NCBI RefSeq assembly: GCF_024436055.1
Contig: NZ_JANFNH010000003.1
Span: 1 to 64,000 of the forward strand
Length of the DNA: 64,000 nucleotides
From: Streptantibioticus rubrisoli
GTDB taxonomy: Bacteria; Actinomycetota; Actinomycetes; Streptomycetales; Streptomycetaceae
Direction of reading: 5' to 3'
The notes beneath the pieces are model-generated. The model saw only the letters and a list, made by a program, of their open reading frames with translations, was not told the DNA's origin and did no database searches. The position numbers and the translations under genes were made by a program. The first letter of the stretch is position 1. Each line of letters starts with the position of its first letter. Below, in pieces: positions 1-64,000 of the stretch.

Positions 1-296
1 CGTCCGGGGTGAAGCACCAGCAAAAGACCGGTCCGCTCACGGCGCCGTCCACGGCGCCCGAGTACCCAGCCTGCGGGCAGCACGCCGCGATCGCGACCCG
101 AGCCGACCACCGCAGCCAGGCGGCGTTTGACTCGTCGGTAGGAGCTTCGGGGCCAGGCCGTTGAACGTGCGATGGTGCACACGCCGCACCCGCCAGAGCC
201 AGGATCCGCTGCCGCGCGTTCAACCGGCAGGCGACCACCCACGTCATACCGCCCACGTCATACGGCTCAGGTACGCCAGACGTCCTGTCTCCGCGC
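1..296. other. Left edge, no gene recognised
   Basis: I find no convincing coding region here on either strand. It is the downstream flank of the response regulator that is read leftward and ends at 297. The only visible structure is a short tandem repeat at 238-265. A minus-strand reading through about 1-130 is open and cysteine-containing, but it runs off the window edge and I do not recognise it. Confidence 0.5.
238..265. repeat. 14-bp tandem repeat
   Basis: CCCACGTCATACCG (238-251) is followed directly by CCCACGTCATACGG (252-265), two head-to-tail copies with one mismatch. It lies about 30 bp beyond the stop codon of the response regulator gene. It may be a slippage duplication or a pair of protein-binding half sites. 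Confidence 0.8.
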
Positions 297-1004
297 CTAC
301 CAGCGCGGTTTGCCGTTCTCCGAAGGGCGTTGAACGGCTGCCACTGGCCCGGCCGCGTCCAGACCGGCATCCCGGGCCAGCAGGGCGGCCTGCACACGGT
401 TGGCGCAGTCCAGTTTGGCGAGGATCCGGCTGACATAGGTCTTCACCGTGGCCTCGCTCATGTTCAGGCGGGCGCCCAGCCCGGCGTTGGACAGGCCTTC
501 ACCGAGCAGCCGCAGCACCTCCAACTCGCGTTCGCTCAGCGCCTCCAGCCTGCGGCGTGCCGCCACCTGCCGGGCGGGCGCGGGGTCGGCGGCGAGGGTG
601 TCCAGGACGTGGCGGGCGGCGGTGGGGGACAGGAACGCCTGGCCGCCCGCCGCGGCCCGGACAGCCTGGATCAGCTCGTTTGGAGCGGTGTCCTTCAGCA
701 GGAATCCGGCACCGCCCGCGGCCACCGCCCGCAGCACGTTCTCCCGCTGGCCGAAGGTGGTCAGCATCAGGGCGCGCGCGGCGGGTACGGCCTGCCGGAG
801 TTCACCGAGTGCGGTGAGGCCGTCGGCGTGCGGCATCTGGATGTCCAGCAGCACCACCTGCGGCCGGTGCCGTTGGGCGAGTTCGACCGCCTGACCGCCG
901 TCTCCCGCCTCGGCGACCACCTCGATGTCGTCCGCCGAGGTGAGGATGGCGCGGATACCAGCGCGGATGAGCGGCTCGTCGTCGGCGATGAGGACGCGGA
1001 TCAC
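297..1004 (-). CDS. NarL/FixJ-family response regulator
   Basis: DNA-binding response regulator of about 235 residues, the output partner of the kinase encoded just upstream (1081-2430). The receiver domain begins directly at the GTG start (VIRVLIADDEP), with the acidic pair at D8/D9, the likely phospho-acceptor D54 in VVLLDIQMP and the conserved lysine K104 in FLLKD. A LuxR-type helix-turn-helix occupies about residues 165-215 (LSERELEVLRLLGEG). I chose GTG at 1004 because AAGGAG lies 7 bases upstream (1012-1017) and because a longer reading would add residues unlike a receiver. Kinase and regulator are read leftward in that order with a 76-bp gap, so they probably share a transcript. The signal and regulon cannot be inferred. 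Confidence 0.9.
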   Translation of the reverse strand: MIRVLIADDEPLIRAGIRAILTSADDIEVVAEAGDGGQAVELAQRHRPQVVLLDIQMPHADGLTALGELRQAVPAARALMLTTFGQRENVLRAVAAGGAGFLLKDTAPNELIQAVRAAAGGQAFLSPTAARHVLDTLAADPAPARQVAARRRLEALSERELEVLRLLGEGLSNAGLGARLNMSEATVKTYVSRILAKLDCANRVQAALLARDAGLDAAGPVAAVQRPSENGKPRW

Positions 1005-1080
1005 CAAGGGTCTCCTTAACGGGTGGTGCGCCCGGCGGCACGCGATCACTCTGCCACGCGCCGCCCGAACCGCACCGGAC

Positions 1081-2430
1081 TCACGACGATACGTACAGTG
1101 CCGTCACCATGACCGCGGCGACGGTGACCGCGACCGTCACGGCCAGCAGCCAGCCGAAGTCCCGCAGCCGCTCCGACGACATGCTCGCCGAACCTTCCCC
1201 CGGCAGCGGTGGTTCGGCCAGGGCCGGGTCACCGTCCGCCGCAACGCCGGCGCTCCGGGCGCCGACCACCTCGTACGGCAGCACGCCCGCCACCCGGAAG
1301 CCGCCATCCGGCACCGGGCCGGTGTGCACCATCCCGCCCGCCAGCCGGGCCCGCTCCCGCAACCCGGCGAGCCCTTGTCCGCCGCTCACCGGCGCGGCGC
1401 AACTCCCTTGGATCGGCGCGGAGTTGACGACCTCGACGACCAGGGCGTCCGGGTCGTAGTGCAGCGCCACCTCGACGGCCGTACCGGGCGCGTGCTTGTG
1501 CGCGTTGGTCAGCGCCTCCTGCACGATGCGGTACGCGGCGTGCCCGGTCACCGCGGCCAGGTCGCGCACCACACCGGTGCGCCGGAACACCACCTCGCCT
1601 CTCACCTGCTGGCTTGCGGCCACCAGGCTCTCGATGTCGGCGACGCCGCCGGTGCCGACGTCCTCGCCCTCCTCCCGCAACACCCCGACCACCTGCCGTA
1701 GTTCCTCCAGGGCGGCCACGGCCGTAAGGCGTACGGCGTCGATGGCCTCCCGGTGCTCGCCGCCGAGCGTGCGGTCCGTCTCCAGGGCTCCGGTCTGGAC
1801 CGCCAGTAGCGTCAGCCGGTGGCCGAGACTGTCGTGCATGTCGTGCGCGATCCGGTAGCGCTCCCGCATCCGGGCCTGCCCGGCCACCATGGCGCGCTCG
1901 CGCAGCAACTGGTCGTGCCGCTCTTGGAGGACGCCCAGCAGGGAGCGGCGCTGCGCCTGATACCGCCCGAACAGGCCCGGCAGCAGCACCAGCACGAAGT
2001 ACCGCGCCGCCGCGAACAGCACGATCGCACTCGCCTTCCACTGCCCGGCCTGCTGCCACCACCAGACGACGAGCACGGCGGCAAGCGCCCCCGCGAACGC
2101 GGCCGCGGCCGCCCGGGCCCGCAGCAGCCGTTGCCCCGCCGACCAAGCGGCACACACCTGGACCAGGGCGAACCCCCCGACCGCGGTGCCGCAGACCGCC
2201 GACACCACCAACACCACGCCGGGCAGGCCGCGACGCAGCACGTACAGCCCTGCCGCCGCGAGACCGGCAGCCCCGGCCGCCAACGGCCCGGCCGTTCCCC
2301 CGGTCAGCGACAGGGCGGCCACCAGACCGACCGCTAGCGCACCGAGCCCTTCGGCCCACCACATCCGAGTCGTCCAGGGCCCGGGCAGCACACGCCGCAC
2401 GAGGGGGACTCTCACTGATTTCGCATCCAT
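1081..2430 (-). CDS. Sensor histidine kinase, HisKA_3 type
   Basis: Membrane histidine kinase of about 449 residues. An N-terminal region of several hydrophobic segments (about residues 28-155) is followed by a HisKA_3 dimerisation helix with the phospho-accepting histidine near residue 199 (AHDMHDSLGH) and an HATPase domain with an N box and the GQGLAGLRERA glycine box. Unusually, a further hydrophobic helix sits at the very C-terminus (WLLAVTVAVTVAAVMVTALY), so the ATPase domain lies between membrane anchors. The ATG at 2430 fits the normal family start better than the upstream in-frame ATG. A perfect inverted repeat lies about 45 bp upstream, a likely control site. It pairs with the response regulator downstream. 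Confidence 0.88.
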   Translation of the reverse strand: MDAKSVRVPLVRRVLPGPWTTRMWWAEGLGALAVGLVAALSLTGGTAGPLAAGAAGLAAAGLYVLRRGLPGVVLVVSAVCGTAVGGFALVQVCAAWSAGQRLLRARAAAAAFAGALAAVLVVWWWQQAGQWKASAIVLFAAARYFVLVLLPGLFGRYQAQRRSLLGVLQERHDQLLRERAMVAGQARMRERYRIAHDMHDSLGHRLTLLAVQTGALETDRTLGGEHREAIDAVRLTAVAALEELRQVVGVLREEGEDVGTGGVADIESLVAASQQVRGEVVFRRTGVVRDLAAVTGHAAYRIVQEALTNAHKHAPGTAVEVALHYDPDALVVEVVNSAPIQGSCAAPVSGGQGLAGLRERARLAGGMVHTGPVPDGGFRVAGVLPYEVVGARSAGVAADGDPALAEPPLPGEGSASMSSERLRDFGWLLAVTVAVTVAAVMVTALYVSS

Positions 2431-2472
2431 CGGCCGCAAGCGTAGGGCTGCGGGCACCACCGTTACGTCCCC

Positions 2473-2501
2473 CGAAAGTCGTTGGCCAGCAACGACTTTC
2501 G
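2473..2501. promoter_or_regulatory. Perfect inverted repeat upstream of the kinase gene
   Basis: CGAAAGTCGTT (2473-2483), a 7-base spacer, then AACGACTTTCG (2491-2501) form a perfect 11-bp inverted repeat. It lies 43 bp upstream of the kinase start at 2430, in the promoter region. The AT-rich arms stand out from the surrounding GC-rich DNA. It could be an operator for the co-encoded NarL-type regulator (autoregulation) or a stem in the leader RNA; I favour an operator because no SD or U-run is linked to it. Confidence 0.6.
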
Positions 2502-2685
2502 ACGCTGGGTGGAAGGCAACGGGGGCGGGCACCCGGCGCCGCCGCGACAGCGTGCCGCGCCGCCCGCGCAGCGGCGCTTCACGGCGCGTAGCCGGGGGAG
2601 GATCTCCGCCCAGTCACGTTTCCCGGCGACCGGCGTGTGACGCCCAACTACCGTCGCGGGCCGTGCCGTGAGTCGACCGCGAGGC

Positions 2686-3672
2686 TCAACTCCGCTGGCC
2701 CCCGAAGGCGTTCAGGATGCGTTCGGCGGCCAGGGTGGCCGTCAGCTGACCGTCTCTGACCTGCTGCTCCAGCAGGGGCGCGAGGGAGCGGACCGCCGGA
2801 TCGGCGTGCAGGCGGCCCAGCAGTTCGTCGCGGACCATGGTCCACGCCCAGTCGACCTGCTGGTCGCGGCGCCGGGCGGCGAGGCGGCCGGTGGCGTCCA
2901 GCCGCGCGCGGTGCTCTTCCAGCCGCTCCCACACGGTGTCCAGGCCGCTCGACTCGCGTGCGCTGCAACTGAGCACCGGCGGTGTCCAGAAGGCGTCCTT
3001 GCCGTGCATGAGCCGCAGCGCGCCCGCCAACTCACGGGCGGCGGCGCGAGCGTCGCGTTCGTGTGGACCGTCCGCCTTGTTGACGGCGATCACGTCGGCC
3101 AGTTCCAGGACGCCCTTCTTGATGCCCTGCAACTGGTCCCCGGTACGGGCCAGTGTCAGGAGCAGGAAGGAGTCGACCATGTTCGCGACGGCTGTCTCGG
3201 ACTGGCCGACGCCGACCGTCTCCACCAGCACCACGTCGTACCCGGCGGCCTCCATCACCACGATCGACTCGCGGGTGGCCTTCGCGACCCCGCCGAGCGT
3301 GCCCGCGCTGGGGGAGGGCCGGACGAAGGCCGCCGGGTCGACGGCCAGCCGCTCCATGCGGGTCTTGTCGCCGAGGATCGAGCCGCCGGTCCGGCTGGAG
3401 GACGGGTCGACGGCGAGCACGGCCACCCGGTGCCCGAGGCGGGTCAGCATCGTGCCGAAGGCGTCGATGAACGTCGACTTGCCCACGCCCGGCACCCCGC
3501 TGATCCCGATCCGCCGGGCCCTGCCGCTGTACGGCAGCAGCTCGGTCAGCAACTCCTGGGCGAGCGCCCGGTGTTGGGGCCGGGTGGACTCCACGAGGGT
3601 GATCGCGCGGGCGACGACAGCCCGCTTGCCGTCGAGGACGCCCTTGACGTACGTGTCGAGGTCGATGGCCAT
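2686..3672 (-). CDS. meaB: Methylmalonyl-CoA mutase GTPase chaperone MeaB/ArgK
   Basis: G3E-type P-loop GTPase of 328 residues, normal length for the family. The Walker A motif GVPGVGKST is at about residues 59-67, a Walker B/switch region reads [13 protein letters not shown], and the guanine-specificity motif is NKAD. MeaB protects methylmalonyl-CoA mutase from inactivation and gates loading of adenosylcobalamin. It is the last gene of mutA-mutB-meaB, separated from mutB by 12 bp, so co-transcription and a role in servicing that mutase are very likely. Nothing in the sequence looks damaged. Confidence 0.95.
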
Positions 3673-3684
3673 CGAGTCACGGCC

Positions 3685-5862
3685 TCACAGGTCGTCGTGT
3701 CCGAGCTCGGCCGCCAGCCGGGAGACCAGGTCGTGGGCGGCGTCCGGGATGACCGTGCCGGGTGGGAAGACGGCCGCCGCACCCATCTCCAGCAGGGTCG
3801 GCACGTCCTGCGGCGGGATCACCCCGCCGACCACGATCATGATGTCCTCCCGTCCCTCCTCGGCGAGTTGCTCGCGCAGCGCCGGTACCAGCGTGAGGTG
3901 CCCGGCGGCCAGTGACGACACCCCGACGATGTGCACGTCCGCCTCGACGGCCTGGCGGGCCACCTCGGCCGGGGTCTGGAACAGCGGGCCGACGTCCACG
4001 TCGAAACCGAGGTCGGCGAAGGCGGTGGCGATCACCTTCTGGCCGCGGTCGTGGCCGTCCTGGCCCATCTTGGCGACCAGTATGCGCGGGCGGCGGCCCT
4101 CGGCCTCGGCGAAGGCGTCCACCAGGGCGCGGGTGCGGTCCACGGCCGGGGACTCGCCTGCTTCGTTGCGGTACACACCCGAGATCGTACGGATCTGGCC
4201 CGCGTGCCGTCCGTACACCTTCTCCAGGGCGTAGGAGATCTCCCCGACGGTGGCCTTCGCGCGGGCCGCGCGCACCGCCAGCTCCAGCAGGTTCCCCTCG
4301 CCGCCGGCCGCCCGGGTCAGCGCGTCCAGCGCGTCCTGGCAGGCGGTCTCGTCCCGCTCCTCGCGCAGCCGCCGCAGCTTGGCGATCTGCTGGGCGCGCA
4401 CCGAGGAGTTGTCGACCTTGAGCACCTCGATCTGCTCGTCGGAGTCCACCCGGTACTTGTTGACACCGATCACCGGTTGCCGACCGGAGTCGATGCGGGC
4501 CTGGGTGCGGGCCGCGGCCTCCTCGACGCGCAGCTTGGGGATGCCCGCGTCGATCGCCTGCGCCATGCCGCCCGCCCGCTCGACCTCCTGGATGTGCTGC
4601 CAGGCGCGGCGGGCCAGGTCGTACGTCAGCCGCTCCACGTACGCGCTGCCGCCCCACGGGTCGATCACCCGTGTGGTGCCGGACTCCTGCTGGATCAACA
4701 GCTGGGTGTTGCGGGCGATGCGGGCGGAGAAGTCGGTGGGCAGGGCGAGTGCCTCGTCGAGTGCGTTGGTGTGCAGCGACTGGGTGTGGCCCTGGGTGGC
4801 CGCCATCGCCTCCACACAGGTGCGCGTGACGTTGTTGAACACGTCCTGCGCGGTCAGCGACCAGCCGGAAGTCTGCGAATGCGTGCGCAGCGACAGCGAC
4901 TTGGTGTTCTTCGGCTCGAACTGCTTGACCAGCTTCGCCCACAGCAGCCGGGCCGCGCGCAGTTTGGCGATCTCCATGAAGAAGTTCATGCCGATCGCCC
5001 AGAAGAACGACAGCCGCGGCGCGAACGCGTCCACGTCCAGCCCCGCCTCCCGCCCGGCCCGGATGTACTCCACGCCGTCGGCGAGGGTGTAGGCCAGCTC
5101 CAGGTCGGCCGTCGCGCCCGCCTCCTGGATGTGGTAGCCGGAGATGGAGATGGAGTTGTAGCGCGGCATCCGCTGCGAGGTGAAGGCGAAGATGTCGGAG
5201 ATGATCCGCATCGACGGCTTCGGCGGATAGATGTAGGTGTTGCGGACCATGAACTCCTTGAGGATGTCGTTCTGGATGGTCCCGGCCAACTTCTCGGGCG
5301 GTACGCCCTGTTCCTCCGCCGCCACGATGTACAGCGCCAGCACCGGCAGCACCGCGCCGTTCATCGTCATCGACACCGTCATCCGGTCCAGTGGGATGCC
5401 GTCGAACAACTGCCGCATGTCGTAGATCGAGTCGATCGCCACGCCCGCCATACCGACGTCACCGGTCACCCGCGGGTGGTCGCTGTCGTAACCGCGGTGC
5501 GTCGGCAGGTCGAAGGCGACCGACAGGCCTTTTTGACCGGCCGCCAGATTGCGGCGGTAGAAGGCGTTGGACTCCTCGGCCGTGGAGAAGCCCGCGTACT
5601 GGCGGATGGTCCAGGGCTGGTTGACGTACATCGTCGGGTACGGGCCGCGCAGATACGGGGCGATGCCCGGGTAGGTGCCCAGGAAGTCCAGGCCCTCCAG
5701 GTCCCGCCCGGTGTACAGCGGCTTGACCGTGATGCCCTCGGGCGTCTCCCACTCCAGGTCGGCGCCGTCGGCCGCCTTCTTGACAGCCGTACGCCACTCG
5801 TCGAGGCCGCCGTCGGCGGTCGGGGTCCCCAGCTCGATCGCCGAGAAGTCGGGGATGGACAT
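3685..5862 (-). CDS. mutB: Methylmalonyl-CoA mutase large (catalytic) subunit
   Basis: Adenosylcobalamin-dependent mutase, 725 residues, interconverting succinyl-CoA and (R)-methylmalonyl-CoA. In actinomycetes this links propionyl-CoA catabolism to polyketide extender supply. The N-terminal TIM barrel carries the substrate region ([25 protein letters not shown]), and the C-terminal B12-binding domain has the base-off ligand motif DGHDRG with histidine near residue 604. The start ATG shares one base with the mutA stop (TGATG), so translation is coupled to mutA. The cobalamin riboswitch at about 8.0 kb faces away and does not lie in this transcript. Confidence 0.97.
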
Positions 5863-7673
5863 CAGGACACTCCCATGCGGTCGAGCGTGGCGGAGAGTAC
5901 GGACACGGCGTCACAGCCGGCGAAGACGTAGGTGTCGACACCCGCGTAGGGTCCCGGACGGCCCGCGAGGAACACGTGCTTGGCCCCCGCCGCCCGCAGT
6001 CGCCCGGCGACCGCCTCGGCCTGCTCCTCGTACAGCGCGTCGCTGGAGCACAGGCACACCTCAAGCGCACCGCTCTCCTCGAACGTGCCCTCGGTGACCG
6101 GCTCGATGCCGCCCGCCTGGAAGAGGTTGGCGGCGAAGGTGAGCCGGGCGGTGTGGGCGGCGGCCGGGCCGAGCGCGGCCAGATGGATGCGGGGCCGGGC
6201 GCCGGTCGCGGCCAGGTGCGCGTCGGAACGGGCGCGCAGCGCCTCGAACGCCTCGTCCCGCCGCACCCGGGGCAGCCCTCCGGACGGCGGCGCGGGCGCG
6301 GGGGCGCGGACCACGGGCTTCTCGGCCAGGTGCGGGAACTCGCTGACGCCGGTGACCGGCTCCCGGCGCTTCGCCAGCTTCGCGCTCCGTACCGACCAGG
6401 TCTCGGCCAGCCGCTCGCCCACCATCCCGCAACGCAGGGCCGTCGCCTGTCCGCCCGCCCGCTCGATCTCCTGGAAGAACTCCCAGGCCGCGCTGGCGAG
6501 TTCGTCCGTCAGCCGCTCCACGTACCAGGAGCCGCCCGCCGGGTCGATCACCCGGGACAGGTGCGACTCCTCGATGAGGATGGTGGAGGTGTTGCGGGCG
6601 ATGCGGCGCGCGAACGAGTCCGGCAGGCCCAGCGCGTCATCGAAGGGCAGCACGGTGACGGCGTCGGCGCCCCCCACTCCAGCGGCCAGTGTGGCGACCG
6701 TGGTGCGCAGCATGTTCACCCATGGATCGCGGCGCGTCATCATCACCGGCGAGGTCACCGCGTGCTGGAGCTGCGCACCCGCCCGCGGTGCCCCGCAGAC
6801 CTCGGCGATCCGCGCCCACAGCCTGCGCGCCGCGCGCAGCTTGGCGACGGTCAGGAACTGGTCGGCGGTCGCGGCGTACCGGAACTCCAGCTGCGCGCAG
6901 GCCTGCTCGACGCTCAACCCGGCGCCGGTCAGCTCACGCAGATACGCGGCACCCGTCGCCAGGGAGCAGCCCAGCTCCTGCGCAGCCGAGCCCCCGGCCT
7001 CGTGGTACGGCAGCGCGTCCACGGTCAGCGCCCGCAGCCCCGGATGGCGCCCGGCGCACAACCGGGCCAGCTCGGCCACGGGCGCGATGTCGTAGCGGGC
7101 TCCGGTGCGGGCCTGGTGGCCCAGCGGGTCGGCGCCCAGGTTGCCGCGCGCCGCGTCCGCGGCGATGCCCCGCTCCTCGTACAGCCGCAGCAACCGCCGT
7201 GCGGCTGGCTCGACTTCGCCGCCCGCGTCCAGGACGACGGGCGCCAGGTCCAGGTAGACGCCGTCTAGGGCGCGGTCGAGTTCGGCTGTCGGGATTCCCG
7301 CGTGCTCGCCGACCACCAGCCACAGGGAGGTGACGCCGTTCTCCAAGTCGGCCAGGACCGCGCCCGCGTCCGCGACCGTGTGCCGCTGGCGCACGTCCCA
7401 GCCGCCGCCCGTGTTCCCCTCGGCGCGACCGCCGCGCACGAAGGGCGCGAATCCCGGAAGGCCGGGGTCGGGCGCGGCGTCGAGCGCGGTGTAGAGGGGC
7501 GAGACGCGCAGCCCGTCCTCCAGCGCGGTGGACAAGGCGTGCTCCGCGTCGGCGTCCGAGACCTCCTTGCCCGACTTGCGCAGGACGCCCGCCACCAGGT
7601 TCCGCCACTGCTCATGCGTCGCGTCAGGGAACTCCGCCGCCAGGGAGAGCTCATCGTCAGGCAAGACCGTCAT
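5862..7673 (-). CDS. mutA: Methylmalonyl-CoA mutase small subunit
   Basis: Non-catalytic partner of MutB, 603 residues. It has the same barrel plus B12-like-domain architecture as MutB, but the cobalamin ligand motif DxHxxG is absent: the corresponding segment reads [11 protein letters not shown]. That is the expected state for the inactive subunit of the heterodimer. It is the first gene of the mutA-mutB-meaB operon. The ATG at 7673 is followed by [10 protein letters not shown], and a promoter should lie in 7674-8000. Sequence and length look intact. Confidence 0.95.
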
Positions 7674-8002
7674 GCTCGGATGCTAGGGCAGGTCGGCAGA
7701 CGAGCAGCAGTGGGGACCGTTGTGACCTTCTTCTCTTCGGGCGTGAGAACTGCGCCGTGAGCGGAGTCGGGCACTGCGCGGTCACCACGCGGCGGCGGGC
7801 ACGTCGAGGGCGCCGCGATGGCCCGGTGAGAGGGGGACGACCGGCGTACGCCCGACCAGGGCAGCGTCGACGGACATGCCCGAACCGCTCTGGTACCAGG
7901 CCCAGTTGTCGTGGGGCCTACCCGCTGTCGGCGCGTCTCGCGGGCAACCTCTCCCCGCTGGCGCGAATCGTGCGGTGACGCACAACCGGCGGATGGAATG
8001 AT
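7674..8002. other. Divergent intergenic region, mutA versus riboswitch gene
   Basis: About 330 bp between the leftward mutA start and the rightward cobalamin riboswitch; it should hold promoters for both. A minus-strand frame (7782-7985) is open and ends with a plausible-looking stretch (GMSVDAALVGRTPVVPLSPG), but it has no clear start signal and I do not recognise it, so I do not call a gene. Confidence 0.5.
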
Positions 8003-8160
8003 GGTCGGCGACAGGGCGACGGCGGTTCGAGGAAGCCGGTGCGAATCCGGCGCGGTCCCGCCACTGTGATCGGCGAGCGGATCCCTACTGGCCACTGCCC
8101 GGATGTGGGTGGGAAGGCCGGGACGAGCATCGACCCGAGAGCCAGGACACTCACGCGGTC
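8003..8160 (+). promoter_or_regulatory. Cobalamin (adenosylcobalamin) riboswitch aptamer
   Basis: The stretch carries the hallmarks of the AdoCbl riboswitch in order. GGAAGCCGGTGCGAATCCGG (8031-8050) is followed by the B12-box segment GCGGTCCCGCCACTGTGA (8052-8069), a variable domain, and the closing element GAGAGCCAGGACAC (8137-8150). Known members of the family switch off translation or transcription when B12 is abundant. It sits in the leader of the small cysteine-rich gene at 8215. The edges are approximate. Confidence 0.93.
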
Positions 8161-8177
8161 GCCTCCTCGTGGAAGCC

Positions 8178-8207
8178 CCGGGGCGGATCTCCCCGGCAGG
8201 AGGAAGG
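8178..8207 (+). promoter_or_regulatory. Riboswitch expression platform: hairpin abutting the SD
   Basis: CCGGGG (8178-8183) pairs with CCCCGG (8191-8196) immediately before the strong ribosome binding site AGGAGGAAGG (8198-8207), 7 bases from the ATG at 8215. There is no U-tract, so control is probably translational: alternative pairing with the aptamer would occlude or free the SD. Confidence 0.6.
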
Positions 8208-8214
8208 ACGCGGC

Positions 8215-8634
8215 ATGCCCACCAGGCCGACCGGAACACCGTCCCACGACGCGCCGGATCCCGCGGTCGCCGACCCGGTACCGTGCCGGGTCGTCGTGTG
8301 CCGCGACTGCTGCTGCGGCAGCCCCAAGGTGACCGGCGCCGACCACGAGGCGCAGACCGCGCGCCTGCGCGCCGCGGCGCCGGTGCGGATCTCCACCTGC
8401 CTGGACGTGTGCGACCAGGCCAATGTCATCGTCGTCCAGCCCTCCGGCGCCGGGCGGGCCGCCGGTGCCCGGCCGGTGTGGCTGGGCCTGGTCAACGACC
8501 CGTACGCCACCGAGGACATCGCCGCCTGGGTTCGCGCGGGCGGTCCCGGCGTCGCTCCTCGGCCGGAGATCCTGGACCTGTACGCCGTCACTCCGCCCCG
8601 GCGCCGCGCGCGGGCGCGGCAGTACGACCGGTGA
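8215..8634 (+). CDS. Thioredoxin-like (2Fe-2S) ferredoxin-type protein under B12 control
   Basis: Small cytoplasmic protein of 139 residues. It has a cysteine cluster near the N-terminus (C24, C29, C32-C34 in CRVVVCRDCCCG) and a second motif STCLDVCDQANVIVVQP (C62, C66), the arrangement of thioredoxin-fold [2Fe-2S] ferredoxins often found with cobalamin genes. The cobalamin riboswitch immediately upstream implies expression when B12 is low, suggesting a redox role in corrin or cobalt metabolism. It is not beside other cobalamin biosynthesis genes; the nearest B12 link is the divergent methylmalonyl-CoA mutase operon. The C-terminus is basic and probably disordered. Function is inferred from motif and regulation only. 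Confidence 0.8.
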   Translation: MPTRPTGTPSHDAPDPAVADPVPCRVVVCRDCCCGSPKVTGADHEAQTARLRAAAPVRISTCLDVCDQANVIVVQPSGAGRAAGARPVWLGLVNDPYATEDIAAWVRAGGPGVAPRPEILDLYAVTPPRRRARARQYDR

Positions 8635-8688
8635 TCGGGCCGCCGACGCCGCCCAACGGTGCCCACCAGCGGCGGGGTGCGCGCATCC

Positions 8689-10050
8689 TCAGTCGGCGAG
8701 GGCGCCCATGGGGTCCCACGCGGGAAGGACGATCGGCGGCTGGTCGAGGGCGGCGGCCAGTTGCGGCGGCAGCGCGGAGCGCCGGACCGCGATCTCGAAG
8801 ACATGCTCACCGAACCACGAGTCGTTCATGGTCCAAAAGCCCTTGTCGGCCTTCTCCTCACCCCAGCTGTTCTCCACCCGCCAGCGGCGCGGGCCGCCGT
8901 CCACCACGTCGACGCCGGTGAACAGCATCGCGTGGGTCATTCGCGTGTCGTGGTGCAGCAGCCGGGCGGCCTTGTCCATGGTGAAGGGGGCGTCGTAGAC
9001 GGCCGCGTAGTCGAAGAGACCGGCGTCCCAGACGCCGACGTCCGCGCGCATCATCTTGGCCACGTCGCAGCCGAACCACACCGGCTCGCCACCGACGATC
9101 GCGTCCATGGCCAGCTGCTTCAGCAGCTCCATCGGCGCGTTGAGGTAGACCACCGGAGGGGCGTCCACGACATTGCCCAGGTACTCGACGGTGAAGGTAC
9201 GGCCGACCGGGCTCGACTCGCGCGGGTCGTGCACCAGACAGACGTACTCGTCCAACGGGAGCTGCACATACGCGGCGGCGAACCCTGCCGGAGTGAGCCA
9301 GCCGTCGCGGTGGAACTCCTTGTTCTCGTCCTGCCACTGCCACAGGAACCGCTGCGGAGGCGTGCCGAGGTGAATGCTGAGCACCCGGTGGACGGCGGCC
9401 AGCACCTCCCGCTTGCGTTCCCGCTGCGCCTCGACTCCCTCGGCGGCCTGTCCGCGCAGGTCGCGGGCGCCCTGGCGGAGCAGGGTCTTCAGGGTCCGGT
9501 TCATCGCCCGGGTCGCGGAGGAGCTGTCGGTCTCCGGCATCGCCGACTTGGGCACCAGGCCGTGCTTGGCGACGAGCGCCACGAACATGTTCCACTGCCC
9601 GCCGTCGCCGATCGGGTCCGCCAGCAGGTGGGCCACCGTGCGGTCGTCCACCTCCCGGTCCGAGGTCTCGATGACCGCCTCCAGGAAGTGGTTCGCCCGC
9701 TCGAACTTGTCCCACCACAGAAGGTAGTTCTGGGAGAACTCGAAGTCCTTCACGCCCAACTTCCGCGCGGCGCCGACCCGGAGCAGGTTGAGTCCGGCGA
9801 ACATCCAGCAGCGGCCGCTCTGCTTCTGGTTGGTGGCCTTCCAGTCGTCCAGGTGGTGGGAGACCGAGTGGTCGATGCTGGTGAGGATCCGACGGTCGAG
9901 GGCGACATCGTCCACCGGTGTCTGGGTGACGGCGTTCTGCATCAGCCGGTTCACCGGTCGGGCGGCGAACTCCTTCTCGAACAACTCAAGCTGATCAGGT
10001 GTCAGACCGCGGCCCATGGCCTGGCGGGAGTCATCGGTTCCGAAGGTCAC
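8689..10050 (-). CDS. pepC: C1-family aminopeptidase C / bleomycin hydrolase
   Basis: Papain-fold cysteine peptidase of 453 residues, cytosolic (no signal peptide), the usual length for PepC/bleomycin hydrolase. The oxyanion glutamine and catalytic cysteine are in NQKQSGRCWMFAG (Q75, C81), the catalytic histidine in RMTHAMLFTG, and the asparagine in VENSWGEE. These enzymes form hexameric barrels that trim N-terminal residues and can inactivate bleomycin-type antibiotics. GTG at 10050 is preferred because GGAGG lies 9 bases upstream (10060-10064). It is convergent with the ferredoxin-like gene; the next gene downstream on its strand is unrelated. Whether it serves peptide turnover or resistance cannot be told. 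Confidence 0.93.
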   Translation of the reverse strand: MTFGTDDSRQAMGRGLTPDQLELFEKEFAARPVNRLMQNAVTQTPVDDVALDRRILTSIDHSVSHHLDDWKATNQKQSGRCWMFAGLNLLRVGAARKLGVKDFEFSQNYLLWWDKFERANHFLEAVIETSDREVDDRTVAHLLADPIGDGGQWNMFVALVAKHGLVPKSAMPETDSSSATRAMNRTLKTLLRQGARDLRGQAAEGVEAQRERKREVLAAVHRVLSIHLGTPPQRFLWQWQDENKEFHRDGWLTPAGFAAAYVQLPLDEYVCLVHDPRESSPVGRTFTVEYLGNVVDAPPVVYLNAPMELLKQLAMDAIVGGEPVWFGCDVAKMMRADVGVWDAGLFDYAAVYDAPFTMDKAARLLHHDTRMTHAMLFTGVDVVDGGPRRWRVENSWGEEKADKGFWTMNDSWFGEHVFEIAVRRSALPPQLAAALDQPPIVLPAWDPMGALAD

Positions 10051-10275
10051 AGCGGCCTGCCTCCAGTTCCCAGTGGTCCTCCGAGCGGAGTGAACTCTCA
10101 CCGTCGCACGGTCGTTCAGCCGCAGTCAACGCAATAGCGCCCACGCCGATCACCGATCCGGACCGGACCGCCTGAACATCCGCGGAAAGCGACGGAGTCG
10201 GCAAAACTCCTGTTCCAATTACCGCTGGAACGCGCGGAGTTGGAATTCGCCTGGTTGGTCACACCGGCCCGCCTG

Positions 10276-10881
10276 TCACCGTCCGGTCGCAGTTGATTTG
10301 CGGGCCGCCACCTCTGCCGCGGTGGGACTGGCGAGCCAGGCCAGTCTGCCGAGGGCGGGGCGCAGTCGTGTGTCCAGGCTCCACGTCGCGCCGGCGAAGG
10401 CGGTGAACAGCGCGAGGGAGGCGAAGACGTAGGCCGCGGAGGGCCCCAGGTCGGTGATGCCCGGTCTGGTCCACGGCAGGTGGAAGCCTTCGGCGGCTGA
10501 CCAGATGCCGAACGAGAACACCGCGCTGCCGATGAAGACCAGGTTGGTGAGGACACCGAAGATCATGCCGAGGGCGATGCAGCTTTCGACCAGCGCCGTG
10601 CCCACCGCGAAGACACCGGGGTCGGCCGTGCCCGCGTCGTGCCAGAGCTGGATCCACTGGTGGATGACAGGGGTGTGGATCGTGGCGGCCTTGCCCAACT
10701 CCTCGTTGAGCGTCTTGCCGTGGATGAACGCTGGTAGCCATTTGAACGAGGCGTCGATCGCCCACAGGAGCCCGAAGCCGATGCGGACCGCCGCGGCGGT
10801 GTGCAACCGGCGTAGCGCGGCCAAGGGAAGTGATGCGCTGTGGTGGGCGGGGACACGGTCTGGATTCGCGGTCGTGGCCAC
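10276..10881 (-). CDS. DoxX-like membrane protein
   Basis: Integral membrane protein of 201 residues with about four hydrophobic segments (IGFGLLWAIDASFKW, ALVESCIALGMIFGVLTNLVFIG, the AVFSFGIW region, AYVFASLALFTAFAG), a DoxX/TQO-like fold. GTG at 10881 is chosen because AAAGGAGA lies 4 bases upstream (10886-10893). DoxX-family proteins are linked to quinone or sulfur-compound redox, but no catalytic residues are diagnostic here. It is 350 bp from the next membrane gene, transcribed the same way. Confidence 0.75.
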   Translation of the reverse strand: MATTANPDRVPAHHSASLPLAALRRLHTAAAVRIGFGLLWAIDASFKWLPAFIHGKTLNEELGKAATIHTPVIHQWIQLWHDAGTADPGVFAVGTALVESCIALGMIFGVLTNLVFIGSAVFSFGIWSAAEGFHLPWTRPGITDLGPSAAYVFASLALFTAFAGATWSLDTRLRPALGRLAWLASPTAAEVAARKSTATGR

Positions 10882-11233
10882 TGTTTCTCCTTTCCGAAAG
10901 GCCGGAAGGCCTTGCGGGTGAGGGGGAAGGAACGCGGCGCAGCGCTGTGTGCGATGTCCAAGTAGGGCTGTTGTCGGTGCGGTTGGAACCCCGGGCGCAA
11001 GACGACTGTGGTGTGATCGGCGCGAGCGGGTCACTTGCGCCACCACTGTGCGGGGTGGCCATCATGGTGCCAATCCGACCGCCAAGGCGCCAGACTCCGC
11101 GGCCGACAAAAAATTCCGATCGCCCGTTTTCTCTCCGGGGCCTGTGAGATTCCAATCCATTGCTTCTGGTCAAGCGGCGTCTCGCTGCCAACTTGTGGCG
11201 GAGTTATGCGCCGGGACCGCCTGTCATCAGGCG
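10882..11233. other. Intergenic region upstream of the DoxX-like gene
   Basis: About 350 bp holding the DoxX-like ribosome binding site (10886-10893) and presumably its promoter. The stretch from about 11100 to 11220 is less GC-rich than its surroundings (AAAAAATTCCGATCG near 11107), consistent with a promoter. I see no gene. Confidence 0.5.
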
Positions 11234-11872
11234 TTAACGGCGCCACCCCGATGCCAGCTGCGTCCCGGCGAGTGCGAGGGCCAGCCCGGCGGCGAGTGCC
11301 AGGGCCAGCAGGGACCAGCGTCGGCCCCGGCCGGGGGCCGAAGTACCGTGCCGGGCTGGACGGTTGCGCAGGTCGGCGCCGATGAGGCGGGGCAACCGCC
11401 AGACGTGCGCCAGTACATGGAGGCCGGTGACCGCCAACCAGCCGAGGAAGCTGGCCTTGTGGAGCAGGGGCAGGGGCACCGGTCCGGCGTGCCTGCCGAA
11501 CAGGGCCATCAGGACACCCGTGGCCAGCACGGTGACGGTGCTGGCCACGACCAGGGGGCCCAGCGCACGCAACAGCGGCGCGGGAGGGCCTTCACGCCGG
11601 TAGGCCGGGGAGCCGGTGTAGTAGCGGAAGAACCGGTAGCCGGTGGCCGCGAGTTTCAGGCCCACCGGGCCTATCAGCAGCAGCCCGACGAAGAAGTGGA
11701 CGGTGAGGAGCTGGCCGAGGAAGAGGATCGTGACGCCCTGGACGGCGAACAGGACCAGCAGCACCGCGCCGACGGCGGCGGTGAGCCGCGCGTTCCCCTC
11801 GGGACCGCCATGCCCTGGCGTTGGCGGTTCGGGCTGCCTGTCGACCGCCATCATGCTGCTGATCGAGGTCAC
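11234..11872 (-). CDS. Cytochrome b561-like membrane protein
   Basis: Membrane protein of 212 residues with four or five hydrophobic helices. Histidines lie within or at the ends of helices (LLTVHFFVGLLL, LLHKASFLGWLAVTGLHVLAHVWRL), the pattern of small di-haem b-type cytochromes and DUF4405-type proteins. GTG at 11872 has GGAAGG 8 bases upstream (11881-11886). It may carry electrons across the membrane, but haem binding is inferred only from histidine placement. It is read leftward toward the DoxX-like gene, and a functional pairing of the two is possible. Confidence 0.65.
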   Translation of the reverse strand: MTSISSMMAVDRQPEPPTPGHGGPEGNARLTAAVGAVLLVLFAVQGVTILFLGQLLTVHFFVGLLLIGPVGLKLAATGYRFFRYYTGSPAYRREGPPAPLLRALGPLVVASTVTVLATGVLMALFGRHAGPVPLPLLHKASFLGWLAVTGLHVLAHVWRLPRLIGADLRNRPARHGTSAPGRGRRWSLLALALAAGLALALAGTQLASGWRR

Positions 11873-12138
11873 TCGACCGTCCTTCCAGTGGTCCGGCTCC
11901 AACGGTGCGAAGCGTCAGATCGCATGGGTACGCCGTGGGTGCGCAGCAGTGTGCCCGAGCGATGGTTAAGAAATGGTTCACGTCCGGATGAGCGGCGCCG
12001 ACGCGCGGAGAGCTTCACCGCGGCCGAGCCACCCGGCCAGGGTGCGTGGCGGGAACGGGGCAGACGGGGGCAGTGCGTTGGGAGATCGGCCGACACCCAG
12101 GTGGACAGGGCATGTTCGGGGTCGCGCCGTGGTGCGGG

Positions 12139-13533
12139 TCAGCGATCGCCGGAGTGCGGCGCGCTGTTCGGATCGGCGCCGCGGTCGCGGCCACGGCGCG
12201 CCGCGGGCAGGGTCAGCCGGGCCGTCAGGCCGCCGCCCGGTGTCTCGTCCAGCTCGGCGGTGCCGCCGTTGGCGGTGACCAGCCGGTGCACGATGGCCAG
12301 GCCGAGTCCGGTGCCGCGCGCCTGCGGGTTGCCGAAGCGGCGGAAGGCGGTCGCTCGCGCCGTCGCGCTCATGCCGGGTCCGTTGTCGACCAGGGACAGC
12401 CGGACCGTGTCGCCGTGTGCCGTGCCCTCGATCCGTACCCGGCCGCCTTCGTGGATCGCGCCGAGCGCGTTGGCGATGAGGTTGTCGAGCACCTGCTCCA
12501 GGTCGCCCGCTCCGGCGGAGGCGGTGAGCCCGGTTCGGCAGTCGGCGAGGAGCTCGATGCGGCGTTCGCCGGCCACCGGTTCCCAGGCGGCCACCCGCTC
12601 GGCCACGACCTCGTCCACCCGGACGGACACCGGGCGCGGAACGGTGTGTTCGGCCCTGGCCACCGCGAGGAGCCCGTCCACCAGGCGGGACAGCCGGGCG
12701 ATCTCCCCCTGCGCGCTGGACAGTTCCGCCGCCGTCTCGCCGTCCGCGTCGGCGGCGAGCAGGTCCAGGCGCAACCGCAGTGCGGTGAGCGGGGTGCGCA
12801 ACTGGTGCGATACGTCGGCGACGACGGCGCGGTGGCCGTGCACCAGGGCCTCGGTGCGACCGGCCATGGTGTTGAACGTGGCCGCCAGCCGCCGCACCTC
12901 CGGCGGCCCGCCCGCGTCCGGAACCCGCGCGTCGAGCGCGCCCTCGCCGAGCCGTCGAGCCGCCACGTCGACGACGCGCAACGGGCGGCTCACCCAGCGG
13001 GCCAGCCACACCGCCACCGCCACGGCGGCACCCAGACCACCGAAGCCGATCAGCGCGGACCAGCCCCACAGCACCATGATGCGGTCGTTCAGCGCGTCGG
13101 TGGAGCGGCTGAGGACAGCCACACCCTTGGCGTCGGAGTCGTCACCGATCGGTACCACGATCGTCAACCGCTGACCGTCCTCGATCGTCCGCGGCTGCGG
13201 ATGTGCCAGCACCGAAGCCACCAACCGGGAGGCGCCGCCACTGGAGACGGAGGCGCACGGGACGGAAAGGATCGCCGTGCCGAAGGAGTCGTAGACGGTG
13301 GCGCAGTCGCCTCGGCGCCGGGCCTCCGCCAGCAGGTGCCGTGCGGGCGCCTCGGAGCGGTGGTCGGACAGGTGCTCCTCGGCGGCGGAGGCGATCGACC
13401 GCGCCATGGCCGCCGACTGCTCCCGGAACGAGGTCTTCTCGCGCTCCGTCATCAACAGGCCCAACGGCACCACCGCCAGCACCAAAAGCACGGTGATCAG
13501 CGCGAGCACGGACAGCGCGATGCGCCGGGTCAC
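12139..13533 (-). CDS. Sensor histidine kinase, HAMP/HisKA type
   Basis: Kinase of about 464 residues. It begins with a transmembrane helix (LALITVLLVLAVVPLGLL), an extracytoplasmic sensor region of about 130 residues, a second helix (LIGFGGLGAAVAVAVWLA), and a HAMP linker. The HisKA box is VADVSHQLRTPLTALRLRLD and the HATPase carries N, G1 (VDNGPGMS) and G2 (GTGLGLAIVHRLV) boxes. GTG at 13533 overlaps the response regulator stop as GTGA, so the two proteins are translationally coupled. The sensor domain has two cysteines (CATVYDSFG, LSVPCASV) that could form a disulfide. The signal is unknown. Confidence 0.92.
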   Translation of the reverse strand: MTRRIALSVLALITVLLVLAVVPLGLLMTEREKTSFREQSAAMARSIASAAEEHLSDHRSEAPARHLLAEARRRGDCATVYDSFGTAILSVPCASVSSGGASRLVASVLAHPQPRTIEDGQRLTIVVPIGDDSDAKGVAVLSRSTDALNDRIMVLWGWSALIGFGGLGAAVAVAVWLARWVSRPLRVVDVAARRLGEGALDARVPDAGGPPEVRRLAATFNTMAGRTEALVHGHRAVVADVSHQLRTPLTALRLRLDLLAADADGETAAELSSAQGEIARLSRLVDGLLAVARAEHTVPRPVSVRVDEVVAERVAAWEPVAGERRIELLADCRTGLTASAGAGDLEQVLDNLIANALGAIHEGGRVRIEGTAHGDTVRLSLVDNGPGMSATARATAFRRFGNPQARGTGLGLAIVHRLVTANGGTAELDETPGGGLTARLTLPAARRGRDRGADPNSAPHSGDR

Positions 13534-14234
13534 GACGACGGGCCGACTTCGGCCAAGCGGAAACCACGCCCGTAGACCGTCTCCACCAGCCCCGGCACAC
13601 CCAACTTGCGGCGCAGTGCCGCCATGTGCACGTCCAGCACCTTCGTCGGGCCGTACCAGTGGGCGTCCCAGGCCCGCTCCAGGATCTCCTGCCGGGCCAC
13701 CACCCGGCCCGGGTCGGCCGCCAGGCAGTGCAGGATGTCGAACTCCTTGGGCGTCAGCGCGATCTCCCGCCCGTTGACCGAGGCCTTGCGGGTACGCGGA
13801 TCGACGACGAGCGGACCGTGGGCCAGCACCTCGGGTGCGGACGGGCGGATGCGCCTGAGCACCGCCCGGATACGCGCGAGCAGTTCGGCCAGGCCGAAGG
13901 GCTTGACCAGATAGTCGTCCGCCCCCTCGTCCAGGGCGGCCACCCGGTCGCCCTCCTCGCCCCGGGCGGTCACCACGATGATCACCGCGTCGGACCGGCG
14001 ACGCAGCAGACGGCAGATCTCGAAGCCGTCCACGTCCGGCAGACCCAGGTCGAGCAGGATCACGTCCGGCACCGGGCTGCACACCAGCGCCGCCCGCCCG
14101 GTGTCCACGCTGCGGGCCTGGTAGCCCGCCCGGTCCAGGCCGCGCACCAATGACCCCGCGATGCCCGAATCGTCCTCAACGACCAGCACCTTGAGCACCT
14201 CAGTGCCCGCCCCGGAACCGATGCCTTGCGCCAT
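13530..14234 (-). CDS. OmpR/PhoB-family response regulator
   Basis: Two-domain response regulator of about 234 residues. The receiver has LVVEDD near the start, the acceptor aspartate in VILLDLGLPDVDG and the lysine in DDYLVKPFG. A winged-helix DNA-binding domain follows (LTPKEFDILHCLA, DVHMAALRRKLG, VYGRGFRL). It is the partner of the kinase with which it overlaps by four bases. The start is uncertain: ATG at 14234 gives 12 extra residues compared with GTG at 14198, which would place VLKVLVVEDD at the N-terminus; neither has a strong SD. Confidence 0.9.
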   Translation of the reverse strand: MAQGIGSGAGTEVLKVLVVEDDSGIAGSLVRGLDRAGYQARSVDTGRAALVCSPVPDVILLDLGLPDVDGFEICRLLRRRSDAVIIVVTARGEEGDRVAALDEGADDYLVKPFGLAELLARIRAVLRRIRPSAPEVLAHGPLVVDPRTRKASVNGREIALTPKEFDILHCLAADPGRVVARQEILERAWDAHWYGPTKVLDVHMAALRRKLGVPGLVETVYGRGFRLAEVGPSS

Positions 14235-14388
14235 GGCCGTCAGCCTAGGCTGCCCGGAAGGCGCGTCTGACCAGCGGTCCGCGAGCACCCCGGCTGACAC
14301 GGCTCGCCCGGGAACCTTTGCCCGGCCGACGTGGAACCGGCCGTCGGTAGGAGGGAGGGCCGCCGCATGGTGCTGGTAGTAGGCGGTG

Positions 14389-15507
<1,119 letters not shown>

Positions 15508-15590
15508 GGTGCGGTGATCCCTTCACCGGCAGGAACGTGCCGGACGATCCGAGTGGGGGTTGGGGTGGGTGCTCTGGCCGATGGCCGCCG

Positions 15591-16472
15591 CTACTTCACC
15601 GCGCCCGCCGTGATGCCGCTGACGAACTGGCGCTGGAAGGCGAAGAAGACGGCGAGCGGTATCACCATGGACAGGAAGGCCCCGGAGGAGAGCACGTCGA
15701 TGTTGTCGCCGAACTGACGGGTCTGCTGCTGGAGCGCGACGGTGAGCGGGGCGGAGCCGCTGTTGGCGAAGATCAGCGCCACCAGCATGTCGTTCCAGAC
15801 CCACAGGAACTGGAAGATGGCGAGCGAGGCGATGGCCGGGCCGCCCAGCGGCACCACCACCCGGGCGAACAGCCGCAGTTCGCCCGCGCCGTCGAGGCGA
15901 CCCGCCTCCAGCAGCTCGCGCGGTATCTCGGCGAAGAAGTTGCGCAGCAGGAAGATGGCGAACGGCAGGCCGAAGGCGGTGTGGAAGAGGATGACACCGA
16001 CCAGGCTGCCGAAGATGCCGAACGTCGCGTACAGCTTGGTGACCGGGATCAGCGCGACCTGGATCGGGACCACCAGCAGGGCTATCAGCAGCAGGAACAG
16101 CCAGTCCCGGCCGGGGAACTCCAGCCAGGCGAAGGCATATCCGGCCATCGCGCCGATCACGATGACCAGCACGGTGGCGGGAACGGTGATCAGCACGCTG
16201 TTGAGCAGGGCGTGGGTGATGGTGCTGTTGCCCATCAGATCCGCGTAGTTGTGCAGCGTCAGCTGCGCCGGGTCGGTGAAGACCCGCCACCAGCCGGTGG
16301 TGCTGATGTCGGCGGGACCGCGCAGCGAGGAGATCAGCAGGCCGACCGTGGGGACCAGCCAGAAGACGGCGGTCAGCAGCAGGCCGACACGGACCGCGCC
16401 GCTTCCGGCCCGGGCGGCCAGACGGGCGGCCGGGCCGGGACCGCGCCGGGCGGGGGTGTCGATGGCGGTCAC
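15591..16472 (-). CDS. Sugar ABC transporter permease, MalG type
   Basis: Inner membrane permease of 293 residues with six predicted helices and the conserved EAA loop (EIPRELLEAGRLDGAGELRLF) that docks on the ATPase. Its start overlaps the stop of the malF-like gene by four bases, indicating coupled translation and a heterodimeric channel. It belongs to the GH13-binding protein-malF-malG-msiK operon. Confidence 0.92.
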   Translation of the reverse strand: MTAIDTPARRGPGPAARLAARAGSGAVRVGLLLTAVFWLVPTVGLLISSLRGPADISTTGWWRVFTDPAQLTLHNYADLMGNSTITHALLNSVLITVPATVLVIVIGAMAGYAFAWLEFPGRDWLFLLLIALLVVPIQVALIPVTKLYATFGIFGSLVGVILFHTAFGLPFAIFLLRNFFAEIPRELLEAGRLDGAGELRLFARVVVPLGGPAIASLAIFQFLWVWNDMLVALIFANSGSAPLTVALQQQTRQFGDNIDVLSSGAFLSMVIPLAVFFAFQRQFVSGITAGAVK

Positions 16473-17875
16473 CGGGTGCGCTCCTTCCGGAAGCGGCGGA
16501 TGTTGAAGAAGACGGCGGGCAGTACCAGCACCAGCAGCAGCACTCCGAGCGCGCTGCCGACGCCTTGGTCGTTACCGCCGCCGAAAGAGGCCAGATAGAG
16601 CTGGAGGGCAAGGACATTGGCGTCCTGCTGGGTCGAGCCCGGTGCGATGACATAGACCAGGTCGAAGATCTTCAGCACGTTGATGACCAGCGTCACCAGC
16701 ACCACGACGAGCGTCGGGGCCAGCAGCGGGACGGTGATACGGCGGAAGACCTGCCATTCGTTGGCGCCGTCCATCCGGGCCGCCTCCAGCAGTTCGCGCG
16801 GTACTCCGGCCAGCCCCGCCGCGATGAGCACCATGGCGAAGCCGGTCCACATCCACACGTAGGCGCCGATGATGGACCAGGTGACCAGGGTCGGGCCGAG
16901 CCAGGTGACGCCCTGGAACTGGGCGGTGAAGTTGGCGGCGGGCAGCTTCAGTTGTACCGGCCCCGTGCCCAACGTGCCGGCTGGCAGCACGAAGGTGCCG
17001 TCGCGGCCGGAGGTGGCGGTGGCGACGGTGTGGCCGCCGCGCACCGCCTGCACCTGGACCCCGGCCAGGGCCCTCTCGCCCGGGTCGATCCGCCCCGGGG
17101 TCCCACCACCGCCGGGGGTGAAGTCCAGCCAGACGGTGCCGCACACGGCGCCCGTCGGGCAGTGGGACGGCACGGCGGCCTGCCGCGCCCCGGAGAGGGT
17201 GGCGGGCGGGATGCCGACCAGCGGCAGCGCCGCCGCCGTGGTGCCCGGGGCGATGGTCGCGGTGGTGACGTAGCCGCCGCCGGAGGGGGCCAGACCGCCG
17301 CCGATGCGCGGCTTGGCCCCCGGGTAGGCGGACGCCTTGGCGAACGTGTCGTGCACCCCGACCACCACCGCGTTGGCCACGCCCTTGCCGGGGTCCTGGT
17401 CGTACACCAGCCGGAAGATGATTCCGGCCGCCAGCATCGAGATGGCCATCGGCATGAAGACCACCAGTTTGAAGGCGGTTCCCCAGCGGACCCGCTCGGT
17501 CAGCACCGCGAAGATCAGCCCCAGACCGGTGGCCACGCTGGGCGCGACCACCACCCACAGGGCGTTGTTGCGCAGCGCGGTCAGCGTCTGCGGGTCATGG
17601 AAGACGCTGGTGTAGTTGCCCAGGCCCACGAAGTGGGTGAAGCCGTCCGCACCGAACAGGCTGCGCACCGCCGTCCAGCTGATGGGGTACACCACCAGCG
17701 CCCCCAGCACCACCAGTGCCGGAAGCAGGAAGCAGGCGGCGGCCCACGGGTGGGCACCGATCGCCGAGCGCGCGCGGCGGGCGGTGCGCCGCCCCCCGCG
17801 TCGGGGGGCGGCGGTGCCGGACCGGGGCGGCGGTGCCTGGGAGGTTGCCGGGGGCGCGGTCTGTGCTGCCATCAA
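16469..17875 (-). CDS. Sugar ABC transporter permease, MalF type, with large extracytoplasmic insert
   Basis: Permease of 468 residues, much longer than the roughly 300 usual for CUT1 MalF homologues in Streptomyces. Helices and the EAA loop (VPRELLEAARMDGANEWQVF) are normal, but an insert of about 150 residues (about 175-325) sits after the third hydrophobic segment. It contains a beta-rich stretch resembling SdrD-B/carboxypeptidase regulatory-like domains (CGTVWLDFTPGGGG, DPGERALAGVQVQAV, ATSGRDGTFVLPAG). It is probably an extracellular loop that touches the binding protein, as the P2 loop does in enteric MalF. The N-terminus is proline- and arginine-rich and its DNA holds a perfect 12-bp hairpin. 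Confidence 0.88.
   Translation of the reverse strand: MMAAQTAPPATSQAPPPRSGTAAPRRGGRRTARRARSAIGAHPWAAACFLLPALVVLGALVVYPISWTAVRSLFGADGFTHFVGLGNYTSVFHDPQTLTALRNNALWVVVAPSVATGLGLIFAVLTERVRWGTAFKLVVFMPMAISMLAAGIIFRLVYDQDPGKGVANAVVVGVHDTFAKASAYPGAKPRIGGGLAPSGGGYVTTATIAPGTTAAALPLVGIPPATLSGARQAAVPSHCPTGAVCGTVWLDFTPGGGGTPGRIDPGERALAGVQVQAVRGGHTVATATSGRDGTFVLPAGTLGTGPVQLKLPAANFTAQFQGVTWLGPTLVTWSIIGAYVWMWTGFAMVLIAAGLAGVPRELLEAARMDGANEWQVFRRITVPLLAPTLVVVLVTLVINVLKIFDLVYVIAPGSTQQDANVLALQLYLASFGGGNDQGVGSALGVLLLVLVLPAVFFNIRRFRKERTR
17787..17813 (-). promoter_or_regulatory. Perfect 12-bp hairpin inside the malF-like 5' coding region
   Basis: CGCCGCCCCCCG (17787-17798), loop CGT, CGGGGGGCGGCG (17802-17813). 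The 24 paired bases are nearly all G or C and lie 62-88 bases into the malF-like reading frame, just after the binding-protein gene. A hairpin this strong could stop RNA decay or slow polymerase and so keep the binding protein more abundant than the permeases. It might instead be a side effect of the arginine-rich codons. Confidence 0.5.
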
Positions 17876-17883
17876 CCGTCACC

Positions 17884-19227
17884 TCAGCCCGCGTTGGCGA
17901 ACGCCGCGGCGGCGTCCGCCTCCAACTTGCGCTGCGCACCGGCCACGTCCGAGGGGTTGGCCAGGAAGTCCTGCAGGTCCTTCCACTCGCCTTGGCCCTT
18001 GGTGCCGCCGAACGCCGCCGGGGCCTGGTCGGACATGTCGAAGCGGAAGTTGTCGCCCGCGGCCGTCAACGACTTGGCCAGGGACCGCTCGGTCTCGTCG
18101 GGGTAGGCCGACAGGTCCAGGGACTTGTTGGGGGAGATGAAGCCGCCCTGCTCAACCTCGGTGCGTGCGGCGTCGGTTGAGGCGAGGTAGGTCAGCAGGG
18201 CCTGGGCGCCCTTGCTGTTCTTCAGCGCCACGGCGACATCGCCGCCGACGACCATGGGGGCCTGGCCGCCGTCCACCGCCGGGAACGGGAACACCTTGGC
18301 ATCGGTGCCGATCTTGGCCTTGGTGTCACTGGTGATGTTGGTGGCGACGAAGTCGGCTTCGTAGACCATGGCGGCCTTCGCGGGATCGGCGAAGGTCTGG
18401 TCCACGGAGGCGGGGAACTCGGTGGCCAGGGCGCCGCGCGTACCACCGGCGAGCAGGCTGGGCTTGCCGAAGAGCTGACCGAGGGTGGTCAGGGCCTTGC
18501 CCACCGAGGGGTCGGTCCACTTGATCTGGTGCTTGGTGAGTTGGTCGTACTTGGCCGGACCGGCCTGGCTGAGGTAGATGTTCTCGAACCAGTCGGTCAG
18601 CGTCCAGCCGTCCGCGCCGCCGACGGAGACCGGCGGAGTGCCGGAGTCGGATATGGTCTGCGCGTCCTTGAGGAACTCCGACCAGGTGGTCGGTGGGGTG
18701 GAGACTCCCGCGGTGGAGAAGGCCTTGGTGTTGTACCAGACCGTGGACTTGTCGGCGGCCTTGAAGTACACCCCGTACTGCGTGCCGTTGTAGGCGCCGA
18801 GCTTCTGCCAGCCGGTGCTGTAGTTGCCCTGGAGCTGCTTCTCGACGGCCGCGTTGACGGGCTTGAGCCAGCCGGACTTGGCGAACTGGGCCAGCACACC
18901 GGGCTGCGGGAGGAACGCCACGTCAGGCGCCGCACCGCCTTGGATCTTGGTGCCGAGGAAGGTCGAGACGTTGTCGCCGGTCGGGACGAAGTCGGTCTGG
19001 GCGCCGGTGAGTTGGTCGAACCGCTTGATGACCTTCATGAAGTTCTGCTGTTCCGGCCCGGTCCACACCGCGGCCACCTCAAGGTGCTGGCCGTGCAGAT
19101 CGGGAAGGTTGAGGTTGGAGGCGGTGGCGCCGCTGGGGGAGGAGGAGTTGGCGCCGCTGCCGCCGCAGGCGGTGGTCAGCAGGGTCAGGGCGCAGGTGGT
19201 GGCCGCCAGTGCGACGGTTCTTTTCAT
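17884..19227 (-). CDS. Sugar ABC transporter substrate-binding lipoprotein
   Basis: Extracytoplasmic solute-binding protein, 447 residues. The signal peptide ends in a lipobox (LTLLTTACGG), so it is a lipoprotein anchored to the outer face of the membrane. CUT1/SBP_bac_1 features include VAAVWTGPEQQNFMKVIKRF and DVAFLPQPGVLAQFA. ATG at 19227 is chosen for the SD AGGAGAAC just upstream (19231-19238) and the signal peptide. It lies 34 bp after the GH13 gene and 8 bp before the malF-like gene, so it delivers an oligosaccharide that the glucosidase hydrolyses, probably an alpha-glucoside; the exact sugar is not determined. Confidence 0.92.
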   Translation of the reverse strand: MKRTVALAATTCALTLLTTACGGSGANSSSPSGATASNLNLPDLHGQHLEVAAVWTGPEQQNFMKVIKRFDQLTGAQTDFVPTGDNVSTFLGTKIQGGAAPDVAFLPQPGVLAQFAKSGWLKPVNAAVEKQLQGNYSTGWQKLGAYNGTQYGVYFKAADKSTVWYNTKAFSTAGVSTPPTTWSEFLKDAQTISDSGTPPVSVGGADGWTLTDWFENIYLSQAGPAKYDQLTKHQIKWTDPSVGKALTTLGQLFGKPSLLAGGTRGALATEFPASVDQTFADPAKAAMVYEADFVATNITSDTKAKIGTDAKVFPFPAVDGGQAPMVVGGDVAVALKNSKGAQALLTYLASTDAARTEVEQGGFISPNKSLDLSAYPDETERSLAKSLTAAGDNFRFDMSDQAPAAFGGTKGQGEWKDLQDFLANPSDVAGAQRKLEADAAAAFANAG

Positions 19228-19261
19228 GGGGTTCTCCTGACTGGTGGAGTGCGGTACGGGA

Positions 19262-20989
19262 TCAGGGGGTTGCGGTGACCCACCAGGCGGCCGTGTTGCC
19301 CGGCAGGGTGCCCGGCGGGCAGGGGCGGCTGGCGAGCAGCGGGGCGCCGTCGACCGGGGCGGGCACCGGCTGGGCGCCGAAGTTGACGGCGCACACCAGG
19401 CCCTCGCCACGCTCGAAGGCGAGCACCTGCGGCGGTGAGTCGAGCCAGCGCACCGGCCCCTCACCGAGTTGGGGCAGACCATGCCGCAGGTGGAGCGCGT
19501 CCCGGTACAGGTGCCAGAAGGACGTGGTGTCGACCAGCGCCCGCTCGGTGGTGTGGTCGGCGAACCAGTCCGGCTGGGGCAGCCACGGCCGCGCCGGGGC
19601 GTCGCCCGCGGTGAAGCCGAACGGGGAGGCGTGTCCGGACCACGGCAGCGGCACCCGGCAGCCGTCGCGCACCTTCGCCCGGCTGCCGGTGCGCCGGAAT
19701 ATCGGGTCGGTCAGTGCCTCGTCCGGCAGGTCGACGACCTCGGGCAGGCCCAACTCCTCGCCCTGGTAGATGTAGGCGGCGCCGGGCAGCGCCAGCATCA
19801 GCAGGGCGGCCGCGCGGGCTCGGGCGGCGCCGAGGTCGGCCAGGTCGGCGCCGTCGGCGGGAGCCGGTGCGGCGTAGCGGGTGACCGACCTGACCTGGTC
19901 GTGGTTGTTGAGGACCCAGGTGATGGTGGACCCGGTCCCGGCGATGTCACGCAGCGCGTCGGAGATGACCCGTTGGAAGGCCTCCGCGTCCCAGGGCGCG
20001 GTCAACAGGTGGAAGAAGAATGCCTGGTGCAACTCGTCGGGGCGTACGTAGCGGGCGTGTTCGGCCGCGGTCGGCACCGACACCTCGCCGACCAGCAGGC
20101 GCTCGCGCCCGTCCCGTGCGGTGTACTCCTCGCAGATCGCCCGCCAGGCGCGCCACACCTGGTGGACTTCCGGCTGGTTCCAGGCCAGCGGGTTGACCGA
20201 GTCGCGGGAGCGTTCGTCCGCCTCCGGGTCGGGCGAGTCCGGCAGGTCGGGGTGCTTGTACAGTCCGGCCGCGACGTCGATGCGGAAGCCGTCGACACCG
20301 CGGTCGAGCCAGAACCGCAGCGCCTGTTCGAAGTGCTGCGCCACGTCGGGGTGGCGCCAGTTGAAGTCGGGCTGCTCGGGCGTGAACAGGTGCAGGTACC
20401 ACTCTCCCGGGGTGCCGTCGGGCTCGACGACGCGGCTCCAGGCGGGACCGCCGAACATCGCCCGCCAGTTGTTGGGCGGCAGTTCGCCGTCCGCGCCGCG
20501 GCCCGGGGCGAAGTGGAACCGGCCGCGCGCCGCGCTGCCCGGCCCGTCGGCGAGTGCCTGCTGGAACCAGGGGTGCTGGTGCGAGCAGTGGTTCGGCACG
20601 ATGTCGACCAGGCAGCGCAGGCCGAGCCGGTGAGCTTGGGCGACCAGGCGGTCGAACGCCGCCAGGTCGCCGTAGACCGGGTCCACATCGCAGTAGTCCG
20701 CGACGTCGTAGCCGTGGTCGTGCTGCGGTGAGGGATAGAACGGGGTGAGCCAAATGCCGTCCACCCCAAGGCGCTTGAGGTACGGCAGTCCGGCCGCGAC
20801 GCCCGCCAGGTCGCCGATGCCGTCGCCGGTGCTGTCCAGGAAGCTGCGGATGTAGACCTGGTAGATCACCGCGTCGCGCCACCAGTGGTGGGGCGCCCCC
20901 GGCGGCGTGCTGTGGGTGTCCGGGCTGTGCAGCGGCCCGAACCGCGCTGTCGCTCTTGGCGGGTTGTCCTCGACCGGCGCGCCGATCAT
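19262..20989 (-). CDS. GH13 alpha-glucosidase / oligo-1,6-glucosidase type
   Basis: Glycoside hydrolase family 13 enzyme of 575 residues without a signal peptide, so it acts on imported oligosaccharides. Conserved regions: DIVPNHCSHQHPWF (region I), GVDGFRIDVAAGL with the nucleophile aspartate (region II), LLVGEVSV with the acid/base glutamate (region III) and WVLNNHDQVRSV (region IV). It is the first gene of the sugar operon. ATG at 20989 gives the full N-terminal barrel. Candidate substrates are maltose, isomaltose, trehalose-derived or other alpha-glucosides; specificity cannot be read from the motifs. Confidence 0.92.
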   Translation of the reverse strand: MIGAPVEDNPPRATARFGPLHSPDTHSTPPGAPHHWWRDAVIYQVYIRSFLDSTGDGIGDLAGVAAGLPYLKRLGVDGIWLTPFYPSPQHDHGYDVADYCDVDPVYGDLAAFDRLVAQAHRLGLRCLVDIVPNHCSHQHPWFQQALADGPGSAARGRFHFAPGRGADGELPPNNWRAMFGGPAWSRVVEPDGTPGEWYLHLFTPEQPDFNWRHPDVAQHFEQALRFWLDRGVDGFRIDVAAGLYKHPDLPDSPDPEADERSRDSVNPLAWNQPEVHQVWRAWRAICEEYTARDGRERLLVGEVSVPTAAEHARYVRPDELHQAFFFHLLTAPWDAEAFQRVISDALRDIAGTGSTITWVLNNHDQVRSVTRYAAPAPADGADLADLGAARARAAALLMLALPGAAYIYQGEELGLPEVVDLPDEALTDPIFRRTGSRAKVRDGCRVPLPWSGHASPFGFTAGDAPARPWLPQPDWFADHTTERALVDTTSFWHLYRDALHLRHGLPQLGEGPVRWLDSPPQVLAFERGEGLVCAVNFGAQPVPAPVDGAPLLASRPCPPGTLPGNTAAWWVTATP

Positions 20990-21163
20990 CCGTCACCATC
21001 CTGGCCCGTCGTACGGCCCCCACTGGGGCCGTCGGTTGTTCTGTTCGCCCAGGCGGGGCGCCGATCCGTTCTCCGGGGATGGACGCGCGAGCCGGGCTGC
21101 CGCGCGGTTGCGCGATGTCCCCGGGGCCGGTGATCTCACCGGACCGCCGCGAGGTGCATGCAT

Positions 21164-21192
21164 GTTATGTATAGCTGTCGAGTAGATGTCAA
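21164..21192 (-). promoter_or_regulatory. Candidate promoter/operator for the sugar operon
   Basis: On the minus strand TTGACA (21187-21192) is followed by TATACATAAC (21164-21173), a -35-like and -10-like pair in unusually AT-rich DNA about 175 bp upstream of the GH13 start. The spacing to TATACA is short (13); a -10 at CATAAC would give 17. The same ten bases recur upstream of the neighbouring binding-protein gene (22775-22784), so the motif may instead be a shared operator. Confidence 0.45.
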
Positions 21193-21299
21193 CGGTGAAA
21201 ACAGAGATTTCCTGGCTCAGCGGCGGCCCAGGTCATCCGGCCAGGCCCGCGGGGATGCATGACGGGCAGGTGTCGGCGGTGTTGCGAGGCGCTTTCGCA

Positions 21300-21383
21300 C
21301 GCCAGCGGACGGCGTCCGGGCGTGCGGGGCGTCCGGGCGTGCGGGGCGTGCGGGGCGTCCGGGCACGCGGGGCGTACGGGCAT
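21300..21383. repeat. GC-rich short direct repeats
   Basis: Between the two sugar genes, units like GGCGTCCGGGCGTGCG and GGCGTGCG are repeated head to tail with small changes over about 80 bp. The array precedes a terminator-like hairpin. It looks like slippage-grown spacer DNA without coding capacity. Confidence 0.65.
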
Positions 21384-21385
21384 GC

Positions 21386-21424
21386 CTCAAGGCCAACGGT
21401 CCCGGCGGGACGGTCGGCCTTGAG
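21386..21424 (-). terminator. Terminator-like hairpin after the orphan binding-protein gene
   Basis: CTCAAGGCC (21386-21394) pairs with GGCCTTGAG (21416-21424), and the interior adds GTCCC/GGGAC, giving a long interrupted stem. It lies 35 bp beyond the stop of the leftward gene ending at 21459. There is no clear U-run, as is common in high-GC actinomycetes. Confidence 0.6.
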
Positions 21425-21458
21425 CGGAAGGCGGGACGACGGGCGGCGTCCGCCGCCG

Positions 21459-22727
21459 TCAGGGATCCCGGAGGATCGCCTTCAGGTCCTGCGCCAGCGC
21501 GGCCGTCGCCGCCGCCGGTGACCGCCGCAGGGTGAGGGCGTCGTGCACCTCCCCGGCCACCGCCAGGCTCACCTGGTCGTACGCCGGGCTCTTCGGGCGG
21601 GGCTTGGCCGACAGGATGCTCTGCCGCAGCACCGGCAGATACGGGAACCGCTTGATCAGCGCGGGATCGGTGTACAACTGGGCCCACACCGGCGGCAGCG
21701 AACCCTTGAGCAACACCTGGCGCTCGTTGTCGAGCCCGGTCAGGAACCGGATCAGCGCGCGGGCGGTCTTCTGGTGCCGTGAGTAGCTGCTGACCGCCAG
21801 GTTGGAACCGCCCAGCGAACTCGACCCCGGGCCGTCAGGGCCGGGCAGCGGCACCACGCCGACCTTCCCGGCGACCTTCGAGCCCTGCGCCTCGGCCAGG
21901 CCGTACGCGTACGGCCAGTTGCGCATGAACAGGTAGCCGCCGTTCTGGAACGCCTGCCGCGACTCCTCCTCCGTGAAGCTGAGCGACTCGCGCGGAATCC
22001 AGCCCTGGCGCACCCCGTTGACCAGGAAGTCCAATGCCTGCCGGGCCGCCGGTGAGTCGACGGCGACCTTCCGGCCCTCGTCGGACAGGATCGCCCCGCC
22101 CGCCGACTGCACCGCCTCCGCGTAGTTGACGGTGAGCCCCTCGTACGGCAGCAGCTGCGCCGCGTAGCCCTTCAGCCCGTACCTGGGCGCCACCGTCCGC
22201 GCGTCCGCCGCCAGTTCGGCCCAGGTGCGCGGCGGCGGCAGGTGCGCCTGGTCGAGGACGTCCTTGCGGTAGTAGAGCATTCCGGCGTTGGTCACGTAGG
22301 GGACCGCGTAGAGCCGGCCACGGAAGGTGGCCGTGTCGACCACCGGCTTGAGGAACTTCTCCAGCGGGAAGCCCTGGGCGTCCAGCGGGGTGATCCACCC
22401 GGCGGAGGCGAACTCCGCGGTCCAGGCCACGTCCATGTTCAGCACGTCGTAGCGGTCGCTCTTCGCCTGGAGGTTGCTGATCATCTGCGCCCGCACGTCG
22501 TCGGCGGCGGGGGGCAGCTGGATCAGTGTGGCCTTCTGGTCCGGATGGGCGGCGTTCCACACCGCCAGCCGCCCCTGCAGATAGCCGGTGAGATCCTGCC
22601 CGGTGACCAGCGTCACCGGACCCGTTCCGTCGGCGTCGCCACCGCGCACCCAGCCCGAGGGCACGGCGCACCCGGCCAGCAGCAGCAACCCGGCCACCAG
22701 CCAGCATGTCACCCTGACCCGCCGCAT
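21459..22727 (-). CDS. Orphan sugar-binding lipoprotein
   Basis: Extracytoplasmic solute-binding protein of 422 residues with a lipoprotein signal (LLLLAGCAVPSG). It resembles trehalose/maltose-type SBP_bac_1 proteins (LNMDVAWTAEFASAGWI, YAVPYVTNAGMLYYRKDVLD, YLFMRNWPYAYGLA). The SD GGAGGA is at 22732-22737. No permease genes follow it, so it may feed the permeases of the adjacent operon or another locus. It and the GH13 gene share a TATACATAAC motif in their upstream regions, consistent with common control. Confidence 0.9.
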   Translation of the reverse strand: MRRVRVTCWLVAGLLLLAGCAVPSGWVRGGDADGTGPVTLVTGQDLTGYLQGRLAVWNAAHPDQKATLIQLPPAADDVRAQMISNLQAKSDRYDVLNMDVAWTAEFASAGWITPLDAQGFPLEKFLKPVVDTATFRGRLYAVPYVTNAGMLYYRKDVLDQAHLPPPRTWAELAADARTVAPRYGLKGYAAQLLPYEGLTVNYAEAVQSAGGAILSDEGRKVAVDSPAARQALDFLVNGVRQGWIPRESLSFTEEESRQAFQNGGYLFMRNWPYAYGLAEAQGSKVAGKVGVVPLPGPDGPGSSSLGGSNLAVSSYSRHQKTARALIRFLTGLDNERQVLLKGSLPPVWAQLYTDPALIKRFPYLPVLRQSILSAKPRPKSPAYDQVSLAVAGEVHDALTLRRSPAAATAALAQDLKAILRDP

Positions 22728-23023
22728 GCGTTCCTCCAGCTCACCGCCGTCCTGCGGAAAGGCGGTAGTATTCGGTTATGTATACCTCGCATCTATGAGG
22801 GGGAACAGGGCATCGGTCCGCACGGCCGACCCCGAGGCCGACGCGGAGCCCGTTGCGGCGGACCCGCGCCCGACGGCGACGGCACTGGGGAGCACACGCG
22901 CGAGCCAGGGATGGCGCCGGGGGCTGGGCCGAACCATAACGCCCGCGCCGGGGTCTGTCATGGGTCGCGCGGTGACCGAGCGGAGATCGTGCCCGACCGG
23001 CACGTGAGGAGGAGTCGAGGCCC
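22728..23023. promoter_or_regulatory. Divergent promoter region with shared GTTATGTATA motif
   Basis: About 300 bp between the leftward lipoprotein gene and the rightward padR gene. GTTATGTATA (22775-22784) reads TATACATAAC toward the lipoprotein gene, 48 bp before its ATG, and is identical to the motif upstream of the GH13 gene. The adjoining TATACCTCGCATCTATGA could belong to a PadR operator. The padR SD (AGGAGGAG, near 23006) closes the region. Confidence 0.45.
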
Positions 23024-23523
23024 GTGCGCCTGCCCCTGCTGGCGCTTCTCGCCAAGGAACCCGCCCATGGTTACGAGCTCAAACAAGCCCTTGAGCAAAC
23101 CTTCGGCGCGGCGTACCCTCAGCCCAACATCGGACAGATCTATGTCACTTTGGGGCGGCTTGAGAAGAACGGGCTGATCAAGGGCCAGGACATCGACCAG
23201 TCGAACCGGCCGAACAAACGGGTCTACGAGATCACCGACGCCGGGCGCGAGGAACTCGCCGCCTGGTTCGCCGAGCCGACCGAGGGACCTCGGGTACGGG
23301 ACGAGTTCTTCATGAAACTGGTCCTGGCACCCGGCGCTGGCGGCAGCGACCGGCTCGCGCTGATCAACACACAACGCCGCCACTATCTGAACGTCATGCG
23401 GGGTCTTTCGCGGCTTGCCGCGCAGGACCGGGACAACCGCGTCGCACAACTGCTCATCGAGGGCGCCATGCTCCACCTGCAGGCCGACCTCGACTGGCTG
23501 GAGCGTTGTCAGGAGGAACTGGA

Positions 23524-23527
<4 letters not shown>
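23024..23527 (+). CDS. PadR-family transcriptional regulator
   Basis: DNA-binding regulator of 167 residues. The N-terminal winged helix ([53 protein letters not shown]) is followed by a C-terminal helical dimerisation domain. GTG at 23024 has AGGAGGAG about 10 bases upstream. The stop overlaps the TTG start of the ABC ATPase gene, so regulator and exporter form one operon. PadR proteins commonly repress a neighbouring exporter and release when drug or phenolic ligand binds; that role is inferred here. Confidence 0.92.
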
Positions 23528-24330
<803 letters not shown>

Positions 24331-24334
24331 CCGG

Positions 24335-26644
24335 ATGCGCGCGCTGCTTCGCTGGGTACGGGCCGACCTGCGCGCCCACCGTGGCCAGGCCGCGCTGATG
24401 GTCCTGGTCACAGCGGTGATAGCGGTCTCGCTGATCCTGGCGAACGCGCTGTTGCGGGATGCCGCCAACCCCTGGCAGCGCATCTTCCTGCAGTCCCGTG
24501 GCGCCCACGTGTGGATCCACGTGCGTTCCGGCGCCGACACCGCACCGCTCACCCGCCTCGACGGGGTCACCGGGGTCGCCGGGCCCTACTCGACCGCCTC
24601 CGCCGACCTGGTGCGCGGCGCCGAGAAGGTCTCCCTCGAACTGCGCGCGGCAGGCCCGCAGCTCCCGTCGGTGGCCCGCCCGCTGGTGCGCTCCGGCCGG
24701 TGGCTGGACCCGGCCCGGTCCGACGGCATCGTGCTGGAAAGCTCGCTGGCCCGCGCGATGCGGGCGGACGTGGGCGGCACGGTCACCGTACGCGCCCGGG
24801 ACGGCGCGACCCGGACCATGCGGGTGCTCGGCGTCGCCGACAGCGCGGACCAGGGCTCGTACCCGGACTGGACGCCAGGTCTCGGCTGGGTGCTGCCCAC
24901 CGCTTTGGACCGCGTCGAGCCCGACCCGGCCCACATCCAGCAGGCGATCGGGTTGCGGCTGCGCGATCCGGGTTCCGCCGACTTCACCGCCCAACAGGCC
25001 GTCACCACACTGGGCAGCGGCCAGGTGACGCAGGTCACCACCTGGCAGCAGGTACGGTCCGCCATGGGCCAGGACAACCGGCTCCTGGGACTGCTGCTCG
25101 GGGTGTTCGGGCTGGTCGCGTTGGTGGCGGCGGCGCTGGCCACCGCGGGCGCCGCGGGCGGCCGGGTGCTGGCGCAGGTACGGGACATCGCCATGCTCAA
25201 GACCGTCGGGTTCACCCCGGCGCAGGTGGTCCGGCTCTTCCTGTACGAGCACACCGCCCTGGCACTGGCCGGGATGGCCCTCGGGGCGGGCGCGGCCAGC
25301 CTCTTCGGCCCACTGCTGCCAGGTGCGCTCGGGGAGGCCATGGGCGTGTGGCAGGCCGAACCCGCCCGCGCCGGGGCGCTGGCGGCAACGGGGGCCGGGG
25401 TGGTGCTCAGCATCGCCCTGGCCACCGCCCTCCCGGCCTGGCGGGCCGGGCGGATTCCGGCGGCGCCCACCGTACGAGCCGACCGCCCGGCCAGCGGGAT
25501 CTCCCGACTGGCCCGCCTGGCACTGCTGTTGAAGCTGCCCCCGGCGCTGGCGTTGGGCAGCCGGGCGGCGTTCCACCGCCCGTTGCGCGCCGGGCTGACC
25601 GTTGCCCGGCTGGCCATCCCGATCATGATGATCACGGTGGCGTTGGGCAGTTGGGCCACGCTGGACGGCTTCCAGGACCATCCCCGGCAGTTGGGCCTGG
25701 CGGCGAGCCTGACCGCGCGCCCCAGCGGCATCGACGACGCGGCGGCGCGCCGCCTGCTCACCGAGCAGCCCGCGGTGGCGGCCGCCTATCCGGGAGCGGA
25801 GATACCGGCACTGGTGCCCGGAGAGACCACGACGATCACCCTGCGCGCACTGGGCACCGCCGACCATCCCTATCCGTTCGCCCTCGCCGCGGGCCATCTC
25901 ATCCGCGACGAGGACGAGGCGGTGGCCGGGCAGGGGGCACTCAACCTGATGCACGCCAAGGTGGGCGAGTGGGTGCGGGTGACGGCCGGGGGGACTCCGC
26001 ACATCCTGCACATCGTCGGCCGGGACATCGAGCCCGACCACAACGGGGAGATGCTCTCGGTGGACCTGGGCGCGCTGGCCGGGCCCGGCGGAACGCCCAA
26101 GGCGCAGTACTACGCCCTGGTGCTGCGCCCGGGGGCGAACCCGACGGCGGTGCGCACCGATCTGCTCGCGGCGTCGCACGGCCGCCTGGACGTACGCCCG
26201 GTGGCCAACCCGGCGGCCCAACTGGGCTTGGTCCGCGTGGTGGTTGTCGGCCTGGTCGGGGTCCTGACGCTGATCGGCCTCGCCGAACTGGTCACCGCGA
26301 CCGCCTCCGGCCTACGCGACCACGTCCGCGACCTCGGCGTCCTGCGGGCCATGGGCCTGACGCCACGGCAGGTCACCGCCATCATCGTGACCAGCACCGC
26401 CCTGCTCACGACGGCAGCGGTGCTGGCCGGGACCGGGCTCGGGGTGCTGCTGTCGAACCGGCTGATCAACATGGAGGGCCAGGCGAGCGGCGTCGGTGCG
26501 GGCATCGCGCGGATGCCCGCACCGGAGACCCTGCTGATGGCCGGTGCCGTCGCGGTGGCCGTGGCGGCCTGCGTCTCGGTGGTCCCGGCCACCAGAGCGA
26601 CCCGAGCCCGCATCACCGCCGCGCTGAGCGCAAACCGCACTTGA
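24335..26644 (+). CDS. FtsX-like ABC permease, duplicated
   Basis: Membrane protein of 769 residues built from two FtsX-like halves: an N-terminal helix, an extracytoplasmic domain (about 45-230), three helices, a central helix and second extracytoplasmic domain (about 440-600), and three final helices. ATG at 24335 follows the ATPase stop by 4 bp. It partners with the LolD-type ATPase and is probably repressed by the upstream PadR. The stop codon lies inside a duplicated 28-bp unit, so the last residues ANRT may have been shaped by that duplication. Confidence 0.9.
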   Translation: MRALLRWVRADLRAHRGQAALMVLVTAVIAVSLILANALLRDAANPWQRIFLQSRGAHVWIHVRSGADTAPLTRLDGVTGVAGPYSTASADLVRGAEKVSLELRAAGPQLPSVARPLVRSGRWLDPARSDGIVLESSLARAMRADVGGTVTVRARDGATRTMRVLGVADSADQGSYPDWTPGLGWVLPTALDRVEPDPAHIQQAIGLRLRDPGSADFTAQQAVTTLGSGQVTQVTTWQQVRSAMGQDNRLLGLLLGVFGLVALVAAALATAGAAGGRVLAQVRDIAMLKTVGFTPAQVVRLFLYEHTALALAGMALGAGAASLFGPLLPGALGEAMGVWQAEPARAGALAATGAGVVLSIALATALPAWRAGRIPAAPTVRADRPASGISRLARLALLLKLPPALALGSRAAFHRPLRAGLTVARLAIPIMMITVALGSWATLDGFQDHPRQLGLAASLTARPSGIDDAAARRLLTEQPAVAAAYPGAEIPALVPGETTTITLRALGTADHPYPFALAAGHLIRDEDEAVAGQGALNLMHAKVGEWVRVTAGGTPHILHIVGRDIEPDHNGEMLSVDLGALAGPGGTPKAQYYALVLRPGANPTAVRTDLLAASHGRLDVRPVANPAAQLGLVRVVVVGLVGVLTLIGLAELVTATASGLRDHVRDLGVLRAMGLTPRQVTAIIVTSTALLTTAAVLAGTGLGVLLSNRLINMEGQASGVGAGIARMPAPETLLMAGAVAVAVAACVSVVPATRATRARITAALSANRT

Positions 26645-26693
26645 CCGCCTCCGCGTGTCTACCGTCCGCACTTGACCGCCTCCGTGTGTCTAC
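26635..26693 (+). repeat. Near-perfect direct repeat across the permease stop codon
   Basis: A 28-bp unit beginning CCGCACTTGACCGCCTCC (26635-26662) recurs at 26666-26693 with one change (CGTGTC versus TGTGTC), a period of 31 bp. The first copy contains the TGA stop (26642-26644) of the permease gene. It looks like a recent tandem duplication at the 3' end of the operon. Confidence 0.85.
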
Positions 26694-26820
26694 GGCGCCC
26701 GGCTGAGGCCCACCCGAGTCCGCATGTCACCATCACCGGCTGCTACAACGACGTCCACGGCCGCCAGCCGTCCTCTCGCGCGACGGATGTCGCCGACCGG
26801 TTCCTCACCGGGTGGCCGTG

Positions 26821-27182
26821 TCAGGCCGGTGCGGTGGCGGGACGGGTGGGGAACGGGAACAGGGCGCAGGCCAGGGCGACTTGGGCGGGGGCGGGCAGCG
26901 ACAGCCGCAGACGGGCGCGCCGGGACACCGTCGGTTTGCGGTGCAGGAGCGCCGCCGGGTCCTCGGCGACGGCCCGCAGCCGTAGCCGGTAGAGGCCGGT
27001 GTACGTGTCGAGCGCGATAGCGATCGCCGGATGCAGCACCGGTGGCGGTGTTCGGTCGAACCACGCGTGGGCCCGGTCGGCGAGGCGACGCACCATCTCC
27101 TCGAAGGCCGGGGTGCTCCGCCCCTCCAGCAGGTCGTGCGGCGCACCCCGGCCTCGTGCAGTGCTTCGTCAGGCAGCGGCAC
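26821..27182 (-). pseudogene. Phytoene/squalene synthase C-terminal remnant, frameshifted
   Basis: Reading leftward, one frame gives PLPDEALHEAGV (to about 27145) and the next continues APHDLLEGRSTPAFEEM, then VRRLADRAHAWFDRT, PAIAIALDTYTGLYRLRLRAV and RKPTVSRRARLRL to the stop at 26821. The order LPDEAL, helix with RRLADRAHAWF, and IALDTYTGLYRLRL matches the C-terminal third of phytoene/squalene synthases (CrtB/HpnC-like). The N-terminal two thirds with the DxxxD motifs are missing, and the junction runs into a rightward SDR remnant. At least one frameshift and a 5' truncation make it non-functional. Confidence 0.7.
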
Positions 27183-27208
27183 ATGGCCTCGACGCAGTCC
27201 ATCCCCCG

Positions 27209-27891
27209 GTCGCGGTGGTCACCGGGGCGGCGCGAGGGATCGGGCAGGCGATCGTCGGCCGCCTCGCCGACGACGGCTACCGGCTGGTGCTCGGTGACAT
27301 CGACGGGCAGCGGCTGCGCCGACTGGCCAGCACACTCGGCGCGCAGCACGCCGCCGTGCACGGATGCCGCCGGTGCCGACGGCGCGCGAGAGTTGGCCGC
27401 TGAGGCACGGCGCCGCTTCGGACGGCTGGATGTGTGGGTGAACAACGCCGCACTGGTGCCGGTTGGCCGACTGGACGAGCAGGACGCGGACTTGCTGGCC
27501 CGCACCTGCCACGTCAACCTCGCCGGGGTGGTGCACGGTTGTCAGGCCGCCGCACGCAGCATGTGCTCGCACCGGCGCGGGCACATCGTGAACATCGCGA
27601 GCGTACTGGCCGTCAAACCGCTGCCCGGAGTCGCCGTCTACAGCGCGACCAAGGCCGGTGTCGTGGCGCTCGGCGAGAGCCTGCGCCGTGAACTGCGCGG
27701 CCACGGCATCCACATCACGACCGTCCTGCCCTACATGGTCAACACCCCTGCGGCGGCGGGGATCCGGCCCCGGGTGCTGCCCGTTCCTCTCCGCACGTCA
27801 GCCAGTGCTGTCCCTGGCGGTCCGCTGCTTCCACAGCACGGTGGGCCGCCGCACAGCCCCTGAAGCCGTTGCGGAGTCGCAGCCGACCTGA
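27209..27891 (+). pseudogene. Short-chain dehydrogenase pseudogene with two frameshifts
   Basis: Three frames in succession spell an SDR. The nucleotide-binding start VAVVTGAARGIGQAIVGRLA runs to about 27360. A second frame carries FGRLDVWVNNAALVPVG, the serine region HIVNIASVLAV and the catalytic YSATKAG to about 27780. A third frame ends in LAVRCFHSTVGRRTAPEAV at 27891. All catalytic motifs are present, so the gene was recently intact; two single-base-type shifts break it. No clean start codon with an SD is visible, and its 5' end abuts the crtB-like remnant. Confidence 0.75.
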
Positions 27892-27985
27892 TTCGCCCCG
27901 GCGCTCCCGACGGCAGCGGTGAACCTGCGGCCGCCCGGTTTCGTGGAGAGGGCGGTGGACGCTCTTGACGGTGACGGGAGAGGCG

Positions 27986-28135
27986 ATGCGATCCGCGCAG
28001 GACTCGGTGGGAACCGTTCTGGTGGCTGTGGCAACTGCGTTGACGGTCGTGGTGTTCGTCTTCTTGGTCGTCGACGCGGCGACCACCAAGATACCGCCGA
28101 CGAACAAGCCCTCGGTATCGCACACGCGAGGGTGA
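27986..28135 (+). CDS. Small single-span membrane protein, hypothetical
   Basis: A 49-residue reading frame (54 if the GTG at 27971 is used): MRSAQDSVGTVL, then a continuous hydrophobic helix (VLVAVATALTVVVFVFLVV), then a polar tail TTKIPPTNKPS. GGGAGAGG (27976-27983) precedes the ATG closely. It is a plausible small transmembrane protein, unrecognised, lying between the SDR remnant and the convergent cytochrome oxidase pair. It could be a chance reading frame. Confidence 0.4.
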   Translation: MRSAQDSVGTVLVAVATALTVVVFVFLVVDAATTKIPPTNKPSVSHTRG

Positions 28136-28216
28136 AAGGCGACGCGGCCATGAAGTCAACTCGCCATCAAGACCTGCGTTGTTGGCCTTCGCGCCTTTCT
28201 GGCCTTCGCCGGGCCC

Positions 28217-28591
28217 TCAGCGTCGTGCCGCCAGCAGCGAGGTCAGTTCCGCCACTGTGCCCGCGGTGACGGCCACGGCCCCCAGTAGCAGGGCCACCAG
28301 GCGTGCCTTCTGCGATCGGTGGCGCAGGCTGTCCTGCTGCCGCCGTTCCTCGTAGCGGGAGGCCAGATGGTCCATGTGGTTCAGCCAGTCGGCGCTGTAG
28401 TGGCGGATGACGACTTGCCGTTGCGAGGTGGTCAGCCAGGGCATTCGGTCGGCGAATCGCTCGGCGAAGTGCTGGGCTTTTCCGATATAGGCCTGCTGGC
28501 ACAGGTACGACTCGATCTCGTCGATGTTCAGTCCGTGGGACTGGTCGCGTCCGGACGGCTGCCAGTTGGGTTTGTCGGTGTTGGCGCTCAC
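28217..28591 (-). CDS. Small membrane-anchored protein downstream of ctaD
   Basis: Protein of 124 residues, mostly soluble and helical ([40 protein letters not shown]), ending in one transmembrane helix ([19 protein letters not shown]). GTG at 28591 overlaps the ctaD stop as GTGA, so it is translated with cytochrome oxidase subunit I and is probably an accessory or assembly partner. I do not recognise a named family. Confidence 0.8.
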
Positions 28592-30345
28592 TCGTCGGTT
28601 CCTTCCTGTCCACTGCCCGGTTCGCCCGCCCGCTGCCCTTCCGCGCTGATGGGGGCGCGCACGACGTGCGGGCTCAACTCGCCTGCGGCGATGTCCGGGT
28701 GGTGGAGATCGAAGGCGGGGGATTCAGAGCGGATGCGGGGAAGAGTGAGGAAGTTGTGTCGCGGCGGCGGGCAGGAGGTCGCCCATTCCAGGGAACGCCC
28801 GTAGCCCCACGGGTCGTCAACGCCCACGAACAGCGCGTACTTGGCGGTCTTCCATACGTTGTACAAGAAGGGCAGCGTGGATGCGCCGAGGATGAACGAG
28901 CCGATGGAGGAAACCGTGTTGAGAGTGGTGAAGCCATCGGCCGCCAGGTAGTCGGCGTAGCGGCGCGGCATGCCCACCACGCCCAACCAGTGCTGGACGA
29001 GGAAGGTGGTGTGGAAGCCGACGAACAGGGTCCAGAAGTGGAACTTGCCCAGGCGTTCATCGAGCATTTTCCCGGTGAACTTGGGCCACCAGAAATAGAA
29101 TCCGGCGAACATCGCGAAGACCACGGTGCCGAACACCACGTAGTGGAAATGGGCCACCACGAAGTACGAGTCGGAGACATGGAAGTCCAGCGGCGGCGCG
29201 GCCAGGATGATGCCGGTCAGACCACCGAACAGGAACGTCACGAGGAAGCCCGCCGCCCACAGCATCGGGGTCTCGAAGCTCAGCGACCCTTTCCACATCG
29301 TGCCGATCCAGTTGAAGAACTTCACACCGGTCGGCACCGCGATCAGGAACGTCATGAAGGAGAAGAACGGCAGCAGCACACCACCGGTGACGAACATGTG
29401 GTGCGCCCAAACGGAGGCGGACAGCCCCGCGATGGTGATGGTCGCGGCGACCAGGCCGATGTAGCCGAAGACCGGCTTGCGGGCGAACACCGGAATGATC
29501 TCGGTGATGATGCCGAAGAACGGCAACGCGATGATGTACACCTCGGGATGGCCGAAGAACCAGAACAGGTGCTGCCACAGCAGCGCACCGCCGTTGGCCG
29601 CGTCGAAGACATGCGCCCCGAACTTGCGGTCCGCCTCCAGCGCCAGCAGCGCCCCGGCCAGCAGGGGAAAGACCAGCACCACCAGCACCCCGGTCAGCAG
29701 CACGTTCCAGCAGAAGATCGGCATCCGGAACATCGTCATGCCGGGGGCACGCATGCAGATGATCGTGGTGATGAAGTTGACCGAACCGAGGATCGTGCCG
29801 AAGCCGGAGAAGGCCAGACCCATGATCCACATGTCCCCTCCCACCCCCGGGGAGTGAACCGCGTCGTTGAGCGGTGAGTACGCGAACCAACCGAAGTCGG
29901 CCGCGCCCTGCGGGGTGAGGAAGCCGCCGACCGCGATCAGCGAGCCGAACAGGTACAGCCAGTAGGCGAACATGTTCAGCCGGGGGAACGCCACGTCGGG
30001 CGCGCCGATCTGCAGCGGCATGATCCAGTTGGTGAAGCCCGCGAACAGCGGCGTCGCGAACATCAGCAGCATGATCGTGCCGTGCATCGTGAACGCCTGG
30101 TTGAACTGCTCGGTCGTCATGATCTGCAGACCGGGGCGGGCCAGCTCGGCGCGCATCAGCAGCGCCATGATGCCGCCGATGAGGAAGAACCCGAACGACG
30201 TCGCCAAGTACAGCGTGCCGATCGTCTTGTGGTCGGTGGTGGTCAGCCACTTCACGATCGCGTTGCCCGGCTGCTTTCGCCGTACCGGCGGCAGCACGGT
30301 GGCTCCGCCGACGGCAGCGCCGCTGGGCTCGTTGAGGATGCTCAC
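28588..30345 (-). CDS. ctaD: Cytochrome c oxidase subunit I
   Basis: Haem-copper oxidase subunit I, 585 residues, 12 predicted helices. The ligands are visible: [10 protein letters not shown] (low-spin haem), HPEVYI with the cross-linked His-Tyr pair, WAHHMF (CuB) and [10 protein letters not shown] (haem a3/low-spin). GTG at 30345 with GGGAG 7 bases upstream gives the usual actinobacterial N-terminus ([15 protein letters not shown]). It stands without ctaC, ctaE or ctaF, so it is a second copy using subunits encoded elsewhere. It lies beside the H2-oxidising hydrogenase locus, which could supply electrons through the quinone pool. Confidence 0.94.
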
Positions 30346-30495
30346 TGCGCCACTCCCGGAACGCCATCCAGATGCTCGAATACCTGGGTCACCCTCCCAT
30401 TGCGAGCCATTCGGGTCAGGCCACCGAACCGCGTACGGCCGGGAAATGAGCCTTTCGGCCCACTCGTATGCCCGGAGCGCTCCCCGCGCGGGGCG

Positions 30496-30830
30496 GCGCT
30501 GAACCACTACAGCGTCCAGGTCGGCATCGGCCGCCACCTGATCCGTACGTTCAACGACGACTGGATCGTCAGCCTCACCGATCTCACGCCCGGGTCCGCA
30601 AGGCCGCGGCACTGATGCAAACCGGGCACGCCGCCCAAGCCCAGCGGCTGTTCCCCACGGAACGCGCCTACCCACTGTCCCGGGCACTGGAAGGCCTCCT
30701 TTCGCCGGACCGGTGCCCGGTTCAGGCTTCCGGCGGTCCGACGATCACTCAGACGCACCCAAAAACGCGCGATCGCGACGCGAGCGGTGTGATGGTGGGA
30801 AGGGAACGGGACGTGCGGCTGCCGGTGGCG
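30496..30830 (+). pseudogene. Possible unidentified gene remnant
   Basis: One frame reads [18 protein letters not shown] and [13 protein letters not shown] before a stop near 30615. The adjoining frame continues [35 protein letters not shown]. The two segments look like natural protein rather than antisense noise and would join after one frameshift near 30595. There is no start signal and I do not recognise a family. The rest of 30346-30930 shows only the ctaD leader and the SD of the next gene. Confidence 0.3.
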
Positions 30831-30930
30831 GTGGCTGGCGCACGCTACGGCAGAAGTGGGAATTCGCCCTGGTCCGGGAGAGAGCCGCGGTGGTTCACAC
30901 CTGCTTCCGGCAGATGTGACAGGAGACGAG

Positions 30931-32055
30931 ATGCTGAACGTCCCGGCAGCGATCGGGCCAGGTCCTGATACGAAGTCGGTGGAGCCGCGGTTCGGGCGAG
31001 TACGGCCGGTCGCGGACGCCGTTCTCTTCGAAGGGTACTTGCTCTACCCCTATCGCAAGTCCTCGCCGAAGAACCAGGTGCGGTGGCAGTTCGGCGTCCT
31101 CGCGCCGCGGTCCTGGGTCGAGGCGGACGGTCCGGTCGCACCGGGCGTCGCCGGGTCCGCTGAGTCCTGGTACCAGCAGACCGAGTGCCTGTTCCAAGCG
31201 GCGGCTGACGCGGTGCTGCACGTTCGGGTGCGTTATCTGCAACTTCAGCGCAAGCGTGTGGAGCGCAAGGCCAGCGACGGCCGGTATGTGCCGGTGGAGT
31301 CGCTGGAGGTCGCGGACGCGGTTCATCTCGCGTTCGACGAGGCGGTGCCACGGGAGACCGACATCGTGGCGCCGCTGTCCGACGTGCTCGCTGGTGGGCT
31401 CGCCTTCCAGGTCGGTGTGCCGGGTGGCGAAGAGACCGAGGTGCTCGCCGATGGCGTGGGGCGGGTGGTGCGGCAGCGGTACCCGGTCGTGGGTACGACC
31501 ACCGTGCGGGCCGAGCGGCTTGACGCGCCCTCGGCGACATACCGGCTCCGGGTACGGACGGAGAACACCGGGCAGTCGCCGCGCCGGGGCGCCTCGCGCG
31601 ACGAGGCACTGCGCCATGCGCTGATCGCCACGCACACCTTCATCGGCGGCGACCGGCTGGAGTTCTGGTCGCTGACCGATCCACCCGAGTGGGCCCAGGC
31701 CCACGCCCAGGGGTGCGCGAACGTGCACACCTTCCCCGTCCTGGCCGGGGACCCGGGAACTCGTGATCTCGTGCTGTCGTCGCCGATCATCCTGCCTGAC
31801 CACCCGCAGGTCGCTCCGGAGAGCCCGGGCGACCTGCACGACGCCGCGGAGATCGACGAGATCCTCACGTTGCGCACCCTCCTGTTGACCGACGAGGAGA
31901 AGCGCGAGGCGCGTGCCACCGACGCCCGTGCCGCGGAGATCCTCGACCGAACCGAGGCCATGCCGCCGGAGGTCTTCGCCCGACTGCACGGCGCGATCCG
32001 GTCCCTGCAGCCCAGGAAGCCCTCCGGGCGGCCCGACGCCGTTCCGCCGCGGTGA
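30931..32055 (+). CDS. Conserved protein of the group 1h hydrogenase locus
   Basis: Soluble protein of 374 residues with no signal peptide or membrane segment and no motif I can tie to a catalytic family. It has a beta-rich N-terminal part (VLFEGYLLYPYRKSSPKNQ, WQFGVLAPRSWVEAD) and an acidic helical C-terminus (LTDEEKREARATDARAAEILD). AGGAGA (30921-30926) precedes the ATG. It is the first gene of the rightward hydrogenase operon, 14 bp before a hemerythrin gene, and proteins of this kind recur in actinobacterial group 1h loci. A role in cofactor insertion or complex assembly is inferred from position only. Confidence 0.75.
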   Translation: MLNVPAAIGPGPDTKSVEPRFGRVRPVADAVLFEGYLLYPYRKSSPKNQVRWQFGVLAPRSWVEADGPVAPGVAGSAESWYQQTECLFQAAADAVLHVRVRYLQLQRKRVERKASDGRYVPVESLEVADAVHLAFDEAVPRETDIVAPLSDVLAGGLAFQVGVPGGEETEVLADGVGRVVRQRYPVVGTTTVRAERLDAPSATYRLRVRTENTGQSPRRGASRDEALRHALIATHTFIGGDRLEFWSLTDPPEWAQAHAQGCANVHTFPVLAGDPGTRDLVLSSPIILPDHPQVAPESPGDLHDAAEIDEILTLRTLLLTDEEKREARATDARAAEILDRTEAMPPEVFARLHGAIRSLQPRKPSGRPDAVPPR

Positions 32056-32069
32056 CGAGGAGAGGCGCG

Positions 32070-32618
32070 ATGGACGCCATCGAGTTGTTGAAGCACGACC
32101 ACCGGATGGTCGAGCAACTGTTCCGTGACTACCACGCCGCAGGGTCCGACGCCCAGCGCCGCGGTGTGGTCGAGGTCCTCATCCGCGAGCTGTCCAAGCA
32201 CGCGGCGCTTGAGGAACTGATGGTCTATCCGCTGGCGAAGAAGGTGCTGCCCGACGGTCCGGACGAGGTCGCCCGGCACCTCGCCGAGCACACGAGCGTC
32301 AAGAAGACCCTGCTGGGCCTGGACAAGCTCTCGGCCAAAGGCGACGGCCAGGCGGACGCGCTGATGGCGGAGTTGCAGCGAGAGATCGAGGAACACGTGC
32401 GGGAGGAGGAACGGGTGCTGATGCCGAAGCTGCGTGCGGCGGTCGACCAGCAGACCCTCGCCGAACTGGGGCAGGCGCTCGACAACGCCAAGCAGACCGC
32501 GCCCACCCGGCCGCACCCGAACGCGCCGGACGAGCCGCCCGCGCTTGCGCTCGCGGGCCCGGTGGCCGCCATCTACGACCGGTTCCGTGACCGGCTGCAA
32601 GGAAGGCCGAGGACATGA
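32070..32618 (+). CDS. Hemerythrin HHE-domain protein (copy 1)
   Basis: Protein of 182 residues with an HHE helical bundle. Candidate di-iron ligands are in LLKHDHRMVEQLF, LSKHAALEELMVYPLA, HLAEHTSVKK and IEEHVREEERVLMPKL. The tail is proline-rich (APTRPHPNAPDEPP) and almost the same as that of copy 2 at 37903, so the two are paralogues bracketing the hydrogenase genes. Its stop overlaps the hydrogenase small subunit start (ATGA). O2 or NO binding near an H2-scavenging, O2-exposed enzyme is a reasonable inference. Confidence 0.92.
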   Translation: MDAIELLKHDHRMVEQLFRDYHAAGSDAQRRGVVEVLIRELSKHAALEELMVYPLAKKVLPDGPDEVARHLAEHTSVKKTLLGLDKLSAKGDGQADALMAELQREIEEHVREEERVLMPKLRAAVDQQTLAELGQALDNAKQTAPTRPHPNAPDEPPALALAGPVAAIYDRFRDRLQGRPRT

Positions 32619-33703
32619 CCATGGAAAGCGACATGCGAGAAGCCAGCCAGCAGCCCGCGAGTGCGGGCGAAAGGCGCGGTTTCGACGAGATCGACATCCT
32701 GTGGATCTCGGAGGGGATGAGCTGCGACGGCGACACCGTTTCGATGACCGCGTCGGGGCAACCGGCGATCGAGGACGTCGTGTTGGGGCTCATCCCCGGC
32801 CTGCCGAAGGTGAACCTCCACAACAAGGTGCTCTCGCCCAGCGAGGGCGGCGAGGACTTCCTCGCCCCCTTCCGGGCCGCGGCGCGTGGCGAGCTGAGCC
32901 CGTTCATCCTGGTCATCGAGGGCTCGATCCCCAACCAGAACATCATCCAGGGCGACGGGTACTGGACATCGTTCGGCAACGACCCGGACACCGGCGAGCC
33001 GCTCACCCTCAACTGGTGGATCGACCAGCTTGCCCCGAAGGCATGGGCGGTCGTCGCCGCAGGCACCTGCGCGACCTACGGCGGGATCCACGCCATGGCC
33101 GGCAATCCCACCGGCTCCATGGGACTGGCCGACTACCTCGGCTGGGACTTCAAGTCCCAAGGCGCACTGCCCATCGTCAACGTTCCCGGCTGCCCGATCC
33201 AGCCGGAGAACTTCATGGAGACCCTGACCTGGGTCCTCTACCACGCCGCGGGTTCGGCACCACCCCCACCGCTCGACCACATGCTGCGGCCGCAGTGGCT
33301 GTTCGGGAAGACGGTGCACGAGGGCTGCGACCGCGCCGCCTACTACGAGCAGGGCGACTTCGGCAGGGACTACAACTCACCCAAGTGCCAGGTGAAGGTG
33401 GGCTGTTGGGGGCCGGTGGTCAACTGCAACGTGCCCAAGCGCGGTTGGATGTCCGGTATCGGTGGCTGCCCGAACGTCGGCGGTATCTGCATCGGTTGCA
33501 CCATGCCGGGCTTCCCGGACGCCTTCATGCCGTTCATGGACGAACCAGCCGGCGGCAGCCTGTCCTCGATGCTCATCAAACCGTACGGGGCGTTCGTCAG
33601 GCGCCTGCGCGGCATCACCAACATGGCCGTGAACCGGGAGCCGAAGTGGCACCACAACCGGGCCGAGCTGACCAGCGGATACGACCCCAACTGGCGCTCC
33701 TGA
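32615..33703 (+). CDS. hhyS: [NiFe]-hydrogenase small subunit, group 1h
   Basis: Electron-transfer subunit of 362 residues that carries three Fe-S clusters. The N-terminal proximal-cluster motif, normally CxxC, reads SEGMSCDGDTV (C37, D40), the Asp-for-Cys change known from the O2-insensitive actinobacterial group 1h enzymes. Other ligands are in AAGTCATYGG, VPGCPIQPENF, HEGCDRAAYYEQGDF and the run of cysteines around GCWGPVVNCN and GGCPNVGGICIGC. No Tat signal is present, as expected for this group. It oxidises H2 at trace levels with the large subunit 68 bp downstream, likely in stationary or sporulating cells. Confidence 0.95.
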   Translation: MTMESDMREASQQPASAGERRGFDEIDILWISEGMSCDGDTVSMTASGQPAIEDVVLGLIPGLPKVNLHNKVLSPSEGGEDFLAPFRAAARGELSPFILVIEGSIPNQNIIQGDGYWTSFGNDPDTGEPLTLNWWIDQLAPKAWAVVAAGTCATYGGIHAMAGNPTGSMGLADYLGWDFKSQGALPIVNVPGCPIQPENFMETLTWVLYHAAGSAPPPPLDHMLRPQWLFGKTVHEGCDRAAYYEQGDFGRDYNSPKCQVKVGCWGPVVNCNVPKRGWMSGIGGCPNVGGICIGCTMPGFPDAFMPFMDEPAGGSLSSMLIKPYGAFVRRLRGITNMAVNREPKWHHNRAELTSGYDPNWRS

Positions 33704-33771
33704 CACCCGGATCCCGAGGCCCAAGCACCGTTCGAACCGCCCACCCTCCAGTGAGATTGAGGTAGCAAGTC

Positions 33772-35574
33772 ATGACAACCACCGAGGACCGCTCCCAGGC
33801 GGGGGAGCGCAAGCCCGCACAGATCGTGGACATGTCGTGGGATCCGATCACCCGCATCATCGGCAACCTCGGCATCTACACCAAGGTCGACTTCGCCAAC
33901 CGCGAGGTGGTCGAGTGCCACAGCACCTCGTCGCTGTTCCGGGGCTACTCGGTGTTCATGAGGGGCAAGGATCCGCGCGACGCCGGTTTCATCACCAGCC
34001 GCATCTGCGGCATCTGCGGCGACAACCACACCACCTGCTCGAACTACGCCCAGCAGATGGCCTATGGCATCAAACCGCCGCCGCTCGCCGAAGCCATCGT
34101 CAATCTCGGCGAGGCGGCGGAGTACATGTTCGACCACACCATCTTCCAGGACAACATGGTGTTCGTCGACTTCTGCGAGGCGATGGTCAAGGCGACCAAC
34201 CCGGGCGTGCTGGCCAAGGCTGAGCGGACCGAAGCCCCGGGCGCGGCTGTCCACGGCTACCGAACCATCGCCGACATCATGCGGGCCTTCAATCCGTTCG
34301 AGGGCGAGGTGTACAAACAGGCGCTGAAGGTCAGCCGCGTCACACGCGAGATGTTCTGCACGATGGAGGGCCGCCACGTCCACCCCTCGACCCTGTATCC
34401 CGGTGGGGTGGGCACCATGCCGGAGCCGACCACGTTCACCGACTACCTCACCCGGCTGGTGAGGGTGCTCGACTTCATCAAGCAGTCGGTGGCGATGAAC
34501 GACGACGTCTTCGACTTCTTCTACGAGGCGCTGCCCGGCTACGAGGAGGTGGGGCGCCGCCGGATCATGCTCGGCTGCTGGGGTGCCTGGCAGGACTCGA
34601 ACTTCTGCGACTACCGCTACGAGTCGATGGGCGACTGGGGCAGGCAGATGTTCGTCACGCCCGGCATCGTCGTGGACGGCGGCCTGGTCACCAACAACCT
34701 GGTGGACATCAACCTCGGAATGCGGATCCTGCTCGGCAGCTCCTACTACGAGGACTGGGCCGACCGGGAGCCGTTCGTCACCCACGACCCGCTGGGCAAC
34801 CTGGTCGACATGCGCCATCCATGGAACCAGACCACCGTCCCCGTACCGCAGAAGCGCGACCTGGACGGCGGCAACTACAGCTGGGTGATGAGTCCGCGCT
34901 GGTACGACAAGAACGCCGACCAGCACCTGGCGCTGGACACCGGCGGAGGCCCGCTGGCGCGCCTGTGGTCGACCGCGCTGAACGGGCTGGTCGACACCCC
35001 CTATGTCAAAGCCACCGGTCACAGCGTGCAGATCTCGCTGCCCAAGAGCGAAAAGCTGCCGGAGATGACGCTGGAGTGGAAGATCCCCAAGTGGAGCAAC
35101 ACACTTGAGCGCGACCGGGCGCGACCGTACTTCGTCGCGTACTCCGCGGCGATGGCCTTCTTCTTCATCGAGCGGGCCATGTCGATGGTGCGCGCCGGTG
35201 ACATGAAGACCTTCGAGAACTTCGACGTCCCCGACGAGGCCATCGGCTGCGGATTCCACGAAGCCGTGCGCGGCGTGCTCTCGCACCACCTGGTGATCAG
35301 GGACAAGAAGATCGCCAACTACCACCCGTACCCGCCCACGCCGTGGAACGCCAGCCCGCGCGACAGCTACGGCACCCCCGGCCCCTACGAGGACGCCGTC
35401 CAGGGGCAGCCGATCTTCGAGGAGAACGGCCCGGATGACTTCAAGGGCGTCGACATCATGCGCACCGTACGGAGCTTCGACCCCTGCCTGCCCTGCGGGG
35501 TGCACATGTACCTCGGCAAGGGCAAGGAACTGACCAGGACCCACACGCCGACCTACGGAGCCTCCCATGACTGA
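33772..35574 (+). CDS. hhyL: [NiFe]-hydrogenase large subunit, group 1h
   Basis: Catalytic subunit of 600 residues. The Ni-Fe site cysteines are in the L1 motif RICGICGDNHTT (C79, C82) and the L2 motif DPCLPCGVH (C572, C575), with the usual histidine at 578. Twenty-two residues follow the histidine, the peptide normally removed by a maturation endopeptidase after nickel insertion. Its stop overlaps the next gene by 8 bp. No hyp maturation gene and no maturation protease lie anywhere in the window, so activation depends on genes elsewhere or is lost. Confidence 0.96.
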   Translation: MTTTEDRSQAGERKPAQIVDMSWDPITRIIGNLGIYTKVDFANREVVECHSTSSLFRGYSVFMRGKDPRDAGFITSRICGICGDNHTTCSNYAQQMAYGIKPPPLAEAIVNLGEAAEYMFDHTIFQDNMVFVDFCEAMVKATNPGVLAKAERTEAPGAAVHGYRTIADIMRAFNPFEGEVYKQALKVSRVTREMFCTMEGRHVHPSTLYPGGVGTMPEPTTFTDYLTRLVRVLDFIKQSVAMNDDVFDFFYEALPGYEEVGRRRIMLGCWGAWQDSNFCDYRYESMGDWGRQMFVTPGIVVDGGLVTNNLVDINLGMRILLGSSYYEDWADREPFVTHDPLGNLVDMRHPWNQTTVPVPQKRDLDGGNYSWVMSPRWYDKNADQHLALDTGGGPLARLWSTALNGLVDTPYVKATGHSVQISLPKSEKLPEMTLEWKIPKWSNTLERDRARPYFVAYSAAMAFFFIERAMSMVRAGDMKTFENFDVPDEAIGCGFHEAVRGVLSHHLVIRDKKIANYHPYPPTPWNASPRDSYGTPGPYEDAVQGQPIFEENGPDDFKGVDIMRTVRSFDPCLPCGVHMYLGKGKELTRTHTPTYGASHD

Positions 35575-36118
35575 CGCCCGGCGCCTCGACGGCCCGGCGG
35601 TGGAGCAGCGGCTGGCCCGGATCGACGAACTCCTGGGTCGGGTGGAGGACGTACCGGGACCGACGTCGCAGGCGGCGATCGCGGCCGTCCAGGCACTGAC
35701 CGAGGTGTACGGCGAGGCGCTCGCCCGGGTGCAGGACATCGTCGGCCCGCGGCTGGCCGCCGCGCTCGCCGACGACGAACTCCTCTCCCACCTGTTGGTC
35801 CTGCACGAGATCCACCCCGACCCCCTCGAACGCAGGGTCGCCCGCGCGCTGGAGGACATCCGGCCCGCCGTACGGGACCGCGGCGGCGAGGTGGAACTCG
35901 CCGGGGTCGCCGACGGGGTCGCCACCGTACGGCTGGCCCTCAAGGGCTGCGACTCCTCCTCGGCCACCGTCGAGAAGGCCGTTCGCGAAGCCGTGCTGGC
36001 CGTGGGGCCCGAGTTGTCGGAGGTCCGGCGCGAGGCGGCGGGCGACCGTGCCTTCGTGCCCCTCGACGCCCTCGCCCAGCGGCCGGTGGCCTCGTCCGCG
36101 TCCGGCGGCCCGGCATGA
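35567..36118 (+). CDS. NifU-like C-terminal-domain protein of the hydrogenase locus
   Basis: Protein of 183 residues. A helical N-terminal half (QAAIAAVQALTEVYGEALA) precedes a NifU C-terminal-like domain (LERRVARALEDIRPAVRD, VATVRLALKGCDSSSATVEK). Classical NifU domains hold a CxxC pair for a transient Fe-S cluster; here only one cysteine remains (GCDSSS), so it may need a partner or have another role. It overlaps both hhyL and the following gene, so it is made in step with the hydrogenase, probably for Fe-S assembly or delivery. Confidence 0.8.
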   Translation: MTDARRLDGPAVEQRLARIDELLGRVEDVPGPTSQAAIAAVQALTEVYGEALARVQDIVGPRLAAALADDELLSHLLVLHEIHPDPLERRVARALEDIRPAVRDRGGEVELAGVADGVATVRLALKGCDSSSATVEKAVREAVLAVGPELSEVRREAAGDRAFVPLDALAQRPVASSASGGPA

Positions 36119-36705
36119 CCTCCGGCACGCTCGAACGCCTCACCCGCCAGGCCCGCGCCCGGTGGACCGAGACCGAGGAACGCTGTGACCTGTGCGGCGA
36201 AACGCTACCGGCCGACCACCGGCACATGTTCGACACCGACCGCGCGGAAGTGCTGTGCGCCTGCCGGGCGTGCTCTGTGCTCTTCGTTCAGGACGCGGCC
36301 AGCAAGGGGCACTACCGGCTGGTACCGCGACGGCGGATCCGGCTCGCCCCGGTATCCACCAAACCGCTGGGCGTCCCGGTCGGCCTGGCGTTCTTCGTAC
36401 CCCGCGGCGACGGCACCGTGCTCGCGCACTATCCGAGCCCGGCCGGGGCCACCCGGTGGGAGGTCGACCCAAGCGCCTGGCAGGAGGTCGTCGGCAGTCG
36501 CCCCGAGCTGGATACGCTGGTGGCAGACGTGGAAGCACTGCTGGTCAACACCGCGCGCGGACAACAACACCACTGGATCGTTCCCGTCGACGACTGCCAT
36601 CGGATGGTCGCGGTCGTACGCCGGGAGTGGCGCGGCCTGTCCGGCGGCAGCCGGGTGTGGCCCGCGATCGAACAGTTCTTCACCGAACTTACCGAACAGC
36701 AGTGA
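36115..36705 (+). CDS. DUF5947-like metal-binding protein of the hydrogenase locus
   Basis: Protein of 196 residues whose first 55 residues contain a compact set of metal ligands: C24xxC27, H35, H37, C48, C50 and C53 (CDLCGE, DHRHMFD, LCACRACSVLF). This resembles a zinc or rubredoxin-like knuckle. The remainder is a globular domain with several tryptophans. It overlaps the NifU-like gene by four bases (ATGA) and is followed within 12 bp by a 68-residue gene. I assign it to the hydrogenase-associated DUF5947 family from memory. An electron-carrier or maturation role is possible. Confidence 0.75.
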   Translation: MTSGTLERLTRQARARWTETEERCDLCGETLPADHRHMFDTDRAEVLCACRACSVLFVQDAASKGHYRLVPRRRIRLAPVSTKPLGVPVGLAFFVPRGDGTVLAHYPSPAGATRWEVDPSAWQEVVGSRPELDTLVADVEALLVNTARGQQHHWIVPVDDCHRMVAVVRREWRGLSGGSRVWPAIEQFFTELTEQQ

Positions 36706-36716
36706 GGAGGAGTGAG

Positions 36717-36923
36717 ATGGGGAACATCCGCGTAGGAAAGCCCGACGTCAAAACCGACACCCCGACGAGCGTCTTCGGAACCCACCGCGGCAACGAAGCG
36801 CCGTACAAGAGGCAGCCCGGACTCCACAAGGACGGCACCGCCGACGCTCGGCGCTCCACCGGGATCCACTGGAAGAAGCACAACGCGATCATGGAGATCA
36901 TGCCGAACCTCCCGCCCGGCTGA
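36717..36923 (+). CDS. 68-residue conserved hydrogenase-locus peptide
   Basis: Small basic, hydrophilic protein (MGNIRVGKPDVKTDTPT; later DARRSTGIHWKKHNAI; ends EIMPNLPPG). AGGAGGAG lies just upstream of the ATG. No membrane helix or cysteine. Proteins with the same DG..DARRSTGI.. pattern occur with group 1h hydrogenases; a structural or assembly role is inferred from position only. Confidence 0.75.
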   Translation: MGNIRVGKPDVKTDTPTSVFGTHRGNEAPYKRQPGLHKDGTADARRSTGIHWKKHNAIMEIMPNLPPG

Positions 36924-36977
36924 AAGAGGAGGACCACATTCCGTGGAACGTCGAGCGGCAGGAAAGGAGGGTGAACG

Positions 36978-37127
36978 ATGACGGCCAAGCGAGTACTGAT
37001 CGCCCAAGCCGTGCTGGCCGGAGCGGCCGCGCTGGTGATCCTCGCCAAGGAGTTCCCAGGGCTCGTCCGCGAAGTCAGGATCTGGCGGATGGCAGATCTC
37101 AAGTCCGGTTCCAGGCACCCGAGTTAG
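36978..37127 (+). CDS. 49-residue single-span membrane protein (DUF6893-like)
   Basis: Very small protein: a short basic start (MTAKRV), one hydrophobic helix (LIAQAVLAGAAALVILA), then KEFPGLVREVRIWRM and a polar tail. A strong SD, AGGAGG at 36965-36970, is 7 bases from the ATG. It closes the hydrogenase operon and may anchor the otherwise soluble hydrogenase to the membrane. The similarity to the DUF6893 family is from memory. Confidence 0.75.
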   Translation: MTAKRVLIAQAVLAGAAALVILAKEFPGLVREVRIWRMADLKSGSRHPS

Positions 37128-37343
37128 GGCCCGCTTCGTCGGCTTGTCGCGCCCCCCTTCCCAGTGGCCAGCGTCACACCCGGGCCACGCCCGGGTGCGG
37201 CGCTGGCCCGTTCAAGATGCGGGTGCGGCAGGCCAAGCGGACCCTGAGGCCATGGAGCGAAAGGCCGCCCCTCCGCATGGTTCGGCCCCGTTCGCAGACA
37301 CCAGTTGTGGCGCGCTGGACCGCCCGCGGGAGGATCGTCCAAC
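37128..37343. other. Spacer at the right end of the hydrogenase operon
   Basis: About 215 bp after the 49-residue gene. GTCACACCCGGGCCACGCCCGGGTG around 37173-37198 contains a CACCCGGG/CCCGGGTG pair that can form a hairpin and could end the hydrogenase transcript. I see no gene. Confidence 0.45.
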
Positions 37344-37500
37344 GTGACCACACCGGTCCTGATCACCGGTTGGTTCAGCTTTCATGATGGTGAGGCGACC
37401 GCGGGGGACGTGCTCGCCGCCGAGCACGTCCAGGCGGCGCTGGCCGCGGCCGGTGTCGCCCATGACACCGCGTGGTCGGAGATCTTCCGGGGGGATGGGA
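37344..37500 (+). pseudogene. N-terminal stub of a pyruvyltransferase-like gene
   Basis: GTG at 37344 with GGGAGG 10 bases upstream opens a natural-looking start: TTPVLITGWFSFHDGEATAG, DVLAAEHVQAALAAAGV, AHDTAWSEIFRGDG. This resembles the N-terminus of polysaccharide pyruvyltransferase-family proteins (GWFSF..GEATAGD). After about 50 residues the frame turns into the antisense of a leftward folP-like remnant, so the gene is cut at about 37495. Family assignment is from memory. Confidence 0.5.
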
Positions 37501-37712
37501 TGACGTTGGCTCAGTGCCGGTGGCGCGGGCCAGCGCCGCGGCCAGATCCACCGCGTCGCGCGCCCCGGCGTCATGGACACGTACCACGCACGCGCCCCGG
37601 CGGCGGTCGCCAGCGCACAGGCGGCCACCGTCGCGTCGGCGCGTTCCCGGCGGCCATCGACGCCGCCGATCCAGTGCGTCACCGACGGTGACCGGCGCAC
37701 GCCCAGGCACAC
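37490..37712 (-). pseudogene. Dihydropteroate synthase-like C-terminal remnant, frameshifted
   Basis: Leftward, one frame gives THWIGGVDGRRERADATVAA and CALATAAGAR, and a shifted frame continues CVVRVHDAGARDAVDLAAAL, ARATGT. The order (ATVAACALATAAGA then RVHDAGARDAVDL) matches the last segment of dihydropteroate synthases, where GA..VRVHD precedes the terminal helix. The N-terminal barrel is missing and a frameshift lies near 37595. It faces the pyruvyltransferase stub tail to tail. Confidence 0.5.
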
Positions 37713-37902
37713 CCTGCCAGCGGACGCGCCCGGCTGGCTCGCCCCATGGCCGGTGCGGGCGGGGCGCGCTTCGCTTGCCGACTTCGCGTAGCCGGGCGAC
37801 GTTGACCGGACCTGACGTTACGAAGTGCGTTGCCTGGGAACCCGTGAGGTGGCTTGCGGCGCAGCGGGCGTCGCTGCCTCGGTATGCGATTCGGAGGCGG
37901 GC

Positions 37903-38457
37903 ATGGAAAAGGACATCATCGCGGAACTGACGTCGGACCACCGTGAGGTGGAGCAGATCTTCGGACGGATGACCGCTCTGCCGAGCGGTCATCCCGACCG
38001 CAAGAGGCTGATGGAGGAGGTGACGATCGAGCTGGTGCGGCACTCGGTGGCCGAGGAGGAGTACCTGTACCCCGCGGTGCGTGAGCACATCAACGGGGGC
38101 GACGCCCTGGCCGACAAGGAGATCGCCGACCACGCGAGGGTCGAGGAGACCCTGAAGGAACTGGAGGGCCGTGATGCCGACGACCCGCGGTTCGACCAGC
38201 TCTTCCTGGCCCTGAAGACCGAGGTGACCTCCCACGTCCAGGACGAGGAGGGCAACCTCTTCCCGAAGCTGATGGCGACCTGCTCGCAGGAGGCCCTCGA
38301 CAGCCTCGGGAACAAGATCCGCACCGCCAAGAAGATGGCCCCCACCCGTCCGCACCCGGCGGCGCCGGACAAGCCCCCCGCGAACAAGTTGCTGGCGCCG
38401 GGCGCCGGGCTGGTGGATCGGGTCCGCGACTTCGTCACCGGCCGCGGCAAGTCCTGA
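37903..38457 (+). CDS. Hemerythrin HHE-domain protein (copy 2)
   Basis: Protein of 184 residues, paralogous to the protein at 32070. Histidine and glutamate ligands are in LTSDHREVEQIF, LVRHSVAEEEYLYPAV, IADHARVEETL and VTSHVQDEEGNLFPKL. The tail reads MAPTRPHPAAPDKPP, close to copy 1. GGAGGCGG precedes the ATG. Proteins like this bind O2 or NO through a di-iron site. It has its own promoter region after the remnant junction. Confidence 0.92.
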   Translation: MEKDIIAELTSDHREVEQIFGRMTALPSGHPDRKRLMEEVTIELVRHSVAEEEYLYPAVREHINGGDALADKEIADHARVEETLKELEGRDADDPRFDQLFLALKTEVTSHVQDEEGNLFPKLMATCSQEALDSLGNKIRTAKKMAPTRPHPAAPDKPPANKLLAPGAGLVDRVRDFVTGRGKS

Positions 38458-38530
38458 ACGCCAACGGACACGCTGACCGGCATGCCGTCGACGGCGGGGC
38501 CGGGCCGCACACGCACCCGGCAGGTGCCTG

Positions 38531-38992
38531 ATGGGTTCCGCCCGCGGCGAGCCGTTGGCGACTTTGATGTCGCTCGATGACGTGGCGGACCTGGTCCAGC
38601 GGAGCCAGGGCCTGTATGTGCGGTGGTCCCACGATCCGCGGGCCGACGTTCGGCAGGAGGAGAGCGTCGACGGCCTCAGCGGCGTACGGCTGCCGGGCCT
38701 GTCGGTGAACGCCCTGGACCTGGAACCCTGGTGGGCTGGCCACTCGGTGCGGCTGTGGGTGGCCCGCCGACTCCACGACTACAGCCATCTGCCCCGCGAG
38801 CAGGGGCCGGGCGTGCGGCCGTGGGTCCTGCACGGCGAGGAGGTCGGGCGTGGCCCGGACAACGAGCCCCTGGTCCGCGACGCCCGGCCCATCGCATGGA
38901 TCGACGACCGGGTCATCGCCGAAGCGGCGGAAGAAGTGGCTCGCCAGGAAGGCCGATGGGGTCCGATGCGCCGCCCGCCGGAAAACGCGTAG
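38531..38992 (+). CDS. DUF6098-like conserved protein
   Basis: Soluble protein of 153 residues, tryptophan-rich (LDLEPWWAGHSVRLWVARRL, VRPWVLHGEEVGRG, DARPIAWIDDRVIAEAAEEV). It resembles Streptomyces proteins that state the cell's DUF6098 family; no catalytic motif is seen. It lies 73 bp downstream of hemerythrin copy 2 on the same strand and may be co-transcribed. Function unknown. Confidence 0.7.
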   Translation: MGSARGEPLATLMSLDDVADLVQRSQGLYVRWSHDPRADVRQEESVDGLSGVRLPGLSVNALDLEPWWAGHSVRLWVARRLHDYSHLPREQGPGVRPWVLHGEEVGRGPDNEPLVRDARPIAWIDDRVIAEAAEEVARQEGRWGPMRRPPENA

Positions 38993-39170
38993 CGGCCAGA
39001 CCCGACCGGCACGGGTACGGCTGACCGGGACGCGTCTGCCGCAGCGGCGAGTGCCAGGAGCGGATCAGCCCTCCCGGGTACCGGGCGCGACGCAGGCGCA
39101 TAGCCCTCGTGACCCACCTCATTTTCCAGATTCGTGGCGAAGTGTACGGTTAGCGGCCATCCGCAGTATC

Positions 39171-39200
39171 CCGGCACGCCCCAGCATCGCGGCGTGCCGG
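39171..39200 (+). promoter_or_regulatory. Perfect 10-bp stem-loop just before a ribosome binding site
   Basis: CCGGCACGCC (39171-39180), a 10-base loop, GGCGTGCCGG (39191-39200). The stem ends 4 bases before the SD AAGGAGG (39205-39211) of the gene starting at 39219. It could control translation, act as a protein site, or stabilise the leader. Confidence 0.6.
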
Positions 39201-39218
39201 AGAAAAGGAGGCCGCACT

Positions 39219-39743
39219 GTGTCTGCCGACCTCTCGCCGGTCATAGCCGCCACGGCGCAGTGGCTGGTCCGCTCCTATCCGGTGACCGGCGGCGCCTTGG
39301 ACTCCGCTCTCGCCCAGGCCCAGGCCCGCCAGGCGGCCACCGTAGCCGCATGGCTGCGCTACCCGACAGCGGCCGACGCGGCGCTGGTCGCCTTCGTGGG
39401 TCCCGGCGGGTCCGCCCGGCTGGACTGGCTCACCGGAGCCGAGACAGCCGCGATCGAGGAGACGGAGTACGGCTGGCGCAGCTGGGTCGACGAGGTGGTG
39501 GCCAGCTGGGCCGCCTGCCTGCTCACCGCGCCAGCACTGGCGACGGACGCGGTGGCGGCGGTCGCCGGATGCGAGCACCTGGCCGGGCTGCCCTGCGACT
39601 TCCGGCGGCTGACCGACCCCGACGGCTGTGACCGCCGGGCGGCGGCCTTGCTGCGCCACCCGGATCTGCTCGCCCCCGTCGCCGACCTGCACCGCGCGGA
39701 GCTCCTCCGGCACCTGCAAGGCGATCCCATCGGCGCCGACTGA
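39219..39743 (+). CDS. Hypothetical protein, 174 residues
   Basis: Soluble, alanine-rich helical protein (SPVIAATAQWLVRSYPVTGG, GWRSWVDEVVASWAACLL, LLRHPDLLAPVADLHRAELL) with no recognised domain. GTG at 39219 with AAGGAGG at 39205-39211 and a perfect stem-loop immediately upstream argue that it is real. It converges with the LysR gene and is separated from it by 11 bp. Confidence 0.75.
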   Translation: MSADLSPVIAATAQWLVRSYPVTGGALDSALAQAQARQAATVAAWLRYPTAADAALVAFVGPGGSARLDWLTGAETAAIEETEYGWRSWVDEVVASWAACLLTAPALATDAVAAVAGCEHLAGLPCDFRRLTDPDGCDRRAAALLRHPDLLAPVADLHRAELLRHLQGDPIGAD

Positions 39744-39754
39744 CCTCGGCCGAC

Positions 39755-40645
39755 TCACAGGTGCGACGGCACGGCGGACCTGATGTGACCGCGGAACCAG
39801 CGGTGCGCGGGGTCGGCGGAGTTGCGGGGGTGCCAGGCCATGCCGAGGTCGAGTGGTGGCAGGTCCAGCGGGATGGGGAACGTGCGCAGACCCAGCGCCG
39901 CGGTGGTGTCGGGGAGCCAGCCAGGCAGGGTGAGGGCGATGAGGTCGGTGTTCCGGGCCAGGATCATCGCACTGGTATGGCTGGGGACGACGACTGCGAC
40001 GCGTCGGCGCAGGCCCAGCTGGGCCAGCGCGCGGTCGATGGGGCCGTGGCGTTTGCCCCGTCTGGAAATTCCGATGTGGTCGGCGGCGGCGAAGCGGCGA
40101 GCGTCGATCGGCCCGTCGAAGAGCGGGTGATCGCGGCGCGCTACGCCGAGCAGCGACACCTGGACGAGTGGTTCGGTACGGGTCTCCGGGTCCAGGTGGT
40201 CGAGCACTCCCAGTTCCACGTCCACCCAGCCCTGACGTAGCGCCGGGCTGCCTTCGACCGCCTCGGGGAGGAAGACGATGTCGACGTGGGGCGCCTGCGC
40301 ACGGACGCGGTCGATCAACGGCCCGGTGATGCCCGCCAGCAGCAGTTCGGTGGCCTGCACGGTGAACGTGCGGTGCAGGTCCACGGGATCGAACTCGGCT
40401 GCGGGGCGGAAGAGTTGGTCGCAGCCGCGCAGCAGCGCGGACACCTCGTCCCGCAGTTCCAGCGCACGCGGGGTGGGGACCATCGTCTGACCGGCACGCA
40501 CCAGCAGCGGATCGCCGACTGCGCGGCGGAGCCGGGCGAGGGTACGACTGGCCGCGGCGGGTGAGGTGCCGAGCCGCTCAGCGGCCCGCGTGACGCTGTT
40601 CTCCTGTAGCAGGGCGTCCAGGGCGCGCAGCAGGTTGAGATCCAT
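39755..40645 (-). CDS. LysR-family transcriptional regulator
   Basis: Regulator of 296 residues with the N-terminal helix-turn-helix (LLRALDALLQENSVTRAAER, SPAAASRTLARLRRAVGDPL) and a C-terminal periplasmic-binding-protein-like effector domain. It is divergent from a beta-propeller gene (start 40786), and a CATT-N11-AATG box sits between them, the arrangement of an autoregulating LysR protein controlling its neighbour. Effector unknown. Confidence 0.93.
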   Translation of the reverse strand: MDLNLLRALDALLQENSVTRAAERLGTSPAAASRTLARLRRAVGDPLLVRAGQTMVPTPRALELRDEVSALLRGCDQLFRPAAEFDPVDLHRTFTVQATELLLAGITGPLIDRVRAQAPHVDIVFLPEAVEGSPALRQGWVDVELGVLDHLDPETRTEPLVQVSLLGVARRDHPLFDGPIDARRFAAADHIGISRRGKRHGPIDRALAQLGLRRRVAVVVPSHTSAMILARNTDLIALTLPGWLPDTTAALGLRTFPIPLDLPPLDLGMAWHPRNSADPAHRWFRGHIRSAVPSHL

Positions 40646-40664
40646 CCATCCCCCTGACCTGGCT

Positions 40665-40683
40665 CATTACGCCAGAGTCAATG
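40665..40683. promoter_or_regulatory. LysR-type box (ATT-N11-AAT)
   Basis: CATT (40665-40668), 11 bases, AATG (40680-40683): an inverted repeat of the T-N11-A class recognised by LysR proteins, 20 bp upstream of the lysR start and about 100 bp upstream of the propeller gene. A binding site for the adjacent regulator is the obvious reading. Confidence 0.6.
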
Positions 40684-40785
40684 ATTGCGTGCCCATTTTT
40701 GCATTGCTGCGGAATCCGCGTGCGCCGAGAGTGAAGGTGGCCGCACCAACGCGCGGCCGTTCCTACGCGATGGAGAAGTGATCCC

Positions 40786-41838
40786 ATGCAGCAGTCCGTC
40801 CGTTCCGGACGAGAGGGCGACGTCCTGGCTGTGGTCAGCCAGAGCGGGCCCACTGTGACGTTCTTCGACGCCGCCACCGATCAACATCTTGAGACGATCG
40901 AGGTTCTCGCGGAACCGCACGAGCTGTGTTTCGATCCGGCACAACGGCTGCTGTGGTGCACGACCACCTATCGCTCGGGCTACTACCACTCGAACAGCGG
41001 TCGGCGCAGCGAGCTGACCGTCATCGACCCGGACAGCCGCCGCATCGTCGAGGTGATCGACATCGCCCCCGAACACGGGCCCCACGGGCTGGCGTTGGAC
41101 GCGGCACGCGGGCGCCTGTACGTCAGCGTGGAAGCCCGCGAGGACCGGCCGGGTGGCGTTGTCGTGATCGACACGGCGACGCGGCGCCCGCTCGGACGGA
41201 TCGACACCGACGCTCCCGGTCCGCACTGGTTCGCCATCGACCCGACGGGCACGACGGGCTACGCCACCAACAAGGAGGCACCGTTCATATCCGTCGTCGA
41301 TCTCGAACGAGGCGCCCTGACCGCCAAGGTCGAGGTGCCGGGCAGCGAGGGTCTGGCGGTATCCGCCGACGGCGCGCACGCCTTCGTCGCCGCCCCCTAC
41401 GGCTCCTTTTCGACCACCCGCGCCCAACGGCCGTTCACCGGAATCCGCGTGATCGACGCCGGGACGGCGCGCGTGGTCGACACCCTGCCCACCGAGAACG
41501 TCGTCTTCCCGGTACACCTGACCGCGACCGGCAAGTTGCTCGTCGGCGAAGTGCGCATGGAACACGACCAGGCCTCCCGGCTCGGGCGGCACGCACCTGG
41601 ACGCCTCACGGTGTTCTCCGCGGACAGCCACGAACGCCTGGGTGCGGTGGAGGTGGGTCATTTCCCCCTGACCGTCACCTCCTCGACCGACGGCCGGATC
41701 GGCTATGTGGCCTGCGGCGTCTCCTCCACCGTCCACATCATTGACCTGGACACCCTGCACCCCTTGGGGCGGTTGGACATCGCCAAGCTCGGCGAACCCG
41801 GCGCCCATGGACTGGCGTACATTCCGCGTCCGAGCTGA
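40786..41838 (+). CDS. YncE-like seven-bladed beta-propeller protein
   Basis: Protein of 350 residues built of repeated units (GDVLAVVSQSGPTVTFFDAA, ELTVIDPDSRRIVEVIDIAP, GGVVVIDTATRRPLGRIDTD, STVHIIDLDTLHPLGRLDIA), the YVTN/YncE propeller pattern. There is no signal peptide, which is unusual for the family, so it is probably cytoplasmic unless exported by another route. It is transcribed divergently from the LysR gene and is its likely target. Ligand unknown. Confidence 0.85.
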   Translation: MQQSVRSGREGDVLAVVSQSGPTVTFFDAATDQHLETIEVLAEPHELCFDPAQRLLWCTTTYRSGYYHSNSGRRSELTVIDPDSRRIVEVIDIAPEHGPHGLALDAARGRLYVSVEAREDRPGGVVVIDTATRRPLGRIDTDAPGPHWFAIDPTGTTGYATNKEAPFISVVDLERGALTAKVEVPGSEGLAVSADGAHAFVAAPYGSFSTTRAQRPFTGIRVIDAGTARVVDTLPTENVVFPVHLTATGKLLVGEVRMEHDQASRLGRHAPGRLTVFSADSHERLGAVEVGHFPLTVTSSTDGRIGYVACGVSSTVHIIDLDTLHPLGRLDIAKLGEPGAHGLAYIPRPS

Positions 41839-41994
41839 ACCCGCAACGCGCCAGCAATCGGCGGTAGTTGGGCGACACCGTTGGCGCCGCTGGCGGTCAC
41901 CTTCCCGAGGTACTGGCGGGTGGTGCCCGACTCCCCGTCGCCGCGGGCGCGGCGGTGGCCGCGCGGTCGGAGCCGCTGACCATGCGAAGAGGTC

Positions 41995-43185
41995 TCATCC
42001 GGCAACGTCAGGCGGCACGCTCGTACTCGTGCGGGATGCCGTGGCGTGGGCCGCCGCGAACGTCCGCCGGGCCTCGGCGAGCAGGTCCGGGAAACGGTCG
42101 GCCCCGTAGGCGGCCGCCGCGGCGAAGAGGGCGTCCAGCGCGGCCTGGAGGGGGTCGGACTCCACGGCGGCGAAGAGCGCGGGCACGGCCATGGCCTGCT
42201 GGGACATGGCCGGAACGTCCGTGTCCCCGATGATCGACGGCACCCTCGTATCGGGTATGCGCTCATCGCTCCAGAGCCGGTCCCAGACCCGCTCGAACCC
42301 GTTGGCAGCGTCATCGAAGGGAGCGGGCAGCGGTTCGCCGTGCTCGGCGGCGCGGAGCGCCGGGGCGATCCAGTCGATCTCAGCCAGGCCAGCCAGGGCA
42401 TAGGCGCGGCCTGCGGCCCAACAGGCCAGTGTCCGCTGGGAGTTCGCGGTCGCGGCGGCGATCACGTCGACCAGATCACGGTCGAGCCGCGCCATGCCCA
42501 TCGCGTTGCCGCCGAGCTGCCGCAGACGCTCGCTGGGGAGCCGCCCGCCCCACTCCTCTCTTTCCCACTCCAGCTCCCTCTCCCGGCGTTGCCGCTCGGC
42601 CGCCTCCTCCTCGGCCTGGCGCTCCCGGCGTTTGGCCTCGGCCCGTTCCTCGGGGGAGGGGGGTGGGGGAAGCTCCCGTGCGACGCCGTGCCAGTAGGCG
42701 GCGATCTCGCTCGTCTGCTTCACCACGCGGTCCGCGGCGGGAGGTGCGGGCCAGAACTGGAGGAGGTACCGGTCGTACTGCGGCTCCGGGTCGATCCTGG
42801 TGTCGGCGGCGTTCGCCTCGTCCATGCCCGTCGCGCAGTACCGCACCCGGTGGGGAACGGGCGCCAGGTCCATCGGCCAGCACTCGCCGCCGCCCCACTC
42901 GACGAGGAGGGTTTCCTCCGACGCCGGAGTGAAGGACACCTCGACCACCTCCTGCCAGGTGCCGTCCAACGGCGGCTCCTCGTCGTGCACTTCGACGGTG
43001 AAGCCGACGTTGCCGGTGTGCAGCCCGGTGATCAGATGGAGAAACCCGGGGATGGCGGCACCGCAGAGCCCGTTGGCCTGGCCCCCCGCGGCGTCCCGCA
43101 TCCCGTACACCTCGTCGTCCATGTCGCTCTCCACATAGAGCTGGTGGTAATGGACGTGCACTTCTCCGTCCAGCACGGTGCGCAT
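41995..43185 (-). CDS. Hypothetical protein with central coiled coil
   Basis: Protein of 396 residues. The N-terminal part is beta-rich (VHVHYHQLYVESDMDDEVYG, VGFTVEVHDEEPPLDGTW), a charged coiled coil follows (EERAEAKRRERQAEEEAAER), and the C-terminus is helical. ATG at 43185 has GAGGGGAG just upstream. I recognise no family. It is divergent from the serpin gene. Confidence 0.75.
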   Translation of the reverse strand: MRTVLDGEVHVHYHQLYVESDMDDEVYGMRDAAGGQANGLCGAAIPGFLHLITGLHTGNVGFTVEVHDEEPPLDGTWQEVVEVSFTPASEETLLVEWGGGECWPMDLAPVPHRVRYCATGMDEANAADTRIDPEPQYDRYLLQFWPAPPAADRVVKQTSEIAAYWHGVARELPPPPSPEERAEAKRRERQAEEEAAERQRRERELEWEREEWGGRLPSERLRQLGGNAMGMARLDRDLVDVIAAATANSQRTLACWAAGRAYALAGLAEIDWIAPALRAAEHGEPLPAPFDDAANGFERVWDRLWSDERIPDTRVPSIIGDTDVPAMSQQAMAVPALFAAVESDPLQAALDALFAAAAAYGADRFPDLLAEARRTFAAAHATASRTSTSVPPDVAG

Positions 43186-43332
43186 GGTGCTCCCCTCAAC
43201 GCTTGGTGTTTCACCGAGCAGTTGGGACAGTCTGCACGCAGGGTCTGACAACGGCGGGCGGTGGAACCGATCACCCTTGCGCACCGTCGAAGATCACGGC
43301 GCGGACAGCCCGACCGCGATACGGGGAGAGCC

Positions 43333-44628
43333 ATGAACAAGGTGAGTACGCGCGGTGGACGGGCGCTGTACGGATGCGTCGCCGCGGTCACCGCACTGCT
43401 GACGGCGGTCGGTTGTGCCGCGCAGGACACGGATCCGACCCTGGTCAGGGTCGCCGCACCCGCCTCGCGGCCCGTGGTCCCCGACGCTGACCGGCAGGCC
43501 GCGGCAACCGGTACGACGGCGCTCGGAGTTGATCTGTACCACTCGTTGGCGGGCGGGAGCGCCGCTGGCAACCTGGTCATCTCACCGTCGAGCATGGCGA
43601 ACGCGCTGGGCATGCTGCTGCCCGGGGCCCGCGGCCGCACTGCCACGGAGATCTCCTCGGTGCTGCACAGTGCGCTGCCGCCTGACCGGTTCGCGGCCGC
43701 GCTGGGCGCCCTCGGCCGGGACGAACAGGCGCGGGCCGACGCCGACCGGACCCATCTGCGCGAGGGTGACGCGGTCTGGACGCAGAAGGGGTTCGGCCTG
43801 CGGCGGTCCTACCTTGAGAAGCTGGCCGCCTCCTTCGGCACCGGCGTACACGCCGTCGACTTCCGGTCCGATCCGGAGGGCTCCCGCAGGGCCGTCAACG
43901 ACCTGGTGCGGCGGCAGACCGACGGCGAGATCAAGGACCTCTTCCCATCCGATGCGATCACCCCGGACACCCGGCTCCTGCTCACGGACACGGTGACGTT
44001 CAAGGCGAAATGGCAGCACGCGTTCGACCCTGGCGCCACCGTCGACGGTCCCTTCCACCGCCTCGACGGCTCCACCACCACGACGCGGATGATGAGCCAC
44101 CAGGGCAGCTACGGATATGCCCAGGGCCCCGGCTGGCAGGCCGCCGAACTGCGCTACGCCGGAGGTCATTTGGCCATGGACGTGCTGCTGCCCGCGAGCG
44201 ACGGCTTCCCGCGGTTCGCCAAGTCGCTGACGGCAGCGCGCCTTTCACAGCTCCTCGGGAACCTGCGCGACACCGAACTCGACCTGGCGCTGCCCCGCTT
44301 CACCTTCGACTCCCAGGAGTCGCTCAACCAGACGCTGGCCCAACTCGGTATGGCCACCGCCTTCGGCGCGGGCGCTGACTTCGGTGGCATCCCCGCCGAT
44401 GCGGGCCAGGGGCTGGCGGTGCGGTCCGTGGTGCAGAAGGCGCACATCGCGGTGGACGAGGACGGCACCACCGCCGCCGCGGGCAGCGGCATCGCCATGG
44501 GCGCGACGGCGGCCGCCCCGTCGCGCAGCACGGCCTTCCACGCGGACCGCGCGTTCCTGTTCCTGATCCGCGACCTGCGATCCGGGCAGATCCTCTTCCT
44601 CGGCCAAGTGACCGACCCGGCCCGCTGA
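43333..44628 (+). CDS. Serpin, predicted secreted lipoprotein
   Basis: Serine protease inhibitor fold of 431 residues: NLVISPSSMANALGMLLPGA (helix B region), LLTDTVTFKAKWQHAFD (strand 3A region), hinge VDEDGTTAAAGSGIAMGA and C-terminal FLFLIRDLRSGQILFLGQVTDP. The small-residue hinge is that of an inhibitory serpin. A signal peptide with a lipobox-like end (LLTAVGC, C28) predicts display on the outer membrane face. The reactive loop is around ATAAAPSRST, and the likely P1 is within APSRS, but I cannot fix it. GGGGAGAG precedes the ATG. Confidence 0.92.
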   Translation: MNKVSTRGGRALYGCVAAVTALLTAVGCAAQDTDPTLVRVAAPASRPVVPDADRQAAATGTTALGVDLYHSLAGGSAAGNLVISPSSMANALGMLLPGARGRTATEISSVLHSALPPDRFAAALGALGRDEQARADADRTHLREGDAVWTQKGFGLRRSYLEKLAASFGTGVHAVDFRSDPEGSRRAVNDLVRRQTDGEIKDLFPSDAITPDTRLLLTDTVTFKAKWQHAFDPGATVDGPFHRLDGSTTTTRMMSHQGSYGYAQGPGWQAAELRYAGGHLAMDVLLPASDGFPRFAKSLTAARLSQLLGNLRDTELDLALPRFTFDSQESLNQTLAQLGMATAFGAGADFGGIPADAGQGLAVRSVVQKAHIAVDEDGTTAAAGSGIAMGATAAAPSRSTAFHADRAFLFLIRDLRSGQILFLGQVTDPAR

Positions 44629-44812
44629 CCTGTCACGCCCTAGGCACCACCCCATGCCTTCGCGATCCGGCCCAGCCGCGGTCGGCGGCGATGCGGAGGT
44701 GGCCGTCCCGGCGTCGACCGGCCAGGGCCGTGACCTCGTGGACCGAGCCGCCGCGCCGTGGCGCATCGCCCCCCCCGCGCCCGGCACCGGACGGCTTCGC
44801 AGGTCGTGCGGC

Positions 44813-47206
44813 ATGTACGGCGGTATCATGTTGATCATGGGCAGGGGGCTCTTCGCACCGTCCGCCCCCGAGTTGCTTCTGGAGAGCGGGGGCGACTCGA
44901 AGGTGATGCGGTCGGGCAAGGCCTACTCGATCGGTCGCGACCCGGCCTGCGACATCGTCTACACCGATCCCCGGGTCTCCTGGCACCACGCGGTGATCCG
45001 TGCTGGCGAGGGCCACTGGACCCTGGAGGACGTGGGCAGCGCGCACGGGACGTACGTCGACGGCCGCCGCACGCGGTTGGCGCAACTGCGGCCGGGGACC
45101 GTGCTGCGCTTCGGCGACCCGCTGGACGGATCATGGGCGACGGTCACCGGTGTGCCGCGCTCGCCCGCGCCCCCGCCGTGGACGGCGCCCCCGCCGCCCC
45201 CGGCACCGCCCGCGGAAGAACCATGGCCCACGGGGTCGTTCCGCCGTCCCGCCTCGGTACGGCCCCTGCCGCTGTGGAGCGTTCACATCGGCCGGGCCGC
45301 CGACAACGACGTCGTCGTCGATGACCTGCTCGCCTCGCGGTACCACGCGGAACTGCGGGCGCTGCGGGACGGCGGCCACGAGATCGTGGACCTGGGCAGC
45401 CACAACGGTACGTTCGTCAACGGTCAGCCGGTCCAGCGGTGCGCCGTTCGGACCGGGGACATCGTCGGGATCGGCCACTCGCACTTCCGCCTGGTGGGCG
45501 ACGAACTCCAGGAGTTCGTGGACACCGGCGAGGTGTCGCTGACCGCGGAGGACCTGGCGGTCTCGGTGGAGGGCGGGCGCAGGACCCTGCTGGACCACGT
45601 CTCGTTCCCGGTGGGTGAGAAGTGCCTGCTGGCGGTGGTCGGACCGAGTGGTGCGGGCAAGTCGACGCTGCTCAACGCCCTGACCGGGCTGCGCCCCGCG
45701 GACCAGGGCACGGTGCTGTACGACGGCCGGGACATGTACCGGGACTACGCGGAGCTGCGCCAGCGCATCGGCCTGGTCCCGCAGGAGGACATCATGCACT
45801 CCCAGCTCACGGTGCGCCGGGCCCTGAGCTATGCCGCCGAGCTGCGCTTCCCCGGGGACACCGCGAAGGCCGAGCGGCAGGCGCGGGTCGACGAGGTGAT
45901 CGGCGAGCTGGGACTGCAGGCACGGGCGGACCAGCCGGTGCACACCCTCTCCGGCGGACAGCGCAAGCGGGTCAGTGTGGCGTTGGAACTGCTGACCAAG
46001 CCGTCCCTGCTCTTCCTCGACGAGCCGACGTCCGGCCTCGACCCGGGGATGGACCGCTCCGTCATGAACATGCTGCGCCGCCTCGCGGACGAGGGCCACA
46101 CGGTCATCGTCGTCACCCACAGCGTGCTCAGCCTCGACGTCTGCGACCGGCTGCTCGTGCTCGCCCCCGGCGGGAAGATCGCGTACTACGGGCCGCCTCG
46201 GGCCGCGCTGCCGTTCTTCGGCTTCAAGGAGTGGCCCGAGGCGTTCGAGGCGTTCGAGAACGACACCGAACGCGACTGGGCGGGCCGGTACCAGGCGTCC
46301 GCCCTGCGCAGCAAGTACATCACCGACGCTCTGGAACGGTCGCGGCGCCCGGCCCGTGCCCTGGCGGCTGGCCTCGGGAAGCTGCCGAAGCCGCAGGGCT
46401 GGCCGGGACAGCTGCGTACCCTCGTCCGCCGCTACGCGTCGGTTCTCAGCGCCGACCGGACCTTCCTGGTGGTCATGGTGGTGCTGCCGTTCATCATGGG
46501 CGCGATGACCCGGGCCCTGGCGGGCAGCAGGCTGACGCCGACCACCTCGGTCAACGCGCTGCTCATCCTGTGCGTCGGCGGTGTACTGACCGGCGCGGCG
46601 AACGCGGTACGCGAGCTGGTCAAGGAACGGGCGATCTACCAACGGGAGCGGGGGGCGGGGCTCTCCAGAACCGCGTACCTGGTCTCCAAGGTGGTGGTGC
46701 TGGGCCTGGTCACCGTGGTGCAGGCGGTGGTGCTCACCATGGTCGCCCTCGCCGGTGTCGATCTGGGCGTCAAGGGCGGTGGTGCGGTCGGCTTGCCGCC
46801 CCTTGCCGAGATCACGGTGGCGGTCGCCCTGCTGTCGTTCACCGCCATGATGCTCGGCCTGCTGGTCTCCGCGCTGGTGCGCAAGGAGGAGGTCACCATG
46901 CCCCTCCTCGTCCTGGTCGCCCTCGTGCAGGTCGTCTTCTGCGGGGCACTGCTCAAGCTGAACGGGGTTCCGGGACTGCAGCAGCTGTCCTGGCTGGTCC
47001 CCGCGCGCTGGGCGCTGGGCGCCATGGCCGCGACCGTCGACCTGCACCGGATCGTGCCGGGGGTCACGACGGCGGACCCGCTGTTCCGGCACTCCGCCGG
47101 GGCGTGGGGGCTCGACATCGGCATGCTGATCGCCCTCGCGGTGGTGCTCGGTGGCCTGGTGCGCAAGCTGCTGCGCCGCCACGAGCCCGCCGTCCTGCGC
47201 AGGTGA
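44813..47206 (+). CDS. FHA-FHA-ABC transporter (Rv1747-like)
   Basis: Single-chain ABC transporter of about 797 residues. Two forkhead-associated domains (YSIGRDPACDIVYTDPRVSW, GSAHGTYVDG; HIGRAADNDVVVDDLLASRY, LGSHNGTFVNG) are joined by a proline-rich linker. The ATPase follows (Walker [15 protein letters not shown], signature LSGGQRKRVSVAL, Walker B LLFLDEPTSGLDPG), then an ABCG-like membrane domain with six helices. FHA domains bind phosphothreonine, so Ser/Thr kinases probably regulate it, as for mycobacterial Rv1747. Start is uncertain: ATG at 44813, 44828 or 44837, none with a good SD. Confidence 0.92.
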   Translation: MYGGIMLIMGRGLFAPSAPELLLESGGDSKVMRSGKAYSIGRDPACDIVYTDPRVSWHHAVIRAGEGHWTLEDVGSAHGTYVDGRRTRLAQLRPGTVLRFGDPLDGSWATVTGVPRSPAPPPWTAPPPPPAPPAEEPWPTGSFRRPASVRPLPLWSVHIGRAADNDVVVDDLLASRYHAELRALRDGGHEIVDLGSHNGTFVNGQPVQRCAVRTGDIVGIGHSHFRLVGDELQEFVDTGEVSLTAEDLAVSVEGGRRTLLDHVSFPVGEKCLLAVVGPSGAGKSTLLNALTGLRPADQGTVLYDGRDMYRDYAELRQRIGLVPQEDIMHSQLTVRRALSYAAELRFPGDTAKAERQARVDEVIGELGLQARADQPVHTLSGGQRKRVSVALELLTKPSLLFLDEPTSGLDPGMDRSVMNMLRRLADEGHTVIVVTHSVLSLDVCDRLLVLAPGGKIAYYGPPRAALPFFGFKEWPEAFEAFENDTERDWAGRYQASALRSKYITDALERSRRPARALAAGLGKLPKPQGWPGQLRTLVRRYASVLSADRTFLVVMVVLPFIMGAMTRALAGSRLTPTTSVNALLILCVGGVLTGAANAVRELVKERAIYQRERGAGLSRTAYLVSKVVVLGLVTVVQAVVLTMVALAGVDLGVKGGGAVGLPPLAEITVAVALLSFTAMMLGLLVSALVRKEEVTMPLLVLVALVQVVFCGALLKLNGVPGLQQLSWLVPARWALGAMAATVDLHRIVPGVTTADPLFRHSAGAWGLDIGMLIALAVVLGGLVRKLLRRHEPAVLRR

Positions 47207-47482
47207 CGCGAGCCGGACAGGTTCGCCCGGTGGGCGGCGAGGCGGCAGGCGCCCGGCGCTCATCGCCATCCGCCAGCCCGTCGCCAGGTGCCAGCACGCC
47301 TGGGCGGTCTCCGCTGGCGTGGGACGCCTGTCGTAGCGGCCGTACGATCCGGTCGGGAGCCGGGGCCGCTGTTCTGGCCGAGCAGATGCGTGACATGCGG
47401 GCAACCGCCTGCGGCGGCAGGTGTGTTCGCGGCGGAGGGCGGTTAACCTCCCGGTCATGAACATGATCAATAGATCCGGTCG
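47207..47482. other. Leader region of the first LuxR regulator gene
   Basis: About 275 bp without a recognised gene. Upstream of the GTG at 47483 there is an AT-richer stretch, GGTCATGAACATGATCAATAG (47449-47469), containing the repeats ATGA/TCAT, which may hold a promoter or operator. Confidence 0.4.
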
Positions 47483-50400
47483 GTGGCCGCGGTGACCGGC
47501 CGAAGACGCAACGGGGCGGGCGGTGGGCTCGTCGGGCGCCGCCAGGAGGGGCGGCGGTTGGCGGAGGCGGTGGGCCGACTGGGCGCCGGAGCCTCCGTCC
47601 TGGTGGAGATCACCGGCGAACCGGGCATCGGCAAGACCCGGCTCCTGGACGAACTGGTCAAGTTGGCGGACGCCGCCGATGCCACCGTGCTCGCCGGGCG
47701 GTGCGCCGAATACGAACGGCAGACCCCCTTCTCGGCGTTCGCCGGAGCCATCGACGTCTCCGTCAACCCCGCACACCCCGACGGCGCCCCGCCCGGGCTC
47801 CCCGCCGCCAGCCCGACCGCGGCGGAGCCCACCGACGGCGGCGCAGGGCCAACCCCCGTGACCCTCCCGGGACTTGAGCGCGTCCGCGTGCACCGTCTGA
47901 TGGCGCGCCGACTGGCCCAGGCCGCCGCCGGGTCGCCCCTGGTCGTCGTCCTCGACGACCTGCACTGGGCCGACAACGGATCGCTGGAGCTCCTGCGGTA
48001 CGTGCTGCGCGGCCGGTCCGGCACCCCCCTGTTGCTGGCCGTGGCCTACCGGCCGCAGCAGGCGGACGAGCGCCTCGTCACCGCCCTCGCCGAAACCGCC
48101 CCCGAGTTCCATCGCGAACGGATGCCGCTGCAGGCGCTGTCAGCGGACGAGATCCGCACCCTGGTGGAGGCGGCGGGCGTGGCCTGCCCGCCCGGGCTGC
48201 ACGCCAGGAGCGAGGGCAACCCGCTGTACGCGCAGGCCCTCGTCGCGGTCGGTGCCAGCGCGGACACCTCCTTCACCGAAGGGCGGGATCGGAGCGGGGA
48301 CGTGACCCTCGCGGTCTCCCAGGTACTGCTCGCGGAGATCCAGTCGCTGGAGCCCGAGGAGACCGCCGTGCTGCGCACCGCCGCGGTCGCCGGAGACCCC
48401 TTCGACCCGGAGTTCGTGGTCTGCCTGGCCCGCGACGAGGTCACCGACGCCCCCGCCGCGCTGGCCCGGCTGCGCCGACGCGACCTGGTGCGTCCGGAAC
48501 CGACCGGCCCGGGGCTGCTGCGCTTCCGGCACCCGGTGCTGCGCAGCACCGTCTACCAACACGCGGGCCCCGGCTGGCTGTTGGCCGCCCACATGCGCGC
48601 CGCCGCCGCATTGTCCGAGCGCGGGGCACCGCCGACCGTGCTGGCCCCGCACGTCGCCCGCTTCGCCCGACCCGGCGACCGGCCGGCCGCCCAGGTGCTG
48701 GTCCGCGCCGCCCGCTCGGTGCTCACCAGCGTGCCCGCCTCCGCCGCCCACTGGCTGGGCCGGGCGCTCACCGTGCTGCCGGCCGGCGACACCGCCGAGC
48801 GCGGGGAGCTGTCCCTGCTGCTGGCACACGCGTGCGCCGCGGCCGGTGATCTGGACCGCGGCCGGGAGATCCTGCACGGCCTGATGGCCGCCCTGCCCGC
48901 GGAAGGCGAGCACCGCCTCCGCACGGTACGGCTGCTGTCCCTGGTCAACCGCGTCCAGGGCCGGTACCAGGAGGGGGCTGCCGTACTGGACGCCCCGTCG
49001 CGCGCGTCCAGTCCGGACGCGGCGGCCTCGCTCGCCCTGCGGGCCGCCTGCGAGGTACTGGCGTGCGACCCGCAGGCTCTCGGCCACGCGAGGGAGGCGG
49101 TGCGCCGCTGCCGGGACGGCCAGGCGGCCGCGACCCGGGCGCTGTGCCTGGGCACGCGTGCGTTGGTCGAGGCCTGCCGCGGCAGCATCCCGTGGGCCCT
49201 GGCGTCCGCGGCCAGCGCGGGTCGGCTGCTGGCCGGGATGAGCGACGAGGAGGTGGCGCCGCTGCTGGACTGCCTCGGCCAACTGGGCTGGGCGCAGGTG
49301 CTGTTGGAGAACCCCGGCCGGGCCAACGTCCATTTCGCGCGCGGCGTGAAGGCGGCGGAACGGACCGGGCAGAGCCATCTGTCGACCTATCTGCTGATCG
49401 GGCAGAGCCTCGCCCTGCTGCGCGAGGGCGACGTGCCGGACGCGTTACGGGCCTGCGACGAGGCGGAGGAACGGTCCCGGCTGCTGCGCAGCGACACCAT
49501 GCTGGCCCTCACCCTCGCCATGCGGGCCGCTGCGCGGATATGGCGCAGCGGCCCGGCCGCGGCGGCGCCGATCGCGCTGAGCGCCACCCGGCTGGGCGGG
49601 CGGTCCGGGCGCAACTGGTGGGACGAGGTGGCGTGGCGCATCCTGGCGCGGGTCCGGCTGTTGGAGGGCGACGGAGAGGACGCCATCCGGATCCTGCTGC
49701 GGACCGGGGGAGGGCAGGGGCTGCCGCGGGTGGACGTGTGCACCCGCCCGATGTGGTTGGCGGCGCTGGCCGAAGGTGAACTGCTGTGCGGGCGCGCGGC
49801 GGTGGCGACCGCGCTGCTGGACTCGGCCCTGTGCGAGCCCGCCGCCGCGCGGCTGCCCGCGCAGCGGGCCCATGTGCTGGCCGCGATGGCGCACGCGCAG
49901 CTGGTCGGGGGTTACCCCGCGCAAGCCGCGTCCACCGCCCTGCGGGCCGCGGCGACGTTCCGGCGCAGCGGCCAGCCACTGGACGAAGGCCGTTGCCGAC
50001 TGCTGGTGGCGGCGGGCCGCCGGGCAGTCGGCCAACCGGAGGCCGCCCAGGCCGAGTTGGCCAAAGCCTGGTCGATAGGGCGGTCCTGCGGCGCCCACTG
50101 GTTGCGCGATCAGGCGGCCTACCACAGCGGGCAGTTGGCGGCACCGCCGCCGGACGCCGCGCACGCCGCCGGACATCGCACCGGGCGATCGCCCGCGACC
50201 GGCGCCGCAGAGCCGCGCCGCGCTGGGCGTCCGGCCGCTGCCACCAGACCCGCCGCGCTGACGCCGCGTGAGCGGGAGGTCGTCGTCCTGGTACAGGACG
50301 GCCTGACCAACGGCGAGGCCGCCGACCGCCTGCATGTCACCGTGAAGGCCGTCGAGGCGCATCTGACCCGGGCCTACCGCAAACTCGGCGTGGCCACCCG

Positions 50401-50548
50401 CGCTGAACTCGCGGCGATGCTCCCGTACGAGCGGCCGGATCCGGCCAGCGAGCCCGTCTGGACCGCGCCATCCGCGACGAGCGCCGAGGGCTCGGCGCAG
50501 AGCGCGCGGACCAAGGACGACCGGCAGGTGACGCCCAGCTTCCGGTAG
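47483..50548 (+). CDS. Large LuxR-family (LAL) regulator, rightward
   Basis: Regulator of 1021 residues of the MalT/LAL class. An N-terminal AAA ATPase (Walker A GEPGIGKTRLL near 44-54; Walker B VVVLDDLHWADN) precedes a long helical-repeat middle and a C-terminal LuxR helix-turn-helix (LTPREREVVVLVQDGLTNGE, HLTRAYRKLG). GTG at 47483 is the best start. A 40-residue tail after the HTH is encoded opposite the HTH of the convergent paralogue, and the two genes overlap by 175 bp. It is a candidate controller of the peptide locus at 53-57 kb. Confidence 0.93.
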   Translation: MAAVTGRRRNGAGGGLVGRRQEGRRLAEAVGRLGAGASVLVEITGEPGIGKTRLLDELVKLADAADATVLAGRCAEYERQTPFSAFAGAIDVSVNPAHPDGAPPGLPAASPTAAEPTDGGAGPTPVTLPGLERVRVHRLMARRLAQAAAGSPLVVVLDDLHWADNGSLELLRYVLRGRSGTPLLLAVAYRPQQADERLVTALAETAPEFHRERMPLQALSADEIRTLVEAAGVACPPGLHARSEGNPLYAQALVAVGASADTSFTEGRDRSGDVTLAVSQVLLAEIQSLEPEETAVLRTAAVAGDPFDPEFVVCLARDEVTDAPAALARLRRRDLVRPEPTGPGLLRFRHPVLRSTVYQHAGPGWLLAAHMRAAAALSERGAPPTVLAPHVARFARPGDRPAAQVLVRAARSVLTSVPASAAHWLGRALTVLPAGDTAERGELSLLLAHACAAAGDLDRGREILHGLMAALPAEGEHRLRTVRLLSLVNRVQGRYQEGAAVLDAPSRASSPDAAASLALRAACEVLACDPQALGHAREAVRRCRDGQAAATRALCLGTRALVEACRGSIPWALASAASAGRLLAGMSDEEVAPLLDCLGQLGWAQVLLENPGRANVHFARGVKAAERTGQSHLSTYLLIGQSLALLREGDVPDALRACDEAEERSRLLRSDTMLALTLAMRAAARIWRSGPAAAAPIALSATRLGGRSGRNWWDEVAWRILARVRLLEGDGEDAIRILLRTGGGQGLPRVDVCTRPMWLAALAEGELLCGRAAVATALLDSALCEPAAARLPAQRAHVLAAMAHAQLVGGYPAQAASTALRAAATFRRSGQPLDEGRCRLLVAAGRRAVGQPEAAQAELAKAWSIGRSCGAHWLRDQAAYHSGQLAAPPPDAAHAAGHRTGRSPATGAAEPRRAGRPAAATRPAALTPREREVVVLVQDGLTNGEAADRLHVTVKAVEAHLTRAYRKLGVATRAELAAMLPYERPDPASEPVWTAPSATSAEGSAQSARTKDDRQVTPSFR

Positions 50549-53265
50549 ATCCGGGTCAGATGGGCCTCCACCGTCTTCGCGGTGATGCCGAGCCGGGCGG
50601 CGACCTGGCCGTTGGCCAGGCCACGGGCCACCAGATCGGCGATCTGTGACTCCCGCCGGGTCAGGCCGGACGGCGGCACCGGCCGTGCGGCGGGCGGTAC
50701 TCCGGCCGGTGAGCCCTCGCGCACCCGTCCGGCCACCGACATCGACCGGCGCTGCTCGGCGACCGCCAACTCGCGCAGCCGACCCGCCCCGCAGTCGGCG
50801 GCGATCGCCCGGACCCGGCCGAGTACCGTCTGCAACTGGGTCCACTGGCAGACACCGGCCAGTGCGCGGGCCAGCACCAGCAGCGCGCGGCCCTCCTCCA
50901 GCGCCATGCCCGCCTCGCTGAACGCGCTGGCCGCCGCCCGCGCCGCACCCACCGCCTCACCGGGCCTCCCCGAGACCAGCGCGAGCACGGCCCGCCCGGC
51001 GTCGACATGGGCGGACTGCACCGGCGAACCCAACGCGGCCGCCACCGAGTCGGCCCGCTTGAGCCACTGGTCGGCCCGTTGGGTGCGTCCGCGCCGCGCC
51101 TCGGCCTCGGCGAGCTCCCGCAGCCACCGCGGATGGCTGCATCGTGCCAACCACCGCAACCGGGGGCCGCCCGCCACGGCGACGAAGGACTCCGGATCGC
51201 CGGGGCCCGCTCCCGGCGCGCTCCACAACCCGGCCGCCCAGAGCTGGCCGCTCGCGGCGACCGTCGCCACCGTGCGGGGCAGCGCGCGCAGGCGGCGGCA
51301 GGCCTCGTCCGCCAGGGCACCGGTTGGCGGCACCGTGCCCTGCCACGACTCGGCACAGCACAGCAGCGCCAGCGCCACCGCGGTCTGCTCCGGGGCCTGT
51401 TCGCACCGCGCGATCTCGGCGGACTCCCGGTAGCACTCGATGGCCGCGTCAAGGCAGCCCAGTTCGTACAGTGCCAGCCCGCGGATCAGCAACGCGCCCG
51501 GCAGCAACTGCCGTTGACCGGTGCGCCGCGCCACGCCCACCGCCCGGTCACCATGGCGAAGCGCCTCACCGGGTGTGCCGACAAGCCACTCGCTCCACGC
51601 CGTGAGGATGACCGAATCCAGCAGTGCCGCCAGTCCCGGATCGGGCAGCGCGTCCAACTCGGCCACCGCTACCCGCAGTTGGCCGCGGGCGCTGGCCGTG
51701 TCGCCGTCGTGCGCGCACACCGCCGCGTCCAGCGCGCGTCGGCGCACCCGTGGTCCCGGCGCGTGGTCCGCCGTGGCCCCGGCGCGCCGCAGGTACTGGC
51801 GGGCGGCACCGGGCTGCCCCGCCAGGAGCGCGGCACACCCGGCCTGGACGGACAACGCCGCTGCCTGCGCGCCGTCGGGCCCGAGCCGCTCCAGGGCGGT
51901 TTCCAGCAGCGTGGCCGCGTCCCCGTGGCCGCCCTGCAACTGCGCGTAGCCGGCGGCCAGTTGGGTCAGCGCCGCGTACTGCGCCGCCGTCCCGCCCGTG
52001 GGCCGCGCGGCGCCGCCGCTGTCGCCGCTCGGCGGCGCGGTGAGCAGTCCGTCGAGTACCGAGCGTGCCTCGGACAACCGCCCGTCCCCGCCCAGGGCCC
52101 TGGCCAGCAGCACCAGCAGCCGTCGCCGGTCCCGCTCGCCCGCCGCGCTCGGTGGCACCCGGCGCAGCCCTTCGGCGGCCCAGTACCCGGCGGTCGCCGG
52201 AGACCAGGCCAGCGCGGTGACCGCGGCCGCCTCGAACGCGGCCACCGCGCCCGGCTCTCCGGCCCGCGCGCAGCGGGACAGGTGCCGGGCGCGGACGAGC
52301 ACGTCGTCCGCGCCGCCCAGGTGACGTACCGCGCACCGGTGGGCGGCCAGTCGGCGCTCGGGTGCCATGCGCTGGTACAGCCGGGCGCGCAGCAGCGGAT
52401 GGCGGAACCGGAACAGGCCGCCGTCACCGGGGTCCGCGCGGATGAGGTCGCGCCGGGCCAACTCGTCCACGGCGGCGAACAGCGTGGGTGCCGTCATCCC
52501 GGCGACAGCGGCCGCCAGATCGGGCCGAAACGGTTCTCCGATCACCGCGGCCGCCTCCGCCACCCGTCGGCAGATGTCGTCAAGGCCGTCGAACTCGGCG
52601 TCCGACACCGGTTCGGCGGGCAGTGGCAGCAGTTCCAGAAGGTCGATGTCGGCGCGGACCTCCGCCGGGCCCGGCAGCCGCGGGCAGCGCGCCAGCCATT
52701 CGACGTAGCGCGGAATCCCCTGCCCGACCGCCGCGCACCAGGCCGCCGCCCGCGCGCCGAGCCCCGTACCCGCCAGCCGCCGTGCCTCGTCGGCGGTCAG
52801 CGGCCCCACCGCGATCCGCACCCGGTGCCGGTCGGCGGGCAGGCCGCACAGCAACCGGGACAGCGCCGCGGGCGCCTGGCGGCTGCGGTAGGCGCACAGC
52901 ACGGCGGGCCGCGCTCGGCGCACCGCGTCGAGCACGACCGGCTCGGCCCGGTGCAGATCGTCAAGGACGAGCAGCACCGGACGACCGGACCGCGTCCTGA
53001 CGGGCACTTCGGCGACCGCCGCATCGTCCCGCGCCCCGGCGCCGAGCCGTAGCACCGCGGCCCCCGCCCGCTCGGCACGGGCCGCGATCTCCTCCAGCAG
53101 ACGGGACTTGCCGACTCCTGGCTCACCGGTGACTTCGACGAACGGTGTGGCGCCCCCCTCCAGCGCCCGCAGCACCTCACCGGCCCGGCACAACTCGCCC
53201 TCGCGCCCGAGCAACGCGCCGGGCCGCTCGGCCCGTCTTTCCCCGTCGGACTCCCCGTGCACCAT
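50374..53265 (-). CDS. Large LuxR-family (LAL) regulator, leftward
   Basis: Paralogous regulator of 963 residues: Walker A GEPGVGKSRLLEE near residues 45-57, Walker B VLLVLDDLHRAEP, helical repeats and a C-terminal LuxR HTH (LTRRESQIADLVARGLANGQ, HLTRIYRKLG). Its last residues (ATPSLR) are the antisense of the partner's YRKLGVA. It is read leftward with the TPR gene 102 bp upstream and may be part of the peptide-locus transcript. Long tandem genes of this type usually respond to small ligands bound by the repeats. Confidence 0.93.
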   Translation of the reverse strand: MVHGESDGERRAERPGALLGREGELCRAGEVLRALEGGATPFVEVTGEPGVGKSRLLEEIAARAERAGAAVLRLGAGARDDAAVAEVPVRTRSGRPVLLVLDDLHRAEPVVLDAVRRARPAVLCAYRSRQAPAALSRLLCGLPADRHRVRIAVGPLTADEARRLAGTGLGARAAAWCAAVGQGIPRYVEWLARCPRLPGPAEVRADIDLLELLPLPAEPVSDAEFDGLDDICRRVAEAAAVIGEPFRPDLAAAVAGMTAPTLFAAVDELARRDLIRADPGDGGLFRFRHPLLRARLYQRMAPERRLAAHRCAVRHLGGADDVLVRARHLSRCARAGEPGAVAAFEAAAVTALAWSPATAGYWAAEGLRRVPPSAAGERDRRRLLVLLARALGGDGRLSEARSVLDGLLTAPPSGDSGGAARPTGGTAAQYAALTQLAAGYAQLQGGHGDAATLLETALERLGPDGAQAAALSVQAGCAALLAGQPGAARQYLRRAGATADHAPGPRVRRRALDAAVCAHDGDTASARGQLRVAVAELDALPDPGLAALLDSVILTAWSEWLVGTPGEALRHGDRAVGVARRTGQRQLLPGALLIRGLALYELGCLDAAIECYRESAEIARCEQAPEQTAVALALLCCAESWQGTVPPTGALADEACRRLRALPRTVATVAASGQLWAAGLWSAPGAGPGDPESFVAVAGGPRLRWLARCSHPRWLRELAEAEARRGRTQRADQWLKRADSVAAALGSPVQSAHVDAGRAVLALVSGRPGEAVGAARAAASAFSEAGMALEEGRALLVLARALAGVCQWTQLQTVLGRVRAIAADCGAGRLRELAVAEQRRSMSVAGRVREGSPAGVPPAARPVPPSGLTRRESQIADLVARGLANGQVAARLGITAKTVEAHLTRIYRKLGVTCRSSLVRALCAEPSALVADGAVQTGSLAGSGRSYGSIAASSARVATPSLR

Positions 53266-53367
53266 CGCTCCCCCCGACGACCGGCCACCCGACCCCTACC
53301 CGCTGGCACCGCGCGGAACCGGACGCGACCCCGGCGGTCAACGCCTGGGGAACACGCCCGGCCGCGG

Positions 53368-55578
53368 TCAGCCCCGGTCCGCGGCGGACGCCACCGGTGA
53401 CACCTCGGCCGAGCGGTCAGGTGCCAGGGTGACGAAGCGCTCGAAGTCCAGCCGCGCCCCCGGCAGATCACCCACCCGCAGGCGGCACGTTCCGCGCCGC
53501 AGCCAGCCGTCCGGCTCCTCGGGGTCGAGCGCCACCGCGCGGTCGAAGTCGGCGATCGCGCGGTGCCACCGGTTCAGTTCCTGGTGGACGCTTCCCCGGT
53601 TGAGGAGGACCACGGCGTCCTCGGCGATCTCCAACGACCGGCTGAAGTCGTCGACCGCCCCGGCCAGGTCCCCGGTCTCGAACGCGAGCACCGCGCGGGT
53701 GGCCCACGCCTGCGCGCACTCGGGATCGGCCTCGACCGCGGTGTCCAGGGCGGTGCGGGCGGTGTCGTACCGTCCCGCGTCCGACTCCAACCGGCCCAGC
53801 AGGCACAGCAGATGCGGATGGGTGGGCCGCACGGACAGACCGGCCGCCACGACCTCCGCCGCCTCCGCCGCACGGCCCGACTCGACGAGCAGCCCCGCGA
53901 GATTGACGTGCGCGTCCACGTACTCGGGATCGATCTCCAGCACATAGCGGAAGTCCGCCAGCGCGCCGTCGATGTCGCCCCTGGCCGCGAGGAGGTCCGC
54001 GCGGTTGCAGTACAGCTCAGGGAACGGCGGGCTCAGCCGCATCGCGGTCTCGTATTCGGCCAGCGCCTCGTCGTCCCGTCCCAACCGGCGCAGCACTCCC
54101 GCCCGGTCGAAGTGGTACTCCGGGTAGTTCGGATCCTCCTCGATCACCGCCGTGTAGTCCGCCAGCGCCTGTTCGTACCGGCCTGTCGCCATGTACACCT
54201 GGGCCCGGTTGTACCGCAGCACCGAGCGGTGCAGCCGGTGCTCGCCGGGCTCCAACTCGCGGTCGAGCCGGGCCAGTCCCTCGTCCACCAGGCGCAACGC
54301 CTCGTCGGGGCGGCCCAGATGGTTCTCGATCAGCGCCAACCCGTTCTGGTGGAAGACGGTGTGGAACGCCCGCTGCTTGGCGTCGGGCAGCAGCGCGGAT
54401 ATCGCGATCGACTCGTTGATCCAGGCAAGCGCTTTTCGGTGGTCGCGTCGCTCGTCGGGGAAGTGGCGGGTGTAGAGCATCGCCGTCGCGTAGGCGGCCT
54501 GGAGGTGGACGGCCGGGTCGGTGGATACGGTACGGACCTCGTCGTACAGCGCCTCGGCCTCCTCCGGGCGGGCCAGCGCCGCCAGTGAGGTGGTCATCTT
54601 GGTGGTGAACGCCCACCACATCTCGGTGTCCCGCCGCCAGTCGACCACCGCCCTGCCGCGCCGCCCGAAGTCGACGGTCGCCTCGTAGAACCCCATGTCG
54701 ATGCAGTAGTCCAACGCCTCGCGCAGCGCCCGCGCACCGGCCCCCGACGGGTCCGAACCGTGTTCCCGGTGGTACGGGATGGCGCCCAGCCGCAGGCTCT
54801 GCTCGCCCGTGGCCGCCAGCCGGTCGGCCCTGCGGTCGTGGAGCGCGGCCCGCGCCCCGGAGGACAGCGCGGCGTAGGCGGCCCTTGCTCCCGGGGCGTC
54901 GTCGGTGCAGTCGGATTCGACGTACCGCTCGGCGAGTTGACGCGAGGGGGCCGCGACCGGCGGCGTGTCACTCCGCGGTACGTCGGCCCGGCGGGCGTAC
55001 CGGCCCACCGCGGCGGCCAGCGGATCCTCGCCGCCTGCCGGGTTCCGCGCGCTGTCCGGCTCGTCGGTACCGGTGCCGACCACCAGCGTGACCAACTCCG
55101 GATCCAGGCGGCGCAGTAGTACGGACAGCAGCTCCCGGTCGGTCTGGTCGGCCGCGTGGACGTTGTCGAAGGTCAGCGAGCGCGGCCCGGTCGCGGTGTG
55201 CCGCACGAAGTCCCTGAGGAACTCGGTGAGTCCATGGGCCAGCCGCAGGGTGCGCAACCTGGAGTAGAAGCGGGTCCGCTCCTCCGGCACGGCGAGCGAG
55301 GTCAGCGTCTCGTGGCTGGACGGCACCAGGGTGCGCAACTCGGGTGCCACCGTGAGGATTTCGATCGTATGGGCCTCGACCAGCTTGGGCACGGCGGCCA
55401 GCGCGCCGGGGACGAGCGCGCGCATCAGCGTGCCCGCGGCCGTGTAGGGTCCGCGCAGTCGCCGGTGGGCGTCCACCACCGGGAGGAGCGGCTCGGGCAG
55501 CTCCAACCCCGCGGTGACCTGGGCAAGTTGGCGGCTTGAGGCTTCGATCCAGTGATGGCGACAGGGGGTCAGGGGCAT
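53368..55578 (-). CDS. TPR protein with degenerate STAND ATPase-like N-terminus
   Basis: Protein of 736 residues. The C-terminal half is a run of tetratricopeptide repeats (ALADYTAVIEEDPNYPEYHF, LADFRYVLEIDPEYVDAHVN, AIADFDRAVALDPEEPDGWL). The N-terminal 200 residues keep a Walker B-like strand (LTFDNVHAADQTDRELLSVL) as in LAL regulators, but no Walker A is visible and no HTH follows, so ATP use and DNA binding look lost. It begins 13 bp after the M50 protease gene, in the same operon. A peptide-sensing or scaffold role is inferred from TPR peptide-receptor precedents. Confidence 0.85.
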   Translation of the reverse strand: MPLTPCRHHWIEASSRQLAQVTAGLELPEPLLPVVDAHRRLRGPYTAAGTLMRALVPGALAAVPKLVEAHTIEILTVAPELRTLVPSSHETLTSLAVPEERTRFYSRLRTLRLAHGLTEFLRDFVRHTATGPRSLTFDNVHAADQTDRELLSVLLRRLDPELVTLVVGTGTDEPDSARNPAGGEDPLAAAVGRYARRADVPRSDTPPVAAPSRQLAERYVESDCTDDAPGARAAYAALSSGARAALHDRRADRLAATGEQSLRLGAIPYHREHGSDPSGAGARALREALDYCIDMGFYEATVDFGRRGRAVVDWRRDTEMWWAFTTKMTTSLAALARPEEAEALYDEVRTVSTDPAVHLQAAYATAMLYTRHFPDERRDHRKALAWINESIAISALLPDAKQRAFHTVFHQNGLALIENHLGRPDEALRLVDEGLARLDRELEPGEHRLHRSVLRYNRAQVYMATGRYEQALADYTAVIEEDPNYPEYHFDRAGVLRRLGRDDEALAEYETAMRLSPPFPELYCNRADLLAARGDIDGALADFRYVLEIDPEYVDAHVNLAGLLVESGRAAEAAEVVAAGLSVRPTHPHLLCLLGRLESDAGRYDTARTALDTAVEADPECAQAWATRAVLAFETGDLAGAVDDFSRSLEIAEDAVVLLNRGSVHQELNRWHRAIADFDRAVALDPEEPDGWLRRGTCRLRVGDLPGARLDFERFVTLAPDRSAEVSPVASAADRG

Positions 55579-55591
55579 CGGGATCCTCCGG

Positions 55592-56830
55592 TCAGGACAG
55601 CACGTGCTTGAGTTCTGGGCCGCGTTGCCGCCGGTCGCGCGCCACCACGTAGCCGATCACCGCGAGTTGGGCGAGGTTGATGGCGAGGAAGCCGACGCTG
55701 TCCGCGAGGCCCGCGGCGCTCTGTCCGGCTGGTCCGTGGAGCAGCCGTTCGGCCACCGTCGACAGGATGCGCCAGGCGACGGGCAGCACGCCCAGCAGCA
55801 GGGTGCCGATCGACACGGTCCAGCCGAGCAGCAGCAGCCAGGAGTACCAGCGGGCCACGGCCCGGTCCCGGGGGTGCCACCGCGACTCGTCGAGCAGGGC
55901 GTGCCGCCTGCCCAGCAGGCGGTTGAGCCGGTTGCGCAGCACGCGGCGGGCGGTGGTCTGCAGGTCCACGCAGTCCAGCACGGTGACGACCACGTAGTAC
56001 AGGTCCGTCTGCAGGTAGAAGAAGAACTGCCACAGCAGCCGCAGCAGCGTCATGTAGGCGAAGGCGAGGGCGATCGCGCCCGCCAGTGACGGTTGGCCGT
56101 CCGGGCGCAGCGTGGCCGCGGCGAACAGCGTCAGGACCGCGAGGACACCGAGGTCCGCGAAGATCCCGGCCAGCATGGGGACGAACCTCTTGCGCCGCTC
56201 CACCGCGACCAGGCCGTCCATGGTGGTGAGGAACACCATGTAGTACAGGCGCCTGCCGATGGACAGGCTGGAACGCAGCCCGAGTCGGCGCCCCGCCAGC
56301 GCGTGGGCGGACTCGTGGAGCAGGATCAGCGGGAACTGTCCGATGAACATGGTCAGTTCGAGAACGGTCATGTAGTGCGTGAAGAACAGGTTGTGGTACC
56401 GGGGGAGCAGGACCGGGGAGCGCGCCATGGCGATCCCGCAGCACGTCAGCAGCGCGAGGAAGCACACCGCCGAGACCGGGGAGAAGACGGCCCGGCCCAA
56501 CCTCCGCCAGCGCACCGGGACCACCGCCGCCGCGGGCTCGTCCGTCTCGCGGACGAAGTCCAACTCCCGTAAGGCGGCGATGAAGTCCTCCATGTCGACC
56601 GTCTCGCCGTACGTCTCCTGGTACCACGCGGCCGCAACCTCGGGCGCCGCGCCCGCCTCCAACCGGCGCAGCAGTGCGGCTCCGTCGGCGGGCAGTACCG
56701 CGTACGAGTCGATGTCGACGCGCCCGACGGTGACCTCATCGCCCTGGTCCAGATAGGTCAGCGGGTGCAGGGCGATCGGTCGCCCGGCCTGCGCGCCGGT
56801 GCTTTCGTTACCGGGGATCACTGCGGACAC
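55592..56830 (-). CDS. M50-like membrane metalloprotease with PqqD-like domain
   Basis: Protein of 412 residues. The N-terminal 95 residues look like a PqqD/RRE-type winged helix (SYAVLPADGAALLRRLEAGA, YGETVDMEDFIAALRELDFV). A polytopic membrane domain follows with the zinc motif HESAH (172-176) in ILLHESAHALAGRRLG and a later QTDLYYVVVTVLDCVDL segment, both typical of YydH-like peptide zinc metalloproteases. Such proteins process or export ribosomal peptides. It is encoded directly downstream of a 30-residue peptide gene, separated by a hairpin. GTG at 56830 is the most likely start; its SD (GGAG) is rather distant. Confidence 0.85.
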   Translation of the reverse strand: MSAVIPGNESTGAQAGRPIALHPLTYLDQGDEVTVGRVDIDSYAVLPADGAALLRRLEAGAAPEVAAAWYQETYGETVDMEDFIAALRELDFVRETDEPAAAVVPVRWRRLGRAVFSPVSAVCFLALLTCCGIAMARSPVLLPRYHNLFFTHYMTVLELTMFIGQFPLILLHESAHALAGRRLGLRSSLSIGRRLYYMVFLTTMDGLVAVERRKRFVPMLAGIFADLGVLAVLTLFAAATLRPDGQPSLAGAIALAFAYMTLLRLLWQFFFYLQTDLYYVVVTVLDCVDLQTTARRVLRNRLNRLLGRRHALLDESRWHPRDRAVARWYSWLLLLGWTVSIGTLLLGVLPVAWRILSTVAERLLHGPAGQSAAGLADSVGFLAINLAQLAVIGYVVARDRRQRGPELKHVLS

Positions 56831-56883
56831 GGCTGGGATGCTCCAGGTCGTCGGCCAGGAGGCCCGGAAAGGGCCGGGAAAGC

Positions 56884-56910
56884 GGATCCGGCCCGGGCAG
56901 GGCCGGATCC
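56884..56910 (-). terminator. Perfect 11-bp intercistronic hairpin (peptide/protease junction)
   Basis: GGATCCGGCCC (56884-56894), loop GGGCA, GGGCCGGATCC (56900-56910). It lies 30 bases beyond the peptide gene stop and before the protease gene, in the transcript of both. A second small hairpin, GGCCC-GGAAA-GGGCC, is at 56861-56875. Strong hairpins here are typical of attenuators that keep a peptide precursor far more abundant than its processing enzymes. Confidence 0.75.
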
Positions 56911-56940
56911 ACGGGACAACACCTCGTGCGCCGACGAGCG

Positions 56941-57033
56941 TCAGGCGTAGGCGACGCAGGTGCAGCCGTACAGTGCGTGGGCCGCGGCGGTCAGCCGCAC
57001 GGCACCGGGCTTGCGGATCGCGATCTTCTTCAT
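56941..57033 (-). CDS. 30-residue putative peptide precursor
   Basis: Tiny reading frame with a good SD (GGAG at 57039-57042, 5 bases from the ATG). The peptide begins with a basic stretch, MKKIAIRKPG, has an alanine-rich middle (VRLTAAAHAL) and ends YGCTCVAYA with a CxC pair. A basic leader and a short cysteine-bearing C-terminus are what a ribosomally synthesised, modified or secreted peptide would show. The following PqqD-domain metalloprotease, the intercistronic hairpin and the upstream LuxR-type box support a real gene. I do not recognise the family, and modification chemistry is not evident: no radical SAM, lanthionine or YcaO enzyme is adjacent. Confidence 0.75.
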   Translation of the reverse strand: MKKIAIRKPGAVRLTAAAHALYGCTCVAYA

Positions 57034-57163
57034 GGGATCTCCGTCCTGAAGTCCTGAGGGACGACCGGGCGTCCGGGCGGACACCCGGGGCACTGGGGCG
57101 TCACCGCCGAACCGGTGGGGTGACGACCGGCAACCAGACTGGCAGCGCGGCGGATCCAGGACA

Positions 57164-57179
57164 TTGGGGGAATCCCTAC
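57164..57179. promoter_or_regulatory. PimM/LAL-like LuxR box upstream of the peptide gene
   Basis: On the minus strand GTAGGGATTCCCCCAA (57179-57164) matches 13 of 16 positions of the published PimM-class operator CTVGGGAWWTCCCBAG. It lies 131 bp upstream of the peptide ATG and 146 bp upstream of the divergent permease gene. With two LuxR-type regulators in the same locus, it is a candidate binding site for one of them. Confidence 0.45.
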
Positions 57180-57324
57180 AGTGACCCTACGCGTGTCCCC
57201 GCCAGGCTCGTGTGGTGCGCGTCTCCCCGAGAACCGCCAACTTGCCGCGCATTACCTGCACTTGACGTGCCACGATCAGGGCCAGAAGTGCAGCGGATCA
57301 CATACCGGACGGCAGGTGGGTGCC

Positions 57325-58578
57325 ATGGCCGACAGGGCGGACGTCGACGGCGTGCGGACGCGCGGTCGGGTGGACGGCGCGGTGCGAGCGGTCACCGTGG
57401 AGGCACACGGCATCGACGTGATCGGGGACGCCGACCGCAAGGGCCGCCCGCGGCAGCTGTTCTGGCCGTGGTTCGGCGCCAACGTCTCGATCCTCGGGCT
57501 CAGTTACGGGTCGTTCACCCTGGGCTTCGGGATCTCCTTCTGGCAGGGGCTGGCCGCCGGTGCGGTCGGCATCGTCTTCTCCTTCCTGCTCTGCGGGTTC
57601 ATAGCGGTGGCGGGCAAGCGCGGTTCGGCGCCGACCATGGTGCTGGGGCGGGCCGCGTTCGGGGTGCGCGGCAACCGCGTGCCGTCCGTGCTGTCCTGGA
57701 TGCTCAGCGTCGGCTGGGAGACGGTGCTGACCACGCTCGCCACGCTGGCCACCGCGACCGTCTTCACCCGGCTCGGCTGGGGCGGCGGCGAAACCACCAA
57801 GGTGGTCGCGCTGGTCGTGGTGGCGGTGCTCACCGTCGGCGCCGGGATCGGCGGATTCGACCTGATCATGCGGACCCAGACGGTGATCACCGTGGTGACC
57901 GCCGTGCTCACCGTCGCCTACGTGGTGCTGGTCGCCGATCGCATCCACTGGGAAGCGGTGTCCGACCTGCCGTCCGGCTCGGCGCAGCAGGTCATCGGCG
58001 CGCTGGTGTTCCTGATGACCGGGTTCGGCCTGGGCTGGGTCAACGCGGCGGCGGACTACTCGCGTTATCTGCCCCGCTCGTCCTCCGGCCGGGCGGTGGT
58101 CGGCTGGACCACCTTCGGTTCGTCGCTGGCCCCACTGGTGCTGCTGGTCTTCGGGCTGCTGCTGGCCGGTTCCGCGCCGGACCTCAACAAGTCCATCGCC
58201 GACGATCCGATCGGCGCGCTGACCACGCTGCTGCCCACGTGGTTCCTGGTGCCGTTCGCCGTCGTCGCCGTGCTGGGACTGGTCGGCGGGGCGGTGCTCA
58301 ACATCTACTCCTCCGGCCTGGCTCTGCTCTCCGGCGGGCTGCGGGTACCGCGTCCGGTCGCCGCGCTGATCGACGGGGTGATCGTGGTGCTCGGCACCTG
58401 CTATCTGGTCTTCGTCTCCGGCGACTTCCTGGGGCAGTTCGAGGGGTTCCTGACCACCCTCGGCGTGCCCATAGCCGCCTGGTGCGGCATCATGCTCGCC
58501 GACATCGCGCTGCGCCGCCGGGACTACGCGGAAGCGGACCTGTACCGTCCGTCCGGCCGCTACGGTGACGTGTCCTAG
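57325..58578 (+). CDS. codB: NCS1 cytosine/purine-type permease, ended early by an amber codon
   Basis: Membrane transporter reading of 417 residues with about ten helices (LFWPWFGANVSILGLSYGSF near the start, NAAADYSRYLP, GGAVLNIYSSGLALL), typical of cytosine/purine/allantoin permeases. ATG at 57325 has AGGTGGG upstream. Translation stops at TAG (58576-58578) directly after RPSGRYGDVS, although the frame stays open for 94 more codons that encode the expected last two helices. Family members have a tryptophan at about this point, so TGG to TAG is likely. Without read-through the protein lacks its C-terminal helices and is probably inactive. Confidence 0.85.
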   Translation: MADRADVDGVRTRGRVDGAVRAVTVEAHGIDVIGDADRKGRPRQLFWPWFGANVSILGLSYGSFTLGFGISFWQGLAAGAVGIVFSFLLCGFIAVAGKRGSAPTMVLGRAAFGVRGNRVPSVLSWMLSVGWETVLTTLATLATATVFTRLGWGGGETTKVVALVVVAVLTVGAGIGGFDLIMRTQTVITVVTAVLTVAYVVLVADRIHWEAVSDLPSGSAQQVIGALVFLMTGFGLGWVNAAADYSRYLPRSSSGRAVVGWTTFGSSLAPLVLLVFGLLLAGSAPDLNKSIADDPIGALTTLLPTWFLVPFAVVAVLGLVGGAVLNIYSSGLALLSGGLRVPRPVAALIDGVIVVLGTCYLVFVSGDFLGQFEGFLTTLGVPIAAWCGIMLADIALRRRDYAEADLYRPSGRYGDVS

Positions 58579-58863
58579 CTGCCGCTCGCGACGATCGCGG
58601 CCGCTACCGCCCTCGGCTGGGGACTGGTCACCAACTCCGCCGCCAACTGGCTCAGTTGGCAGGGATACCTGCTCGGCCCACTCGGACTGGGCGACACCAC
58701 GGGCCGCTGGGCGGGTGCGAACCTCGGCGTACTGCTCGCCCTGCTACTGGGCTTCCTGGCCACCTTCGTACTGCACCGCTCGCGGATCCGGACCCAGGAG
58801 ACGACACCCCCGACCGCCCCGGCGCCCCGCCCGCGGACCACGTCCGAGGCGTCGGGGGCATGA
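58579..58863 (+). pseudogene. Cut-off C-terminal part of the NCS1 permease gene
   Basis: In the same frame as the permease, after the TAG, 94 codons run to TGA at 58861-58863: LPLATIAAATALGWGLVTNS, NWLSWQGYLLGPLG, GANLGVLLALLLGFLATFVL and a polar tail. These are the last two helices of the family with no further damage. No start signal would allow separate translation. Confidence 0.8.
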
Positions 58864-59002
58864 GGCTCGCACGCACCGCCGCCGCCCGGTTGGTGCGTTC
58901 GGCGCGCGGCTCCAGGCTGGCGGCTGGTGAGGACGCGGCGAGCGGGGATCAGCAGCGCGAACTCTCTCTTCGACTTGTGAGGGTTGAGGCATGGAGAGCA
59001 GC

Positions 59003-60064
59003 TCACCGCCGGGTGACGGGCGGTGCCGAACTGGCGCTGGTCCAGCCCTGGTTGGCGTCGACGGTGGTGAGCGGGGCGACCGACGTGCCCCCGGCGGTCC
59101 CGAACACCGCACAGGCCGGAGTCACCGTGTCCACGGTGACCAGGGGGTCGCGCAGACTCGTGTCGAGCTTGTTGAAGAGCAGGAGCGTTCCGCCGACGCC
59201 CTGCGCCGGAGCGCCGGGAGCGACGGCGACGGAACGGTGCCAGGCCCACGCGCCCCAGGTGATGGTGGCCCCCGTGGTGGCGCTCTGCCCGGACGAGGTG
59301 GCGAGCAGGACGTAGACCTGGCCCGCGTACGCCTGCGGAAACTGGTAGACCCAGTGGGTCCTGGCCGCGCAGCCGGAGCCGGTTGACGGCCAGGGGCGCG
59401 GCGACGGCGGAGGCACGATGACGAGCGACGGTGCGGGAGTCGGGGTGGCGGTCAGGATCGAGGCCGGAGCCGAACCGTGCGCCCCGCGCAGGGCCGCTCC
59501 GATCGCCAGGCCGGTCAGCACTCCCAGCGCCCACGCCGCCACGGTTCTCAGGCGTACGGGCGCCCGCCTGCGACGCGGCCCCGGCAGGGTGAGGCGGAGG
59601 GCGCCGTGCGGGGTGACGGGATGGCTGAGGACCGGGGTGCAGGGCACGTCCGGTAAGCGGCCGTCGGTGGGCGGAACCCGCTGATCGGCCGAAGCCGGGA
59701 GGCCGCGCTGGGCGACGAGCGGCGCGTGCCCGGCTTCGCCGCCCAGCGGTGCCGTCGGTCGCGCGTCGCCGTCCGCGGTGTCTCGGGCGGTCACCGCGAG
59801 CGCGTCCCGGGTCCGCTCCCAGCGGTCCCGCCACGGGCCGGTCTCGTGCTGCCCGCACGCCTGGACGAAGGCCTCCACGGTCGCCCAGGTCGGGAACTCC
59901 ACTCCACCGGCCGCCTCGGACAGCACCGACGCGGAGCGGTGGGCCCGGCGGCTCATGGCGGCGAAGGTGGGGTTCCCCGCCGCCTCGCGCAACGCCCGTA
60001 ACTCCGCCGCGAACTCCACCACCGGTCCTCTGGACGGGTCCAGGGGGCGTTGTCTGCGTCCCAC
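59003..60064 (-). CDS. XRE-type helix-turn-helix, membrane-anchored protein
   Basis: Protein of about 353 residues. The N-terminal 80 residues form a helix-turn-helix domain of the kind common in Streptomyces (FAAELRALREAAGNPTFAAM, RSASVLSEAAGGVEFPTWAT). A basic proline-rich linker, one transmembrane helix (VAAWALGVLTGLAIGAALRG) and an extracytoplasmic domain (THWVYQFPQAYAGQVYVLLA) follow. GTG at 60064 with AAGAGAG upstream is the likeliest start; readings further upstream pass through a P450 remnant. It may sense outside conditions and act at DNA or protein level. Confidence 0.75.
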   Translation of the reverse strand: MGRRQRPLDPSRGPVVEFAAELRALREAAGNPTFAAMSRRAHRSASVLSEAAGGVEFPTWATVEAFVQACGQHETGPWRDRWERTRDALAVTARDTADGDARPTAPLGGEAGHAPLVAQRGLPASADQRVPPTDGRLPDVPCTPVLSHPVTPHGALRLTLPGPRRRRAPVRLRTVAAWALGVLTGLAIGAALRGAHGSAPASILTATPTPAPSLVIVPPPSPRPWPSTGSGCAARTHWVYQFPQAYAGQVYVLLATSSGQSATTGATITWGAWAWHRSVAVAPGAPAQGVGGTLLLFNKLDTSLRDPLVTVDTVTPACAVFGTAGGTSVAPLTTVDANQGWTSASSAPPVTRR

Positions 60065-60175
60065 TCCCGTGGCTCTCTTCCCTGCTTCGGCCCGGTACGG
60101 CCTTGTCCGAGAGTTGCGATTGTTTGTTCGTACTGTGGCACAGCGGATGATCGGTGTCTTCTGGTTCTCCGGGTT

Positions 60176-60310
60176 CCGCCGGATCGGAAAAGACTCGGGG
60201 ATGGGCTTCATGAACCCCGTGCGCCAGACGAGTTGTGCCGTCGGGAGAGCGAAGTCCATGCCGGGCAACTGCGCCAGGACGGTCTCCAACGCGATTTCCG
60301 CGTGCCGCCT
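60176..60310 (-). pseudogene. Cytochrome P450 C-terminal remnant
   Basis: Leftward, RRHAEIALETVLAQLPGMDF, ALPTAQLVWRTGFM and KPIPESFPIRR match the end of actinobacterial P450s: the helix after the haem cysteine (AEIAL..L..LPG), then LP...L.WR.G and the final beta strands. The preceding haem-binding segment is degraded (NSLACSPSWKGSK) and the rest of the enzyme is missing. Confidence 0.6.
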
Positions 60311-60690
60311 CTTCGACCCCTTCCAACTGGGGCTACACGCCAATGAGTTGGAGGTTGGCCGAAAATCCTCGTAGCTTTCGTTGCGGGCGTGCCGAGCGTC
60401 AGCGGCGGCACGACTCCGCTGGCGCCGGACCATCATCGGCCTGCTTCGGGCGGGCGGTGCGGCCGATGGTCGCTACCGTGCCGTTGACGCGACGTTGACG
60501 TGCCGTTGACAGCCCCGGTAGCCCGCGTGAACGGGCCGGGGTTGCGCTGGTCGGGTGACTCGGGGGCCGCTCGGAGGGCGGCCTCAAGCTGCGATGTGGC
60601 GCGGACTCCGTTTAGCTCGTGCCTAGGGCGCGGATCTTCCCGCGCTCGGCAGGTACGCGCCTGCGTCCGCCGTCCGAGGAGGTCATCGCC
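60311..60690. other. Intergenic region with promoter for the secreted protein
   Basis: Nearly 400 bp between the P450 remnant and the gene at 60691. It holds GTTGACGCGACGTTGACGTGCCGTTGAC (60483-60510), three spaced GTTGAC units 11-13 bp apart, which look like iterated -35-like or regulator half sites. The SD GAGGAGG (60676-60682) closes it. No other gene seen. Confidence 0.5.
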
Positions 60691-61140
60691 ATGAGCGCCC
60701 GTACCTGGGCCGTCGCCCCGCTGGTAGGAGCGGTCATCGCCCTCGCCGCCCCCACGGCGGCCCACGCCGGCACCGCGGCCGTCCCCGCGCGGCACGCCGC
60801 CACCGCCGCCACGGTCCACCCGACCGCCGGGGGGCACCCTGCGCGCCGCAACCGGCTCGGGGGCGGCGGCTTCCCAGGCTGCCCCTCCATCAAGGTGGCC
60901 CTCTCCAGCGACCGGACGGCAGTGTTGAGCAACTGCCGCCGTGGGCCGGTCGCGGTCATCCTGACTTCGGACAACAAGGTGGACGCGTTCTTGGACGTCA
61001 ACTACCCCACGGACACCACCGATGGGCTGGAACTGCGGATCATCGGGTTCTTCAGGCCTCATCCGGCGCTGCTGGTGAAGTACTTCGACAGTGCGCCTCG
61101 GTGGTACTACTTCCCGCCCAGCCGTTACCACTACGGCTGA
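60691..61140 (+). CDS. Small secreted protein
   Basis: Protein of 149 residues with a clear signal peptide (LVGAVIALAAPTAAHAGT, cleavage after AHA) and a mature domain with one cysteine pair (GFPGCPSIKVALSS, AVLSNCRRG) that probably forms a disulfide. It ends in an aromatic tail (WYYFPPSRYHYG). SD GAGGAGG is 8 bases upstream of the ATG. No known family recognised. Confidence 0.8.
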   Translation: MSARTWAVAPLVGAVIALAAPTAAHAGTAAVPARHAATAATVHPTAGGHPARRNRLGGGGFPGCPSIKVALSSDRTAVLSNCRRGPVAVILTSDNKVDAFLDVNYPTDTTDGLELRIIGFFRPHPALLVKYFDSAPRWYYFPPSRYHYG

Positions 61141-61226
61141 GCGGCGCCGTCCACGTCCGGACGGTGGGTCGGTCCACACGGGTGCACCGGGCTGCGCTCA
61201 GTGGGCTGTCGGGGGAGGATCGGCCT

Positions 61227-61427
61227 ATGGCGCTAGGACTGGGTGTCGGACTACCACGGACGCAGCGGTACGACGTGTCATGCGATCTCGTGCGGCTGGC
61301 CTCCCGGTGGCGGCGACCAACGGATACGGCCGCGTCGTACGGGCGCGGCGCGGACGCGCCGCAGACGTGTGTACGGGCGAAAGTCCAGCTCACCCGGGAC
61401 GCGGTCGGCCGCGACGCGGGGAACTAG
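61227..61427 (+). pseudogene. N-terminal stub of an LLM-class oxidoreductase
   Basis: ATG at 61227 with a strong SD (GGGGGAGG, 61211-61218). It opens with MALGLGVGLPRTQRYDVSCD and LVRLA, the start of flavin/F420-dependent luciferase-like oxidoreductases (GLGLPQ..YD..RDV..VA). After about 25 residues similarity ends and the frame stops at TAG (61425-61427), directly abutting the GTG of the MFS gene. It may now act only as a leader peptide coupling translation to that gene. Confidence 0.45.
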
Positions 61428-62654
61428 GTGCGCCGTCCGGCCGCGTCGCGGACGCCGAGCGTCGAGCACGCGGGGGACCGCCGTGCCAGGCCCTGGTACC
61501 TCGCGGCCGCCGCGGTGTTCGCGGTCGGCATGGCGGGGACCACGCTGCCGACGCCGCTGTACGGGCTGTACCGCCAGCAGATCGGCTTCTCCGAGCTGAT
61601 AGTGACGGTGGTCTTCGCGGTCTACGCGCTGGGTGTGATCGCCGCGTTGCTGGTCGCCGGTGACTTCTCCGACGTTCTGGGCCGACGCCCGGTGCTGCTG
61701 GTTGCCGTCGGGTTGTCGGTCCTGAGCGCGGTGTGCTTCCTGTTCGAGGGCGGGCTGCCGCTGCTGTTGGTGGGACGGGTGCTTTCGGGATTCGCCGCGG
61801 GACTCTTCAGCGGGTCGGCGACGGCCGCCGTGCTGGAACTGGCGCCCGCGGGGCAAGAGGGACGGGCCGGATTCGCCGCCACGGCCGCCAACATGGGCGG
61901 CCTGGGCTGCGGTCCGGTGCTGTCGGGAGCGCTGGCGCAGTACGCGCCGTGGCCGCTGCGGCTGCCCTTCCTGGTGGACATCGCACTGCTCGTGGCGGCC
62001 TTCGCGGTCGCGGGCGCGCTGCCGGAGACGGTGGCGCGCCGCACTCCTCGACCGCCGCTGCGCCCTCAGGGCATGGTCGTACCGCAACAGACGCGTGGAG
62101 CGTTCGTGCCCGCCGGGCTGGCCGCGCTCGCGGGCTTCTCCCTGCTCGGACTGTTCACCGCGGTGACACCGAGCTTCGTCGCCCAAACCCTGGGCGTGCG
62201 CAATCTGGCCGTTTCCGGCGCGGTTGTCTTCTCGGCGTTCTGTGCCTCCACGGTCGGCCAGTCCCTGATGGGGCGGGTGGGCGTGCGGCGCGCACTGCCC
62301 CTGGGTTGCCTGGTGCTGACCCTCGGCATGGCCCTGGTCGCCACCTCCCTGCTGACGGTGTCCCTGCCGGTGCTGGTCGCCGGCGCGGTGGTGGGTGGCC
62401 TCGGCCAAGGTCTGGCGTTCCGCGCCGGATTGACCACCGTGAGCGCGGTGGCTCCACAGGAGCACCGGGGCGCGACGATCTCAGCCTTCTTCGTCGTCGC
62501 GTACGTTGGGATCTCCTTGCCCGTGGTCGGGGTCGGGGCCCTCACCCTGGCTTTGGGACTGCGCGGCGCGGGTCTGGTCTTCGGGGGTTGCGTGGTTCTG
62601 CTCTCGACGGGGGTGGGAGTGTTCCTCGTGCGTCGCCCCCTGGGTACGGGCTGA
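61428..62654 (+). CDS. MFS transporter
   Basis: Major facilitator of 408 residues with 12 predicted helices and the loop 2-3 motif (GDFSDVLGRRPVLL). The second half has the usual mirror-like repeat. GTG at 61428 follows directly on a TAG, with a weak SD of its own. It is probably a drug or metabolite exporter; the substrate is unknown. Confidence 0.9.
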   Translation: MRRPAASRTPSVEHAGDRRARPWYLAAAAVFAVGMAGTTLPTPLYGLYRQQIGFSELIVTVVFAVYALGVIAALLVAGDFSDVLGRRPVLLVAVGLSVLSAVCFLFEGGLPLLLVGRVLSGFAAGLFSGSATAAVLELAPAGQEGRAGFAATAANMGGLGCGPVLSGALAQYAPWPLRLPFLVDIALLVAAFAVAGALPETVARRTPRPPLRPQGMVVPQQTRGAFVPAGLAALAGFSLLGLFTAVTPSFVAQTLGVRNLAVSGAVVFSAFCASTVGQSLMGRVGVRRALPLGCLVLTLGMALVATSLLTVSLPVLVAGAVVGGLGQGLAFRAGLTTVSAVAPQEHRGATISAFFVVAYVGISLPVVGVGALTLALGLRGAGLVFGGCVVLLSTGVGVFLVRRPLGTG

Positions 62655-62692
62655 GCTGTGGTTGGGCGGCCTTGACGGCGTCAGCAGAGGCG

Positions 62693-63787
62693 ATGAACAG
62701 TAGCCCCATGGGCATAGGGGGCAAACGTCACGACATGCTTGTGCATCAGGACGAGCCCTACAACGCCGAAACACCTCCTGACGCCCTGGCAGCTCAGATC
62801 ACTTCCCTGGACTCCTTCTACGGCCGCAACCACGCGCCGATCCCGCACATCGACTCCGCGAGCTGGCGCCTGCGCGTGGAAGGCCTGGTGGATCGTCCCC
62901 TGGAGCTGTCGATGGACGATCTGCGCCGCCGCTTCCCGGAGCGCACGGTGGTGGCGACGCTGCAGTGTGCGGGCAACCGTCGCGCCGACCTCATCGAGGT
63001 CCGCGACATCCCCCACCAGGTCCCTTGGGGCCCCGGAGCCACCTCCACCGCGAGATGGAGCGGGGTGAGCCTGGCGGATGTGCTGGACGAGGCCGGAGTG
63101 CGGCCGGAAGCCGCCCACATCGCCTTCACCGGCGCCGACGTGTCACAACAGACGGACCCCCCGCAACCCTTCGGCGGCTCCGTACCGGTGGCCAAGGCGA
63201 CCTCCAGCGAGGTGCTGCTGGCCTGGGCCATGAACGGCCAGCAACTGCCCGCCGTGCACGGCGCTCCCGTGCGCGTGGTCGTCCCCGGCTGGATCGGCGC
63301 CCGCAGCGTCAAATGGCTGCAGCGCATCAGCGCACAGGCCGAACCGAGCGACAACCACTTCCAGACCGAATACAGCGTCCTGCTCCCCGAAGCCGAGCCC
63401 GGGACACCGGGCGACGGCATCACCCTGGGACCGATCTCCATCCACTGCGCCATCCTTCGGCCCGCCAGGAACGCCCACCTGGCCTGTGGACCGACCAAGA
63501 TCAGCGGATTCGCCTTCGCGGGCGAAGACCGAACCGTGGCGCGTGTGGAGGTCCGCGCCGACCACGGCAGCCCCTGGACCCGCGCTGACCTCGACCCCCC
63601 GGCGAATCCCTGGACCTGGCAGCACTGGCACGCCACGCTCACCCTCCCCGCGGGCGAGGTCGAACTCATCGCACGCGCCTGGGACTCCACCGCGGCCGTG
63701 CAGCCCGAATCCCCGGCGACCGTCTGGAACCTCAGGGGTTACGCCAACAACGCCGCGGCGCACCTGCACGTCACATGCCGTCCCTGA
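62693..63787 (+). CDS. Sulfite oxidase-like molybdopterin oxidoreductase
   Basis: Protein of about 364 residues. The Mo-cofactor domain has the conserved cysteine in VATLQCAGNRRADL (molybdenum ligand) and the substrate-side segment VHGAPVRVVVPGWIGARSVK, then a C-terminal Mo-co dimerisation domain (KISGFAFAGEDRTVARVEVR). There is no Tat or Sec signal, so it is cytoplasmic, unlike secreted SorA/YedY types. Start uncertain: ATG at 62693 or 62708. Substrate may be sulfite or an organic S/N-oxide. Confidence 0.9.
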   Translation: MNSSPMGIGGKRHDMLVHQDEPYNAETPPDALAAQITSLDSFYGRNHAPIPHIDSASWRLRVEGLVDRPLELSMDDLRRRFPERTVVATLQCAGNRRADLIEVRDIPHQVPWGPGATSTARWSGVSLADVLDEAGVRPEAAHIAFTGADVSQQTDPPQPFGGSVPVAKATSSEVLLAWAMNGQQLPAVHGAPVRVVVPGWIGARSVKWLQRISAQAEPSDNHFQTEYSVLLPEAEPGTPGDGITLGPISIHCAILRPARNAHLACGPTKISGFAFAGEDRTVARVEVRADHGSPWTRADLDPPANPWTWQHWHATLTLPAGEVELIARAWDSTAAVQPESPATVWNLRGYANNAAAHLHVTCRP

Positions 63788-63858
63788 CCGGACGCTTCGG
63801 CACAACAGCCCAGCGCGCAGGGGACCGCACGGTCGTCGGAGCCGTCTGACTTTCGGGG

Positions 63859-63951
63859 ATCGGCTGCCTGTCCCACACCGCGGGCACCGTCTTCTACGTC
63901 AACGGCAGGCAGTTCGACCCGAACCGGGTGGACTTCACCTCGCGCCTGAAC
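63859..63951 (+). pseudogene. Multicopper oxidase fragment
   Basis: A short open stretch reads HTAGTVFYVNGRQFDPNRVD and FTSRLN, the pattern of the C-terminal cupredoxin domain of laccase-like multicopper oxidases (VF.INGK.FDP.RVD). The downstream DNA to the window end shifts frame (LAYQLHTLLGLLL in another frame) and I cannot follow it. No start signal. It is either a remnant or an isolated chance similarity. Confidence 0.4.
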
Positions 63952-64000
63952 ACACGCCCCGCTGGCCTACCAACTGCACACCCTGCTTGGTCTTCTCCTG

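Follow-up and report, generated by a model that had tools for sequence, protein, structure and literature searches.

In the epipeptide system, the short precursor EpeX/YydF lies beside the M50 membrane protease EpeP/YydH (LiaK family), for which a role in its cleavage and export has been proposed (PMC10885120, PMC7614699), and the M50 proteases EpeP, TglG and TmoG have been reported to act on RiPP precursors (PMC10885120). In the pearlin pathways, the target of the membrane M50 protease TglG or TmoG is the C-terminal portion of a small precursor (PMC10885120). RRE-dependent RiPPs, such as the lasso peptides and the TOMMs, combine an RRE fold with a conserved leader and a variable core. The pairing of a TPR protein with a short peptide gene is, for its part, familiar from the Rap-Phr / RRNPP systems.

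Here we describe a three-gene locus of Streptantibioticus rubrisoli that resembles each of these systems in part: it encodes a short precursor with a conserved leader and a variable core, an M50 membrane protease with an RRE domain (in a structure model) and a TPR protein. In contrast to the epipeptide loci, the conserved cassette lacks both the radical SAM epimerase and the ABC pair, while the fusion of the RRE to the protease and the TPR partner are features of its own. It differs from the pearlins in that its tails are encoded and variable, from the RRE-dependent RiPPs in that the RRE sits on the protease and no modifying enzyme belongs to the core cassette (flavoenzymes occur in some lineages), and from Rap-Phr / RRNPP in that no HTH was seen among 25 of the 30 Pfam matches of the TPR protein. 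Membership of the described classes was also assessed directly. The protease scores 17 bits (E 0.0036) against the LiaK/YydH family NF058609, whose cutoff is 225, and a radical SAM epimerase was found neither among 16 window proteins scanned with Pfam nor as a conserved partner in 11 loci; the YydH-like class proposed in the initial annotation thus reduces to a distant resemblance, and the EpeXEPAB/LiaK assignment was dropped. A peptide aminoacyl-tRNA ligase, as expected for a pearlin, was likewise missing from the same 16 proteins. An Agr-type autoinducing peptide was rejected, since the conserved membrane protease is M50-like and not an AgrB cysteine protease; moreover, the C-terminal Cys of some tails is at odds with a thiolactone of the Agr type.

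Among the titles found in an open-access library, none describes this cassette, and six leader strings are absent from that library; the main text of the RRE-Finder paper contains neither 'M50' nor 'tetratricopeptide' (PMC7470986). One annotated record that carries a TPR-type cassette labels both its protease and its precursor 'hypothetical protein'. The cassette is apparently a widespread and undescribed small-peptide-making system of many soil bacteria allied to Streptomyces.

The window, i.e., the whole stretch of DNA that was analysed, comprises 64,000 nt of contig NZ_JANFNH010000003.1 on the forward strand, and the cassette lies on its minus strand. The precursor gene (56941–57033, stop codon 56941–56943) has 30 codons and translates to MKKIAIRKPGAVRLTAAAHALYGCTCVAYA; a putative GGAG ribosome-binding site (57039–57042) precedes the ATG with a 5-nt spacer. 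The small frame of the initial annotation, with its proper SD, basic leader and YGCTCVAYA end, is thereby confirmed. A perfect 11-bp hairpin (56884–56910) lies between the peptide gene and the protease gene (55592–56830, 412 residues), the latter being identified by sequence profiles, alignment and a structure model. The TPR gene (53368–55578, 736 residues) starts 13 nt past the protease ORF, where it had been placed before. The next gene downstream on the same strand (50374–53265) encodes a LAL-type LuxR regulator according to Pfam, a possible associate of the cassette; LAL regulators are also found near other cassettes, at positions that are not conserved. A second LAL-type regulator gene (47483–50548) converges on it, the 3' ends overlapping by ~175 nt, and an FHA-ABC transporter is encoded at 45032–47203 (Pfam). 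On the other flank of the peptide gene, an NCS1 permease gene (57181–58578) is read from the opposite strand; its frame hits an in-frame TAG at 58576–58578, beyond which 94 further codons are open in the same frame, so that either a truncated gene or a sequence error is indicated. No known RiPP-modifying family was detected by Pfam among 16 distinct window proteins, drawn from beyond 1–38 kb, and to this extent the earlier statement that no such enzyme is nearby holds. Three of the 16, the peptide aside, had no match at all, and nothing resembling a sigma-70 promoter appeared in a scan of 56500–57400.

Searched for the protease, species-representative genomes yielded 10 relatives, each with an upstream short frame carrying the same leader. 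In three overlapping genome samples, the protease profile matched 100 of 394 genomes of the family (E 1e-20), 17 of 394 of the class (1e-15) and 4 of 296 of the phylum. The scores form two groups, one above 300 bits (74, 8 and 2 genomes of the family, class and phylum samples, respectively) and one below 245 bits, a sister branch that was left out of the cassette counts. The cassette is present in 74 of the 394 family-sample genomes, or about one in five; 52 genomes contain one cassette, 15 two, 5 three and 2 at least four, four candidates per genome having been scored, and two or more thus occur in 22 of 74. Within the genus of the window, one of three genomes, its own, has the protease. We fetched 122 loci, including those of the named species-representative relatives, and 115 were left once 7 duplicates had been removed.

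A leader ORF was found upstream of the protease in 114 of the 115 non-duplicate loci (108 of 114 by the first regular expression, with five variant leaders and locus L090 in addition), amounting to 123 copies and 96 distinct peptides; the leader frame is absent only from L127. The 117 copies that were counted first lie 78–760 nt upstream of the protease-match start, and as a control, the same DNA read on the antisense strand contained 2 matches to the regular expression in 874 kb. The initial annotation had made its claim depend on whether the frame recurs next to homologous M50/TPR pairs, a check that was strongly passed. The 30-codon frame is a member of a large gene family, whose precursors are ~24–39 residues long and consist of a leader with the consensus MKKIx[VI]RKxGxVRLT and a variable tail of 9–24 residues. 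Twelve of the peptides were scanned and matched no Pfam or NCBIfam model, it being noted that such scans can miss very short proteins. The pN/pS ratio was 0.12 for the leader vs 0.41 for the tail (200 non-independent pairs, chosen at >=80% identity), which points to purifying selection on both parts, stronger on the leader. Tandem precursors, 2–4 per locus, were observed in 5 of the 115 loci, with different tails in 4 of these 5.

In the window, the leader MKKIAIRKPGAVRLT spans 56989–57033 and the variable tail AAAHALYGCTCVAYA spans 56944–56988. Residues K2, K3, R7, G10 and T15 are near-invariant (94–96 of the 96 distinct peptides) and alternate with aliphatic or small residues, a pattern expected of a strand pairing with an RRE. 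Most peptides show S/A/T-A-A after Thr15, followed by a lineage-variable tail that is short, poor in charged residues and free of Glu. Other loci have tail ends such as YCCGAS, YGTWPWC, YLPWDCMVQV, CQCPYSANA, CSIYKKPS and YGVAAKATSLPISICG. None of the 96 distinct leaders contains Cys, while all 96 distinct tails contain both Tyr and Cys, a combination expected in ~4% of tails from the composition of neighbouring proteins. The rule holds in 35 of 35 protease clusters at 70% identity and in 21 of 21 at 60% (79 cassettes). The order of the two residues varies, as does their spacing, from adjacent to 16 residues apart. Tails change slowly between close relatives, and the four cassettes of one genome have unlike tails. 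It should be noted that the rule is not absolute, since a plasmid-borne cassette with a TPR neighbour encodes the peptide MRKISVRRTEPIKVTSAPFSHQPAIVPV, which has neither residue (two plasmid records were read of 21 with a protease match). This outlier (L181:7725-7898, Streptomyces sp. NBC_01450) is surrounded by transposases and retains its TPR partner.

The N-terminal PqqD-like domain of the protease, as claimed in the initial annotation, was not recovered by Pfam at E 0.1, but the fold supports it. The AlphaFold2 model (pLDDT 84) shows three strands and three helices at residues 25–89 and is mostly helical thereafter. With VIA-align, residues 17–96 (56543–56782) superimpose on TbiB1 with its leader peptide (Z 10.4, rmsd 2.3, 78 residues), on lasso B1 (Z 9.8) and on TigE (Z 9.2), two of these RRE domains having been solved with a leader peptide. 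Residues 106–347 align to the site-2 proteases SpoIVFB (Z 7.7), an RseP orthologue (7.4) and M. jannaschii S2P (7.0), values that are middling by the scale of VIA-align itself. TbiB1 and MjS2P were among the top four entries returned by Foldseek, whose lowest E-value was 0.10. At the sequence level, Pfam gave M50 alone, weakly (E 0.0051), and the protease profile found no solved homologue at E 1. The zinc motif HESAH (residues 172–176, 56303–56317) was confirmed, with H172, E173 and H176 invariant in 11 rows, as is Asp 276 in LQTDLYY (56003–56005), which we take to be a candidate for the third zinc-binding residue of the M50 family. HExxH, a later Asp and a membrane fold mark the protein as a predicted M50 site-2 protease, and according to the model it joins a leader-binding RRE domain of the PqqD type to the site-2-protease fold.

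The TPR protein consists of an N-terminal domain (~1–230) with a Walker-B-like strand, in which no P-loop was seen, and of a TPR superhelix over its C-terminal two thirds. Assignment by sequence was unsuccessful, as strong matches were obtained only to generic TPR and repeat models. In a profile comparison, the N-terminal domain matched LAL regulators once and weakly (54 columns, probability 28%, E 0.0006), and the protein has a weak AAA_16 Pfam match that starts past the P-loop. A possible ancestor of this domain is the STAND ATPase found in LAL regulators, the P-loop having been lost; given the weak LAL match, the label 'pseudo-STAND' is only a suggestion.

The N-terminal part, with its HRxLRGPYT and RTRFY motifs, is specific enough to serve as a search query. 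A TPR match was present in all 122 loci (duplicates included), on the same strand and beginning 0–430 nt past the protease-match end. In the family sample, 105 of 105 high-scoring proteases had the TPR N-domain alongside, a broken match above 300 bits (G073:C4:3607622), absent from the peptide counts, being included. Conversely, 104 of 108 N-domain matches above 100 bits had a protease (388 family-sample genomes; matches below 54 bits left out of the pairing counts). The two proteins are nearly obligate partners. We considered whether orphan TPR genes might act as eavesdroppers and rejected this, the four unpaired matches being L213, beside a broken protease, L214, where the contig ends inside the protease match, and L215 and L216, in which no protease was seen and of which L216 matches only from residue 111. 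Distant TPR relatives in L218 and L219 (28–31% identity over most of the length, no protease in the fetched stretch) are possible stand-alone versions of the protein. Finally, the partial rank correlation of tail divergence was 0.12 with the TPR protein vs 0.17 with the protease (79 cassettes, short-flank loci excluded; L010, whose start is unclear, left out of the TPR alignment). The tail follows the TPR protein no better than it follows the protease, so this comparison lends no support to the TPR protein as a specific receptor.

The lower-scoring proteases belong to a sister branch, represented by 19 loci (L066-L085, L083 not counted). A ThiF/E1-like cluster, of which four members were scanned with NCBIfam and three with Pfam, lies alongside in 15 of 19 loci, and a protein of a cluster that holds a BTAD (SARP) regulator in 7 of 19. 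Short precursor frames occur in 15 of 19, e.g., ITIRLLDKIETT or MKIQIRKLERIETT (examples are L066:3704, L072:3413/3530/3641 and L076:4084), with leaders of the type [IV]x[IV]R[KRL]x[DE]x[IV][EK][TA]T that, judged by eye, look like those of the TPR cassettes. Whereas the proteases are homologous and the leaders comparable, ThiF here replaces the TPR protein and the tails do not follow the Tyr and Cys rule. On a FastTree phylogeny of 93 proteases (79 TPR-linked and 14 sister, 5 of the 19 sister loci left out), the two groups are separated by one change. Together, the pairing in the sister branch and the split on the tree suggest that the RRE-M50 protease with a matching short precursor is the common core, and that the partner, ThiF or TPR, is what varies. 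The sister branch is apparently a second undescribed peptide system.

Beyond the trio, no conserved protein-coding neighbour was found in the first 11 loci, and the conserved core includes neither a transporter nor a modifying enzyme nor a DNA-binding receptor. Additions are lineage-specific, as counted by our own ORF calls and clustering in the 81 of 115 loci with long flanks. A member of a flavin reductase cluster directly follows the TPR gene in 14 of the 81 and lies upstream in 2; its identity relies on a PF01613 match of the one member scanned with Pfam, while two other members have FerA-, HpaC- and StyB-type matches below cutoffs. Its distribution on the protease tree requires 7 or more changes, which indicates several gains or losses. 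Four loci with tails ending in Cys (L161-L164) adjoin genes for two flavoenzymes, a flavin reductase and a divergent HFCD flavoprotein (PF02441), as well as for a LAL regulator, and these enzymes are the best candidates for tail tailoring. A general partnership of the HFCD flavoprotein with a C-terminal Cys was discarded, given that no such protein was seen in the long flanks of L011, L012 and L125, whose tails have a C-terminal Cys as well.

Regulators are often found nearby. An HTH/ImmA-like/DUF6545 group, whole or in part, is located near 14 of the 81 loci in varying position and orientation, its distribution on the tree requiring 5 or more changes (L086-L089, L100, L103, L105, L116, L117, L119, L120, L123, L124 and L159). 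Other HTH_31 proteins, SARP regulators and LAL regulators belonging to one cluster are located near 8, 4 and 5 cassettes, respectively. Of these, HTH_31 (below cutoff), DUF6545 and BTAD were assigned by Pfam; the ImmA-like protein had no match and was named by eye. The association is suggestive only, because a shared chromosomal place is possible and regulators are common in such genomes.

The 113-nt intergenic RNA between the peptide and protease genes has a computed folding energy of -62.8 kcal/mol (z -4.1), a value matched by 1 of 200 shuffled sequences. The perfect 11-bp hairpin noted initially, with its 5-nt loop, is real but not shared by all loci: of 107 testable intergenic regions, 37 have a best inverted repeat that beats ~95% of 50 shuffles, against ~6 expected by chance, and the hairpin was rejected as a family-wide feature.

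The gene order had been called a hallmark of peptide maturation/export or of a pheromone system, and its maturation context, an RRE-M50 protease with a TPR partner, is supported. That the trio is a maturation cassette we hold to be very probable. From the fold and the conservation, the basic leader KKIxVRKxGxVRLT would bind the RRE domain of the protease, probably as a beta strand; the M50 zinc site would cut near the leader/tail junction, around S/A/T-A-A after Thr15, and the short Tyr- and Cys-containing tail would be released or exported. The TPR protein may act as a cytosolic partner, either sensing the peptide or handling the precursor. The most likely use of the tail would be that of a secreted peptide signal with several versions per genome. 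A signal is our first choice because tails within a genome are unlike, the TPR gene is next in every locus and regulators are often near; as a statement on the use of the tail it is tentative. Weighing against this reading are the absence of a transporter, a modifying enzyme and a DNA-binding receptor from the core, a tail–TPR coupling that does not exceed the tail–protease one, the slow change of tails among close relatives, the plasmid tail devoid of Tyr and Cys, the two congeneric genomes that lack the protease, and the weak Foldseek and middling S2P scores of the model. Taken as a whole, a three-gene RiPP-type maturation cassette whose tail is released, likely as a secreted signal, is the best explanation and one that we consider probable.

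Other readings have to be weighed against it. The most interesting alternative is Tyr/Cys chemistry, in which the tail would be a crosslinked RiPP with Tyr and Cys joined, e.g., as a thioether, by the TPR/protease pair, by added flavoenzymes or by an enzyme encoded elsewhere. The indirect evidence for it is the presence of both residues in every distinct tail and every protease cluster, far above background, together with the flavoenzymes of some lineages, namely the reductase after the TPR gene and the HFCD flavoprotein beside four cassettes with tails ending in Cys. However, 67 of the 81 loci lack a flavin reductase after the TPR gene (by ORF clustering, which may have missed some), as does the window; three further tails ending in Cys have no HFCD flavoprotein, which itself matches CoaBC best among NCBIfam models and the RiPP Cys decarboxylase CypD more weakly; the plasmid outlier dispenses with both residues; and the range of spacings is broad for a single reaction. 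We regard a crosslink as unlikely, and its extended form, a new RiPP class common in Streptomycetaceae with a near-universal Tyr-Cys crosslink, a core of RRE-M50 protease and TPR/pseudo-STAND protein that has no known modifying enzyme, flavoenzymes in some lineages only, and many parallel signals, as rather less likely again. An antimicrobial or kin-killing peptide, epipeptide-like and matured by the M50 protease with the TPR protein in self-protection or regulation, is doubtful to a similar degree as the crosslink. The nearest named protease family, if only weakly so, is EpeP/YydH (NF058609; PMC7614699, PMC10885120), but the conserved cassette has neither an ABC immunity pair nor a radical SAM enzyme, and the tails are short, devoid of Glu and sparsely charged.

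Two further readings deny the tail a career of its own. The peptide could regulate the protease as a ligand or pseudosubstrate whose Cys binds the zinc, the protease itself acting on another substrate. Site-2 proteases are often active in regulated proteolysis, and each of the 96 distinct tails has a Cys to offer; nevertheless, Tyr is equally constant, RiPP leaders are what RRE domains bind, and tandem precursors carry different tails, so that this reading is very improbable. Least credible of all is an attenuation uORF that acts on the protease gene via the hairpin and whose product has no role. The hairpin does sit between the frame and the protease start, but it outperforms shuffles in only a minority of regions, the constraint operates at the amino-acid level across the entire frame, and neither the RRE on the protease nor the tandem copies would be accounted for.

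We therefore return to the maturation cassette with a released, likely signalling tail as the preferred explanation. If the tails are signals, Streptomyces would possess a gene-encoded peptide-signal family beside its known small-molecule signals. If they are modified, the Tyr and Cys rule in a cassette without a known enzyme would point to new chemistry.
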